DNA of 64,000 nt from Umbelopsis ramanniana AG (lineage: Eukaryota; Mucoromycota; Umbelopsidomycetes; Umbelopsidales; Umbelopsidaceae), in assembly GCF_025399195.1 (NCBI RefSeq), contig NW_026252144.1:1-64000 (forward strand), given 5' to 3'. Below the pieces are notes generated by a model, which did not search any database, was not told the origin of the DNA, and saw only the letters and a list, made by a program, of their open reading frames with translations. The position numbers were made by a program, and so were the translations under genes. This document shows, piece after piece, positions 1 to 64,000 of the stretch; the first letter of the stretch is position 1, and every line of letters starts with the position of its first letter.

Positions 1-44
1 CTTCGCTCGCGCGCAGAATACTTTAGTATATGTTATTGCGACGC

Positions 45-100
45 GTTACTCGCTGACGCTCGTAACCCTTTCGCAATAAAAGATTCCTTAAAGTTTACTC
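45..100. repeat. Short direct repeat, left copy
   Basis: This stretch (CTCGCTGACGCTCG, then a CAATAAAAG-like segment and TTCCTTAAAG) recurs in diverged form at 1240-1292. The two copies bracket the 57-bp tandem array. The pair could be the ends of a mobile or satellite unit. I saw no terminal inverted repeat or target-site duplication. Confidence 0.5.
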
Positions 101-590
101 GGTGTACCTTATCATAGGAGTTAGAGGCTTTCAGTTTACTCGGACAACTTCTCCGTTCCATTATTAGAGAGTTCAGGCATGCAAGCCATCTATTCAAAGG
201 CGTTCTATGGGAAAATCACTTCGGTATTAACATTCGTCTCCATTAAAAGCATATTGTTATTTTTCCCACTTCGCTTTATTACAGTTCGCGCGTCTTTGTT
301 GTTCTAAAGGCCCCTGCCAATAAATCATTTCCACCTCTCTTTATTATGCTAACGGGTCTTTTTCTTGTTCAACCGGCGTCTGTTTGTGTAATACTGTCTA
401 ACTCATCCAATTCCTATGTGTTTGAGGTTGGTAATGAAGAGACATATTCATAGTAAGAAAGAAACAGCCTGATCGCATTTTTTTAAGGAAGTAACTTAAT
501 CAATCGTATCATAACTACCTCCGTTTATAGAAGAATTAATTTCATTAGCAGGTGTGCTATTAGTATAAGCACTTAACTCTCATTAAAAAT

Positions 591-1160
591 GAGACTGTAG
601 TTAACAGTGTTAGATATAAGCATAAGCAATTAGCGCTTGCAAGAACTGACTGTAGTGAACGGTGTAAATCATATGCATCAGCACATAGCGCTTGTAAAAA
701 ATTGTTTGTAGTCAACAGTGTAAGCTATAAGTATAAGCACTTAGCACTCGTAAAAATAAAAAGGCTGCAGTTAATAGTGTAAACTATTATCATAAGCATT
801 CAGCGTTCAGCGTTCATAAAAAGAGAGACTATAGTTAACAGTGCAAGCTATAAGCATAAGCACTTAGCGCTTACAAGAACTGACCGTAGTCAACGGTATA
901 AACCATAAGAACCAGCACTTAGCTCTTATAAAAAATTCATTGTAATTAACGGTGGAAGTTATAAGCTTAAACACTAAGCGCTTGTAAAAAGAGAGACTGC
1001 AGTTGACAAGTGCGAGTTACAAGCATAAGCACTTAGAAGTTGTAAAAGAAAAGACTGCATTTAACAAAATAAGCTGTAAGCATAAGCACCTAGCGCTGAC
1101 AAGAACTGACTGTAGTTAACAGTGTAAGCTATAACCATGAGCACTTATAAAAACTGAGTA
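591..1160. repeat. ~57-bp tandem array with four-unit higher-order structure
   Basis: About ten diverged units begin with a GACTGTAGTTAACAGTGTAA-like segment at roughly 591, 648, 706, 763, 828, 882, 939, 995, 1052 and 1108, so the period is 54-65 bp. Each unit contains ATAAGCATAAGCACTTAGCG-like sequence. Unit endings alternate in a pattern that returns every fourth unit: CAAGAACTGAC ends units 1, 5 and 9, and an AAAAAATT-type ending closes units 2 and 6. This gives a second period of about 225-237 bp. Spacers are not unique, so it is not a CRISPR array. It is a minisatellite or satellite block, perhaps subtelomeric or pericentromeric. No coding potential was seen. Confidence 0.85.
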
Positions 1161-1239
1161 CTACAGGCAGCGACGTCGTTGATTCAACTCAATGATTAAC
1201 TAGGCAATCTCTTTACATATCAATTTTAATGTCCCTCCC

Positions 1240-1292
1240 GCGCTATGTCCCTCGCTAACGCTCGTTCCATCACGCAATGAAAGTTTCCTTAA
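1240..1292. repeat. Short direct repeat, right copy
   Basis: Diverged copy of the segment at 45-100 (CTCGCTAACGCTCG, then CAATGAAAG and TTCCTTAAAG). It closes the ~1.2-kb interval holding the 57-bp array. Confidence 0.5.
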
Positions 1293-2547
1293 AGCTATCA
1301 GGGCAAGCAGAATCTTGCCGCCAGCGGGGTTTCAAAAATTAATCATAACCTCCAGTTCATCGAGAATGACATGAATGTCGTTCTACATTCCACCCTTCCC
1401 CAACTCCATTCCGTTCATTTCCGCCTCCAGTCCATTTCTACACCATTTTACTTTCTTTTTCCATATTTTCCCATTACTTCATAATCGACATTGCCAGATA
1501 TAAACGATTTAAACTCGACAACTCCTATGCGGCATCAACTCAACCAATCCATTTGTCCTTCCCAATGGTAGCTCATTTGAACGCCAGAACCAAGTAAGCT
1601 GACTTTCGGTTATGGGTGATAACATCGACCTTAGTGGCGAGCATTAATGTTCATTTTCTCCGGTGAATGCCTAAGTTATATAGACTCAAACTCGCCCTGC
1701 AACATCTACACGCTCTCCAGTATACGTCTGCTACCAACGATAGCCCATTTGAGCATTTAGTGTAAAAGGTACAGGAAGATACATACCATTTGTTTTTATG
1801 ACATAAATACGTTGATTTCCATAAAAGGCATCGTCTTCAAAGGCAATTGGACTATAGTGAGCTGCTTGATGTCGACTGCAAAGAGATACTGTACTTTATG
1901 CTCGCATACAACAAATGAATTCAAAATACCGGCTAAAGATGCTCGTTTATGAAAAAATGAAAGCACCCATCCTGAGAACCATGCCCGCTATGAAGAGTGT
2001 TAACGCCTAGCAAATTTGAGAAACATACCTCACACTGTCAATGGTTTCGACGAATCATCGTTCAGAAATACAAATCTACAGACAGTAGGAAGAAAACACT
2101 TTCAAAGTTGGCTCATTGTGTTCAGAATGCAAAACGTAAACACCAAAACATAAATTTGAAATTCCATCAGTCAGCTAACATTGGTAAATGAAATATCGAC
2201 TTTGTACACCGAATTTTCTTTACACTCACAGCAGATCAACATATATTATAGAAAACAAGGTAAGACTGCAAAAAGGTTGCCTTGATCATTGTTATTAACC
2301 GTAAGAACTGCTCAACACTAAAGTATAATGACGACGAAGACCAACATCTGACCTTTGGCAATAAAATGGCAATATCCAGAATATACGGGCAAGCTGACAA
2401 GAAGCACATTCACAATTTCTGATAGACTATATCGGTAGACATCAATCGTCTGTGCATGCTGACACCAGGCAGAAGCTACGAGAGGCATTTGAAGGACTAT
2501 CTATATCAGTCTCAGAATTCATTGAGGGAGAACGACTGAGTGGTCAA
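1293..2547. other. Gene-free AT-rich stretch
   Basis: I see no supportable gene here. Open frames are short and have low-complexity composition. No tRNA or obvious transposon coding sequence was recognised. Confidence 0.5.
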
Positions 2548-2876
2548 CGACAACTCTGATTCTACAAACAGAATGCAAAAAGATGCAGTGATAAAAGTGG
2601 TGGGATATTTTGGACTGCGCTCAGAAATAACTTAACCATCAACAACTCGATCTTACGAACAGGCTACAAAAAGATGTAGTGATTAAGGTGATGGGGATAT
2701 TTTGGACGGCGCTCAGACATAATTCAACCATCAACACCTCTGACCTTACAATCAAAATGCAAGAAGATGCTGTGATTAAAATGCTGGAATATTTTGGAAT
2801 GCGCTCTGATATAATTCAACCGTAAACAACTGTGATCTTACGAACAGACTGCAAAAAGATGTAGTGATCAAGACGG
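2548..2876. repeat. 92-bp tandem array, about 3.6 copies
   Basis: Unit starts fall at 2548, 2640, 2732 and 2824, exactly 92 bp apart. Each unit carries a CAACAACTC-like start, a TGCAAAAAGATGTAGTGAT-like middle and a GATATTTTGGA...GCGCTCAGA end. The fourth unit stops after about 53 bp, where the sequence runs towards the TnpB/Fanzor-like remnant. 92 is not a multiple of three, so the array is unlikely to code for protein repeats. Confidence 0.9.
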
Positions 2877-3212
2877 CCAGCAGGACCTCACACATGAGCT
2901 TCACCGACTCGGATGGGTCTAATGCCCCTCCATCCGATCGAAACAATGGAGGACGTCAAGTCCTCCCCAAAAACAGAAAGAATGCAACAAATATCCCTTT
3001 CCTGCATCTCAGATCGCACCCACTGTCTACCTTGTCGGAAACGACAACAGTCGCATATCCGACGATGAACAGCTCATGCCTGCTCCCAGACATGTTCCTG
3101 TTGCAGTCGGACCAGTCTCTACACAACGAAAACTCCGTAGTCTCGCAAAACAACGCCAGGCTAGAGAAGCTAGAGAAGCTGCACGTGTAGCTACCGAACC
3201 TGTGGTTGATGA

Positions 3213-3708
3213 ACCCATTGCTTCCCTCTCACCTTTACGCAAAAATACGCGGTAAAAAAAAAAGGCTCCATCGTAAGGGTGATATGGAGAGAGCTGAAAA
3301 GGAAAGAGCGTGCTGGCGATCTTGTCACTGTTACAGTCGATGAGTATCTCTCGTCCCAGGTAAGTACATTGTATCTTTACGATCACTTTGCGAGACCTTA
3401 TGTTTTCTAACGTCTTCATCCTCTAGATATGTCACCATTGTCATCTTCGTGAGTTGGAGAAGATCAGAACAGCTGACAACATATCTCACTACAATGTCTT
3501 AATCTGTAAAAACTGTAGCACAGTGTGGCAAAGGGATACGAATGCCAGTAAAAACCTGTGCTGGATCGCTCGATCGGTATGGACAGGTGACGGCCACCCA
3601 GCACGTTTTCAACGCCCTGCGACCTCATCTAACAACTCAACATCATGGCTGCTACGAACGCAGTTTCTCTCCTATGAGAGATTCAGATATTTTTACGCTA
3701 GTCGGTAG
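3213..3708 (+). pseudogene. 3' remnant of a TnpB/Fanzor-type (IS605 OrfB-like) gene
   Basis: Exon 3213-3360 is open from just after a TGA. It joins across a GTAAGT...CTCTAG intron (3361-3426) to exon 3427-3708. The product has an Arg/Lys-rich helix (VIWRELKRKERAGDL), then VDEYLSSQ, then a zinc ribbon with two CxxC knuckles (CHHC and CKNC), followed directly by WQRDTNASKN. That last motif is the RuvC-III catalytic Asp motif (RDxNAxxN) of TnpB and eukaryotic Fanzor proteins. Families of this kind are RNA-guided nucleases carried by mobile elements. The guide-binding and RuvC-I/II parts are absent: the upstream frame breaks at the TGA. An Arg/Ala-rich open frame at about 3050-3254 may be a shifted upstream part. 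I read this as a dead, 5'-truncated copy. Confidence in the family is good; confidence that nothing upstream belongs to it is lower. Confidence 0.7.
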
Positions 3709-4648
3709 GTCACTTCTCATTTTTTAACAGTACATCAAAAAAAAAATTCCAATCTGACCGCAAAATGATTTCGAAATCACAGTATGTTGTTATCAGACAG
3801 ACTATGCTATCAGACACTCCACTTTTACATCGCACTCTGCATCCCATTTCCAATCAAAATTATTCATCAACAGTACTCCTAAAAGCTATGATAAAACTGC
3901 AAATGATTAAAATAATGTAAGAAATTGGCAAACTCTTTCTATTATTACGCATTGTATGCAAACCGTCATGCATTAGCAAGTGTCCAAACGCCACACTGAA
4001 TTTGACAGTGATTGAGACTTACGGCGTGCTATCGGTACTTAGAGACTCTGTGTTTCGACAGGGATTATAGCACATTGAATAAACAGGGTGCAAGTGTCAC
4101 TAAAAACGATACACATGGTATGTGACGATGCCAATGGATGATAATTTTCACTCAGGTGTCCATAACACAATTCAAGGGAACAGCTAGCTCTCTACTGAAT
4201 TCTCAATCAAGGTTCATTTGAAAGTCGGTGTTGTTGCCACTTCTGTTCTGTCTCCGATGTACGGATTTGAAATTCCTTTACTTCTCCGGGTCGAGCAATG
4301 CTAGCGTCTCTCTCGGTAACGACTTGAGTCAAAGCTTGTGAAAGATGACTCAACCTCCTGAGGATATCTACCTTCAAATTGTTATATGTGTTCCATCTTG
4401 TGCAAGGTAATGAAATGGCATGATCGTATGTCAAGTCAGAGGACTAAGAAAACCTCCAGCCATGATTCACCGTTGTCTTACTCTCGTTCATAGCTTGCAA
4501 GCATTAAGTACGGTGTTTTTATTTACGGCATTGATGTGGATAACTATACCCTAAATTCCTCTCAAGTAAAGAATAATATGAAATGGTAGTCATACATGGA
4601 GGTGGTAGCTCGATGGACTTTGGGCGAAAAATTGGCTGTGAGAACTCT
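3709..4648. other. Intergenic, no gene seen
   Basis: AT-rich sequence. A 75-codon minus-strand frame at 4207-4434 has no recognisable family and no support. The stretch includes the 3' flank of the DUF2264 gene. Confidence 0.5.
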
Positions 4649-6562
4649 TCACTCAGTTCTGGACACACTCTTTTGACGTTTATAGTGCTTTGCAACTTCA
4701 ACTTGCACACCCTTTTCTTCCAACATTTTTTGCAGCAAGTCGACAGAAGGTACAGCTGGGGGCGTTGACCAAATATCTTTGATCTTCGAACCATCGGGTC
4801 CAGCAAGCACCGAGCAAACATAAACAATTGTTTGGCCGGCTTCAACAGTTCCCATCAATTGCGGCACAAACGTACGGGGGAACATTACACTGGTATTTCC
4901 ATGCGGCGCAATGACTCTTGCTGCGCGCTTTGTTACAGAGGAATCCATAATGCCGCTGAAGTCTCCGAGCTTGCATTCGACCCAAGCTGAGCTCGCATCC
5001 GAATGAGTGATATCTGCCTTAAAATCTACACGTGGTGCAGCAAATCCACCTTCGACAGTTTCAAGTGTTCTTGATGATGTAATACGATGGACACGCGTAT
5101 GCCATGGGCCATTGGGGATCAGCCATGTTTCAACCTTTACATCTGGCCAAGGATTCCATAAAGAAAAGAGGATATCTCCAATCAAATACGCGTCTACGCA
5201 GTGTTCTCTCACACGATAATGTTTTCCATCATCACTGAACGCAATCATGTTATCAAACGCACCGGTTTGAAATCCTAAGCTGTCGCTTTCAACACTAAAG
5301 CCGTACCGAGACGAGTAAGCAAATTTCTTGTATTTCTCTGGGACGCATCGCATTTGCTGTCCAGTTTCTGGTCCCGCTGTCAGGAGTACTGTATGCCCAG
5401 GCTGATGTGAGAAAACCATTCCAGGAATCGAAAACGAAGCTACATCTGGTCGGCTCTCCACTGGAAGTTCTTTTGCTGTCCAAAAAGGGTGGTCGGCAGG
5501 GAGTTTAAGTGCTGTAAATGCTTTCATGGCCCACCATGGCGATCCGGCGGAGTTGTATCGTTCTGCCATAAATTGATTCGGATAAGCGTATCCGACGGTA
5601 AGAAGACCATCTTTGTTCCCTGAAATTGGCTGCGTGGACCACCATCTTAGGTTTCTCAAGTACAGTCCTTTCAGAACTCCCCATGGCAAAGCCTCTTCGT
5701 TAGCTAGGGCCAATGCTCCCCAGAAGCCGGCAACTGCATGCCGATATATCAAGCTGCGCCCATACGGCACATTTTCGCCGGTATCCGCAAACCAGTGTTG
5801 GAAGTGTTGTGCAAACTTTCGTGCTCGATCCCGAAATCTCTGGCAGCGCTCTTTGTCCTGTGGCCGGTACACAGCGTATATCAGTCCGTAAAAGTGCATA
5901 GCAAACGGATTGTAGTAATCGATACGCCTGGTGTCACCTTCATCGTCGCCATCACGGTACCATCCATCACCTATGTACAGGCTTTCCAAATCCTGCAAGT
6001 ATTCCTCTGTCATAGATTCATCTACCTTGATTCCAACTTTGTCCAGGCCAAGATCGACCATAACGCGGAAGAATTTATGGTTGTTTCCATGGAAATTAGT
6101 ATTGCGACCCTGGATTAAGTACTTGGCGACATTGTTTTTGGTTTCTTCGTCCAATGGATCCCAGATATGCTCCGGTACCAGTAACATCGCATAACCAAGA
6201 GCGGCTATCTCAACTTGTCGCTGATCCATTGAAGAAACCTCCCCCCAGTATTCGGGATGCATGGGGTCAGTGCCATTCTTTAACCCCTCCCGGTACCGCT
6301 CCCAATGGGCGAAACTTGCCCCTCCTGCTACCATGGGAGCAATACCAAACAGTGGCCTGGCAAACCCTTCTAAATCAGAAGAAGCTCGATCGAATGATGC
6401 CCCTGACGCGTCAAGTTGCACTCGAGCGTTGCCTTCAGAGAAAGTAGGTAATAATGGTTCGAACATCTCGTTGACAGCTTGTATGACATCGTCCCTTGTC
6501 TGAAACTTGTTTCCAGCCGATGGGTTAAATTGCGACTGTGGGATAACACTTGAATCAATCAT
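4649..6562 (-). CDS. DUF2264 (GH154-like) protein, putative beta-glucuronidase
   Basis: Intronless gene for 637 residues. Family hallmarks in order are LEGFARPLFGIAPM (64-77), NNHKFFRVMVDLGL (160-173), YIGDGWYRDG (196-205), DYYNPFAMHFYG (215-226) and PYGRSLIYRHAVAGFWGALA (266-285). These match the DUF2264 (PF10022) pattern: an alpha/alpha-barrel N-terminal half and a beta-rich C-terminal half. As I recall, some DUF2264 members are classed in CAZy GH154, where beta-glucuronidase activity was reported. Activity here is inferred. The N-terminus has no signal peptide, so a cytosolic enzyme is expected. The gene is transcribed away from the MFS transporter across a 685-bp shared upstream region, and it sits with GH88 and lyase genes. 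That context supports release of saturated glucuronic acid from oligo-uronides. The lack of introns is unlike most genes further right, which fits transfer. Confidence 0.88.
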   Translation of the reverse strand: MIDSSVIPQSQFNPSAGNKFQTRDDVIQAVNEMFEPLLPTFSEGNARVQLDASGASFDRASSDLEGFARPLFGIAPMVAGGASFAHWERYREGLKNGTDPMHPEYWGEVSSMDQRQVEIAALGYAMLLVPEHIWDPLDEETKNNVAKYLIQGRNTNFHGNNHKFFRVMVDLGLDKVGIKVDESMTEEYLQDLESLYIGDGWYRDGDDEGDTRRIDYYNPFAMHFYGLIYAVYRPQDKERCQRFRDRARKFAQHFQHWFADTGENVPYGRSLIYRHAVAGFWGALALANEEALPWGVLKGLYLRNLRWWSTQPISGNKDGLLTVGYAYPNQFMAERYNSAGSPWWAMKAFTALKLPADHPFWTAKELPVESRPDVASFSIPGMVFSHQPGHTVLLTAGPETGQQMRCVPEKYKKFAYSSRYGFSVESDSLGFQTGAFDNMIAFSDDGKHYRVREHCVDAYLIGDILFSLWNPWPDVKVETWLIPNGPWHTRVHRITSSRTLETVEGGFAAPRVDFKADITHSDASSAWVECKLGDFSGIMDSSVTKRAARVIAPHGNTSVMFPRTFVPQLMGTVEAGQTIVYVCSVLAGPDGSKIKDIWSTPPAVPSVDLLQKMLEEKGVQVEVAKHYKRQKSVSRTE

Positions 6563-7247
6563 AGTTGGTAGGATTTTCTTATGACAAAGTGTGAGTTTTC
6601 TATACAGCTGTAGCTTTATGAATATAAGTATTTTGCACTCAGATTTGTAGAAGACTGTTCAACCGAGAGACGGATCAGATTCTAAATCCTAATTGTGAGG
6701 GACGATGGCTCGGGTAAAAGTTTCGTCAAGTCCCTTTTCAGTACATTTACCAATTTAGACAATTACCTGGTTTCTGTAATATAATACCAACACAGAGCAG
6801 GCTTAGGAAACATAAAACCACGGCCACTATGAATCTCTGGTACGTTTTTTTCATAAGTTATATTTTCTTGCATAGTACCTGACGATGCAGCCCCTAATTT
6901 TTTTGACAAATCATTGGTGCGATCCTAAGGACCCGTTGGCAAATCACAAGACCACGTCCAATTTTGTACTATATCCTTCATTTGGTTAAATTAGGCCGCA
7001 AAAAAACGTTTGAAGCTTGATACATCGCACAAAGTTCACAAGGACACTTCAACACAACTTCATTTTAGGTTCTTCCCCGTGGGGAAACCGTTTCATCAGT
7101 GTAGCTCTCAAGCTCTACGGTCATTTTCTTCTACGCCTTCAACGAAACGGTATAAATTGGTTTGCCACTTTGCAAGTTGTTTCCTTACTCAAGCATTTTT
7201 GGCAGAATCATTCATATCACAAACAGATCTAGTCTTTCTCCATCAAA
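6563..7247. promoter_or_regulatory. Shared divergent upstream region of the DUF2264 and MFS genes
   Basis: 685 bp lie between the two start codons. On the plus side there is a TATAAA at 7151, about 95 bp before the MFS start. A perfect dyad with arms TTCCCC/GGGGAA around GT lies at 7073-7086, about 160 bp upstream of the MFS start. It contains GTGGGG, which fits the Mig1/CreA-type carbon-repressor consensus (SYGGRG). AAGGACCCGTTGG at 6927-6939 weakly resembles TTAGGACCTCCGTTAGG at 10702-10718 in the other divergent promoter of the cluster. Regulatory roles are inference. Confidence 0.4.
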
Positions 7248-8810
7248 ATGAAGACACAGCCCACAAAGGAATTGTATGGTTCAAGTGTAGATGCTACTAT
7301 GTTGAGGGAGGTAGTTCCGAAGAGGACCAAAATGTGGTGGCATTATCCGGCTCTGCGCACTCTCAACCTGCTACTGATCTGCGCTATAGTAACAGATGTA
7401 ACTAACGGCTATGATGGATCTATGTTAAACGGACTACAAATCATTGAAAGTTGGCAAGAGTACTTTAACAAACCCACTGGTTCTATTCTTGGCGTTATCA
7501 GCAACGGAACTCGATTTGGACAAGTAGGGTCTCTCTTTGTTTCTGCAACACTTATCCAAAGATTCGGACGACGAAAACCTATCGCCATTGGCTCACTCAT
7601 TCTACTGGTTGGAGTGATTTTGCAAACCGCAGCGGTGAATACGGCAATGTTTGTTGTTGGACGTGTATTCATTGGTTTTGGTAACGGTATTCAAGCGACG
7701 GCATGTCCTATTCTTGTGGCTGAGCTGGCTTATCCAACCCAACGTACGCAAATCACGGGCATTATGAACAGTACTGGATCATTGGGGTCACTGTTGGCTG
7801 CGACAATCACATTTGGTACATCTTATCTAGGCGCATCTACCTGGAGCTGGCGCCTACCTAGTTTGCTACAGGCAATGTCTTCTATTCTCCAATTGATCAT
7901 GAGTTTCTACGTACCGGAATCGCCACGATGGCTGGTATACAACAATCGCAGAGAGGAAGCATGGCAAATTTTGGCTAAATATCATGCTGAAGGAGATGAA
8001 GACTCGGAATTGCTTAAATTTGAGATGGAAGAAATTGATGCCGCAATCGCACGGGAGAAGTCTCAGTCGCTTACTTCTTGGATGGAATGGTTCCGCACAC
8101 CGGGTAATCGACATAGATTCTTCATTGTGCTCACCATAGGGTTTTTGATCCAATGGTGTGGGAATGCTTTGATATCGTACTATCTCGGAATTCTTCTCAA
8201 AACAATCGGTATCACAGATCAAAAAAGTCAACTTATCATCAACGTGGGCATCAATATCAACGGCATGGTTTGGGGAAATTTCTTTTCCTTGTGGATTGAA
8301 CGTGTTGGCCGCCGTCCTATGTTCTTCATGGGCTTATCAGGCATGTTCTGTGCTTTCCTCATTCTTACAGTTGTGACGGGCATCAATCAGAGCACAGGTT
8401 TCCACAACACATCAGCTTCACAAGCTTCACTTGCCATGATCTTCGTATTTGGAGCCTTTTACAAGATGGCTGGACCGGTATGCCCCAGTTACGTTGCGGA
8501 AGTTAGCCCTTATGATTTGCGCGCTAAGGCTTTCGTCATAAATGGATTCGCTGACGCTGCTGCTAATGTGTTCAACGGTTTTACTAATCCAATCGGAATG
8601 GTCGCACTCGGGTGGAAGTACTATATCGTTTGGTGTTGTGTACTGGTCAGTAATTTCTTTCTTGTGTACTTCTTCTATCCGGAAACCAAAGGCCTTTCTC
8701 TGGAAGAAGTAGCCATTAAGTTCGATAAAGATCAAGCCGACATTTTTGAAAGCGAACCTGGTCAAGCGGAAGCTGTTGATGCTCCACTGGAAGTTGGAGA
8801 AGAAAAATGA
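7248..8810 (+). CDS. MFS sugar/H+ symporter of the uronide cluster
   Basis: Intronless gene for 520 residues with about 12 membrane segments. Sugar-porter (PF00083) signatures are NGYDGS (53-58), FGRRKP (106-111), GRVFIGFGNG (138-147), ELAYPTQR (159-166), PESPRWL (223-229), ERVGRRP (351-357) and PETKGLSLEE (478-487). The overall type resembles fungal lactose-permease/hexose transporters rather than bacterial ones. Its partner enzymes have no secretion signals, so I infer that it imports oligo- or mono-uronides, or the neutral sugar of a mixed polymer, for intracellular breakdown. The substrate is not readable from sequence. The start is the first ATG of the hydrophilic N-terminus, 95 bp after a TATAAA. 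The gene converges with the GH88 gene across a 246-bp AT-rich gap that contains AATAAA-like signals. Confidence 0.92.
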   Translation: MKTQPTKELYGSSVDATMLREVVPKRTKMWWHYPALRTLNLLLICAIVTDVTNGYDGSMLNGLQIIESWQEYFNKPTGSILGVISNGTRFGQVGSLFVSATLIQRFGRRKPIAIGSLILLVGVILQTAAVNTAMFVVGRVFIGFGNGIQATACPILVAELAYPTQRTQITGIMNSTGSLGSLLAATITFGTSYLGASTWSWRLPSLLQAMSSILQLIMSFYVPESPRWLVYNNRREEAWQILAKYHAEGDEDSELLKFEMEEIDAAIAREKSQSLTSWMEWFRTPGNRHRFFIVLTIGFLIQWCGNALISYYLGILLKTIGITDQKSQLIINVGININGMVWGNFFSLWIERVGRRPMFFMGLSGMFCAFLILTVVTGINQSTGFHNTSASQASLAMIFVFGAFYKMAGPVCPSYVAEVSPYDLRAKAFVINGFADAAANVFNGFTNPIGMVALGWKYYIVWCCVLVSNFFLVYFFYPETKGLSLEEVAIKFDKDQADIFESEPGQAEAVDAPLEVGEEK

Positions 8811-9056
8811 TGTAGTTGTTGTATCCATATCTACCCATACGAAATGTAGTCCATATTTTAAAGCGGTTTATTTCTTCACCTCAAATATAATGCAATGTTA
8901 CAATAAACATGTACCGCAGTCATTACGAGAAAATACTCCAATTAATGCATGCCTTTTCCTCCTCTCTTTTTTTATACAAAGTATCAAAAGGTCTCCTCCT
9001 CTTTTCAGTTTTTTTTTAAAACAATTTGAATATATTTATTAAAAGCTCTTGTCATC

Positions 9057-10280
9057 CTAATTGATAAGTCCCATGTCTAGTAGTCTATTAACTGTCTCAA
9101 TAAAATAGTAGTCGGCATAAACCAAACCTGTATCAGCAATTCTGAGACCTGGCATGGCATCAGCATTATTGTTGACAGTGCTATGTTCCAGGATAGTATC
9201 TCCATTTCCAGAGGAAGCAGTAATTGCACGAGACAAAATTTTGGAGATGTGTGGTAAATAGTTCAAGGTTGGGTCTAACTGCTGTTGTAAAAGCATACCA
9301 GAGCAAGCAATCATAGCAGCAGACACATCCCAATATGTCGGTCGCTCTACATCAAAGTCCCAGTATACAGTACCATCCTCTGCAAGTTTAGAGAGAAACA
9401 TTTCCGTGAACTTCTTGGAAGCCTCTAGGAACTTGGGATCCTTAGTGTACTTGTAAGTAACAGCATAACCGTATAGCGCCCATGCTTGACCACGACTCCA
9501 GGTACTGTCATCGGCATAGCCTTGGTGAGTCATTTTACCTGTGACTTCTCCAGTTTGTGTATCATACACTACAAGGTGATAGCTCGAGTTATCAGGTCTG
9601 AAGTGATTCTTTAGAGTTGTCTCTGCATGAGTGGTGGCAATGTCATAGAACTCTTTATTGCCACTCTTCTCCGCAGCGTAGTAAAGAAGCTCCAAATTCA
9701 TCATGTTATCAATGATGACAAGGAAGTGCTTGTTCATGTCGGTGTATGAGTATGATTTGCTGACCTTCTCATTCCAGGATCGGATGGCTTTTGTCTTAGA
9801 GCTATATCGAGTTGTCAATGACTTTGCAGCCTGAATGATGATATCTAAGGCCGCTTCATTGCCAGTGAGCTCGTAATCACGTTGAAATGCAGGCATAATC
9901 AGGAATCCAATATCGTGAGTATTGGTATTAAATTGTTGCTCAACAAGACCAGATTCCCAGTGACGACCAGCCTTCAGTAACTGCTCACTGCTTACAGTAG
10001 TTGATTCGGCGTCACCGTTTTTCTTCAGCTGTCTCTCATATAAAGCCCATATGCTACCAGGAAAGAAACCTGAAGTCCACTTGAATGCCGGCACGTACTC
10101 GTACTTGTCAGTGCCTGGAGTAGTGTAGTGCGGAAACTCGGTTGGAGGATCTTCCTTGTTCAAGGCTGGAGCTGCAACCTTCCAGATAGTGTCATAAATC
10201 TTAGGTGATAGTAACCCTTTAATGTCCACGTGGTCTTGTCCGCTGGAGGAGGTGCGGCCTGTTTCGTTTGATTGTGTCAT
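9057..10280 (-). CDS. GH88 unsaturated glucuronyl hydrolase
   Basis: Intronless gene for 407 residues, close to the usual ~370-400 of the family (Glyco_hydro_88). Visible landmarks are KWTSGFFPGSIWALYE (67-82), THDIGF with Asp123, IDNMMNLELLYYA with Asp191 (the two acidic positions matching the catalytic pair of Bacillus UGL), and GYADDSTWSRGQAWALYG (254-271). GH88 enzymes hydrate the 4,5-double bond of the unsaturated uronic acid left at the non-reducing end by a polysaccharide lyase. The monomer then falls apart to a keto-acid. There is no signal peptide, so it should act in the cytosol. The gene is divergent from the lyase gene across 517 bp, which makes the lyase its natural upstream partner. 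Members are common in bacteria and patchy in fungi, where they are often in clusters. Confidence 0.95.
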   Translation of the reverse strand: MTQSNETGRTSSSGQDHVDIKGLLSPKIYDTIWKVAAPALNKEDPPTEFPHYTTPGTDKYEYVPAFKWTSGFFPGSIWALYERQLKKNGDAESTTVSSEQLLKAGRHWESGLVEQQFNTNTHDIGFLIMPAFQRDYELTGNEAALDIIIQAAKSLTTRYSSKTKAIRSWNEKVSKSYSYTDMNKHFLVIIDNMMNLELLYYAAEKSGNKEFYDIATTHAETTLKNHFRPDNSSYHLVVYDTQTGEVTGKMTHQGYADDSTWSRGQAWALYGYAVTYKYTKDPKFLEASKKFTEMFLSKLAEDGTVYWDFDVERPTYWDVSAAMIACSGMLLQQQLDPTLNYLPHISKILSRAITASSGNGDTILEHSTVNNNADAMPGLRIADTGLVYADYYFIETVNRLLDMGLIN

Positions 10281-10797
10281 GATTTCTTGTATGCGCAGTG
10301 TATGAAAATTTGACTAGATTTTCCCAAAGACAATAGTTTTAAAGAAATTGGGTATAAGATAAAGCGAGAAGCAGTAACAACTTTTCTCACACATTTATGT
10401 TTACCCCAGGCGACCGACTTCGCCGTCAATTACCCCGATCGTCATTTTGCAAACTCTATAATTCGTCCTCTGGTCACTGCAGTTGTACAGCACCATACTA
10501 GGAAGAAAACCCTTAGAGGGCTGGAGCTGGAGTGTTTACAGGGGATTTGGTAGCTTCCCTATTGTGGAGAATGTACTCGATAAAGGTGCTTATATTTATC
10601 ACCAGCCTCTATTAACCCAATATATGGTTTTTATGTTCCAAGTATTGAGTTTACAAAGCTTGCGCTCTGAAAAATCTCCTTATTTGTAGGTTTTCCTTTT
10701 CTTAGGACCTCCGTTAGGTGAAAACTTTACCCATGGATCGAACACATTAGCTATTTATACGGTAATAACATCAAAATAGCCACATTAAACACGAACG
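10281..10797. promoter_or_regulatory. Shared divergent upstream region of the GH88 and lyase genes
   Basis: 517 bp lie between start codons. ACCCCAG at about 10405 reads CTGGGG on the other strand, a Mig1/CreA-like site, and a CCCCG follows near 10435. A TATTTATAC element at about 10750 lies some 45 bp before the lyase start. TTAGGACCTCCGTTAGG (10702-10718) is the weak partner of the motif in the DUF2264/MFS promoter. A small frame at 10483-10689 has no support as a gene. Confidence 0.35.
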
Positions 10798-11976
10798 ATG
10801 AAAAAATCACTTATTACGTGGTCGGAATCTAATCTCACAGCCGCTAAAGCTCGGTTGACAAACCCACTTCTTGCCCCGGCCTACAAATCATTGATCGCAG
10901 CTGCTGACCAAGCACTGGACTGCAGCCCATTTTCTGTAACTCATAAGACTACATTGCCACCAAGTGGTGACAAGCACGACTATTTGAGCATCGCCCCATA
11001 CTGGTGGCCAGATGCTTCAAAACTTGACGGCTTGCCATACATCAATCGAGACGGTGAATTCAATCCTGCATCAAGAGATTCCAGTACAGATAGCATACGC
11101 TTCAAGGAGTTTACTTCTGTACTAGAGTCATTGTCCCTAGCATATTATTTCAGTGATGATCGAAAGTATGCTGATAAAGCCGTCGCTCTGCTCAATGCGT
11201 GGTTCTTAGATGCAGAAACTCTCATGCATCCACATCTGGAGTACGGCCAAGGTATTGCAGGCGTTACAACTGGCCGAGGAATTGGTTTGATTGACACTCG
11301 AAATATAACAACAATAATCGATTCCATCATAATTTTGGACCCCGTCCTAACTGAGAAGCAGGTACGAGGACTAGAGGATTGGTTTGAACAGTTTTTACAA
11401 TGGCTATGTACTAGCAAGAATGGCTTGGAGGAAAGGAATCAAATGAACAACCACGGCACATTCTACGATTCACAAGTGGCATGCATTGCCATCTTCCTTG
11501 GTAAAGACGACTTAGCAAAGGACAGAATACGCGACACCTTGACCAACCGCTTACCAGAACAGATCGAATCGGACGGCAGGCAGCCAAAGGAACTTCATCG
11601 AACGCGCTCCTTCCATTATAGTGCATTCAACCTCACTGCATATGCTCGAGTGGCCAGGTATGGTCAATTGCTTGGTTTGGATTTATGGCATGCCGACCCA
11701 TCCGGTACTGGTAGCCCCATGCTGAAAACTGCTATTACATGGCTGGCTTCGTTTATTCCAAACCCGAATTCGTGGCCGTACCCAGAGCTTACAGGTGTCC
11801 AGGTTCTTCCGTTGGCTATGGATGGCGCCTTACCTGTATTTTTACAGGCATTATTAGAGTTTGGCACGGATCAAGATCTGTCGACCGCCCTTGGAATTGC
11901 TGCAAAAGAAGTACCTGAAGCTCGTGACTGGCTCATATGGCCCATGACAGAGGCTGACTTGACTGCATTAGCTTAA
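10798..11976 (+). CDS. Alginate_lyase-fold polyuronate lyase (PL38-like, possible glucuronan lyase)
   Basis: Intronless gene for 392 residues. HDYLSIAPYWWPD (60-72) and GLPYINRDGEFNP (78-90) are typical of PF05426 Alginate_lyase proteins. NNHGTFYD (217-224) holds the conserved Asn-Asn-His and Tyr expected at the active site, and ELHRTRSFHYSAFNL (265-279) supplies the Arg/His/Tyr-rich strand. This pattern resembles CAZy PL38, whose characterised member I recall as a glucuronan lyase, more than classical PL5. The specificity call is tentative. The N-terminus (MKKSLITWSESNL) is not a signal peptide, so the enzyme probably cuts imported oligo-uronides by beta-elimination in the cytosol. The double-bonded ends it makes are GH88 substrates, and GH88 is its divergent neighbour. 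Confidence 0.85.
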   Translation: MKKSLITWSESNLTAAKARLTNPLLAPAYKSLIAAADQALDCSPFSVTHKTTLPPSGDKHDYLSIAPYWWPDASKLDGLPYINRDGEFNPASRDSSTDSIRFKEFTSVLESLSLAYYFSDDRKYADKAVALLNAWFLDAETLMHPHLEYGQGIAGVTTGRGIGLIDTRNITTIIDSIIILDPVLTEKQVRGLEDWFEQFLQWLCTSKNGLEERNQMNNHGTFYDSQVACIAIFLGKDDLAKDRIRDTLTNRLPEQIESDGRQPKELHRTRSFHYSAFNLTAYARVARYGQLLGLDLWHADPSGTGSPMLKTAITWLASFIPNPNSWPYPELTGVQVLPLAMDGALPVFLQALLEFGTDQDLSTALGIAAKEVPEARDWLIWPMTEADLTALA

Positions 11977-13960
11977 TCTATGAAATGTGCATAACTACTA
12001 TTAGAGTGTTCAGCAACTCGACTATCTAATGCTTCCATAACAATCTGATTTTAAATGAACTTCATAGCAAACATTACAAGCTTTCGTAAAGACGATAGAG
12101 TAAATGATTTTTAATGCTGAGAAGAGCAGAGCTAAGGGCCGACGGCTACTTTTGTAAAGGGTCAGCAAATAGTGAAGATTATTGCAGGCATAGAAAAAAT
12201 ATGAATATGAACAGCCGTGCCTTTGTCAATCAACATGTCGGAGCAGCTTAGTGTGAATCGATTGCACTCAATTTCGAATTAAAGAAGCTTTTACCGATCA
12301 CACAATAGCTTTTGTCTTCTTTCAACTTGTTATAAGAAGATATATGAAATATATCTTTGCACCACTACATACCATGCTTAGCGTATTTTCTGATGCCTGC
12401 ACCTTATCCTACTGGAAGTAATAGTTCAGTTGAAAGCACAGAGCCTTCGAGAACATGCTTGTTAATGCGTTCCTTACCTACGTCAATTGACTTTGTTGTA
12501 GCTGAGAAGTGTTGACCTTGATGCGGAATTGTGAATCGTTTGAATAAAGAGAGTAGTACATCGGTTGAGGTCTCTTAAAATAAATGAGGAATCGCTGAGG
12601 AGGAGATGGTATTTAATAGCGTATGAGGTCACATTTTATGCAAAACAAATTTTTGCACTTTTAACCTTGAACGTGCAATCTACAATTTCTTATCTTTGCC
12701 ATTGATCTTTGGACAATGCAATAATCGCTCATATAAATGGAAGATGTATATATCCGTGGCAGCAAATGACTCTCACCGAATATGGCCTACTATTCTGTTG
12801 AGATGCAGTAGGTACGCTTGATACGATACGTCCTCAGTACATTTGCAGCCTTTCAGGTATCAGGAAGCATATATTGCTGCTGAAGTGACATGATCTACCT
12901 AAGAAATGGATATGATGGCATGATAATATGGATTGCCGTTTTCAAATCGTTTAGTAGTTTGAAAAACAGTAGCATTGACTCATATCCCGTGCGCGAACTT
13001 TGCCTCTCTCTGATTTGCAGAGTACCACCGGCTTACGGAGCAGAAGATAGAAGCTATGTATACCCTTCGTTTTAGATCGACCACCTCCTCTTCTTACATT
13101 TCCATTCATTCCAAGGCGAGAGTTGCGGAGTTCAGATGTGTATGATTCTGTATTGCTATGAGCCACCTTCCTAAAGATGGCAGCAGATTTGATCGTTGTA
13201 CACACTTAAGTTCGCAAATATTTTTTTTCAATTTACAATTCTGACTTTATATTTTATCACTGTTTATGCATCCTGCATATTTCATTCAGTATCTGGTTTC
13301 AATGTAACACTAAAGGATTTGATATCAATGATGAAGAGTGAGAATGAAAAAGCTATGGCCATTTCTGAAAGGTGTGCTGAGCTGAACGTAGCACAAGCAT
13401 GGTAGTTGTCATACTCTTCTAACCCCATCAATATAAGCCTGTCAACCAAAGCAACTTGCAATGACAGTGCAAGCGATAGGGTATTAGAATGTCAGGTATC
13501 AAGCAATGATGAAACAACCCTTCGAAGATACTGATGCTAAAGAAGTGTGTGTACCCAGCTTGATTGAACACGATGGCAAAATTAGGTTTCTAATCAAGCT
13601 CAGCAAGTACCTGATGAAAATCATAAAGTTTATCTGGCGAGCATTCTATTTGCGACTCTCTGAAGTGATACTCTTAAACCTCCATGGAAGATGTTGAGTG
13701 ATTGTTTCGTTTCCTGAAGCTGACGAACGGCCTTTGGTAGCCATAAGTGGCTGATGAGACTGTTTGTGAGCCTTTCGGGAAATGTCCCATGCTGGTGGAA
13801 CCGACAAAATGCGGCAAACAACCTCACTGCGCCTCGATAAACAGGGCATCTACTGGCACTTCAGCCCAGACTGATTCCCAGAACTCTTATTTCTACTTTA
13901 ATTCTTCTCCGTTACACTTTTTCCTCTTTTCTTTCTACTCATTCGCAGATAGCTTGCAAT
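11977..13960. other. Intergenic, about 2 kb, no gene seen
   Basis: Only short unsupported frames are present, for example 12951-13205 minus and 13196-13405 plus. A CT-rich, T-rich leader (about 13890-13945) precedes the Kelch gene. This stretch separates the uronide cluster from the first intron-rich gene. Confidence 0.5.
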
Positions 13961-16105
13961 ATGAAGCTGTGGTTCCCGGCCGTCACCGCATTTTCATTTT
14001 TGTTCCAATTGACAAATGCTGCCAGTGTGACAAGTAGAAGCGCTGGTGGTAAGAATGCGTTTTTTTACAAGTGCTTCTCGTGATAACAAGCGCAACATAT
14101 CTAACCAGTCATTGATCATCATATTTACAGTTTGTGCTGCTGTTCAACGAAAAGTTTTCTGTTACGGCGGTTACGATATTTACGGGAACATCACGTCCGA
14201 TACATGGTCGATCGACGCATCAACCGACTTTGCCCTCTCAGGACCGTCATGGACTAATATCACCGATAACAATTTCGTAACAACGGCGACCGGTTATGGT
14301 GTAGGCGTCGCTCTGAACGACGGTGTATCTTTCCTCGTCAACGGTGGCTTGAGTAATCCAACAAACACTACTGAGACCAACCAAACCACCGTTTTGAATA
14401 CCGCCACAAATACCTGGACTGCTATCAACAGTAGTCTAATCACTCAAACTCGTCAGCATACAGCCGTTGTTGATGCCAATGGAAAAGTTTGGCTTTGGGG
14501 TGGTGTTAGGTAATATTAAGCCTGTCCATCAGCTTGTAGATAAGTGAATATTCATATATCAGTCTTTTTTTTTACAGTGACTACAAAACTGGTAACCTGA
14601 ACACTTCTTACTGGGGTGCTTTTACTACATTGAATCCTGTGGTATGTCTTTACATATCGACACCTACGTACTCAAACTATACTAACTTTCTTGATATTCT
14701 CATTTTGTCCTTTAGACTTGGGAATGGGGTGGTCCTGACTCAGGTAATAGTGGTCCAAACGCTCGAGTAGGCCATACAATGACCATCACACCATCTGGAA
14801 AAATCATCATCATTGGTGGTCTGGTTGCCACTAAGTCGTCCACTTTGGATGCTCAAGGTTATATGCAATGGACCTTGTCTGGTGCCTCCTCAAGCGATGT
14901 CCCCCAATACGATACTGGCAACGGTTTATGGAACTTGGTCACGGCAACTGGATCGATTCCAGCGTCACGAACCCTACATTCTGCTACCCTCGGTATGTCT
15001 GCCATCAATGTAACATGTTCATATTTGGTTATTCGTCACTCATTCACAGAATTTATTTCTAGCCGCTGATGGAACCTCTATCATTGTGTTTGGAGGAGCA
15101 ACAGGTTTGTAGCTTGTAATTTGATGCATTTTTTATCTCCATGAAATATTGAATGAACTTTGATTACTCTCTACAGACGACCTTAATTCAGTGTATGGCG
15201 ACTTGCATATCTTTGACACCGTCTCAAATGCCTGGACCGTCCTAAATATTTCCAATGGACCCAACCCTCGAGCTGCTCACAATGGTAAGTAACTTCTATA
15301 TTGCGTCTCATGTCATTGATTGCTTTGCTAAGACTTTATACATTAGCTGTGCAAATAAATACGACAATGTTTGTCATGTTTGGCTGGGATTTTACATTTG
15401 CACCTTTGTCAGACATACATGCGTTGGATACTGTCAACTGGAGATGGGTTTCTGAATACAGTGCTTCAGGCTATCCACTTTTGAGTGCCAACACTACCAC
15501 TAACACCACTAACACCACAAGCCCTGATTCGAACAACAACTCAAGTTCCAAGAGCTCTCAAAACTCTGGTAGCTTATCTACTGGTGCCATTGCTGGCATT
15601 GCTGTCGGTGCAGTCGTTGTTGTGGTAAATATATGTTTTGGTTATAACAAGAGCTGCCTATGCCTGGACACTAAACCTTGCTTCGTATTTGTAGATCGGT
15701 GTTGGTGCATTCTTAGTATTCTACTTCCGCCGTAAGAACAAGAAAAGCCCTCTGCAAATGGAACCTGCCACAGGAAACTATGGACAGCCGCCACCTATGC
15801 AAGAAAAGCCACTACCTCCACAACATCAATACTCTAACCAGCCTGAAGAGATTATATTCAACGACGGCAGTAGATCTGACGCCAAAGACTCATACTACGC
15901 TCAGAGCACTTCACAGCAGCACCACAACTCCTTTATTGGCTCACAAGGATATACAGCTTCTTCTGAGCAAGCTGAAGACACTCCACCATATAGCGCTGGT
16001 TTGAGATCACCTAATACTTATGACACCATTACCACCAGCAAGCCTGATGCCCATGATGTACCTCACTTTACACTCCAACCTAGCAAGCCTAATGAGGACG
16101 ACTAA
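13961..16105 (+). CDS. Kelch-repeat single-pass membrane protein
   Basis: Eight exons (13961-14048, 14131-14509, 14578-14641, 14716-14992, 15063-15104, 15177-15284, 15347-15624, 15695-16105) join in frame to 548 residues. A signal peptide (MKLWFPAVTAFSFLF, cut near TNAA) is followed by Kelch-type blades with repeated GG doublets: FCYGGYD, FLVNGGL, VWLWGGV, IIIIGGL and IVFGGA, each followed by a conserved W segment such as NTWTAI or NAWTVL. A Thr/Asn/Ser-rich stalk then leads to a transmembrane helix (GAIAGIAVGAVVVVIGVGAF), a basic stop (FRRKNKK), and a Pro/Gln-rich cytoplasmic tail. The propeller is thus outside and the tail inside. Proteins of this shape are common in Mucoromycota, and their ligands are unknown. 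Short introns with GTAAGT/GTATGT donors mark it as a native-looking gene. Confidence 0.88.
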
Positions 16106-17068
16106 ACACAATTTGTGTCTTGTACCCCACGTTTTCAAATTGGCTGATAATTTTTTCATGGCGATGTAGTTATTGACTTCTAACTCTCTTCCGATCCTTT
16201 GCAATATTATTGTAAAAGCATATACCGTTTTATATTTAACATATAGTGGGACTTTTTGAGATCAAATATTCGTTCTCGCATGGCAATAAAAAGCACTATT
16301 TATATATGTAGTGTTCACCATGGGTACAACACTTGTCAATGGATATTTGCTGTCCAGTATGCTCGGCCTCAAACTTAAAAAAAAAAAGTATGCCCCCCAA
16401 AAGAGACGTACGCAAGCACAAGACGTTAATAAGTATAGTAGCGTTCATGTTGGTAAAAGACAAATACAATGGACTTCTCCAAAGTATCCGATGAGCACAA
16501 CAGCCAGACATAACGATTTAGGTTTATGGTTTTTTCATTTGGTTATATATGATTTTCAACGGAAAGATAATCATTCGACGGTTTCGAAGCTTGTAGACTT
16601 TGAAGATAATGCTATCAGAAAGCTCATCTAAAAGCTACCGTTATATTAACCTAATAAAAATCATCTTTTGCAGACAATACCACTGTCAGTGGCTGCTCAA
16701 TCTTTTTTGGATCAGAGTGGCCTTGTATGTTGTTTCAGTCGATACAGAGCAATAACATTGGCAATAATTAATCTCATTTCCGTTGTGAACCATGTTCAGT
16801 AATAAGCTTTTAGAACGGCCACTACATTTGGTTACGCGCGACTTTGGGCTCTGCAGTGGATATTTTCACATTGGACTTAACGATGACTAGGGATTCATAA
16901 AACATATGTTATTGACAATCCAAACCAAACCAAATACCAAATACCAAATGTCAGATATTGTGACGTCGTGAAGGTTTGTGCTTTATATACACAGCCTTAA
17001 ATACTATGGTATGATGTGACAACTATAACGTATATTCTGATTACATTAACTTGGAATAGAGTACATCA
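16106..17068. other. Intergenic, no gene seen
   Basis: 3' flank of the Kelch gene (ATAAAAAG-type signals near 16285) and the upstream flank of the hAT gene. A frame at 16311-16631 has no recognisable family. CCAAACCAAACCAAATACC near 16922 is a short low-complexity repeat. I could not find a terminal inverted repeat for the hAT element here. Confidence 0.45.
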
Positions 17069-19127
17069 ATGGTATTTGACGATGCCAACGACTGCTCTTC
17101 CGATCAGTCATCTGTTGATAGCGTTGGTCAGTCTCGCAAGCGAAGAAGGAATCAAAGCTGGGTTATCGCAAATCATCATGCAGAAGTAGACGGCGTGACC
17201 TCCAAGTTGCTCCTTCGGTGCCTACATTGTCTGAAAACCGTCAGCTACACTAATTATGTGAGTAGCCCAATGATTTCACATTTGCTTCGCCAACATGCTA
17301 TAACTGAGAATAGTCCGGCGCGCGCTGAGAATATGGATTTTGCAAATCCTCGCATGAACTCTTATTTTCAACGCACACAAAGCAGTCTTTTTTCATCCGA
17401 AGTGTGGAAGAGGCTAACTGTTGACATGATTATCGAATGCAAACTTCCGTTAAATTTCGCACAAAAGCCAAGTTTCAAAAGGTTACTAAACTACGCTCGA
17501 CATAGGACTCTTCCCGAGATCGAAATGTTAAACCACCCCTGCACTGCTGTTTACGACGGTATCCTCCGCCGCTTTGACCTGAAGGTTGAAGAAGTTAAAA
17601 GGATACTTAAGGCACAGGATTGGATAAGCTATACTACGGATGTTTGGACCAGCCCATGGGAAGTTTCCTACCTCGGAATAACCGCTCATTGGATAGATTG
17701 TGATTGGGAAGAGAAAAATGTGCTGATAGCATTCAGTCCAATACATGGATCACATACAGGTAACCTTTCATGGCCCAATTGCTTCTTTGTGATGTATGCT
17801 TTTGCATATTAAAGAACTTTATCACAGGCGACAATCTAGCGACCATTTTTGTCGATGCACTTCAAAATTTGGACTTACTTGGCTCTGTCTTTGCCATTAC
17901 GACAGATAATGCTAGTCACATGCTCAGAATGGTTGAGAAGGTTGAGAAGCTTATTCGACAAACCGACCATTCTCATGCTCAAGCTTGTGTTCATAGGATG
18001 TTTTGTATTGGACATGTATTGAATCTTGCAGTTCAAAAAATTTTGAAAGCTGGGACAGGCATTGCTCCCGCTGAAAATATGATAGATATGAGCATAGACA
18101 GTTCAAGAGGAAAACCAGTCGACAAGCTCAGGCAAAGTCTCGTATGGATCAGATCTAGCCATCAAAACATAGAGCGCTTCAGACGTTGTTGTCTATCATT
18201 GCGCCTATCTGAAATCGGCCTTGACGTGGACGTCAACACTCGATTGGAGAGCACATGTGCAATGATACAAATGGCACTAGAGTGTTCGCCAGCCTTAAAT
18301 CAGATGATGGCAGATGGACCTGAACATATGAGGCTTTCTGAGACAGATTGGGAGTTTCTCAAGATAGCTTCGCTTATACTCGCACCATTTGATCAGTTCA
18401 GAAAATTGTACTGGCGATATCAATACGCAACTATCAATATGGCAACACTATTATATGTGAGCTTGAAAAATAGTCTCTCCGCCATACAAGATGATTTATG
18501 TTAGTAAGGTCACAGTTAGTGTTGATTCTGGCGATTTAAAGCATCTAATAGTTTATTCGCACAGCAAATCAAAATAATCCTCGAAATGAAGGCTTAACAA
18601 TCGGTGTGACTAAAGCTATTGCCAAATTGGACGAGTACTTTAGCGAAACCTGGAATGGCACAATACTGGCTACAGCGGTAGCTTTGGATCCTCGTTCCAA
18701 GTTTGTATTCTGGGAAAATGCGGATCTCCAACGGCAAGATATTGATGCTGGCAAAGAGACAGTGCGTCTTGCTTGGCAGGATTTTCGGCCATCTGTCACG
18801 CCTAGTCCTACGGACTCACAGAAGTTGTTTCGACAAGACGTCGTTCACGAAGACGAATTTACGTATTATATTACAGGAAAAATATCGCCAGCAACGGTCG
18901 ATTTTGATATGCTACAATATTGGAAGGTGAGACAGGCAGTATATCCAAACCTCAGTAAAATGGCGAGGAAACATTTGGCTGTACGTGCGAGCTCAACCCC
19001 AAGCCGACGTTCCTTTTGGCGAGCTCCATTATTTGTCTCAAATCTGCGAAATGAGTTCGAGCCCACTTTATTTAATAGGCGTATATTACTGCGGTCAATG
19101 GAAAGATTAATACATGAATACATGTAG
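17069..19127 (+). CDS. hAT-family transposase, frame intact but catalytic Glu replaced
   Basis: Three exons (17069-17759, 17828-18499, 18565-19127) join without stops to 641 residues. Intron 2 uses a weak GTTAGT donor. The N-terminal part has a BED-type zinc finger (C51, C54, H71, H76). The RNase-H-like core shows TTDVWTS (Asp191) and ITTDNASHM (Asp257), the first two acidic residues of the hAT DDE triad. The C-terminal dimerisation region (from ISPATVDFDMLQYW on) is present. The expected SSxPSERxFS motif with the third acidic residue reads SSTPSRRSFW, so Arg sits at about 602. A broken relative at 32430-32895 still encodes SAPSERCFS. Either the copy is freshly dead with an intact frame, or it is kept for DNA binding. 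No terminal inverted repeats or 8-bp target duplications were seen. Confidence 0.88.
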
Positions 19128-19408
19128 CAATAAAGCGTTCTATCAAATTCAAGCGTATTGTACTATAAGCAACTATCCTTCATCCTCGCTCAGTCATGAG
19201 ATGTTAACGGCCGCGTGGAAAGCGCGATGACTTTTATTTATATAATAAAATATTCATATTTAAAGAAATGATCTACGCAACTACTCTCTTTAGTCGTGCA
19301 GGAAGCGAACAGAAATATCCATAGGGTGGTGGGTGGGAAGATCTCATTCCTTTACTCGTCTTCGGATAGTTTGTATGCCAACTTCGCTGCGCTCGTCGGC
19401 CTTCCAAA

Positions 19409-19531
19409 ACAAATGCTTAGCTCCAGCGTGCTCCAAAACGTAGTCACTTGCCCAGTAGAACCGGGTGTGAGATGCCAATTTACGCCGATTACAAGTAGCC
19501 CATTGATCTCATACTTGCTCGCCGACATTCA
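19409..19531. repeat. Dispersed repeat R1, copy 1
   Basis: Segment starting CAAATGCTTAGCTCC and containing GCTCCAAAACGTAGTCACTT, then GTGTGAGATGCCAATTTA and CTCATACTTGCTCGCC. It recurs in the same orientation at 22553-22697, and part of it is inverted at 22251-22366. It lies just upstream of the nuclease-like ORF, so it may be the edge of a mobile unit. Confidence 0.75.
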
Positions 19532-19545
19532 ATAATATCCTAGAA

Positions 19546-20448
19546 ATGGAATGGAAAAGAAAGCGAGCGAAAAAAAATTACAAAGATGTCAGCAGCGAGG
19601 GGTCAGATGTATATGGTATCATCGACGACATCAACGACATACCAAGCGACACAAGCAGCTGGGGTCGAGAGCATTTGGTGGCTCTAAAGATACATTACAA
19701 CAACCAACTCCGATCTGCTGAAATAGCGCCTCTCCATGGGAAATATGAGAAGCTACTTCTAGACTCGTGGGAGAAGCCTCATTTCGAATATGCAACAAAC
19801 GAACAAATAAAGGGATTCGACAAATCGGTCGCATCTATCATCATGAAAATAAAATACATCATCAAGTTGCACACGGGGCCGGCAAAGAAAGAAGTACGGG
19901 TAGACGGGTTCATGATGTCGCTTCTGACTTTTCTCGAGTTCGACGAATACCCGTGTATGATGTATCCTCAATACATGTATACAGCCAAATTCCAAGGAGA
20001 CAAAACGATACGCTGTAAGGTTGAGTTCATCGTGACTAATTCACAATCTTACGTATTGTTGATTGTGGAAGACAAACACGAAGATAACACTGGATCCTTC
20101 AATGACTGGTCCGAAAATAAAATAGCAGGCGAAATGTTTGGATGCGTCTATCACACTGTGCAGATGTCTGAATACACCCGAGAGCTGAAGCTCCCGATTG
20201 TTGTGAATGCCATAAGAATCATAGGCACGTTGTTCACATTCTACACAACCGAAGCATATAAACCCTATATCGACGAATGCTATCATCGGCTCCCAATCAA
20301 AAACAAGATGGATATTTTCAGATATCCTAGTGCGCCTGTTATGTCAGAAGATACTTTAGCACCTGTTATTGGATTAGATTTTTGTTATCCAAGCGAGCGC
20401 CGTGAGATATTAGGGATATTGAAAGCAATACACAACAAAGCCGGTTAG
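19546..20448 (+). CDS. PD-(D/E)XK-like hypothetical protein, intronless
   Basis: One uninterrupted frame of 300 residues starts 15 bp after repeat R1. It opens with a basic, nuclear-localisation-like segment (MEWKRKRAKKNYK). The key visible feature is VEFIVTNSQSYVLLIVEDK (159-177). An acidic residue (E160) followed by a hydrophobic strand and E-D-K is the layout of PD-(D/E)XK nuclease-like folds, with ENKIAGEMFGCVY (190-202) as the following helix. Similar repeated hypothetical proteins, often near transposons, are common in Mucoromycota genomes. No function has been established for them that I know of. The intact long frame inside decayed surroundings suggests recent arrival or selection. 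The nuclease reading is inference from a short motif and could be wrong. Confidence 0.7.
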   Translation: MEWKRKRAKKNYKDVSSEGSDVYGIIDDINDIPSDTSSWGREHLVALKIHYNNQLRSAEIAPLHGKYEKLLLDSWEKPHFEYATNEQIKGFDKSVASIIMKIKYIIKLHTGPAKKEVRVDGFMMSLLTFLEFDEYPCMMYPQYMYTAKFQGDKTIRCKVEFIVTNSQSYVLLIVEDKHEDNTGSFNDWSENKIAGEMFGCVYHTVQMSEYTRELKLPIVVNAIRIIGTLFTFYTTEAYKPYIDECYHRLPIKNKMDIFRYPSAPVMSEDTLAPVIGLDFCYPSERREILGILKAIHNKAG

Positions 20449-20585
20449 CCACATGGATGTTTTAAAGCGATTGATTAAGCTAAACAAGATGCTGTAATTC
20501 GTACATAGATAACGCTTTCCTTTTGCAACATGTTGTACAGATGGGTTTAACAATAATAATTAATCGAAGTAATTTTCAAATCTAT

Positions 20586-20816
20586 CTAAGCGTGTTTTGA
20601 TGTGATGATCAGATCGCCGTTATCATAAGCAAAGTCGAAATGATTTTGATGCACATGTATGTCAGGCGTCACCATCATTCTTAAGCTGGAGTATATGTTC
20701 ACGAAATGGTTGAGCATCTTGAGGCCTATGGATTGGTTTTGATAATGTTCATCAACACACAGATATTCCAGTATTCCTGGATCTTTCGCAATACCAACCC
20801 CAACAATATTATCCAA
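20586..20816 (-). pseudogene. Possible GNAT acetyltransferase fragment
   Basis: A 76-codon frame contains ILEYLCVDEHYQNQSIGLKM, which resembles GNAT motif A (a valine-rich strand, then Q/R-x-x-G-x-G/A and a helix). The rest of a normal ~150-residue domain is missing. No convincing upstream exon was seen before the repeat that starts near 20832. It may be a truncated gene end. Confidence 0.35.
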
Positions 20817-20831
20817 AGTAGTGTATTGATG

Positions 20832-22224
20832 TATGAAAGTGCGTATGTCTAGAGAAAGAAGTGCGATCTAGAGAGGAAAGATGATGAAGATACTAATCCT
20901 CTAAAATAAGCACTGATTAAACGAGTGAAAAAAAAAATTAACAAACCACTGTCCAACGTTTTCGTTCTTCTCCTTTTATTTTTTTGTTTCCTTTAGCACC
21001 TACCTTTACTTCACTTCTACATCTCAGCGCCACTCCATACTCAACTCCAAGCAAGCCATTCATCGTCAAATACAGCTCTTCTGCCATCTTCTCCAGTAAT
21101 GTACGTAATACCTTAGACTTCATCACCAACCCTCACCCACTACTAAACAGCTCCTATTTCTCACCCATTTCCATAATTATACTCAACTTTTTATACTTCA
21201 ACCATAATTACAGGCCTTAGGAAGATCTCAGGAAGTCCTTGGATGGTCGGATTTCAAGAAAAAAAAATTGGGGGTTTTCTGGTGGGATGCATGCTATGTA
21301 AAACGTTTTTATGACAGAATTAATTAGCTTAACGACTTTGTCTCTTGTCAATGAATAAAAAAGAAAAGACCATCTAACACAGCTCTACTGACTCTTCTTT
21401 AGTGCTTACAGCTCCTTTTTTTGTTAAATCTGCATATTGTTTTCCTCTACGGAAATCCCCTCCCAAAATCATAGTAATACTGAAAATGATGACTTCTAAA
21501 TATCTATTAAATGGGCATTGCTTTCGTAATGCAAGGCTGGCCAATAGGCATAGTAAAGAAAAGAAGTGTCAATGAAAGGATCAGTAGTACAAACTTACCT
21601 TTAAAATATAAAGGCATGTGAAAAGCGAGAATAGAAACATAAAGGTTTGATGAGAGTACGATGAAGGGCTGATTGATTGAAAGGGAATCAGAAAGGGTCG
21701 ATAAGAAAGGCATAAAGGGATAGTGATGTTATTTGATGAGACTTTTTTCTTCTTCATGCTCAAATTAATCGTTTTACTTATTTTTTCTTGCATGGCACAT
21801 CCTTTCTCTCCACCCATATATCAATAACGCCAGATTACAGCACAGAGCTATCATATGTCAAGCACAATGCCTCAAGTTATTACTTTAAACTCATTTGTCA
21901 CATTTGCAAGCAGAACAGCCATAGGGCTATCAATCTGAAAAGGCGCCTAAAACAATACCATGGTATGAGATATTGTATCATAGCGCTAAATGGTTCGTTC
22001 GAGTTGACTATTGCTTATTAGGCATACAGATTGAGATGGCGCGCGGAAAACAGTTTTGGAGAAAAGATAGAGAAGAGTAACTATTTTCACATCTTTATTG
22101 CGATTAATATAGGGAGAAGTTTAATCGTATATAGGTATAAATATGCCCTTGCAAAGACTTCAAATGCCTTGTTCACTATGAATGCATTGCCTGCAAATAC
22201 CACTGCGCTGACGTTTCCAATTCT
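20832..22224. repeat. ~1-kb direct duplication, copy 1 (with a 352-bp extra segment)
   Basis: 20832-21836 aligns by eye, in the same orientation, with 23556-24557. Shared blocks include AAATAAGCACTGATTAA, CATCGTCAAATACAGCTCTT and AGCTTAACGACTTTGTCTCT. Copy 1 carries 21837-22188, absent from copy 2, and then resumes the shared sequence (ATTGCCTGCAAATACC, to about 22224). ATT is present at both junctions, as expected for a small insertion with a 3-bp target duplication or for a deletion by microhomology in copy 2. There are no TG...CA ends, no primer-binding site and no transposon proteins between the copies. Confidence 0.75.
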
Positions 22225-22250
22225 AACGGGCAGGTGACTGCATTTGCAGA

Positions 22251-22697
22251 GCAAGTTGGAGCTAGGTTTCGTTTTGGGGGCTTGATTCTCCCCAAGTTGG
22301 GAGCAAGTTGGAGCAAGTGACTTCGTTTTTGGAGCACGTTGGGAGCAAGTGACTACGTTTTGGAGCAAAAAACCTAGAGGCTATAAAGTGACGTAGACAC
22401 CAAAATTCTCTAAAATTCAGAGACAAATAAAGTGACGTCGACAGTAATAAAGTGACGTAGCGCCAAATTCATCAAAATTTCAGAGACAATAAAGTGACGT
22501 CGACAATAATAAAGTGACGTAGGCACCAATAATAAAGTGATGTAGGCAAAAAAGCAAATGTTAGCTCCAAAACGCTCCAAAACGTAGTCACTTTCTCTAG
22601 AAATGCAGCCACTGAATCACTAGAACCTGGTGTGAGATGTCAATTTATGCCAATTACAGGTAGCCCAATGATCTCATACTTGCTCGCCGGCATTCCA
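22251..22697. repeat. Inverted R1-like repeats flanking a TGACGT array
   Basis: 22251-22366 carries several GGAGCAAGTGACTACGTTTT-type units, the reverse complement of the R1 core. 22553-22697 is a direct R1 copy. Between them, 22379-22545 repeats AATAAAGTGACGT six times, with TGACGT at 22389, 22433, 22453, 22495 and 22515 and TGATGT at 22539 (spacing 44, 20, 42, 20, 24). Two of these are followed by CG, giving near-complete cAMP-response-like TGACGTCG. Arms around a small tandem core look like a non-autonomous element. Whether any factor binds is unknown. Confidence 0.7.
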
Positions 22698-23555
22698 TCT
22701 CGAAAATAATGCAATGCCTACTGCATAATGCTAAATATCAACCCTTTTTATGAGCAACGCATATCAAGCATTCTCAGGGACCAAAGTTGTATGGCCGAGT
22801 TTCGAAGGCTGTTTAGGTACGCTCGGGTTAGATCACTCATTCACGGAGCCCAGATTGCGTCAAAAGCTCTGTAGGTGGTGATAATTTAATTTATTATATG
22901 CATCTGGAAACACCTCATTGCATCTTGCAATGTTGTGATGTTTTGCAAGATTGTTCACCTGCTAGATACTCACGTGAGCTGGGTTTAGGCTGCCGTGAGA
23001 GTTAGTTTTACCCTACTGATGAAGTTATTATCGCAACTGTAATTGAAATTAGTACAAGAGGAACCCTTCATTCACATCATTGGTATTTGAGGTTATCTGA
23101 GAAGACAATGCCGCGAAGCTACCATGTGCTGGATTATAGCCGAACGCTTCTAAGTTAGAAGTCATGCTGGAAGCGATGATTTGATTTCTCCTTATTTAGT
23201 TGAATACGAATAGCCCTTGTGATCTGAATCATATTTTGTTAGTTCAGGCTAGTAAGCGGAAAGGCTTGCTGGTCTCCTGGCGCATGATAATTTCAAATAT
23301 TGGAAATGTAAAATCCTTTGCAGACGACTTGAATATACAACGGAGTATTGTAAGCGGCAGAGTACCCTTGTTGGTACGATCCGCTGAGATGAAGCTCTTG
23401 GTGGACATATTGTTCTCTTACGAGAACACCACTCTCTTATCTTAAACTTTTCATATTCTCTTTTCGAAGTCTGAGTTGTCTGAGTTGTCTGACAATGAGC
23501 ATTTATGAACCTTCGGGGTGTTTGAAATTGTAATTGTAAGATTGTGAAAAGGTAA
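22698..23555. other. Intergenic, no gene seen
   Basis: AT-rich sequence between the two copies of the 1-kb duplication. An 81-codon frame at 23200-23445 has no recognisable family. Confidence 0.4.
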
Positions 23556-24589
23556 GTATGTATGTAGGCGTGTATGTCTAGAGAGAGAGGTGCGTAAATT
23601 TAGAGAGGAAAGATTATCAAGATACTAATCCTTTGAAATAAGCACTGATTAAGCGAGTGAAAAAAAATCATTTTAATAAACTACTGTCCACTTTTCCGTT
23701 TTCCTTTTATTCTTTTATTCTTTTGTTTCCTTTAACACCTGCCATTAACTCACTTCTACATCTCAGCCCACTCCTTACTCAACTCCAAGCAAGCCATTCA
23801 TCGTCAAATACAGCTCTTCTGCCATCTTCTCCAGTAATGCACATCATACCCTAGACTTCATCACCAACTCTCACCCACTACTAAACAGCTCCTATTTCTC
23901 ACCCAATTTTATAATAATTCCTAACTTTTCATACTTCGGTCATAATTATAGGCCTTAAAGAGATCTCAGGAAGCCCTTGGATGGTCGGATTTCAAGAAAA
24001 AAATTGGGGTGTATTGGTGGGATAGATGCTATTTAAACCGCTTTTATGATAGAATTAATTAGCTTAACGACTTTGTCTCTTGTCAATGAATAAAAAGAAA
24101 AGAACCATCTAACGCAGGACTATTGGCTCTCTTCTTTAGTGTTTACAGCTGCATCGTGTTTGCTTCCCTCTATGGAAAATGTGCCCAAAAATATAGCAAT
24201 ACTGAAAACGATGACTTCTAAATATCTATCAAATGGGCACTGCTTTCGTAATGCAAGGCTGGCCAATAGGCATAGTAAAGAAAGAAGTGTCAATGAAAAG
24301 AATCAGTATTACAAACTTAGCTTTAAGGTATAATGGGATGTGAAAAGCGTGAATAGAAACATAAAGGTTTGATGAGAGAACGATAAAAGGCTAATTGATT
24401 GAAAGGAAATCAGAAAGGGTCGATGAGAACGACATGAAGGGGTAGTGATGTTATTTTGATGAAACTTTCACTTTTCATGCTCAATTTAATTTTTTCACTT
24501 ATTTTTCTTGCATGGTACATCCTTTTCTTTCCTCTCCCATATCAATAACGCCAGATTGCCTACGAATACCACTGCGCTGACATTTCCGA
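23556..24589. repeat. ~1-kb direct duplication, copy 2
   Basis: Counterpart of 20832-22224 without the 352-bp segment: CGCCAGATTGCC runs straight through at about 24550-24558. Substitutions and small indels scattered along it show that the duplication is not very recent. Confidence 0.75.
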
Positions 24590-25123
24590 TTTGAAAATGC
24601 ACATTGATCAAACTCATACCGGTATGTGTGATATGCATGTCTTGCTACAAAAGATATGAAATATAATAATAGTTCACGTTTAGTATTGCAAGCTGATGAA
24701 GGAGATATCTCTAGTGCAACTGGTAAATACCCCATATAAATGCTGTTAAAAAAATTGATATTAACCGATGAATCACTTCTTGTTAGATGAAGTGGAAGTA
24801 AGTTTCTGTAATTTATACCGCTCACATGTTTACATGTTTTGAATGCCATCATATTAGGATATTGATCATGCTGAGGAGTTCATTCCTGGGCACGAAGAAA
24901 GCAACAACAACCTTATAAGCGAAACACTTGAGATGCACACCAAGACATACCAACATATGGAGGAGAATCAGATATGAAAATTGTCCACTGGAAAATGCGT
25001 AGAAGACGAGCTATACAAATTTGCGCGGCAATGCACCTATTAACAGTGAGTGATGTAATGCATATGCTCATACATATCAATTTTAACAATGTAAAATCAG
25101 TCCGTCTCTATCATTCATTATAG

Positions 25124-26440
25124 ACCCTTATGACGCCACCTATATACAGCAAGGGGTTTTTACCGAAGGCGAGCTCCAAGAGATCAAAAACTTTTAGCCT
25201 GTAGTAGTAGGTACTCTGCCAAGTAATGTTGTGGACTACCTGGCATTATTCAACGGTGTATGTGTAAATTATGGTAGATTGAGTCCTATAGTTATCATTT
25301 TTTTGACCTTATATATTATGGCAGCGGACATGTGAAGAATTACGCAAAACATGTAGGGAAAATCAGGAATGGTACTACCCGTTCAACAGGGCAGAACGCT
25401 TTCATCATGATTGGATCCGAAGATCAATCGATATCATGTAAGCAAATTATAAGGTTTATTGCTTGTCATATTCTTGTGCTCACTGCTGGTTGCAAAGGAT
25501 TGCTGAATTTGAAGCCGGGAGTCTAAAGGTGCAACATCAAGAAAATTGGTATATGGTCAGGATCTGGTCTTTAATAGACAGATTAAATACTGACGTTGAA
25601 GGTTCGGAAGTAGTGCGGTAAGATATTATTCTTCTATGAGATATAAAAGACACGCACTCAAAAGTTATTAAATCAAAACTTAGAGGAGAGGCAAGTAGCA
25701 TCGCGACTGCTTCAAGAAGAAACCAAGGCAGGGTTATTCCCTCAATGGTTCAAATGAAGAGGAAGGCCATGGGAAAACGTGGCGACTTGATTCCGAGGAA
25801 AGGCTCGGCAGAATATGGCTGCGCTGAAGCTGGGGCGAAGGATGAAGGAATGTGGGGTACGAAGAGGCTGCTGGAGAAGGATGTAGAAGCGGCCAAAGTG
25901 CTCAAAGACATGATCAACCAGCTGGTTGAACTTGTCTGTAACACAGAGTCTTCGGTCCGACAACTGTATACCGTCGGGTATATCATATCAGGTGCGTTGA
26001 CAATAGTATATTTGTGGTAAAGAAAATCAGATTTTAATCAATACGTTAAATAGGATTGTCAATGGAGTTGATGGTGATGGACTCTCCAAAGGGTTACAGT
26101 TGTCGCATCACAAGATCCAAGCAATACCAAGTTCCAAGCTCAGCGGAACAAGTCAAGAGCAAATTGCTGCCTCTGATGTCTGTCCTGATTGCATCGAAGG
26201 TAGGCATTATTTTTCAGAACTTTAATTAAGCCATAAATCATTAATTGTTGGTTTATTAAGTTGTTGGTCCTGAGGGTGATGAAAAGAGTGGAAGGTCATG
26301 GCGATTCTAGCGCCGAATTCAGAAGCTCATTAGAGAACCCCTTTGTAACTGCTGAATCGACTACTCCATCATCCCCAAAGCGCGAGACAATCATGCTTCC
26401 CAATTGCAACATAACGCCTACAAAGCGAAAATTAGCATAG
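25124..26440 (+). pseudogene. PD-(D/E)XK-like repeated family, copy A (5' part broken)
   Basis: Exons 25325-25437, 25498-25617, 25684-25991, 26054-26199 and 26261-26440 join in frame with GT-AG introns to 289 codons ending at TAG. The preceding exon (from 25124) has an in-frame TAG after ELQEIKNF, so the gene is probably dead or 5'-altered. Recognisable parts are YPFNRAERFHHDWIRRSID, GEAGSLKV-like text, GKRGDLIPRKGSAEYGCAEA (an Asp and then a Glu on paired strands, the layout of degenerate PD-(D/E)XK domains), VLKDMINQLVELVCNTESSV and SPKGYSCRITRSKQYQVPSS. This pattern belongs to an uncharacterised family repeated many times in Mucoromycota genomes. A near-identical inverted copy lies at 31274-32376. 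Its amplification suggests mobility or rapid duplication. Function is unknown. Confidence 0.65.
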
Positions 26441-27008
26441 TATATCATAATGACAAAGATGCTTTAAAACTTGTTTTCTGGATAACTCCCCTTGTATGTA
26501 GCTTGCTTGCCAGTCCCTGCATTTTTAGCATACTTTGCGAAAGACATTGTCTGTTTTTTATACTCTTCAATTTTTCATATTCTTAATCAATATTTGTACT
26601 GGCATAGTAAAAAAAAATATATAAAAAAAACTGCACTCAAGTAAGAAATAAGTGGGAAATTCGGTGGGAGATGGTGATATGTAGAACGACTTCTGTGAAA
26701 ATGGCAAAATTTTAAGCCCATCGATTGTAAAAATGTGAAGTGTAAGTGAAGCAGCTCCCTTAATCATATCTTGAGCCTGAGTATTGAGGAGGGAGGGAGG
26801 GAAATCTCTAGGCTCATGTTCGGGAGTCCGATGGACTTGACGAATTTTCTACAGAAATTCATTTCGACAGAAAACGTATATCTAGCTCTGATGTATGGTA
26901 GATTGTATCAGGACAGCTTATTGGTCAAGTATTTTGGTCGTATATGTTACGAAGGAGATGTTTAAACGTTAACGTGTTATATACTAGTAAAAATATCTAG
27001 CTCTTTTT
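26441..27008. other. Intergenic, no gene seen
   Basis: 3' flank of copy A and the 3' end region of the membrane-protein gene. A 65-codon frame at 26771-26965 has no family resemblance. Confidence 0.4.
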
Positions 27009-28202
27009 TTATGACATGGTGATTGTTACGTGTGCTTTATCGTTCCCTTTTTCACTGTTTGCTAAATCTATATGAATTTGGTATGCGGCAAGGATGTCTT
27101 CTTCCAAATCTACTAGAGTTTTTCGATCTATACCCTCCTTCAAATAAATTTCCTTAAATTCAGCCATTGTTTTTGGCTTGTACTTCCTCACTGCTGTGAA
27201 TAATTTCAGTAACAAACAAATATTGGAGGATAGAGGCAATACATGCCGGAACCACTTTTCCTCACTAAAATTTTCTGTTTGAAGAGCGCAAAAAAACCAA
27301 GCAGATTTTCTTGTAGGAAACTTGACTTTTCGAATCAAGCGCTGCCTCCAGTTTTCATCTCGCCAAAGTTCAGAGCTGTTTTTGCCCCATTGACTCAGTA
27401 ACCATAATCCAAATAGGAGGCAGGTGGTAAGTACGGCATCCCAACCGCTCTCTCCAGTTGCATAAAGTACAGCAATTGCTTGCGCTGCAACCAGTATGCA
27501 AGCAATAGATTTTCCGGTTAAACTCGAACTTTTATACTGTATAGCTCCATTAAGTGTTGATTCTAAAATTCCGTTGTTGCCTTGGAACAGCACCAAACTG
27601 TCGGAAGAAAAATGAGGTGCCGCAATGAAGAACCTTTTATCTTGCTTCTTACGATTTTTAAGATAAGGAACCTCGCTAGTTCCAGCCATTCCATTCATTA
27701 CAGCAAGCATTTGTATAACTAACAAGAGCGAGAGTGCTATGGCACCATAAGCTTGTAGTAGAATGGATGTTACGACTACCAAAAATACCCATAACAGCTG
27801 AACAATCGCTTTCTTGGTTATTTTGCAGTCCTTATGGATACCGGGAACCGACGTAATTTCGTACCAAAGTATTAGCGTTTCACGAGTTTTGCTTTGAAAA
27901 ATTTCACGTACACCTTCATTTACTCTATCATTTATCCAGTTTGCCACCATTGGAATACGAATCTTGCATAAGTGGCTCCACATGAGACCAACAGCCAGGC
28001 ATTCTGGTACAGAAACCTTTTTATCGTTCCACACAGCAGTAAGGACCCGTATGGGTCCTACTCCAATGCCATTAACAGGGAGGCCAAGTCTTAGGCCGAG
28101 AAGCCAATCTTCGGTGGTATCTATAGCAGAAACGGCTACCAAAGGACCAAATTGCAACAACTTGACCAGTACATCAGGAGGATCTTGTGGAAGCGAAAAC
28201 AT
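27009..28202 (-). CDS. Intronless membrane protein of unknown function
   Basis: A single frame of 397 residues. I do not recognise the family. There are two long hydrophobic blocks, each sized for two membrane segments: IVQLLWVFLVVVTSILLQAY plus the following AIALSLLLVIQMLAV (around 130-165), and SIACILVAAQAIAVLY plus AVLTTCLLFGLWLLSQW (around 235-275). The C-terminal part is hydrophilic (EEDILAAYQIHIDLANSEK). Length and even composition argue for a real gene despite the decayed neighbourhood. It lies between the inverted copies A and B of the PD-(D/E)XK-like family. The start shown is the first ATG, and the N-terminus (MFSLPQDPPDVLVKLLQFGP) resembles plant-fungal hypothetical membrane proteins only vaguely. 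Treat function as unknown. Confidence 0.7.
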   Translation of the reverse strand: MFSLPQDPPDVLVKLLQFGPLVAVSAIDTTEDWLLGLRLGLPVNGIGVGPIRVLTAVWNDKKVSVPECLAVGLMWSHLCKIRIPMVANWINDRVNEGVREIFQSKTRETLILWYEITSVPGIHKDCKITKKAIVQLLWVFLVVVTSILLQAYGAIALSLLLVIQMLAVMNGMAGTSEVPYLKNRKKQDKRFFIAAPHFSSDSLVLFQGNNGILESTLNGAIQYKSSSLTGKSIACILVAAQAIAVLYATGESGWDAVLTTCLLFGLWLLSQWGKNSSELWRDENWRQRLIRKVKFPTRKSAWFFCALQTENFSEEKWFRHVLPLSSNICLLLKLFTAVRKYKPKTMAEFKEIYLKEGIDRKTLVDLEEDILAAYQIHIDLANSEKGNDKAHVTITMS

Positions 28203-29300
28203 ATGCTGTAAATACCAAGAAAAGTATGCAGAATGGCACTCAGGCTATAAAATATGCACTACTAAAGTTTCTATGTAAGCGTAAACCGATTGCGCAGCTA
28301 ATAATATGACCACTTTTGAGGAAAGAAAGTAAAACTGCGATTATAATGCGATGGGTTTATAAAGCCCAAGCCATTCCACTTATAAAGTTCGTTCGACGGA
28401 AGGATCCGTTCTGAGAACGGCAGATCCTGAGGCTTGTTATGTATTACAAGGCTTGTGGCACACAAACAGCTTATTTTTTGTTCCGAGACGCTCAAATATG
28501 CGCCATACAGGAGGGATAAGTACTGGTGATGATGCTGAGCACTTGGGAAGAAAAAGTCAAAACATAAGTGTCTTTTTCAAGCACAGAGTAATCTTCTAAT
28601 ACAAGCAAATATATGATGGAGGAAAATACAGCTCAGATAAAGTATTGTTAACATAGCGTAACGAATGAAAGGGGAAGCAAAAGTCTTAGGACTTTAGGTA
28701 ACGAGGACAAGAGGCAGGTCATCGAAGCGATGAATATCTTATAGAGGTTTTATTGACAGGTCGTTTTTGAGACACATACTTTTAAATGCGTAAACAGTGA
28801 AGGGAAAGTGAAGTAAGACTTATGATTAATGCTGGCATAAAGTCGATATGCTAGTGAGAAGGATTGTGATGAATTTGCACAAAAAATAAATGCTGTGTGG
28901 TGATAGCATAAAAAATTGAAATGTAATGTGTGATGAGAAAACAATACAGTGAGGGACCAAGTTGAAAATATTACCTATCCACGCCCTGTACATTACTAGC
29001 GCTTTAAAATCCTTGTCAAAGGTATCAGTCGATTTACTTGAAATAAAATATCTTATTCGTGCACATGTAAGTCCGTTGGTGAGATTGCGTCGCTCGGCAT
29101 GACAGGAAGTCCAATTGAAAACGACATTGAGACTAGCCACCGTTCAACCGTATCTTCTTTTCGAACGTCAAGCAGACCATTTTTCTCTTGCTTGAAAGTT
29201 TCAGAAACGCTGCGCTGCTCCACCAGTATATTTCAACCATACAGATAACCTAATGGCCAGAATCGACTTCCATTTCGTGTTCAGTCATTGAAACTTACCA
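28203..29300. other. Intergenic, no gene seen
   Basis: Upstream flank of the membrane-protein gene and 3' flank of the decayed relative C. Minus-strand frames at 28750-28944 and 28826-29140 have no recognisable content. Confidence 0.4.
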
Positions 29301-29960
29301 TTACGGTGGAAGCAGTTCGAATATCCTCATCCAGCTGTAGCTGTCTTCCAACTTGACAGGAATATTTCCATATCTTACTTCGACTGCTTTGTATCTTTGA
29401 TTATCCAGGGGTGATACTGAGGACAAGACCATCATAGTCATGCCTGTCTGTATAATCAAGATCTTTCGACAAAGAAAAGTAGAATAACTGCAGTCTAATT
29501 TTTGAGAAGCTTAGCCTTCAAATTTCGGTAGCACTCTGTATCAATTTGAGGATATCACCATTTGAATGCGAGACATCTTCACTCAAAACTCCACTTGATG
29601 CCTCGAGCACGATTACTTTGCCATGACCGGCTTCTCCTAAACCCATCAGCATATCGTACACTTCCTGTTACAAGAGTAAAAGTCATAATTCAATTACAGT
29701 AAAAGGATGTAGAAATGATATGCAGATACCATCGCCCAAACTTACCTGACCAAGTATCGAGCACCAGTGTTGCGATCGGCCGAGATTCAGTTGGTATTTC
29801 GTACCTGTCAAATTTGACAGCTAAATCATGTCGAGCTGCGCGTATGCGCATATGCGCAATACTTATCATGCTTACCACTTAAAACTGACGAACCCAGTCA
29901 TTTTAGACAGATATTTGAACATAGGTATAACGCGTTCTACCCAAAATGTTCGCTCATAGT
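29301..29960 (-). pseudogene. Decayed relative (C) of the PD-(D/E)XK-like family
   Basis: Minus-strand exon-like pieces read, in order: ERTFWVERVIPMFKYLSKM (about 29960-29876), YEIPTESRPIATLVLDTW (29804-29746), then a piece encoding VRYADG and, one base out of frame, LGEAGHGKVIVLEASSG and EDVSHSNGDILKLI (about 29665-29515), then IIQTGMTMMVLSSVSPLDNQ and KLEDSYSWMRIFELL to a stop at 29301-29303. The Asp of ADG and the Glu of LEASS fit the paired acidic positions of a PD-(D/E)XK-like core. An extra T after GCTGATGGG shifts the frame, and an in-frame TGA lies just before the first piece. I read it as a pseudogene of the same broad family as copies A and B but of a different subgroup. Confidence 0.55.
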
Positions 29961-31273
29961 ATGATCATAGGGTCCATTTAGATGGAATGCAACCATGGCA
30001 TGGAAGTCAGTCAAAGTGAGCTTTGCAGTCATTAAAAACTTACTGTTGCAACTTTTTCGAGTTCCTTAGTCGTTAGTTAGAACGATAATTACCCGTAATG
30101 AGTTACAAAGGTTAATGCTTTATTTTCTATCTTTCTACAACTCTTTTATAGGTTATGTGCTTTTCAATACATCGGTTCTACGGCTCCGAGTTGTGGTTGT
30201 TTTCATTTAGGGATCGCCGTCCAAGGTCTTTCCTTAAGGTCGCCCGTGTTACAATTGTAGAGTACTTCGCGTTTCGGTGTGTCACCCAGGGGTTGTACAT
30301 CTTCTCACTAAAGGTGGAAGTTATCTATTGTACTCCATCACCTTTGTATCGCTTTTATGATTCCTCTCTACTACGTGAGGAATCTCTTTATCTCCTGTTG
30401 ACGTTCCTTCTGCGTTTCCACATATCTGTCCTCGATAACTTCGCGGTATTAAGATGCAGGTTGTGGTCCCCAATCGACTTGAGAAACTCAACTGGGTCAG
30501 CAATTAATACCAATTTCTTCAAATGACCATGCACTAGCCTAGACCGTTCAACGATTCCAGTCTTCTGTTAGCGTCACGACTCAACTGGATTTCATGTTGT
30601 ACATCTTCCGCTTTCAATATCCTGCCGTGCATTCCTACTATTGCCACTTTGGATATTTGTAAGACTTCTGTATGCTTTAACTTCGGCTTTTGTGGCGAGT
30701 CAGTGTTTGAATTTGGTGGTGCGATGCTAACACCTTTTCCTTTAGTGTCGAGGGGAACAGATAAGCTTCCAAGCTTGATTAGAGGGACACGCGCGATATA
30801 CGACGGTAAAACTTTCAGTACGATCAGAAGGAAAAACATGTAACTGCTCAGCTTGATACTAACATTGGCAATAAATGGATTGTTATCCTCATCCAAATAA
30901 GTATGTCTCTGTGCAAGTTGGTTGTCAGTATTATGGTCTTAGGAGACAAAGTGGGCAGGGTTTGATAGTAAATACCTTTTTTTCAAAGTAACTGGACTGC
31001 AACTGGATCAGCGGCACTTGTAAAGACATTCTAAATCGCTCGCCCTGATAAACGTTAAACTCTCTTTGTAGCGTCCTACACTTAAAAATTTCAACAAAAT
31101 ATTTACCTAAATGCATCAAAAGTTCTCTGCGTGTAAAAGTCGTCAAGTGTCTTCGGTAGTTGGTGTAGTGTACGTTTTCGGCCTCCGCGGCTTACGATAT
31201 TGCTTTTTGTGTACTTCTCGCTTGTATCTTGATAATTCCACAATTGTTGTAGGCTGCCTCCCGCTTCCACTAA
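29961..31273. other. Low-confidence coding scraps, mostly intergenic
   Basis: A 120-codon minus-strand frame (30534-30896) has one hydrophobic helix (MFFLLIVLKVLPSYIARV) and a Lys/Asp-rich end. The minus strand around 30440-30530 reads LKKLVLIADPVEFLKSIGD in another frame. Neither could be tied to a family. From about 31273 down to 31103, the frame following copy B continues as KRKLVEAGGSLQQLWNYQD, which looks like a C-terminal extension of that copy. Confidence 0.3.
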
Positions 31274-32376
31274 TTTTCGCTTCGAGGCATTATGTTGCAA
31301 TTGGGAAGCATGATTTTCTCGCGCTTTGGGGATGATGGAGTAGTCGATTCAGCAGCTACAAAGGCGTTCTCTAATGAACTTCTGAATTCGGCGCTAGAAT
31401 CGACATGACCTTCCATTGTTTCATCACCCTCAGGACCAACAACTTAATAAACCAACAATTAACGATTTATATGGCGAAAGCAAAGTCCACAATAATAATG
31501 CCTACCTTCGATGCAATCAGGACAGACATCAAGGGCAGCAATTTGCTCTTGACTTGTTCCGCTGAGCTTGGAACATCGTATTGCTTGGATCTTGCGATGC
31601 GACAACTGTAACCCTTTGGAAAGTCCATCACCATCAACTCCATTGACAATCCTATTTAACGTATTGATTAAAATCTGATTTTCTTTACCACAAGTATACT
31701 ATTGTCAACGCACCTGATATGATATATCCGACGGTATACAGTTGTCGGACCGAAGACTCTGTGTTACAGACAAGTTCAACCAGCTGGTTGATCATGTCTT
31801 TGAGCACTTTGGCCACTCCACCCTTCTCCAGCAGCCTCTTCGTACCCCACATTCCTTCATCCTTCGCCCCAGCTTCAGCGCAGCCATATTCTGCCGACCC
31901 TTTCCTCGGAATTAAAGTCGCCACATTTTCCCATGGCCTTCCTCTTCCTTTTGACCATGGAGGAAAAAACCCTGCCTTGGTTTTTTCTTGTAGCAGTCGC
32001 GATGCTACTTGATTCTCCTCTAAGTTTTAAATGAATAACTTATGAGCGCTGTCTTTTATATCTCATAGAAGAATGGTATCTTACCGCACGACTTCCAAAC
32101 CTTCCACGTCAGTATATAATCTGTCTATCAAGGACCAGATCCTGACCATGTACCAATTTTCTTGATGTTGCACCTTTAGGCTCCCGGCTTCAAATTCAAC
32201 AATCCTTTAAAACAGCGGTGAGCACAAAAATATGACAAGCAATAAACTATATAATTTACTTACATCATATCGATTGTTCTTCGTAGCCAACCATGATGAA
32301 AGCGTTCTGCCCTGTTAAATGGGCAGTATCATTCCTGGTTCTCCCTACATGTTTTGCGCAGTCCTTCACATGTCCA
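31274..32376 (-). pseudogene. PD-(D/E)XK-like repeated family, copy B (inverted, broken)
   Basis: Exons 32376-32264, 32204-32085, 32019-31714, 31651-31506 and from 31442 on mirror copy A exon by exon, with the same intron positions. Three lesions separate it from A: TGG to TGA in the first exon (after RENQE), an extra base at GACTTTAATTCC (A has GACTTGATTCC), and a lost base in the last exon (GATGAAACAATGG against GATGAAAAGAGTGG). Similarity ends near 32405, immediately before a fragment of a hAT transposase. Copies A and B are therefore an inverted duplication about 4.8 kb apart. Confidence 0.7.
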
Positions 32377-32429
32377 CTGCCAAAATATATAAGGTCAAAG
32401 AAAATGAAAACCATAACATTCATTTGACC

Positions 32430-32895
32430 ATCTTGCGAAAAGCAACGTTCGCTTGGGGCTGAGCCCGCACATCATACAGCCCAATGTTTCCTCGCCATTT
32501 AACTGAGGTTTCGACATGCTGCTTCTCTCATCTTCCAATATTGTAGCACATCCAAAAGCGTTCGTTGCTGGCGATATGCTTTCTGTAATATAATCCGTAA
32601 ATTGGTCTTCCCGAACGATGCCTTGTCGAAACAGCATCTGTGCTGAGTCCGTAGGAAGAGGCGTGACAGATGGCCGAAAATTTTGCCAAACAAGGCGCAC
32701 TGTCTTCTGCCAGCATCGATATCTTGCCGTTGGAGGTTCGAGGTTCCCATAATACAAACTTGGAACGAGGATCCAAAGCTATCGTTGTAGCCAGTATTAA
32801 GCCATTCCAGGTTTTGCTAAAGTACTTGTCCAACTTGGCAATGGCTTTAGTCACTCCGATTGTAAAGCCTTCAGTTCGAGGATTATGTTGATTTG
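32430..32895 (-). pseudogene. hAT transposase fragment (last exon only)
   Basis: The minus strand matches exon 3 of the hAT gene at 17069-19127, starting at the same splice acceptor (CAG before 32895). It reads VTKAIAKLDKYFSKTWNG, LDPRSKFVLW, then after frame breaks QNFRPSVTPLPTDS and LDVLQYWKMREAACRNLS, a stop, MARKHW, another stop, and AGSAPSERCFS. The last motif keeps the Glu that the intact-frame copy has lost. It is truncated upstream and abuts copy B. Confidence 0.8.
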
Positions 32896-35487
32896 CTGTT
32901 CGAGTGCCGTACTGTAAAGTAAATTCGGGGCGCTATCATGTTAAGATATCCAATCAACAAAAGTTATCCGCAAGATGGACTGCGCGTTCAGTACAACGTC
33001 TGTTTTGAATGGTCGTTCATTAAGGATTCATGCCCAGTGTTGCGCCTATAGCACAAAGACCTTGTCCTCTTGGCATGGTTTAGAGCTGCCACGATTGTGG
33101 TACGTTCCGGTTGAGGACCCATATCAGTCGGCGCATGAAGTTGGTGCAATACCGCTTTTTATCCGTCAAAATATCAATCATCAGATTCTTTTGTAGAGCC
33201 ATGATTTGGCTCTGCAGGTTCAGATTCGATCTTTACTAACCGTTCAACGAAATGGTCATGAAATTGTCGTTGAGAGCAATATAACGAATAACCAAGGTAT
33301 ATGGCGATGGCAATGGTTGTACGGTCATGCCAGCATATATTCAGCTATGAACACAATTGTTGCCATTGCCGTTGTGGGACTTTGTTGAGTGCAATTACTT
33401 CCGATTTTGACACATTAAGCTTGGCATTTGATGCACTTGAGTATATGTTGAATGTGATAGTCGAAGCGTGCCACTTGTTCAGGTCTCTCAGCAGCAGAGC
33501 CACATCAATTTCGAAATGAAATTTAATATGGAAAAGAATGTGACCGGTACACAGCAGCAGCTTATCTGTCGTGCACGGGTGGAGCAGGATCTTTGGCAGA
33601 AATTTCTCTTTGCTCAACAAGGCCAGTGGAGCCTAAGGCAAACAGCTCTGACCAGAAGGTCTCTCATCGCTAGGTAAAGAATTAACGTCATATCAACGCA
33701 CTGATGAATGTTTTGCATTGAATAAGCGGTAAGTATATCGAGATAGCACGTTCCCAGAGAAGACAGAGCGTAAGCAAAAAGATCCACCGATGGTTTGGTC
33801 AGATAGCAAAGCAAGAATCGTTCAACTTCTTGTGAGTGTCTGCACATTTATACATCACAGTTTAAAAAGTAGCAGTATGGTCGCTGACTTGAAGACTTGC
33901 AATGATGTTGATACTATAGCCGGATTGACCGGATGAGAGGTGTGAACCGTTCACATGCTTTTGTATGTAACAATCTGAACGTGCAAAGACGCAGACTCTC
34001 GAAGCTGAGGCAAAGTTCTGTTTTAAAGCAGGAAGGTGCAGGGGGCACACAGGTTTGTTGTCAGCGCCCGATCTTTCGTCAAGCAATTAATCCGCAGTAA
34101 TACGAAAGCTTTCGTCCTAACATAGTGATACTAGGAGCGATTACTTTGAAAGCGTCTTCTGAAAGACGAAACAGTACCGTAGATCCCCAACTCCGAGGGA
34201 GAATAGGTCCAAAGTATGACTATTATGTTGCAATTTGATGGACTATCTTTCAGTCCGAAAGTACTGGTTGGTGAAATATCTTGCGGAATACTTTCTAGAG
34301 CAAACTGGAAGACGAGGTACGACTTTCTGGTGAAACTGGTCCCAGGTAGCAGAGATTGCATTTGCAGAATATACCAGGAAGCTAGGGTGGAGGAAGGAAA
34401 AGAAGATGGCGTTGCCATTTATTGCTTTTAGCTACAGGGTAAGAAAATAATGGCAGTCATAGCAATCAGTACTGTGAGCTAATGCGGCGTGTTTATGCAA
34501 GTATGAAACTCAGGATATTTGCAGTCGACCCATTGCGAAAATTTGTAGTGTGTTGCTACGGTGGATGAATGTCATTTACTGATGTCGAAGTTCGATGCCG
34601 GATATAAGGTCGAAGTTTATACTGTGCTGAAAGGAATGTTTGCGGCAGTTGAAAGGCAGGTATTGTTGATATCTAAACTTACACAGAGGAAGGAAAACGT
34701 ACGGCTGTGGATGATGTATCGCCAGAGCATAGACATACTTTCAAGCAAATGACAGTTGTTCATCTTCCTGATAACAGGCTTTAGTAACTTTATTTTACTC
34801 AGGTAGCTATTCCAAACCTTTCATAACTGAAATGCGTAAAGAATAATGTTTATAACGTAATACCTTTTGCTGCCACGTTTGAAATGACTAGGAACGAGCT
34901 ATTGGCGACGATAGATATGGTAGGAGCAAGTGGGATTGTGGTTGTTAGAGTACTATGTAAGCGCTTTGAGTAGCTGTTTTTCATGATGCTTGTCTTGATG
35001 AATCGACACTGCCGAAGTCATGAAATGAATTTTTTGGTCATTAAAGAAAAACCTTCTGTCATGCCATACATCCCACCCAAAAAATACCCAATTTGTTTCA
35101 GTATATCCCCAAAATGAGCCATGCAATACCTGACAATATAGTCATCCACATTCAATCAGTATTGTTCATCGTATACCTTTATATCAGGATCATTCCTGTG
35201 TACTGAAAATCTTCACGATCAGTCCTTTCTGGCAATAAATAGCGACTTCAGGAAGGAGAAATACAATTTCAAAATAGCTTCGGGCATATCAGACGTATAT
35301 CTTATCAACATAATTGCCGATTATGCTTACTAACGCAGTCTTTCTTAGTATTGTTGTTTCTCTTACCAAACGTGAAGTAACTGCAGCAAATTTACCATTC
35401 CTTCGACAATGGAAAGGTTAAACGCAAATATCTTGCGGCTTGCACATAAAATTAACACTCCGATATCTACCGCAGCCAATCAAAAAA
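32896..35487. other. Intergenic, about 2.6 kb, no gene seen
   Basis: Many short frames on both strands, with no recognised family and no convincing exon chain. Probably decayed repeat DNA. A further, more diverged repeat relic cannot be excluded. Confidence 0.4.
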
Positions 35488-35561
35488 TGACCCCTAAGTG
35501 ACTCGAACACTTAACCTTTCGCTCTGGAGGCGAACGCGCTACCAATTGCGCCAAGGAGTCA
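35488..35561 (-). tRNA. tRNA-Trp (anticodon CCA)
   Basis: The minus-strand sequence folds as a cloverleaf. Acceptor arms TGACTCC/GGGGTCA pair fully, with one G-T. There is a D-arm GCGCAATTGGTAGCGC and an anticodon stem TTCGC/GCGAA around loop CTCCAGA with anticodon CCA. The T-arm is AAGTG/CACTT with loop TTCGAGT. There is no intron. A T6 run follows directly (35482-35487 read on the minus strand), a normal RNA polymerase III stop. The internal A and B boxes are in place. Confidence 0.95.
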
Positions 35562-36651
35562 GAACTTGAAAAGTTCAGTTTAACTTTTAATAAAATCCAA
35601 TAATATTTGACTTTGATCTTACCAGTTGCCTCTGGCTCATTTATATAATTCTACCATTTGCTCTCAGGCATATCAGGATTTTTATTGCGTTGATATACAT
35701 AAAAGTACTCTCTTCAATAAATAATTCTAATATTAAGCTTGATTGGAAACTCCAGGCTCAATGGATATTGTTTCAGCAGGCTGCTACATTTAACATAACA
35801 GCTTTTCGGCAAAAGTTGTAGATTCAATATCCTACGTGTTTCAAACAATTTTGACAGCAATGCAAAAATAATCTATGAATTTTTGAACGCCAGTTCTCAT
35901 TAAATTGACACAAGCATTTGCAGCTTGAAATTATAAATGGCCATCATATATATGTCGTTTCTTACAAAACCACCATGTAGCCTGCCGGGCCGGTGTAATA
36001 TAACAGTTTATCGTTAGAGTATAAAGTAAAAAAAAATTCAGAAATAATCTCGTGAAGCTACCGTTTTTGTAAAGATGTAGTTTTGCCCACAAAGAATGAC
36101 ACAACAACAAATAAAAATATTTTTAAAAAAATAAGTGTCACTAATAAAGGTAAAATCGGTATAACAATAATAACGGCAACAGAATAACTTCTTGAGTTAG
36201 AAAAAAAATTACTTAGTCTTCACTGAGTTTGATTAATCTCGACTTTTTTAAAGAATATGTCAAGAGATAAACTTACAGATGTAAAATAGCCCCAAGCATT
36301 TTGTACTGAAGAAAAAAAAAATGTGATTACTGAACTTATAGCGAGCTACATCTTTAATGAGCACTAGCAAGCACAAGAAGTATCAAGGCTAGTTTGGAAA
36401 GTGGTACTAATGTACGCTGCAGCATCTGTATATCAACATGAAGAAACAAATCGAGTTTCCTTAAAATTTCTGATCACGGCAGTAGTCAACTTCTTTTAGT
36501 CATCGTATTTATTTATTGATCAAGATAGAAATTGTACATTAAATCTTTTTGACCACAACTGACATGCCGGTTCTAATGATAAAGTAGACGCAACAAAGTA
36601 ATATGTGGTCGAGGACGGTGGGGAGTTTCTTTTTCATCATCGATTCCGTTC
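35562..36651. other. AT-rich intergenic, no gene seen
   Basis: Very A/T-rich with homopolymer runs. It marks the edge between the repeat-rich part and the gene-dense block. Confidence 0.5.
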
Positions 36652-39184
36652 TCATCTTATTCGTAGACTCAAATAACAGGCAACGCCAGCCATGACGGCA
36701 CCAACTCGTAGCACAATGCCGATTGCGTTGGTATCCTGGTCTGACGTTGAAGATTCGATGAAATGAAATAATATACTGCTGAGAAAGGTGACAAGGAATT
36801 GGGGAAGCACAATGTACATATTGTGAATTCCTAAGAGGACGCCAGCAGATGCAATGTCCTGCTGGTGTTGAGTTTGGGTAACGGGATCCAGCGAATCCAA
36901 GTCAAAGTCAGAGTCCATTGAGGGTCGAAGAAGCGGGTTCTCTGAGATTCGCGCAGTAGGTGATTCAAGATCATCAAGCTCCATGCGATCGGAAGGTCGA
37001 GTCGATTGTGCCGTCTCGACGAGTTGATACATACCACCTTCCATACCTAATCCGGCACCTCCTGCAGCTAGACTGACGGTAGAAGCCATAGCTCTTGTAT
37101 TTGCAAGACGGCCGAGCTGAGATTCCTGCATGTCGTCTGCTTCTCTATCTTGTTGAAACTGTGCATGTGCAATGTACTCTCCGAGAAGCGAGAACGGAGC
37201 CCACATCGTGACCGACCAACTAACTCCGCAGATTCCAATGAGGACAGATGCAATGGCAACATTGTTGGCGAAGATGGTAAACAGCATGGCAATGCAAAAG
37301 ATGAAATGGCTGATGGTCCAAGCTCGTGGAAGGGTTAAAAAGGATAGCTTGACCGACGACGAGGAGATGGAATAATGTCGGCCAAACAGATTAAAGTCTA
37401 AAGACTTGGGTGTATTGTCCACTGCAGCATAAGAAGATGAGATCACCAACGGTAAAAAGAGAGATGTAGCAAGTGATATGAGTGAATAGACCAGAAATGC
37501 AAATGAGCCTGCTCGAGTTGCTTGGCCGACCTTGTCTTCCGTTGGATCACCACCGTCGTCTTGTAAGGCTGATTCACTGTAGATTTCCGCTACCCACGTT
37601 GTTGAATAGAACAGAAAGGGGAACCAACCCATCCAGGCAAAGAACTGAACATTGCAAACACGCTGAACTGGCGCAGGCAAAGTCCAGATACTGTGACCAA
37701 TGGCTGCTAGGGTCTGTAATGGTGATGTTCGAGAATTTTTGCTGTTTAGGATATTAATAGAATGGCAAGTCAGTTAGGGCTGCAAGGTTGAAGTCCATAG
37801 TCAAAAACGACAAAGGGACCAAACTTACTCTGGTTTTGTCAAGGGAATCTCTTGTACAGCATAACAAGTCATAGCATCCGTAATAGCGAGTACGATCATG
37901 GCAACTACACACAAAACTTTAAGTTGGGTATTTCCAAAAAATGGTAAAAATCGAACAAGGTCGGCGTAGCCCCTAAATGATTCTGCATTAGCGTATGTTG
38001 TCCTCCAATAAGTCAAGCTGGTTAACCATCCTTTTCCTGTACAGACACCTACATGAAATAGCCTGCCACGCTACCGAAACCAACCATTCTTCCCGCCCAT
38101 GCCGTACCATCTTCTTGCTGTGAAGGAGGCAGGGCATCTACAAGAATTGCTCTACACGATGCTTGAACTGAAATAAAAGGTATTGTAATATGTTAACCTT
38201 GGTGAACTTGGGTACAACATAGACCAACAGCCTATACAACAAATACCCACCACAATTGATAGCAAAATCTAAAATGTAAATGGATGCAATTGCAAGACCG
38301 ATCGTTCCATGCTTATACTATATGTTGCATATATTAGTGACGAGTACCTCGTAATATCACTTTGGAGATTACCGCACTAACCTTGGTTTCATCGTTGCGG
38401 TCGATTACAATACCCACAATATCTCTAGTCCACCCAATGGTGGCCAAATTTAGAATGACAATAACGCTTCCTCCTACTAGAAATGGTCGCCGTCGTCCCC
38501 AGCGGGATGTACATTTATCCGATAAGGCTCCAACAATGGGTTGCATGACAAGGCCTATAAACGCGCGTTATTTTATATCCTCATTCCAGTAGTATCAATA
38601 GTGCGTATAAAAACTACCTGACAACGGTCCTGCTATCCAAACAAGTGACATCATGGATTTGGACAAGCCTAACGACAGTAGATATGGAGTTCCTGTAAAA
38701 GCGTATGTGAATAACGACGTCGAAGGTGGTGTTTTAACTCCACTCCACTGAACAAAGATGCCTACCATAAGCCATTTCAACCGACCCTAGAAAGACATAA
38801 ACTTAGTATTTTTTCAAGAAAAGCTGGTCATATACCGTATTCATTACTTACATGTGAACTGAAGTCTACGATATAGCGTAATATGGGTCAGTGCGCAGAA
38901 TTCACAGATCCAGTAAACTATAGGTATACTTACCCGGCAAGGCAGATAGTCAGCATAACAATCTTGCATGTCTGGTTCCATCCACGGATGGCTGCGACAT
39001 GTGGAGTTAGCGTGGGCGATGGACGATATGGCCCAGTGTGATTCAGCATGGGATTGGCGGGGCTGATATCGTCGGGCTCGACATCGCTCTCGTCGGATTC
39101 TACAGCAAAGTGAGCGGATTTACGAGGTGGAGGGTCTTGGATCTCGGCGCGATTGTCGAGTCCAGGTGATCCGGGAGATGACAT
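36652..39184 (-). CDS. SLC45/SUT-type (GPH) sugar:H+ symporter
   Basis: Nine exons (39184-38934, 38865-38852, 38786-38766, 38692-38618, 38554-38382, 38311-38251, 38167-38053, 37972-37829, 37741-36652) join in frame to 647 residues. Exons 2 and 3 are only 14 and 21 nt. They are required to restore the family signature, GLQFTWSVEMAYGTPYLLSL, across four exons. Next come IAGPLSG, QPIVGALSDKCTSRWGRRRP (the SUT/SLC45 loop with RxGRRRP) and QRVCNVQFFAWMGWFPFLFY. The N-terminus is acidic and cytosolic. A long Ser/Asp-rich loop follows the ninth or tenth helix. Family members move sucrose, maltose or glucose with protons. The exact substrate here is unknown. The start codon is set by the long acidic N-terminus with no upstream ATG in frame nearby. 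Confidence 0.9.
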
Positions 39185-39886
39185 TCAATTGAACAGATGA
39201 AGTCGAAAAGATTGTAGTGTGCGTTGCAGTTCAACCCCAAACCCAAAAGGGATATTCTATTGACGTCAATCACCCACCCAATTTTTTAGATTGCAAGCTT
39301 TAACCTTACCTCTAGTGTCTGAGCCACATGGATGGTCTGAATAGGACCTTCTTGACACGATACCTTTGGCACGATTCACATCACAGAGTGAAGCCGTATT
39401 TCCAAGCGGTGAATCCAAGAGTATCACGGATATGAAAAACACGTTGAAATTCTGTCAATCAAGGGACCAACCTCAACACATGAGATCTTTCTATGCGAAA
39501 GACGGAGCGACGAATATTAAAAGAATTCAAAGCCGTTTTTATTGCAAAATCATGATACGGCAGGTATTAAGCAACAGGTATTTTTTGCATTAATGTAATG
39601 TGAAACTGAGGATAGTGTGTTATGCTTCCACACCAACAACTTCGGATTTGGTGTATTAAGCCTGGATCATGAGCAACTAGCTTATGGTTCCATAGGAAAC
39701 GTCAGATCAGACCTTGAAGTTGGTCAATATACTTGCTCTCATACGTTTCATCTGCTGAAGGTATGTTGAAGAAGTCGGGCATTTTGGAAAGGGACTGCTT
39801 CGGACTTGGAATTTACCGCTTTCAATTTTTTTTTTTATCGAGGCTACTGTCACCTAGCAGAACAGCAGCTTTAACCGATCTCAACA
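39185..39886. promoter_or_regulatory. Divergent upstream region, SLC45-type transporter and PWP1
   Basis: 702 bp between the start codons. A T10 tract (about 39827-39836) and a following CTAGCAG lie just before the PWP1 start. Short frames here have no support. Confidence 0.3.
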
Positions 39887-41768
39887 ATGATCTCTGCCAT
39901 TCAATGGATCCGTAAAGGTGTCGCAGCACAAAACCCGGAAAAGTACAACTTGGACGAGGCTGAATATGAGAGAATCCACAAGCTGGCCGAGCAGCATTTG
40001 GAGGAAGCCAACCAAGACCTAAATGAAGCAAAGGCTATGGACACCGAAGCTATGGACGCTGAGACTACGGAACCTACTACCGAGTAAGTTGTTAGATTTG
40101 TATAGTAAATCAATGAACAATTCATTATACTAACGTCGGATTTTCAGTGCTAAACCCTCCTCGACCAATGAACCTGACCTTGCAGAGTTTAACTTGGAGG
40201 CATACGACGAAGAAATTGCTGCCGATCAGGACAAAAGTAAGTTTTTCGGTAAAAGAATATGTCAGTGTTGGATACCGTGTCTAATTGCGTACCATAATTG
40301 CCGTGGTTTTGCAGATGTCAACATTTTCTCCAACAAGCAAGGTCTTACTTATTACGCCAGCAATGCAGAGGATCCATACATTACCTTGAAGGATGTTGCT
40401 GATGATGAAGACGAACGTGAAGAGTTGGAAATCCTTCCCACCGACAACTTGATTGTGGCGGCAAAGACCGAAGACGATCTGTCACATTTAGAAATTTACT
40501 TGTACGAGGAGTCTGAAGACAATTTGTATGTTCACCACGACCTTTTGCTTCCAGCCTTCCCATTGTGTCTCGACTGGTTGGACTTCAAGTTGGGTAGAAG
40601 GGCCGGCCAAGCAGGTACTGGCAACTATGTTGCCGTTGGTACCTTTGATCCAGATATCGAGATCTGGGATTTGGACTCTTTGGATGTCATGTATCCTGAT
40701 GCTATTCTCGGACATAAAGACAAGAGCAAGAAGCGACTTAAGAAGGTGAACGACAAGTACCACGTAGATGCTGTTATGGGATTGTCGTGGAACAAGAACC
40801 ATAGGTGAGTACAGCCAGGATTGGCTTCATGCCATTGATACTGTTGCTAACGAGTAAATCATATAGAAACATCATTGCTTCGGCTTCTGCTGACACCACT
40901 GTCAAGCTTTGGGACTTGACCACATGCGAATGTGCTAGATCTTTCACTCATCACAAAGACAAGGTTCAGTCCGTGCAATGGCATCCCGTCGAATCAACGG
41001 TATTGTTGACTGGTTCATATGATAAGACTGTCTGCGTATTCGATTCAAGATCCCCTGATAGCGTTAACACCTGGAAAGTGGGTGCTGATGTTGAAAGTCT
41101 TCGATGGGATCCCCATAACCCTACCAATTTCTATGTTGCAACTGAGGACGGTTTGATCCGATACTATGATGTCCGAAGTAACCAAGGTGCAGATGCTCCT
41201 TCCCTGTTCACACTGCACGCTCACGACGATGCTGTCAGTTCCTTCGATGTCAATCCTTTGGTTCCTGGCTGCATTGTTACAGGTAGCATAGACAAGTCGA
41301 TCAAGATTTGGGATACAGCAGACAACAAACCACGAATGGTGACCAGCCGAAATCTTGGTGTTGTAAGTAAATGAGATTGTAGGCGGAGAGTGTGGACAAC
41401 AATTAACCATACTTGTAGGGTAAGATCTTTAGCGCACAATTCTGTACAGACTCCCCCTTCCAACTGGCTGTTGCCGGTTCCAAGGGTAATTTGCAAGTCC
41501 TGGATCTCTCCTCCAATGCCGGTGTTCGTCGTGCCTTCTCCAACCGCACTGGAATTATTGTTCCAGAAGTTCCCGAGGTATGTATTGAAAAAAGAAAAAA
41601 AGTTGAAACCATATGACTTCATGCTCATTCAACTTGTCTTTGTAGAAAAAACCAGTTGAGCTTCCTGACGATGCTGAACCTGAGTCTGAAGAAGAAACTG
41701 AAGCAGTGGTGGCGGATGACAATTCAAACCACGATAATGATTCCGATATGGACGATGACTACATCTAA
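39887..41768 (+). CDS. PWP1: Periodic tryptophan protein 1, WD40 ribosome-biogenesis factor
   Basis: Six exons (39887-40083, 40148-40236, 40315-40804, 40867-41362, 41419-41577, 41646-41768) give 517 residues. The N-terminus (MISAIQWIRKGVAAQNPEKY) is the conserved PWP1 opening. It is followed by an acidic stretch, NVNIFSNKQGLTYYASNAED, and DDLSHLEIYLYEE. The WD40 propeller follows, with blades ending VAVGTFDPDIEIWDLD, IIASASADTTVKLWDL, LLTGSYDKTVCVFD, YVATEDGLIRYYDVR, IVTGSIDKSIKIWDT and LAVAGSKGNLQVLD. The tail is very acidic. PWP1 works in early pre-60S assembly in the nucleolus. The protein is complete by comparison with family length (about 500-570). Only 102 bp separate its stop from the start of the amidohydrolase gene on the same strand. 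Confidence 0.96.
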
Positions 41769-41870
41769 ATCCTCATTGGTGAATCTCTTATCTACAAAAG
41801 CTATAAAAACCTTCTCTAAAGTTGTACACTTCCGTTTCTACCGTTTCTTTTATTTTCAATTAAAACAAAC

Positions 41871-43463
41871 ATGCTTTACTATAACGCTGATATCGTTACC
41901 ATGAACGCTGACCGCCATATCATTGCCGATGGTGCTATCCTGGTCAAGGATAACCGAATCGCTGATATTGGCAAGACCAAGGCTCTCAAGGAGAAGTATC
42001 CCGAGGAAGAAAGCTATGACTTTGGTGGCAAGTTGGTTATCCCTGGTCTGATCGATACCCATGTCCATCTTGCTCAATCCTTGCTCAGAGGCTGCGCCGA
42101 TGACAAGGAATTGATCCAATGGCTCTGCGAGCGTGTTTGGGTTCTCCAAGGCTGCTTCGAGGAAGACGATGGTTACGTCGCTGCTAAACTCTGCATCGCA
42201 GAAATGCTCAAGAGTGGTACCACTACTTTCCTCGAGGCTATGTGCGCTGACCGCTACAACTTCAGCCGCGTTGCTAACGCTGTTGAGGAGTCTGGTATCC
42301 GCGCCTGTCTTGTAAGTGAAACGCATCGGTTTTAGATATTGGCCAGATCATTGTTTTCTTATCCGCCACATTGGTTTCTAGGGCAAAATTGTTATGGACA
42401 TTGGCACCTATACTGAATCTGCCTTCTCTATGCACCCTGGTTTGATTGAAACTCGTGAGCAATCTTTGCTCGGAACTCTTGCCATGCACGAAAAGTGGCA
42501 CGGAAAGGCCAACGACAGAATTCGTAAGTGATCCCACACTTTCTTTATTTACTCGTTATCGAGTCCTTATCGTCGTTTATCCACATCAGATGTCTGGTTC
42601 GGTTCCCGCACTCCTGGTGGCGTCAGTGTGAAGCTCTTCAAGGAAATGACTCAAATTTCCCAGGAGAAGGATATTCGTATCACCATGCACTGTGCCGAAG
42701 TGGAGGCTGACAAGAAGTACTTCCGTGAAGGTGAGAGCCAAAAATTCATTTACGATATGTGTAACCCTCACGGTTTTTCTAACCAAGGCTCCCACACCTT
42801 TTAGAGTTTGACATGTCCCCCATGGAGTTCTGTGATCACGTTGGCTTGCTCTCTGACAAGACCGTGCTGGTTCACATGGTCTGGTTGGAAGAAAAGGACA
42901 TCAAGATGCTTGCCTCATCTGGCACCCATGTCTCCCACAACCCCACCTCCAACTGCAAGCTTGCTTCTGGTATCGCCAAGATCCCCATGATGCTTGAGAA
43001 CAATGTCAACGTCTCTATGGGATGTGACGGTTCTCCTTGCAACAACGATTATGATATGATCCGTGAGATGAAGTTGGCTGCTATTCTTCACAAGGCCGTC
43101 ACCTTGGACCCCACCGTCATGCCCGCCGAGAAGGTTTTGGAAATGGCTACCTTGAACGGTGCCAAGGCTCTCGGTCTGGAGAAGGAGATCGGTTCATTGG
43201 AAGTTGGCAAGAAGGCTGATTTCGTTGCTGTTGATCTCAACAAGCTCCACACCACTCCTTCCTACAACCCTGTCTCCACCTTGGTCTATGCTGCCACGGG
43301 TGGTGATGTTGACACTGTTGTTGTCGATGGCAAGGTCGTTGTTCAAAAGGGTGAATTGCTTACCATGAACGAGGAGGAGATCCGTGTTCAGGCTAAGGAG
43401 CATGCTGATGCTCTTTACAAGAGGGCTGGTATTGTCAACAAGCCCATCTGGCCTGTTGTTTAA
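41871..43463 (+). CDS. ATZ/TRZ-type amidohydrolase (MTA/SAH deaminase-like)
   Basis: Four exons (41871-42311, 42382-42523, 42590-42730, 42805-43463) give 460 residues. The metal-site motifs of the amidohydrolase superfamily are complete: PGLIDTHVHLAQ (HxH), ITMHCAEVE (third His), VSHNPTSNCKLASG (fourth His) and MGCDGSPCNN (catalytic Asp). The SHNPxSNxKLxSG text is typical of the SsnA/AtzA/MtaD branch, whose members deaminate or dechlorinate aromatic nitrogen rings such as S-adenosylhomocysteine, methylthioadenosine, 8-oxoguanine or triazines. The real substrate cannot be told from sequence. Codon use is strongly C/G-ending compared with neighbours, suggesting high expression. There is no signal peptide. 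It ends 385 bp before the convergent RAD51C gene. Confidence 0.9.
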
Positions 43464-43847
43464 ATGTATATTCCCGTAGGAGGGATTAGTGGTGGCAGTA
43501 TATCCCACTCTAAAAAACTGTGAGTGTTTCTGGTAACCCCATATGTTTTTTTCTAACCCTTTATTTTTTGTCCCAGAAGCACTCATTTTGCGCGGTTCTG
43601 GTAACCCGCGATATCAAAACCTGTAAGTACTTGTTATGGATTACGATACTTTTAGCGTTTGATAGTGTTTATAGTGCTTGTCTACCCTTCCCCACACTAC
43701 ACCTGTCATATATGTAGGGCAAAATAAACCGTGTCCTTTTAGTGCTGTAATCGCTGCGTGTTGAATATGAGGGATGAAGCCTACCGGCAAGCTAACAAAA
43801 ATGTAGAATTATAGAATGTATTTACAAATCAGATCATTACATCTGCT

Positions 43848-45708
43848 CTAAAAGTAGTCTTGTGAAGCAAAACAAAGGACATCTGCATCGGAATACTCTT
43901 GATCGTCGTCATCAATGGCTTCAAATGGTCGCTTGTGGCCAGCGTAGTTTTGAGTCGCTTCTTGAAGGATGTCATCGATGAATAAAATCGATTGGTTCTC
44001 TTCGTCATTCAGTACACTCATATCCAAAATGCCTGATTTCTCTGCAATGTCCACCTCTGCTACGCCAGAAGAGAGCTGGATCAAGGATGTGCTGGTGGTA
44101 TCCTCCTCGACCGTCTCGTCCAAGTCTCCATCCGCATTTCGTATTCCTTCCGACTAATGTTGTGTTAGATATCAGGTCGATGAGTTTTAAGTAGTATGAT
44201 GCGTATAGTTACCGTAATGCTAAATGGCTGTCGAAGGGTCGCTTTTGCTTTAGGCTTGATACGAATAGCATATCTACGTACAGCGTTATTACATGATAAT
44301 GTCTTCCATGTTTTGCTATAGACCAGCTTACCTTCCGTCGTAATCTTCAGAGAGTTGTATGCGACAGTCTATCCTCTGGCCCCAACGCTCACCTGTTATA
44401 TTTACAAGATGTTAGAGAAGGCAGATTTCCTAATCTTCAACGGTAATTCAATATAGTTTGCATACCTAAAGCAGGTATAATGGTACGGCCATCTTTGAAA
44501 GTGGTCATCTGATTCATGATGACAACCTGGAATGCTATATGCGTCATTACAAGCTCTTACGATTAAGATGACAGTTCGATATATGCACTTACAGCTACAT
44601 TGCTTGAGGAAGCCGTTTTGCGTAACAGCTCTAGTATGGTCTTGATGATTTTTCCTTTGGTGGTGAGATCTCGAATATTGGTTCGCAAATGAAATGTAAT
44701 GGTATCGATGATAATGATTCTAATCTGGAAGGAAGGTGTCTGTTATCTATGACTGTTGCTTTCTTACTTTGCGATATTCGTTCCTATCGCATAAGTTCAC
44801 TTCATCACAGATGAGCCATGCTGAAAGTTACCTTGGGGTATGCTTCTATGATGTCGGGCAAGTCTGTGATGAAGGCCAGTAGCTCAAAGTGAGAGTAGAT
44901 ACGAAAGTAGTGTATCTTGGAAAGCAGATCTTTTGCAGTCGGACATTGTACGTTTTCTGATGCACTTCGTTCTTTCATTCTGTCCACCATGCTCTGTGCA
45001 ATGTCCTGTGCTCTATGTATGTTGAATCCACCTTCTGTATCTAAAAGCCGTTCAAATTGGGGTAAGTTGCTTGAGCCCTTTGTGCTGAGTCCCCCCCCCC
45101 TGCCGTACTGATCTAGACCCACTTACCAACATACAATGCCTCTACTTCCACTAAAGAAAGTTTACTTGAAAGCTGTACATTAATTGCCAGCTGCATTCTA
45201 AAAAGGATTCGCATTTGTGAGTCTACCACCAAATTGGGGTTCTAGTGGAGTCGAGCTTACCCTAATTGTGTTTTGCCACTACCGGGTGACCCACAGAATT
45301 CGATTATCTTCCCAGTAGGAATGCCACTGCTAGATAGCAATACATTGAAAGCCTCGCAAAATGTAGGTATAGACGTTATAGTGGGTCCGCGTCGTAACAG
45401 TTCTAGCCCATTGTATATCCGCGGCATACTATCTATTTGTGCCGTTAAGAGCATGAGCGTATCAGGAAAATCACACCATCCAGGAACAAACCTTTGTATA
45501 CCGCTGAATAGAGCTTGTCAACCTCGTCTGCGTTGAGCACAAGTTCTAGAGAGGAATGAGCCTACGTGATGCCTGAGCTTAAACATCACAAGGTGAACTT
45601 ACCACAGCAAAGAGCGCGAAGATCTCTTTTCTTCAAATCCTCGGCATTGTTAACGTCAGCCTCTTTTAGTTTTATGCATAAGGACTCTTCTAGACCCAGC
45701 GATTCCAT
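43848..45708 (-). CDS. RAD51C: RAD51C homologue (RAD51 paralogue, homologous recombination)
   Basis: Ten exons (45708-45603, 45545-45492, 45432-45261, 45197-45127, 45040-44832, 44724-44593, 44526-44466, 44392-44332, 44273-44213, 44153-43848) join in frame to 410 residues. A small helical N-terminal domain comes first. Then come the Walker A motif GSPGSGKT (101-108), YVDTEGGF (133-140), the Walker B strand IIIID (207-211), MNQMTTFKDGRTIIPALGER and WGQRIDCRIQL. The MNQMTT...PALGE-WG order is characteristic of RAD51C rather than RAD51 or DMC1. The C-terminal ~80 residues are an acidic, probably disordered extension. RAD51C acts in RAD51 loading and Holliday-junction processing. The start lies 151 bp from the BCD1 start on the other strand. 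Intron 4 contains a run of ten C. Confidence 0.92.
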
Positions 45709-45859
45709 GGTGGAAATTCCATGTCTCTTGTGCATGAGGTCCAAGATCTGCCTCTCCCTCAGGAACGGTCACAGACTGGAAATTGCCATGGTCGGGGCAT
45801 TTTGACTTTTTTTTTTTTTTTAGGCAATCAGCGTATTGAACCAAGTTAGATAGACAGAT
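45709..45859. promoter_or_regulatory. Bidirectional promoter, RAD51C and BCD1
   Basis: Only 151 bp separate the two start codons. It holds a T-run of about 16 (near 45806-45822), a nucleosome-excluding type of tract, followed by AGGCAATCAGCG. The two genes presumably share it. Confidence 0.5.
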
Positions 45860-47300
45860 ATGAGTGGTTTTGACGACGATTTCATTCATACCATTGACGA
45901 AGACGACAATGTCCAANNNNNNNNNNNNNNNNNNNNNNNNNNNNNNNNNNNNNNNNNNNNNNNNNNNNNNNNNNNNNNNNNNNNNNNNNNNNNNNNNNNN
46001 NNNNNNNNNNNNNNNNTTGGCCTTGACTAGCTCCAACACTTCAACTATGCAATTGTGCGAATGCTGCAAAAAGAATCCTTTCAAGTATAAATGTCCTCGA
46101 TGTGCATTCAAATCTTGCTCGCTGGATTGCTCGAAGACGCACAAGATAAAGACGGGCTGCTCAGGCGAACGCAGCAAGACCCACTACGTTCCGCTGAAGC
46201 AGTACAGCTATAACGATATGATGAGCGGTAAGTTTCTCAAATCGTGCAATACCGGCGTCTCCCTTTGCTGACATCAAAAACTATAGACTATGGATATCTG
46301 GAAGATATGTCTCGACAAGCTGATACCCTGTCTCGCCTGAATATGAAGAACGACCCGAAAAAAGCGGTATCCAAAAATGCCATGTGGAAGCAGAAAGGAC
46401 TGGTAAATCAAGCTGAGCGAGCAGGCATAAAGCTTTCTCTGCTTCCTGCGGGAATGAAGAGGAGAAAGATCAACAGCACAAACTATAACCCGAAGTAAGC
46501 AGTGTGGAGCAGCCTATATGTATTTTATGTATATTTCACTGATCGAGCTGTAATGCAACAGACAAAGGTTGATATTCTGGACCGTAGAATTCATATTTCC
46601 CGCTTGCGAAGACAAGCGAGTGTTACTGCATCGGTATGCTGTTACAGAAAGTGGAATATATGTTTTAACAACCCCCTACTGACATGTTTATAGTATTCCA
46701 GCGTCAAAACCAATGAGAGAGTTACTAGATGACATCTTGACGACAGACACCCCACATGCCTCAGATGCACTGACCAGATTTCAATTGCAAAAGTACATCG
46801 ATTCAGGGACAGATAGCTTTGTAGTTGGGTTGAAGAAAGAGTTCGTTCCGGCCGATCAGCAAAACACCTTCATTGATATGACGCCCATGATGGATTCTCC
46901 TCTGGCCGATATTCTGAAAGGCGAATCACTCTGCGAATTCCCAATTTTCCATGTCTGGATAGACAGTGCAGCTCCTGCCGTCACTCTGGAAGAAAAATCA
47001 GAAACCCCTTCCTTTAGAGGTTTGCATACATTGGTCGAACAGTCGAAAAAACCTGTCGAATCGCAACCAGATGTCGAGCCCGAAGTCATGGATGAGTCGG
47101 TGGATGCCTCTACAGAGAGTTCTTCCGAAGAAGTCTCATCTGAAAGCGAAGAAGAGAAATCAGATGATGAGAGCGACGATGAAGTGGAGGAAGCAGATAT
47201 GGGCGAGTCGTCACAGACAGTCGAGGAGAAAAATTCTTCCCACATCAACGAAAAGTCACTGCCAGTAGAAGAAAACCAACCCACGCCATCATCTCTATAA
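45860..47300 (+). CDS. BCD1: Box C/D snoRNP assembly factor BCD1 (zf-HIT), interrupted by assembly gap
   Basis: The start at 45860 (MSGFDDDFIHTIDEDDNVQ) runs into 100 N (45917-46016). Exons after the gap are 46017-46227, 46287-46494, 46562-46633 and 46694-47300. The zf-HIT domain is complete: CECCKKNPFKYKCPRC, CSLDC and the final Cys of HKIKTGC. Then come YGYLEDMSRQAD, the nuclear basic stretch GMKRRKINSTNYNPKQR, LIFWTVEFIF (the Bcd1 beta strand), RELLDDILTTDT, HVWIDS, and a long Ser/Glu-rich acidic tail. BCD1 (ZNHIT6) is needed to make box C/D snoRNPs. The reading frame across the gap, and whether an intron lies in it, cannot be known. 47301-47519 separates it from the convergent syntaxin gene. 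Confidence 0.9.
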
Positions 47301-47519
47301 TGTAGTATACCAATCAACCTATTCTATCACCACAATTATTTAGAAATCCACCCAAGAGAATCAGTTTTTGTTTTGTTTCTCAATGCAGTCAGACTAGCAT
47401 CTGTATAATAGTGAAATCGGTTTGGTTTGTGTACTGTAATTCAAGGATGGGAGGAGATAGAAGGGAAGAAGATAAAGAAGTTTACAATGCAGGTTTTAAA
47501 TGTACCATTGGGGGTTTAG

Positions 47520-49262
47520 CTATTGGCCACCGGGAAGAGTGACGCCCTTGTGCTATTGAGAGAGTCCATTAGTCCAGGTATAGTCATGATCCACAGCGCA
47601 CCCATAAACACTTACCTTGAATGCGAACCACCAGATGCAGAATGCTGCTACTATGAGTAATATGATCACCAGGATAACACAGAACCATTTTTTCTAGAAG
47701 GTGGGGTTAGACAACAGTTGCGACGCATCATGCCGGGTCCGTTCCTTACCTTTCTAGTGGCCTTCGCACTTGTAATTGCTCTATCAACATGTTTGTTGCC
47801 TTCTTCCAGATGAATGACAGTATCCTGTGCATGCATATCGATTTCCTTTAGCATCTCGCCCTGGTTTTCAACAAGCATATTCATCTGGATAAAAAGCTCA
47901 TGCAGTTCCAAAATAGTTCGTTCAATCTTCTTAATGTCAACATGTCTGTTTTGAACCTCGCTGAGGACAGCGCGGGCTTGCCCTGATCGCTGTTGTTGCA
48001 TAAGCTGCAGGGAGGGTGTCAGAATGTAACCTAGCGAGGTGGCGTTTTTCCAATCGGGGGACTTACTGATTGTGCAAAAATTTGTGGTGGCTCATCAGAA
48101 TCCAGTACTTGGTCAATTTCCTCAGGTGAGGCATCAGGTTTGACTACAACATGTGGGTATCAGCAAGCAGGCAAGCAAGCAACACTCCAACCGTTCTCAT
48201 CCTTACCAATACGGATTTGTCTCTCCACTCTTTGGCGGTATTTCTTTTCAAAAGTTCTTTCAATATCCTGATATCGCTGAATGGTTTCCAAGAACCGTTT
48301 CTTCAAAGCAGCATGCTATCATCCGAAATTGCGTTAGAAGCCGAGTGGAAATGGGGGCCTGAAAATGGGACACTCACCTGAGTTTTACGCATAGGAAGCT
48401 CGCCAGACGTTGGTGGCATACGAGCGTTGCTCAGCTCGATAGCTATAATAGGAGTCTTAATTTTTTTTTTCTGCCTGCGTGGGCTGGCTGGATCCGGTTT
48501 TTCCACCCACTTACCTTTAATTCTGTCTTTTGCTTGGTTATTCAACTTGGTCGTTCGCTTGACCATACGATCCAATTGGTGAGAATTTTCCTCTGCCTGT
48601 GATTCATTGATATTGACCAACGATAAACTATGTAACTCTTCAATTTTGATGATTTGGTCATTGATGTTGCGAACCAGTTCTTTTATGCCCTCGACCTGAT
48701 CCATAGGTTGTGGTGAGTAAATTCCCGTCGATCCCTGATACACCACTCCACACATACCTCATTGAAAAAGCCTTCGGTAGAAGCCAATGCATCCCCACCC
48801 ATCTTCGCTGGCGGCGGGGTCATTTCGTAATGATCGCTATATTTAGGTTCGGCATATCGATCACCGCGCGAGGACTTTTGATAGGCAGGTGATGGCGGTA
48901 CAGGAGATTGTCTATGGGAGTAGTCATCGCGATCACTTTGAAAGCTGGCACTTCGTGGAGGAGTAGGAGAACGTTGGTATGAGGTGGGCATGGGTGGAGG
49001 TAGTTCGTCGTATTCATCGCTCAGGCGACTGAATATATAGGAAGAAGAAAATAAAAAGGAAGACATCAGCCTGATGGTTACCGCCCGCTTCATCTGCTTA
49101 AGCTACTTACCCATATCCTCTGTCGTTTTCGCGGGTATTGCCCTATGAACCAAAGCCAAAAAAAAAAATTCAGTAACGAAAAATACCCCCAGATAGAGTC
49201 AGTGTGATACTAACACGGAGCTCAGCTAAGCGATCTCTGCTCATGGTGAATCTGGACCCCAT
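47520..49262 (-). CDS. Sso-type plasma-membrane syntaxin (Qa-SNARE)
   Basis: Ten exons (49262-49215, 49142-49111, 49028-48758, 48695-48515, 48442-48378, 48315-48207, 48143-48067, 48004-47750, 47693-47616, 47552-47520) give 382 residues. An unusually long Pro/Ser/Tyr-rich N-terminal region (about 1-115) precedes the Habc bundle (VEGIKELVRNINDQIIKIEE; FEKKYRQRVERQIRI). The Qa-SNARE helix follows, with the zero-layer Gln in LVENQGEMLKEID and the entry motif HVDIKKIERTILELHELF. The transmembrane anchor is KKWFCVILVIILLIVAAFCI and beyond. A ten-residue outside tail (HKGVTLPGGQ) is encoded by the last exon. Role: vesicle fusion at the plasma membrane with SNAP-25-like and synaptobrevin partners. 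It follows DENR on the same strand with about 200 bp between them. Confidence 0.93.
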
Positions 49263-49460
49263 TGCGGTTGAGGTTTAGAGATGAGATGAAATGAATGGGA
49301 AGGGGAATCAAGTTTTGCCTTTGTCGGGTTTAAGTCGCCCTTCTCATATAATTTGGATAGTTTTTTGTGCAACTGTGATTTTACAGTAGAGTGGGATTTA
49401 ATGGATGGGCTCCTTTGACTCCATCATCCCTATTGCCAAGGTATTTTATTTTTTATTATT

Positions 49461-50388
49461 TTACTTCTTCTTCTTATCCTCAACCAGGTCGATGTTATCC
49501 TCAGGAATCTAGTCATCATATGCAAGGTAATAAAAGTTATTAGTTTATTGATCGGCCCCCCGACGATCCCAGTCAAGAATTTTTTTTTTTTGAGCAAACT
49601 TACATGAGGCCAGTTGGCTAGAATAAGGTCTAACAATTCATCAGAAAAATCGCCTTGCACGACAATTTCGTCTTGGTTCTGGTTATTCTTAGCAACCGAC
49701 GATCCACATGCGAAACGATTGGCGAACATCTTGGCTGCCTTCTTCAACTCAACGTCTATGCAAAATGGGGTCAAAAATAGGTCGTCTCCCACTTTAGTAC
49801 ACTGCCATGCGTCTTACCAAAAACTTCAAGTCCATGGATGGTGGTGACACATTTTCGCTTTGTTCTCTCCACTCGCTTAATGATAACGTGTGATTCCATC
49901 TTCTTCCTGTTCTCCTTCTCGAGCTTGGCTTCAAGTTGAGCTGATTTATCCTTGACGAGCGATCGGTCGTTCTTCTTTTCCTCTGGCTTTTCTTCAATCT
50001 GAATGCCTTCAACACCCTTTTCGATTTCTAGGATAGCATGGGTTAGTGGGTTGGAGCAGGGTTAATAAACGGAGAAGATCAGGAGAAGGAATCGCACCTT
50101 CCGTTTGCCCATATAATCTTGCAAATTCCTTTGCATTATTCTTCTGTAGCCATGCCTTGCATTTTCCTTGCGTTCCACTGAATTCGCAAAACTGTAGGAA
50201 TGGTAGTGGGTTAGACGAAGGGGGGGGGGAATTGGCAATGCATGGCTATAAGTGTTCTTACCTCTGGTGGCATGGAGCACACTGTTGGATCAGACCATTG
50301 GATTAGTCAAAAGGCTGCTATATCCTTTTCTGTAACAGGTTGTCAATGCACACGTACCGCCACAATATAAAACGTCTTGAGCAATCAT
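49461..50388 (-). CDS. TMA22: DENR/TMA22 translation recycling and re-initiation factor
   Basis: Six exons (50388-50358, 50281-50262, 50191-50098, 50027-49818, 49755-49604, 49508-49461) give 184 residues, near the usual ~190. The start MIAQDVLYCGVCSMPPEFCE is the conserved zinc-binding-like N-terminus of DENR, and its two CxxC-type Cys sets are complete. The SUI1 domain is KKMESHVIIKRVERTKRKCV, TTIHGLEVFDVELKKAAKMF, FACGSSV and GDFSDELLDLILANWPHIPE, and the protein ends in a Lys run. With MCT-1/TMA20 it removes deacylated tRNA and recycles 40S subunits. The TMA20 partner gene is not in the window. Exons 1 and 2 (31 and 20 nt) are very short. Confidence 0.95.
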
Positions 50389-50547
50389 GCAATGGAATCA
50401 CTGGGTTGCTGTTAAGATTGACTACAGTATGTTCACTGAGCCAGATTTTGCCGATGACAGATTTGCCCGTCACAAGCCACGACCCTATTGGAAATTTTTA
50501 AACAAAGCCCTCATGCATTACGAATATATTATAAGTGAAATACTACA

Positions 50548-53500
50548 TTATGAGGAGGTATGACTTGTTGGTACAATTTGAATACGTCTTTCGATGGTTT
50601 GTGCTAAAAGATCGAGTGGGCCTATGGAGGTGTTCATGTCGGGTGCTACTCCGAAACCGGCGGTCAAATTGAAGAACGGCGTGGTCTCCAACAAGCCTGC
50701 GAAGGAGTAGTTCTCAGAAGTAAGAGCAAGCATGCTGGTGACAAACCGAGTCACGGTACGGAACTTTGCAAAATTGATCAAAGAGAGCTCATTAGGCGAC
50801 GGTCGTCGTGTATCCTTCATGGAAGTGTAGCTACTTGCAACATCCGTCGAGTTGTCCTCCAAGTACGTCTTATTCCCTTCGACAAAGAACGTCAAGTCTT
50901 TGAGTACAATGGGGAAGAAAGGAATTGCAGGTGCTTTGGCCGATGAGAAAGCTGTTCGATAGGGACGCATGTTGCCGGAAACGTCCAGAAGCTTTTCAAG
51001 CGACCTCATGGTGGCTAAATCTCGACTGGGCATGGACTGGAGAGCAAGCGGATGGTTAGAGAGAACGATATGAGCTCCTCTCCCGCCCACCTCCCGCAAA
51101 AAAAAAAAAAAAGCAATGGTCGTCCCCTATATGTCAACTAACCTGCCATGCCTCCTCCAATTTCTGAACGCTGTTTGATTTGAGACCCATCACAATCACC
51201 ATGGCAGTATGGTAGTTGTTCCAACCGAGGCAGAGCTATGACCCACCGGTGTGTTTAAAAGGTGCATATATGGATGTGCTTCAGCTGTAAAATAGGACGA
51301 CTTACCCTTGCCACGTCAATGAATTTTCTCATCATTAAGCGACGCTGTTTCATGCCTTTGGCGACCAGTGTTTCATGGGCGACCCAGCGACTCAACTAGA
51401 ACAAAAGATTTGGGATTAGACGAGTAGTCATTTGAAACAAATTAAATGTTAAAATGGTTCAGCGTGATCCCTAGGATGAACCCCCTACCCCACTCACCAT
51501 ATTTGCTCTTTTCGTCATTCTGAGAACATAGCTGTGCGATGGAGAGGAGTTGCACTCCATAGTGTTCCCTGCCTGTGCGCCGGCTCGCCAGGTACCATTA
51601 AGAAATTCAAAAGCAGAGATACATTTGAAATAATAAAAATCCGCCAGCGTCAAATACTGAGCAATCTCCTTGCTCTCGAACATGGAAAGCGAAGTCGAGG
51701 AGACGTTGGGTAAAGTGGGTGATTCAGGCGGGGTGGTGATACTGGAGACGAACGAAAAGATGCTGGATGCTCCAGACGGTCGACGGGAGACAAAGCTGCT
51801 TTTGGTGCTGGATTTAGGCAATGGGGTTTTCGGACTAGATGAGGCATGTAAGTATCGATCGGTTTGAAGAAGCGGATCAGCGGCCACGGTGATGAGGGTA
51901 TGAACGGGACGAGCGTGACGAGCGCATTGTAGCTGAATCGACTCTCTGAGTAATGCGGCTTCTGACCTAAATCCAGCTCTCTGGATGTCGCCGTCCAAGA
52001 ACGCCTGTAGTCGCTGCAGCAGTATCTCATTACACTGAAAATCCTCATACTGTAGCTTCAGCCATCGTGAAATGACATTAAGCACCCTAGTAGAAGAATT
52101 ATATCAACATCACAGCTAGCATTTATCTATAGAGAGAATAGCTACGTACTTGACTTGAATAGTGCGCTGCCACTTTTCAAAGTAGTCTGCTTCACCTGGC
52201 GTAGCTTCTAAATGAAACGTATAAGCGACATGTCAAGGAGGTAGGCCAATGTGGTATCATTGGATGCATCTTTGCAACGATTCAATCCACAGCGACAAAA
52301 AGGATATCTGGCCATTAAGTTCTCCAGCAACTCGGCGGGACTGCAAAAATACGAATGGCAAAGCAAGTAGGTATCCACATAGTCCATATCTAGAGTTTGA
52401 ATTTAGGAAGCCGTCAGAGTTACAAACATTATGATACCAGCTGCCATGTGGACCCACACTTCTTACCTTGGGCGGTCTCATCGGCCAGTTTAATAAATAA
52501 TCTCTCTGCTGTACCTGCAACAACTTGTAGTTTTCCAGAAACCATCTCCATGATCAGCACTTCATTGCCATCCTCTAAGACATGTAAAACATTTCCTTCG
52601 CCACCCACACTCTGGCGCAGCCATGGAGCTGTGGGAGGAGAGGGATGAGTGAAGTTACTTAGGCTTTGTATAGATGAACCACATGACTTACATGTAGGTG
52701 AAAGGGGTACACCAGTGGGAACGAATATCTATATCGTATCGTTTGGTGGCGCGATAGCGTATGTCAATAGTACTGTAGGCTGCCGATCGCTTCTTCATGG
52801 ATGCCTTACCTCAGATACTGGTTTGGAAGTTGCGCTACGATTACGAGCCGGCCTCCTTAGTTTGTTGCTGTATAAAGCCAAGTCAGAGTTAAAATTGACT
52901 AGCGTAAATGGGTGCCGTTGGAAAATAATCACCTCAATAGCGATATTAAACTGTCATCTTCAAGGGTAGGACTAGTAGGTCGTCGCATGGTAGCTGAACG
53001 CCGATGAGGTCTGGATTCATTCAAAGTTGTATTGCTTGAAGACGATTCTTTGCTCTCTGAAGAAGTTTTCGAGGGATATTTGGAGAGATCCGACTCTGAC
53101 CTTGACGGAGGGGTGTTCACCTTGAGTTTGATAAGATCGCTTTCGGATTTAAAGTGCTTCATGTGTTTGGTGGTTAATCCCATCAGGTCGCTGCCCAAGC
53201 CAAGAAAATTGTTGCAAAGGTTAACTTTGCTATCGACTCCACGAAGAGTCATGCTGATAGCCCTAGATCGGATGAAGGTCGGTTCTGCAATTTCGGTTTG
53301 AATGGTCGGTACGGCTTGACTGGACACACTGCGTATAGAAGAGCCTTTTTTGCCGTTGCCCAGTGCCATGAGTCCTCTACTGGTACTTTCACTGGAACTT
53401 TGCCTGGGTGTGACGGGCTTCGACGAAAAGCCAGTAGGGGATGTGGTTCTGGGAGTGAGCATGCTAATGAAACTTGAGCGTTTCGGCGATGGCACTTTGA

Positions 53501-55091
53501 GGTTATCATCTGTATATGGGCTTAGATAGTCATCCGTCTCGCGTGCTCTAGTCGTGGCGTATCCAGAACGAGTGCGTCGACGTGAAAGTGTGGCACTGCG
53601 AGCTTTCTTTTTCGTATCCGTCCTAGGAGCGTCGAAACTGGGTGAGACGGGAAATGAGAAGTCAGCTTTGTCCAAGAGGCTGATGTCGACATCACTAGCA
53701 AACGCATTTCGCATCAAGCTTTCTATACTGGAGTCGCTTTCTTCGTGCTGCTCATGGGGTAGCATTTGGTTACTGGAGTCAGCGGGACTGCCATCGTCTT
53801 CCAAAGGCAAGCATATGGAATATTTGCTGGTTGACTCTGCTACCATTCTTATGCTCGTCTTTCGTGTGAATGGAGATACGAGCATTTGTACGGATGAGCG
53901 TTTAGGAGCCGTTTCCGGTTGCTCGTCTTTATCCATCATTGGATTGGTTTGATGCAATTGTATAGAACGACGTGATGCCTGCGAGAGGGTTGCCGCAGAG
54001 GGTGTAGATGACCATGCATCTTCAAACTTGTTGGAGTGCATAGCGGTATTGGACTAGTTGGGGTTGACGGTAAGCATGAATTGGAAAGCGAATCAAAAAA
54101 GTTGGAGAAAGAGTCTGTAAAGCCATGATGTAAATAGTTTCTGTTACCTTCTCCTGAACTGCATAGTCTCCGGCACTCCCTCGTTTGGATGAAGTTGTCG
54201 ATCTGAAGAGAGATTTCAGACTTTTTTTGGTGGTGGTGGTTTTGTTGTCTCCACTGTCGCTATCGGTTTGGCTGGATCGAGCACCGGATGTGAGCGTGGC
54301 TCTATAGCCAGTACTATGATGGCTACTACGAGGACTCTTCTCATATCCTTCTCTGTCGGAGTCTACATCGCTGCTGCAATAGATCTCCTGGAGTGGCTCA
54401 CTTGTGCATGTTTCTGTTAAATCTCCACTGAAGGAACTGTCGGTAGTGGCTTCTTCGCTGGTCGTGAATGGAGTCGGGACAACACCGTGTTTAGAATACC
54501 CTGATTTAGAGCGAATGGTGGAAGTTATACCTGTCAGCAGCCTTCTTCCCACTGTCATTGTTGGGTTGCGTTAGCGTTGGACCGTTTTTACCAAAATCGC
54601 TTTCCATTCAGCCACATTACCCGAATCCTTTCGTAGACGTCTTTCATGCATGCTAAGGTAAATCAAGATTAAAGGTGAGAGGTTGAAATTATCATCGCAC
54701 GCTGGTAAGCTTTCACTTCACCTCGGATTGAACTGTTGAGAAGTACTGGACATTGGAGTACTGGAGTGTCGTCGACTCGACTCGCTGAAGATGGCTGGTA
54801 TCTGACGCCTTTCTGAAGTATGGTGAAAAGAGAGGAAATGAAGAAAAGAAAAAAAATTATGTGCGTGATTACATTTTAATCAAGGTTGTATGTAATAAAT
54901 AGATGGAGATCGTCAGTGCACATGGGTAGTTTTTTTTTTTTTTTGTTGTGTTCCAGGTGTGAGAGATCGTCAATCTTTGTACGCACTGCCAAGCTGATCT
55001 TTGAAACCATCCTACCTCTCGGCATAACGAGCGTCAAGCGTCTATGTTCTTCGCTTTGATAGGAATAACTATGTCGGTTTGCTGCTCTCAT
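50548..55091 (-). CDS. Ras-family GEF with REM and CDC25-type catalytic domains
   Basis: Fourteen exons (55091-55016, 54812-54722, 54652-54621, 54551-54148, 54053-52933, 52867-52810, 52728-52692, 52628-52467, 52389-52279, 52207-52150, 52086-51498, 51395-51306, 51235-51143, 51036-50548) join in frame to 1136 residues. The first ~600 are Ser/Thr/Arg-rich and probably disordered and phosphorylated. REM domain: LQVVAGTAERLFIKLADE, YVDTYLLCHSYFCSPAELLE and VLNVISRWLKLQYEDF. A Ser-rich linker of about 90 residues follows. RasGEF domain: LADFYYFKCISAFEF, LSRWVAHETLVAKGMKQRR, LGWNNYHTAMVIVMGLKSNS and PFFPIVLKDLTFFVEGNKTY, with LINFAKFRTV. It loads GTP on a Ras/Rap-type GTPase. The exon 9 donor (GTTGCA) is weak and is the least certain junction. 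The start exon (MRAANRHSYSYQ) is inferred from frame continuity. Confidence 0.9.
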
Positions 55092-56079
55092 CGTCTATGC
55101 AAGGTTAAAAGATGTAGGTGGTGATGATGATGATGCTCAATTAGATTTGCCAGTGTTGCAGACAAAGCCAGAGCCAAAAAGAAAAAGTTGCGTTTCGATC
55201 CAAAAAGAAGAAAGAAAAATGACCCAAACTAGTCACCGTCATTTGTTTTACAGCACCAAGGAGAATGTACATAAAAAAGGGTGAGGGATGAGGATAAACA
55301 TTGTCGTGATTATCCCCTTCCTCGTTGCCTATGCCTAACATTGGATGGGCTGGCTGGTGTAGGCAAACGAGCAAATGGATGGCGCCAAATACCATCGATC
55401 GTCCTATACCGTCTGTTTATTTTGATTCACGGCATCTACATTTAGTACAAAGACACTCCGTTCAAGAAAAGATATTCAGGGCGTATCCAGTAGTGTACTG
55501 CAACGGGGATGGGATGTAATTCCACCGGACCCTAAAAAATTATAAATTCGCATGGACTCCATTGAAACCGGTTCTCAACCTTTACGTCACGGACGTTCCA
55601 CAAAGACGACTGGGGGCAGCAACCGATATCATAGTGGTTGGTACAAGGGGAACATTGTGTTTGTAATATGGCACGCTGCTGTGCAAAGCCATGGTGCTGG
55701 CTCCATGGATACCCCGCCGCTCAAGTTGGCAACGATCGGAAGGTCTGGGTATATTGGGACTGTACCGAATACCACCTTTACATGCCAATTAGGAAGGGAT
55801 GTAATACGAATATTTACAGACCCATTTTAGCTGTGAACTACTCCTATGGATCGGGTAGCTGTCAATATGGCAACCGTCCAGTCGAATAGTGCGGTGGCAG
55901 CAACTTAGGAACCTATGCATGACATTACATTGCGTAGCGTGGCAGGGAGACGCCATTCTCTGACGCCCAAACCTGTGCTGTAGCCACTACGGAAAATTAA
56001 TGATGCTTTAAAAAGTGATGGTGCAGTTTAATGAAGAATTGAATATGCAAAGTCTATGACAAAAGGAACAACTCGATGT
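55092..56079. other. Intergenic with weak Cys-rich ORF
   Basis: About 1 kb. A plus-strand frame at 55638-55889 encodes a Cys-rich 83-residue peptide (CVCNMARCCAKPWCW near the start, CQYGNRPVE at the end). It overlaps a second frame (55552-55830). Neither has a signal peptide or recognisable family. One could be an exon of a small secreted protein, but I cannot support it. Confidence 0.3.
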
Positions 56080-56661
56080 TTAAGCCAAGAGAATCATGCC
56101 CGCTGCGAAGACGGCAGCCGCAGCGCCAGCGTACTTCACATGTGTCTTGTCAGCAGTATTCATGGGCTGATTCCAGCGTTGATTATTGCCTGCAGCTCCT
56201 GCCGAAGGCATACCAAAGGGCATGGATGAAGACGGGCTCATGCGCATGCTTCCACTCCAAGTTGCCGATGGCATCATGCTACTTCCCGACATGTTTGTGG
56301 CCATAGGAGGAACGGATTGGCCAGGGAGACCGGAGGAAGACGAATTGGTAGAGGCTCCATCTTGCTGTGGGAAATTTTGTGGTGCATTGTTAGCACCTGG
56401 CCATCCTACAAAACAATCGGTATAACAGGTATTGTCTGCTCCACAATCGGCGAGACATGTGTTGGTAGAAGTCACACAGTCTTCCAGGCACTACACATAA
56501 TGAAAGAAATAAATTATTCATGTTTGCAGAGGTCTGAAGCAGAAGGAGCTCTGAAATCTTACTCCAGTATCATCATCATCACAATCGCATTGACCAGGTT
56601 CGGCAGCTGTAGCGACGGCAGCCAGAGCAGCCACGGCTAGGAGAGGTAGATAGACTTTCAT
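56080..56661 (-). CDS. GPI-anchored Cys/Ser-rich cell-wall protein
   Basis: Two exons (56661-56563, 56490-56080) give 169 residues. Signal peptide MKVYLPLLAVAALAAVATAA is followed by an acidic start (EPGQCDCDDDDTG). A compact Cys motif comes next (CLEDCVTSTNTCLADC and DNTCYTDC, pairs three residues apart). A Ser/Met/Pro-rich low-complexity middle then ends in a hydrophobic GPI-type tail (KYAGAAAAVFAAGMILLA). The Cys spacing does not fit CFEM. Such proteins sit in the wall or plasma membrane, and function is unknown. The gene is divergent from PNKP with 226 bp between starts. Confidence 0.8.
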
Positions 56662-56887
56662 TTCAATTCAGTGTTAGAGACCAGAGGTTCTTGGAGACAA
56701 TCAATGTGTGATGGCATCGGGTTCTTATAGTCGATGGATGATCGAAGGGATATATTTATTGTCACTGGAATGAAATGTTTCCAAAATTGAAGACCCTAAA
56801 AAAAAAAAATCCAGCGTCACGACAGCAGCCTGTTGAATTTATTTTCCCTCGGCGGCCCAACCCCTCAGCTGCGGTCCAATCTCAAGC

Positions 56888-58790
56888 ATGGGCACTAATG
56901 AACATGGTGCGTAGTCGCAATGTTTGGAACGTTCTGATCTGTTGTTCTCGAAATGATTACTCAACTACTCATCAACATGCTGTAGCCAGCAAGAGAAGAG
57001 CAGACGCGTTAGAAAAGGAAGCTCCAGCCAAGATCGGTATGTACTCCGCGTTCCTGGACGTCGAGACAATATAACCCTACTAAACTTGGGCGGCTTTCTT
57101 GAAAAAATCCCGTCATAGCACGAGGAGCTAGTAATGCTACCATTCATCCGTTCTTTACGTCACCTCAAGCCTCCAAGAAATTCAATATCTCATGGGAAGG
57201 ATCCAATGATTCCATATTAAGCGCCGTGACCCGTGAATCGGATGATACTCGGACTAAAATTGCTGCCTTTGATCTTGTAAGTACGACGGTGAATGCAATT
57301 ATGCTACGGACGGGGACTAATGTGGCATGGAAAGGATGGAACGCTTATATTGACAGCGAGCGGTAGGACGTTTGCCAAAGATGAAAATGACTGGAAATGG
57401 CTAAGCGCGTCTGTGCCCAAGAAGTTAGAAAGTCTACACAAGGATGGGTAAGGCTGGCTGAAGAGATAGAGGGATGGATGGGACGTATTCTGATGTTGGA
57501 CATTTAGGTATGCTATTGCCATACTGAGCAATCAAAATGGACTGAACTCTGCATCGAAAGTGACAGCCTTCAAGCGCAAGCTGGCCACTATATTATCCCA
57601 GGTAGGGAGAATTACAGTTACCATCGAAAAGAATAGCATGGAGACTGTTGCGTGCTGGGGCTCGATGGCAAAAGTTGACTTACATACCTTGGGTCAGCTC
57701 TCCATTTCAGTGAGGTTGATTGCAGCAATGAAGAAGGATATAAACAGAAAGCCGGCGACGGGCATGTGGGAGTTGCTACAGAAGAGTGTCAATGGAAAAA
57801 TAGGTAGAAGCTGTTTTTGATGTTTTGTGAAATGTTCAGCGACTGAAACTGATCTCTAAACAGATCTAGGAGAGAGTTTTTATATTGGAGATGCAGCTGG
57901 AAGAGCTGAAGGGTGGAAAGTCAAGGCGAAGAAGGACCATTCATGTGGCGACCGCAAGTTTGCAGACAATATTGGTATTCAATTCCAAACGCCGGAGGAG
58001 TTCTTTTTTAATGAATCGCCCGTCAAGTTTAGCTGGGGCGGGTTTGATCCCAAGAAGGCGACGACAGAAGGTGTGTATTGAGCATTCATCGTCGCTACGG
58101 TCCATGGTCGCTGACACATCCTATACAACCTGTAGGTCCAGTGTGTTCGCCTGCCGATACGCCACTTGTTCCAGAAGATGGTCACCAAGAAGTGATTGTT
58201 TTTGTCGGCTACCCAGCTAGTGGTAAATCCACTTTTGCCCATAAGCATCTGGTGCCCAAGGGCTATGCCTATATCAATCAGGTAACGCTTTGGAAGCTAG
58301 TGATCCTTTATACATGCGTCGGTCATCTCACCCATCCGTCTCAAATAGGACACATTGAAGACTCGAGAAAAGTGTATAGCAGCTTGTCGTGCTGCTTTAG
58401 CAGAAGGGAAATCAGTGGTGATAGGTAAATGCTATGGATCATGCATTGTATGTCTAAAGGCCAACGCTGACGGTTCCAATACTAGATAACACGAATGCAG
58501 AGAGATACACTCGCGAGTATTATATTAAAGCAGCCAAAGACAGGAACGCCAAAATTCGATGCTTCTGGTTCACTGCTTCGAGGGAACTCGCTGAGCACAA
58601 TAACAGCTACCGGGCGTACAATGCTACTGAAGGTGGTCGTGAGTTACTATCACGCATGGTGTTCCAAATGTTCAGCTCCAAATTGCAGGAACCCAGTATT
58701 TCCGAAGGGTTTGAAGAGATTAAGAAGATTCATTTTATATTGGACGGCTCCGAAGAGGAGCGAAAAAAGTGGCAGCAATGGTGGAGCTAG
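56888..58790 (+). CDS. PNKP: Polynucleotide kinase 3'-phosphatase
   Basis: Ten exons (56888-56906, 56986-57036, 57119-57276, 57335-57447, 57508-57601, 57698-57803, 57864-58070, 58136-58281, 58349-58424, 58486-58790) join to 424 residues. The HAD phosphatase shows FDLDGTL (74-80), AILSNQNGL, RKPATGMWE and FYIGDAAGR. The kinase shows the P-loop GYPASGKST (274-282), DTLKTREKC and DNTNAERYTREYYI. There is no FHA domain, as in fission-yeast Pnk1. It cleans 3'-phosphate and 5'-OH ends for break repair. NATIHPFF (29-36) looks like a degenerate PCNA-interaction box (Asn for Gln). The first exon is a choice: it needs a 79-nt intron with a GTGCGT donor. The alternative start at 56775 would add an untypical leader. 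Confidence 0.92.
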
Positions 58791-59077
58791 TGCTGGCTGG
58801 CCACAATGTATAGGTAGCAAAGCAATGAATAAAACGAGAAATTTGATTCACTTGTAAGCTACCCATTGAAACCGCAGTAAGTTTGATTTTCAATTCACAG
58901 TATGAACTGTAGCGCAATAAGTAGAACATGACCTAGGACATGCATCAAGTTCCATGTAATCAACAATATACAATATTCCACGGAAAGGATGAATGAATGA
59001 ATCAGAATAACGAAAAGAAGTTTGAATAAATATGAGCCAAGGAGCCCATCCACCTGACTGCACAAGATCCTGCCGCC

Positions 59078-60254
59078 TTATTCATCGTCCACTCGGTCTG
59101 CTGGTTCCGAGCCTTGATCCTCATCTCCTGCATCCTCCGCGCCAATAGTAGATGTATCGGTGTCATCGGGTATCTCCTGTACAGTAGATGTTGAAGACCG
59201 TCGCGATAGAATAGCAGGTGATTCAGACGTCGGTGAGTTTGACGATGGTTCGTCGCCATCTGTACTGCGAGGTATGATGAGGAGGGACTTTGGAATGAGA
59301 GAATACTTTTTGGACAAGCGGACGAATCTGCTATGTAAGCATGTTTCATTCTAGAAGAAAGTATCAGAAGCATTAGATCAAGCCCATGGTGGTAAAATTA
59401 GGACGTGACTAGCTCACCTCAAAAAACTCAAATGCTTCCCTATGGTGAAAGTAGGCATGTGCGAATATACGATACAACCGACGTGCGATGGCTTGAAGAT
59501 GTTTCAATGAAGGTTCTGGAATAGAGATCCTAAGAAGAGGTTTTTGTTCGGTTAGCACACGTATTCGTGTACTTGCCATGCCACGCCGCGTCACATACCT
59601 GCTAGGAAAGTATTTTGAATTGTTTAAGAGCATAGTGGCTCCGTCCAAAGTATGAACGATGTAGTCGATGGCAGGGCACTATTGAAGATCAGCCAGCGTG
59701 AGCAATGGATTCGATGGTGACAAGCTAATAGTTCTACATACGGATTTGGTGACTGGATGCGCTGCGCAAAGGTACAGCCAGCCGTCAGCTTTCATTTCAG
59801 GACAGGAGTCTACGGTGCATTCGGAATCCAGACTGGGTATAAGATAATTCAGTTGCGAGCATAGCTGTCTGATAAAGCAAAAGTAGAGGAATGGAGACGT
59901 TTAGCTAGGATCAGGTCAGCCCTTCACCATGTTGTGCGAAGGGTACCTCAAATGCTCATATTGCCAGATCTCCGCATCGATGCCCTCTGGCAAGTCTATT
60001 AAGCGCTGTATGTCAGTGTAATCTTCCCTCAGCAGTTGTTGCAAGTACTCTTGTACTGAAAATGACGACTCAATGTCGTCTAATGCTAGCGTTGGCCATT
60101 GGAAGGTGTCCTAATGTGGAAAGCCCGTTGGTTACATGGCCAGCAGTGTGCACAAGAGGCTCTATATGCCTACCTCGACGTGTGAACCAGGATATAACCT
60201 TCGTAAAGGAGTGTTTGATGTCGTTGTGGTTGATTCTTCGACGGCTGTGGTCAT
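59078..60254 (-). CDS. MOB4/phocein-like MOB family protein
   Basis: Six exons (60254-60174, 60110-59947, 59868-59742, 59678-59599, 59529-59418, 59350-59078) give 278 residues. The start [20 protein letters not shown] leads to [34 protein letters not shown], the zinc Cys pair in [48 protein letters not shown] and the His pair in [20 protein letters not shown] and the KYFPSR motif put it with MOB4/phocein, a STRIPAK complex subunit, rather than MOB1. The C-terminal ~55 residues are an acidic Ser-rich extension. It converges with PNKP across 287 bp. Confidence 0.92.
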
Positions 60255-60973
60255 TGTGTATTGAATAGGAGCCGAAAGTGTGGATAGCGGTGATTTGCCT
60301 TTGCCAAATTCTGCATGAGGACGTTACTTTAAAATTTTAGCTTTTGGCGAATGAAATGGCGCGCGTCTATGCCAACATAGCGCTGTAGGGCCAAAAGCGT
60401 GATGCGGTCGAACAGGATGCATTATTTTATAAGAGACTCAATACTATGGTGTGATTCGTCCAAGGTATATATTTGATTCAGCGGCTGCTTCGTCTTGTAC
60501 AGCCGTGCCTGAAATGCTTACGACGCTGTAGACGTTCAAGATACAGCTCTACACCATGGACCCCATCCGATTCCCTTTCAGTGCAACAATGACTTCCTTC
60601 TGCTCTACAATACCCATGTTTCACAACACCGTAGGCTTGGAGTGACTTGCATATGCAGCTACTGATACACACTTTCTAATCTGACCTTCAAACTAATTTC
60701 CACAGAATCCGTAGCTTAGCTTGAAAGGTGGTGTCACAGCGGCCACAGTTCTTTTTTTTTTTTTGTCAATATAGGCCCGGACTAACATTCACTGCCAAAA
60801 CACAGGCGAAAACAAAAAGTCAAATGGGATACATAGTTTATAGACGTGGGTTCTATGGTGTAATATTAAATGGAAAGAGCAACACATTAACTGGAAGAGA
60901 AATAAAGCTAGTTACATTACGATGAATAGGTATTTACAATACACTGTGACAATTATACAAAGTGTTTTCTGGC
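60255..60973. other. Intergenic, no gene seen
   Basis: 5' flank of MOB4 and 3' flank of the glycosyltransferase. A T-run lies near 60751. Short frames (60478-60672 minus, 60728-60925 plus) have no family resemblance. Confidence 0.4.
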
Positions 60974-62109
60974 TCATTTCACTTTTTCGTCCCCTTCCTC
61001 CTGCTCCTTATGTAGCTGGCTCACTGCGGCATCGGCTGTCTCTACCATGGTCTGGTTGACATACCACAATCCATGTTGTCGCAACGCATCACGCTTTTCG
61101 TCAGCAACCTAAATAAGAATAAGCAGTTAGTCCCAAAAATAACCAGCAGCAGCAGTTGTGGTACCGGTGTCACCACCCAAAAAAATAAATAATTAATTAC
61201 CAGGTAGTTTGCGTGAGCAATGTAGGGTTGGACACCCCATCGCTGCGGTACATCGTTTTGAAAGTAGGCGAATCCATTGGGGAATAGGAACAGATCCAAT
61301 AAAACCACAGGGGAAGTGCGCATATCCATATCAAGATTATACAACGCCTTGTTCATGGCGCCTTGTTGTGTATATTCACCCGTATCCTGAAGCTCAATGG
61401 TGTCTGCTAGTAGCTTCTTCATTGAATATTCGGGCCGCATGATATAAAATCCACTGTTGATGTTGGTTTGATCATATCCTTCTTGTTGAAACAACACATG
61501 GGACTCTTGACGCACGCTCAGTCGGCCAGCCAAAAAGTCAACCACATGTGGCTGAAGCCATACGATATCGACGTCTGAGAAAAAGACAGTGAATCCAAAG
61601 TAAAGCAATCGCTGGACCACTAAAGTTTTGGCGTGGGTGATGGCTGCATAGGTTGGTGAGTAATAGTCTGAGAAAGTTGCTTCAATAGGTTTGTGGAACC
61701 ATTCGTATGGAATCTTCGACGCATGGTTGCCGTAGCCGCTGGCTTCGAGATGGTTGTAAAGGTCATCGTCGATGCAAAACACCACATACTTCTCATGACC
61801 AGTTTTCTCCAAAGATATGATCCAATTGTAGACGTAATCCCGCATACCATAGTTGGCAGTGGCGATAACAAGGATGTTGTCCTGTGACAACTGATCTCGG
61901 ATCTTGTTCATGAAGTTTTCCTCTGGCTCGGGAAAGGTTTGCTTCAGAATAAGATCAGATTGATTGACTATTGGAAGTTGTTCTTCCTGGACGTATTCAG
62001 AGGGTATATTTCGAACAACTTGGGTATAGCTTGATGAAAGATAGAACATGGACAATAAGACCACACAAGCTAGAAGTCCCAAACCCGAGAGTTTCGTTCT
62101 AGGTTCCAT
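60974..62109 (-). CDS. DxD nucleotide-diphospho-sugar transferase, type II membrane protein
   Basis: Two exons (62109-61201, 61108-60974) give 347 residues. The chosen start (MEPRTKLSGLGLLACVVLLS) gives a short basic cytosolic end and a signal anchor, as in Golgi enzymes. An upstream in-frame ATG at 62181 would add 24 residues before the anchor. Motifs are VIATANYGMRDYVYNWI, CIDDDLYNHL, FFSDVDIVWLQP (the DxD metal and nucleotide-sugar site), TNINSGFYIMRP and QRWGVQPYIAHANYL. These are the pattern of Nucleotid_trans (PF03407) proteins, which add sugars such as galactose, xylose or arabinose. The donor and acceptor are unknown. Confidence 0.88.
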
Positions 62110-62369
62110 ATTGAAGTGATTGCGATGAAAAGAATGGAGAGTTGCTCGGGATGAGGAGAAGCGAGAAAAATAAATTCCCAAATAAATAAAAGGTCGGTGC
62201 CTGAGTGTTATTTCAATTCTGGAGCTGAAACGTGACTTAATGAAAGTCCGTCGTATTCCTCATATTCTGCCAAAGTTTATCGCTGCTTCGGTCAGTCGTT
62301 CGGCTTTGACGGACAGGATAAAGACTAAACCCACCCACCTATGTAAACCGACACACCTCTTCTTTCACC

Positions 62370-63847
62370 ATGCTCTTTACCAATGCCTTGTTGACAAGGC
62401 TAACGGACTATTTCGCTTTAGACTTTGGTCAATCCGACACTAACTGGCTCTCTAACCCAGCAGCTAAAGGCAACTCCGACGCCAAGCTTGTACGAAATTC
62501 TAGTGACACCGATTGGTTTATGGGCGAGTTCCCGCTGGCCTTGCTTTTCAAGTATTTCATCGATACATCCATACTGGAGAAAATAAAAACCAAGGGCTAC
62601 GATGTTGAGTTCGAGTTGAATACAGTCGATCCCTTTGTTCACAAAATCACTTTGGCCGATGGTTCACAGGGATCTACTGAGATTATCTTTCAAGGTTGGC
62701 CGCAAACCTAGCATTTTCCGCTTTTGAACTGAACCGAAATTTTTTTTCTTCATATGACGATTAACGTTTATCCAGGCTTTTTTCGGCGAAAACTTTACCA
62801 GTTGCAAGATTTCAAGACCTTCCAACGCCTTGGCCGATCCACTCCCCCCATTTCATCTTTCATACCCAATATCAGGATTGACCACCTTGTGGACCAGTTA
62901 CAGCAGTTGTACGGGACGCTGGGTATCTCCAGCACAACCATCGAGTGGATGTGTCTGCAAGATCCGCGTGCAAAGTTTACTTATCAACGGCCACAACTGC
63001 CTGGACAGCAGTATCCAGGTGAGTGCTTGGGGGGTTTTTCGGCGCTGATGCATGCGGCACCTCAATGTTTTATTCCTCCCCCACCGCCACACAGGTCTTG
63101 GCATGAGTAACGATATCTTGACTTTAACAATCACTATGGCCCGAGAGCAATGTAAGTCAAGCGGCTCGTGAATCCATTGTCGTCATACGCTAATTTTCAT
63201 AAATCAAAAATTTTTTTGTTTTCAATCTCATTAGCGCGAGACGCCGTTTGCGTTCAGCCCGACCATTTTCACAATGCGCTATTCTTTCAGAGGAAGGGAT
63301 TCATATATTTGAATCCAGCGTACCAGGCTGTATTTGATGTGCTGTGTGGTACGTTTGGTGAATTTTGAGCTATGGAGTTCTAACGCTGACGATGTTCCAT
63401 AGAAAACCTAGAGGACGATATCAGCACACATGGGCTGGCCTATGTGTCGTGGGCTATCCAGTATGGCTACGTGAAGGACTGCAATGGAAGTGCATTCAGG
63501 TACGGGTAGATAAGAAACATAAATTAAAATTAAGCTGAGGTTTAATTCGGTTTTCCAGTTGGCAGTTGGAAGAGCAACTGTATCCTGTGTCCGACAAGCT
63601 GAGCGCCGTGCTTGATTCTTTGGCGTATTGGAACATGTACAGTCAGTACAAGCAGCAATGCTCAGCCTACTTTTTGAACCATCAGGAAACCATCGCCATA
63701 GCTCAGTATTCTTGCGCTCGGCAAAAGCTCGTCAAATACCACGCTGTCATTGGCGGGTTCCACCGACGAAGCTCGAGCCACCAGTGTAACTTCCAGATGC
63801 TTGACGCATGGAACCAAGCCGGTGCCAGACCCGACAGTGTATGCTAG
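62370..63847 (+). CDS. Conserved-looking protein of unknown function
   Basis: Six exons (62370-62694, 62776-63018, 63095-63151, 63235-63348, 63403-63499, 63559-63847) join in frame to 374 residues, every junction GT-AG, so the gene is real. I do not recognise the family. There is no signal peptide or membrane segment. Notable parts are a His-containing segment CVQPDHFHNALFFQRKGF, WAIQYGYVKDC, YWNMYSQYKQQCSAYF and a Cys/His-containing end (HAVIGGFHRRSSSHQCNFQM). The amphipathic, aromatic-rich helices suggest a globular cytosolic protein. The start (MLFTNALLTRLTDYF) is the first ATG of the frame, about 260 bp from the divergent glycosyltransferase. Confidence 0.75.
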
Positions 63848-63952
63848 GAAGCGACATGGCATTTATTGTCTAATCGCCCTGCTCGGAGATACCCACGGCT
63901 GGAGAAATTGCAACATACCATAAAACCAACACGGCATAGAATAACCGAGCTA

Positions 63953-63990
63953 AAACATGGCATGATATGACATGGCATGACCTGACATGA
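63953..63990. repeat. CATG-rich short repeat
   Basis: ACATGGCATGA-like units repeat about three times at the window edge. It is low-complexity, and no function is seen. Confidence 0.5.
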
Positions 63991-64000
63991 AATAAAGTGA

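Follow-up and report, generated by a model that had tools for sequence, protein, structure and literature searches.

The PUL25 locus of Bacteroides caccae comprises PL35, GH88, the BcGDH dehydratase and GH109 (PMC12269599). The same source reports that two GH154 members, BcGDH and BT_3677, are beta-D-glucuronate 4,5-dehydratases, and that one GH154 enzyme dehydrates ends that are then removed by GH88; BcGDH showed no glycosidase activity when tested, and the active-site architecture for hydrolysis is described as absent. In fungi, TrGL of Trichoderma is described as an extracellular glucuronan lyase (PMC7601620).

Here we describe four intronless open reading frames at 4649-11976 of an Umbelopsis contig, encoding a DUF2264 protein, a sugar porter, a GH88 protein and a PF05426/PL38-type lyase, within a window of 64,000 nucleotides (the whole stretch of DNA analysed). 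Similar to PUL25 as reported (PMC12269599), the locus combines a lyase, a putative beta-GlcA dehydratase and GH88 in what may be an exo-cycle, and the DUF2264 and GH88-family enzymes of the two systems are homologous. In contrast to the window, PUL25 is bacterial, its lyase is a PL35, and BcGDH has no second domain and carries Trp178 where the window protein has His. TrGL, like the window lyase as proposed here, is a fungal enzyme that cuts beta-1,4-glucuronan through elimination, but it is secreted, and the source describes no cluster for it (PMC7601620).

Two further types of bacterial loci are comparable. A single bacterial scan for DUF2264 confirmed 508 loci, and the best 80, whose titles are all alphaproteobacterial, were compared. 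In 7 of these 80, DUF2264 stands with GH88, genes for an ABC importer and a lyase of the heparinase II/III type. These seven, a Roseibium locus (L099) and six others, share with the window an importer, a lyase, GH88 and a DUF2264 protein at 49-51% identity; they differ in importing through an ABC system and not an MFS porter, in a lyase of an unrelated family, and in being bacterial and of putative function. At 73 of the 80 loci GH88 was not found but a 2-hydroxyacid dehydrogenase gene is present, so the DUF2264 family need not always feed GH88; neighbouring genes may be cut off, since 14 of the 80 loci span less than 21 kb. A Hymenobacter plasmid locus carries TonB/SusD-type uptake genes, a PF05426 lyase, a GH2-like frame (assigned by eye), a second PF05426 gene and GH88. 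Like the window it pairs a PL38-type lyase with GH88, but no DUF2264 gene was found in its 19 kb and its lyase has a signal-like start.

Organization and linkage of the locus

The features of the locus are as follows:

4649..6562, minus strand: DUF2264 + DUF2264_C protein (formerly GH154), 637 aa; Pfam 429 + 158 bits
6563..7247, no strand: intergenic region of the divergent DUF2264/porter pair, presumed shared promoter, 685 bp; from gene starts
7248..8810, plus strand: MFS sugar porter, proposed importer of short uronides, 520 aa; TIGR00879, Sugar_tr
9057..10280, minus strand: GH88, proposed unsaturated glucuronyl hydrolase, 407 aa; Pfam, phmmer to 3wiw
10281..10797, no strand: intergenic region of the divergent GH88/lyase pair, presumed shared promoter, 517 bp; from gene starts
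10798..11976, plus strand: PF05426/PL38-type polysaccharide lyase, 392 aa; Pfam, BoPL38 residues kept, no signal-like N-terminus

All four proteins score above curated Pfam cut-offs, and the four-gene make-up in two divergent pairs, as claimed in the first-pass annotation, is borne out by the coordinates and Pfam matches; the porter and GH88 genes are convergent. The closest proteins among the matches listed, at 91-96% identity, are those of Umbelopsis sp. AD052, and by this identity the DNA is that of an Umbelopsis. Contamination was rejected as the source of the cluster, because its GC lies within the range of the window, its GC3 fits and near-identical proteins occur in other Umbelopsis genomes.

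A genome search identified two DUF2264 genes, each with GH88 and sugar porter genes next to it. The linkage of DUF2264, GH88 and porter exceeds chance: the probability that under random placement each of the two DUF2264 genes lies 8 kb or less from a PF07470 gene is about 4e-6, a rough value that leaves gene density aside and assumes three PF07470 genes (window, C120 and C10), a lower bound because the family search listed C10 and C120 alone and missed the window's own gene. The second cluster (C120/C87) is a lyase-free core of a Zn2Cys6/Fungal_trans regulator, DUF2264, porter and GH88. Its porter is the best match of the window porter in its own genome after itself (484 bits, vs 292 for the next), and by this wide margin the dehydratase-porter-GH88 trio looks like a real unit.

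Linkage in other fungi was deduced from equal-size contigs, organism names and locus tags. By this measure DUF2264 and GH88 share a contig in five of the six named fungi with both among the matches listed: Umbelopsis sp. AD052, PMI_123, Bifiguratus adelaidae (two loci), Rasamsonia emersonii and Talaromyces proteolyticus. PMI_123 and Bifiguratus have further GH88 matches on other contigs, and in Sugiyamaella lignohabitans the two genes lie on separate contigs. The conserved synteny on which the first-pass annotation was to be checked is supported, save for the lyase of one strain: the trio recurs within the genome, DUF2264 and GH88 stay together in five of six fungi, and the lyase shares their contig in AD052 and PMI_123. 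The exception is Umbelopsis sp. WA50703, with GH88 on a contig of 1,673,886 and a partial lyase on another of 12,588. No lyase was seen for Rasamsonia or Talaromyces among the matches listed. We propose that the trio may be an old core, two members of which, DUF2264 and GH88, also occur together in Bifiguratus and some Ascomycota.

A shared promoter motif was rejected, since k-mers common to the four intergenic regions did not exceed resampled controls. In an uncontrolled listing of CGG/CCG spacings, none occurs in all four regions; CGG-N9-CGG is present in three of the four, and CGG-N7-CCG and CGG-N19-CCG are confined to the two C120 regions. None of 46 Zn_clus matches places a Zn2Cys6 regulator on the window's contig, and one lies in the C120 cluster.

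Predicted functions of the four proteins

The DUF2264 protein matches DUF2264 (429 bits, cut-off 25) and DUF2264_C (158 bits, cut-off 27), and its best solved relatives are structures of beta-D-glucuronate dehydratase (9o4u/9nwf, E about 1e-24). Nine of the ten active-site residues mutated in BcGDH are kept, including the proposed catalytic Y229, R285 and Y289 (window Y217, R269 and Y273), which are identical in all 122 aligned sequences (window, C120 copy and 120 listed relatives). The complete BcGDH active site is not present, as W178 is replaced by H162. The W178A variant of BcGDH had no measurable activity, on what its authors call a poor substrate (PMC12269599). This position holds 63 His, 57 Trp, 1 Gln and 1 Ile among the 122 sequences, with His in most fungal relatives, so W178 is no defining residue of the DUF2264 family; we do not claim the window protein as a strict member of the characterized dehydratase subgroup.

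The first-pass annotation let GH154 act on saturated beta-glucuronides beside the lyase route, a view that needs correction now that the family is reported as dehydratase (PMC12269599). Because its GH154 relatives are so described, the DUF2264 protein most likely makes the substrate of GH88, as a cytosolic beta-D-glucuronate 4,5-dehydratase. That it is instead a beta-glucuronidase hydrolysing saturated ends in parallel to lyase and GH88 we regard as improbable: the solved relative 8oi4, deposited as a beta-galactosidase, speaks for hydrolysis, but the two studied members are dehydratases, BcGDH has neither hydrolase activity nor the architecture for it (PMC12269599), and the residues proposed for dehydration are kept in the window protein.

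The Glyco_hydro_88 score of the GH88 protein (33.7 bits, cut-off 26.6) is weak for the profile, and phmmer relates the protein to the solved GH88 enzyme 3wiw at E 8.5e-57. In alignment with chain 2zzr its D123 and D191 fall on D114 and D174, which we take to be the catalytic Asp pair of GH88. We propose that it is an unsaturated glucuronyl hydrolase acting on 4,5-unsaturated ends. The porter matches TIGR00879 (258.3 bits, cut-off 237.8) and Sugar_tr (284 bits). Import of short uronides is its proposed role; what speaks against this is that glucose transporters are its closest solved relatives and that eukaryotic sugar porters usually carry mono- to short oligosaccharides.

The lyase scores 264 bits against Alginate_lyase PF05426 (cut-off 22). 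Its PL38 label rests on nearness to 3nfv (E 3e-80) and BoPL38 (8bdq, E 1e-53); TrGL presumably belongs to a different lyase family. D108, Q173, H243, R292 and Y298 of BoPL38 are all kept (window D85, Q151, H219, R268 and Y274), Y298 and H243 being its reported catalytic residues (PMC13169297). The protein is nearest to bacterial lyases and, among the named fungi in the matches listed, Umbelopsis alone has it. We propose that it is an addition seen in Umbelopsis, probably of bacterial origin, that would suit the locus to polyuronides. Recent transfer was rejected on composition, since its GC3 (0.44) lies amid those of six other genes of the genome (0.37-0.50) and gives no sign of recent arrival.

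Judged by hydropathy and not by a signal-peptide predictor, no signal-like hydrophobic N-terminus was found in the DUF2264 protein, GH88 or the lyase; such a start is present in three bacterial relatives of the lyase and in four further PF05426 genes of the genome. This supports the cytosolic location previously claimed for the three enzymes.

Proposed pathway and substrate

The best explanation of the cluster, and a reasonably likely one, is in our view a pathway that salvages short beta-linked glucuronides in the cytosol. The porter would import short uronides, and the lyase, to judge from its family and kept catalytic residues, would beta-eliminate them, so that the new non-reducing end carries a 4,5-unsaturated uronate. 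Remaining saturated ends would be brought into the same form through dehydration by the DUF2264 protein, as suggested by two characterized members from bacteria and by an active site that is mostly kept. By the chemistry of its family, GH88 would hydrate the unsaturated residue and free it as 4-deoxy-5-keto-uronate, exposing the next saturated residue, so that dehydratase and GH88 could strip the chain stepwise. As lyase and dehydratase would both feed GH88, no beta-glucuronidase would be needed. Umbelopsis thus probably has a set for importing short glucuronic-acid chains and degrading them intracellularly, with elimination, dehydration and hydration taking the place of ordinary hydrolysis; such chemistry is reported from bacteria. 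For the steps beyond, genome searches found no KduI (search controls matched in 6 of 14) and no PF01081 (KDPG) aldolase (8 of 14). The nearest solved relatives of the two PF00701 genes are mitochondrial 4-hydroxy-2-oxoglutarate aldolase and dihydrodipicolinate synthase; neither gene can therefore be named a KDG aldolase, and this assignment was rejected.

The slime of Mucorales is described as essentially beta-1,4-GlcA, with tri-, penta- and hexa-uronides in the culture filtrate, and the GlcA of mucoran as alpha-linked to mannose (PMC6433966). Because of that linkage mucoran is a poor fit, and the beta-1,4-glucuronans of Mucoromycota fit best. We tentatively suggest that the substrate may be beta-1,4-glucuronan oligomers shed from the wall and slime of the fungus itself or of a relative. 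Plant glucuronides, namely terminal beta-GlcA on side chains of gums or arabinogalactan protein, would also suit the lyase-free trio at the second locus, as well as Rasamsonia and Talaromyces, where DUF2264 and GH88 occur and no lyase stands among the matches listed; BT_3677 is reported for beta-1,6-linked ends (PMC12269599). We find such a plant substrate unlikely, as the family of the window lyase cuts polyuronides and would be of little use on a single terminal GlcA, and as equal-size contigs in AD052 and PMI_123 suggest that lyase and trio belong together there.

A substrate of alginate or another beta-1,4-mannuronate oligomer is suggested by the names of the closest solved lyases, which are alginate lyases, and by a Vibrio relative near KdgM porin, KdgR and KduD, though a glucuronate isomerase is near too. 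To our knowledge, however, exolyase breakdown of alginate needs neither GH88 nor a glucuronate dehydratase. BoPL38 is reported active on mannuronate and guluronate (PMC13169297, PMC11381880), but Umbelopsis isolates are described from soil (PMC7928374), and we judge a mannuronate substrate very improbable.

Descriptions of GlcA polymers in Mucoromycota walls go back to the 1960s, and the cluster offers candidate genes for their import and breakdown in a soil fungus. The account of uronide oligomers in culture filtrates names no genes for their further use (PMC6433966). The cluster would also extend to fungi what was found in bacteria in 2025, namely that 'GH154' is a dehydratase; in at least one paper on fungi the family still figures as a wall glycoside hydrolase (PMC10055881). 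In a wider reading, which we offer as speculative and rather doubtful, Umbelopsis and related Mucoromycota would reuse beta-1,4-glucuronan from their own wall and slime by way of a eukaryotic, beta-glucuronidase-free cycle of elimination, dehydration and hydration that runs wholly in the cytosol; a fungal dehydratase subclade with His for Trp would be tuned to this cycle, and some fungus-eating Ascomycota would keep the same core to feed on such walls. With two loci to compare, one with a lyase and one without, and with the Trp-to-His change, the choice of substrate can be tested directly.

The cluster and its counterpart on C120

Four intronless open reading frames make up the cluster at 4649-11976, and their coordinates match those of the first-pass annotation exactly:

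4649-6562, minus strand, DUF2264 protein
7248-8810, plus strand, sugar porter
9057-10280, minus strand, GH88 protein
10798-11976, plus strand, PF05426/PL38-type lyase

They form two divergent pairs (DUF2264/porter and GH88/lyase), as described there, and the family named for each protein is borne out by profile matches above the curated cut-offs. The closest named homologues are from Umbelopsis sp. AD052, with identities of 91% (lyase), 96% (DUF2264) and 94% (GH88). The cluster is real, apparently conserved and catabolic. Promoter k-mers showed no excess over controls. Further along the window, broken frames at 17069-19127 resemble, by eye, a BED zinc-finger transposase of the hAT type.

A search of the genome (G000; 22.8 Mb, 123 contigs) identified two DUF2264 genes, in the window and on contig C120 (loci L013, L014, L023, L024). 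On C120 a 651-residue Zn2Cys6/Fungal_trans regulator is followed by DUF2264, a sugar porter and GH88. The GH88 gene extends past the contig end and continues on C87, whose opening 446 bases are identical to the closing 446 of C120, so that an assembly break falls inside the gene. Within the 9.9 kb covered on C87 the larger frames after GH88 are, by eye, acetyltransferase-, MFS- and sulfatase-like, and the profile search gave no PF05426 match on either contig (L024 and L111 also checked). The two copies are 51% identical for DUF2264, 46% for the porter and 52-61%, varying by part, for GH88. The window porter has 56 matching stretches in the genome, counting itself; the best of the others is the C120 porter with 484 bits, ahead of a runner-up at 292. 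Both DUF2264 genes lie within 8 kb of a gene matching PF07470, the GH88-type profile, for which random placement gives a rough p of ~4e-6 with 2 DUF2264 and 3 PF07470 genes, the latter a lower bound, as the family search returned those on C10 and C120 and missed the window's own.

Catalytic residues and origin of the lyase

The solved relatives of the window DUF2264 protein are just 9o4u and 9nwf, the beta-D-glucuronate dehydratase of Bacteroides caccae (BcGDH), and 8oi4. According to its description, this GH154 member has no glycosidase activity; by dehydration it introduces 4,5-unsaturation into beta-GlcA at a saturated non-reducing end, which is thereby primed for GH88; BT_3677, the GH154 founder, dehydrates too, and none of ten active-site mutants of BcGDH was active, with a poor substrate as caveat (PMC12269599). 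By residue mapping, the window protein retains nine of the ten BcGDH active-site residues, W178 being replaced by H162. In an alignment of 122 sequences (the window and C120 copies and the best 120 of 2,646 matches), this position is His in 63, Trp in 57, and Gln and Ile in one each. His occurs in Umbelopsis, Bifiguratus, Hyphodiscus, Rasamsonia, Acrodontium, Trichoderma, Escovopsis, Talaromyces and Penicillium, Ile in Zarea, and Trp in Sugiyamaella and in every named bacterium among the matches listed. The two Umbelopsis copies accordingly belong to two parts of the tree with different active sites.

The window GH88 finds its solved counterparts among unsaturated glucuronyl hydrolases (3wiw, E 8.5e-57) and retains the Asp pair (D123, D191). 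The founding member of PL38 is reportedly a glucuronan lyase. The window lyase matches 3nfv (E 3e-80) and the characterised BoPL38 (E 1e-53), and retains D108, Q173, H243, R292 and Y298 of the latter. BoPL38 is described as multi-specific (PMC11381880), with H5 abstraction by Y298 and H243 (PMC13169297). The reading of the cluster's chemistry that fits best is one of elimination, dehydration and hydration. Of candidates for acting next on the 4-deoxy-5-keto-uronate, neither KduI nor PF01081 was found in the genome. Separately, aconitase-family, zinc alcohol dehydrogenase-like (by eye) and DHDPS-family genes adjoin at G000:C38:199000-209000 (L112), with a Zn2Cys6 match ~9 kb from the group.

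In a tree of 68 sequences, ten Umbelopsis-like lyases form one clade (support 0.99), joined by P0013 (0.97; by eye without a signal-like start), a Vibrio plasmid protein (0.82) and then further bacterial or unnamed proteins; the paralogues from C85 and C1 of this genome, both in the tree, are distant. Among the best 120 of 1,238 matches, every named source other than Umbelopsis is bacterial. Together with the tree position, this indicates that the lyase was probably acquired from bacteria long ago; its GC3 fits the host. The carbohydrate-enzyme section of a study of Mucoromycotina names GH88 and a bacterial-type PL12, and the term PL38 is absent from its main text (PMC7928374).

Linkage in fungi and bacteria

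Linkage in other fungi was deduced from equal contig sizes and locus tags in the protein tables (best 120 matches per search, longest contig per match). The synteny in relatives on which the first-pass annotation made its reading depend appears to hold for DUF2264 and GH88 in five of the six named fungi showing both genes among the matches listed: Umbelopsis sp. AD052 (45,964), PMI_123 (578,348), Bifiguratus adelaidae, twice (10,555, tags 05441/05439; 26,759, tags 04980/04983), Rasamsonia emersonii (130,547, tags 8554/8556) and Talaromyces proteolyticus (1,568,710). It fails in Sugiyamaella lignohabitans, where the contigs differ. The lyase appears linked as well in AD052 and PMI_123, and a lyase fragment and DUF2264 are seemingly joined on a 31,065-base contig (P0010, P0124); against lyase linkage, Umbelopsis sp. 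WA50703 has a partial lyase on a 12,588 contig but its GH88 on a 1,673,886 contig. The tag gaps leave space for one or two intervening genes, compatible with a porter as in the window. PMI_123 and Bifiguratus have additional GH88 matches on other contigs. Two GH88 proteins of WA50703 (P0243, P0247) have tags three apart on equal-size contigs, and one of them looks, by eye, altered in its middle part.

Among bacteria, we scanned the best 80 of 508 confirmed DUF2264 loci (L026-L105), all alphaproteobacterial by title; 14 of the 80 fall short of 21 kb, which may have hidden some neighbours. Seven carry GH88, a heparinase II/III-type lyase and an ABC importer beside DUF2264, a logic like that of the window built from other parts. 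In the remaining 73 GH88 was not found, and all 73 have a D-isomer-specific 2-hydroxyacid dehydrogenase gene (heparinase-type lyase in 4, related ABC permeases in 42-45). GH88 is therefore not the sole habitual partner of DUF2264, and a second, GH88-free use of the dehydratase family is likely. In Asticcacaulis a PF05426 lyase is accompanied by GH2 and an MFS porter; the Hymenobacter lyase has as neighbours GH88, another PF05426 and a frame that resembles GH2 by eye. Neither these loci nor that of Vibrio yielded a DUF2264 match.

Enzyme location and candidate substrates

The cytosolic location proposed for the three enzymes fits their hydropathy: none has a hydrophobic N-terminus (best ten-residue values 0.41, 0.47 and 0.63), whereas three bacterial lyase relatives do (2.2-2.7). 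No C-terminal peroxisomal signal was seen in them by eye. In Ganoderma a GH154 protein is given as cytoplasmic, and GH154 is among upregulated glycoside hydrolases tied to wall degradation (PMC10055881).

PF05426 matches 18 stretches of the genome, which we group into about nine loci, some eight of them outside the window (C1, C85, C9, C13, C111, C10; L015, L017-L022) and several split as by introns; the two on C111 are ~3 kb apart. Judged by hydropathy of the presumed first exon, four of six such genes have a signal-like start (C85 3.4, C10 3.6, C111 2.7 and 2.0); the C9 gene carries its hydrophobic stretch more internally, and the C1 gene lacks one. These genes would be candidate secreted depolymerases supplying oligomers. 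At G000:C10:3500-8650 (L015) the signal-like gene lies ~2.6 kb from a PF07470 gene (327 bits), perhaps GH105-like. In Mucorales an 'alginate lyase' gene adjoins the sex locus (PMC7928374).

Mucorales slime is described as essentially beta-1,4-linked GlcA, mucoric acid as >90% GlcA and mucoran as containing alpha-GlcA-1,3-Man, and culture filtrates contain tri-, penta- and hexa-uronides (PMC6433966). For Umbelopsis, a wall fucose content of up to 25% is given, with a composition that departs from the mucoran ratio (PMC10481521). Compared with mucoran, beta-1,4-glucuronan would be the better fit for a beta-specific dehydratase with a PL38-type lyase. Plant arabinogalactan side chains are a fair alternative, above all at the C120 locus with its lyase-free core. 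The holders of DUF2264 include Trichoderma, Escovopsis, Zarea and Hyphodiscus, and those of GH88 Clonostachys and Cladobotryum, all fungus-associated; Rasamsonia, Talaromyces and Penicillium, which also hold the core, are not.

As far as our literature searches reached, no fungal cluster of exactly these four genes is in print, in agreement with the first-pass annotation, and no paper using the term 'DUF2264' was found. The logic of the cluster is already known from bacteria; what is new is a variant of that logic in a fungus.
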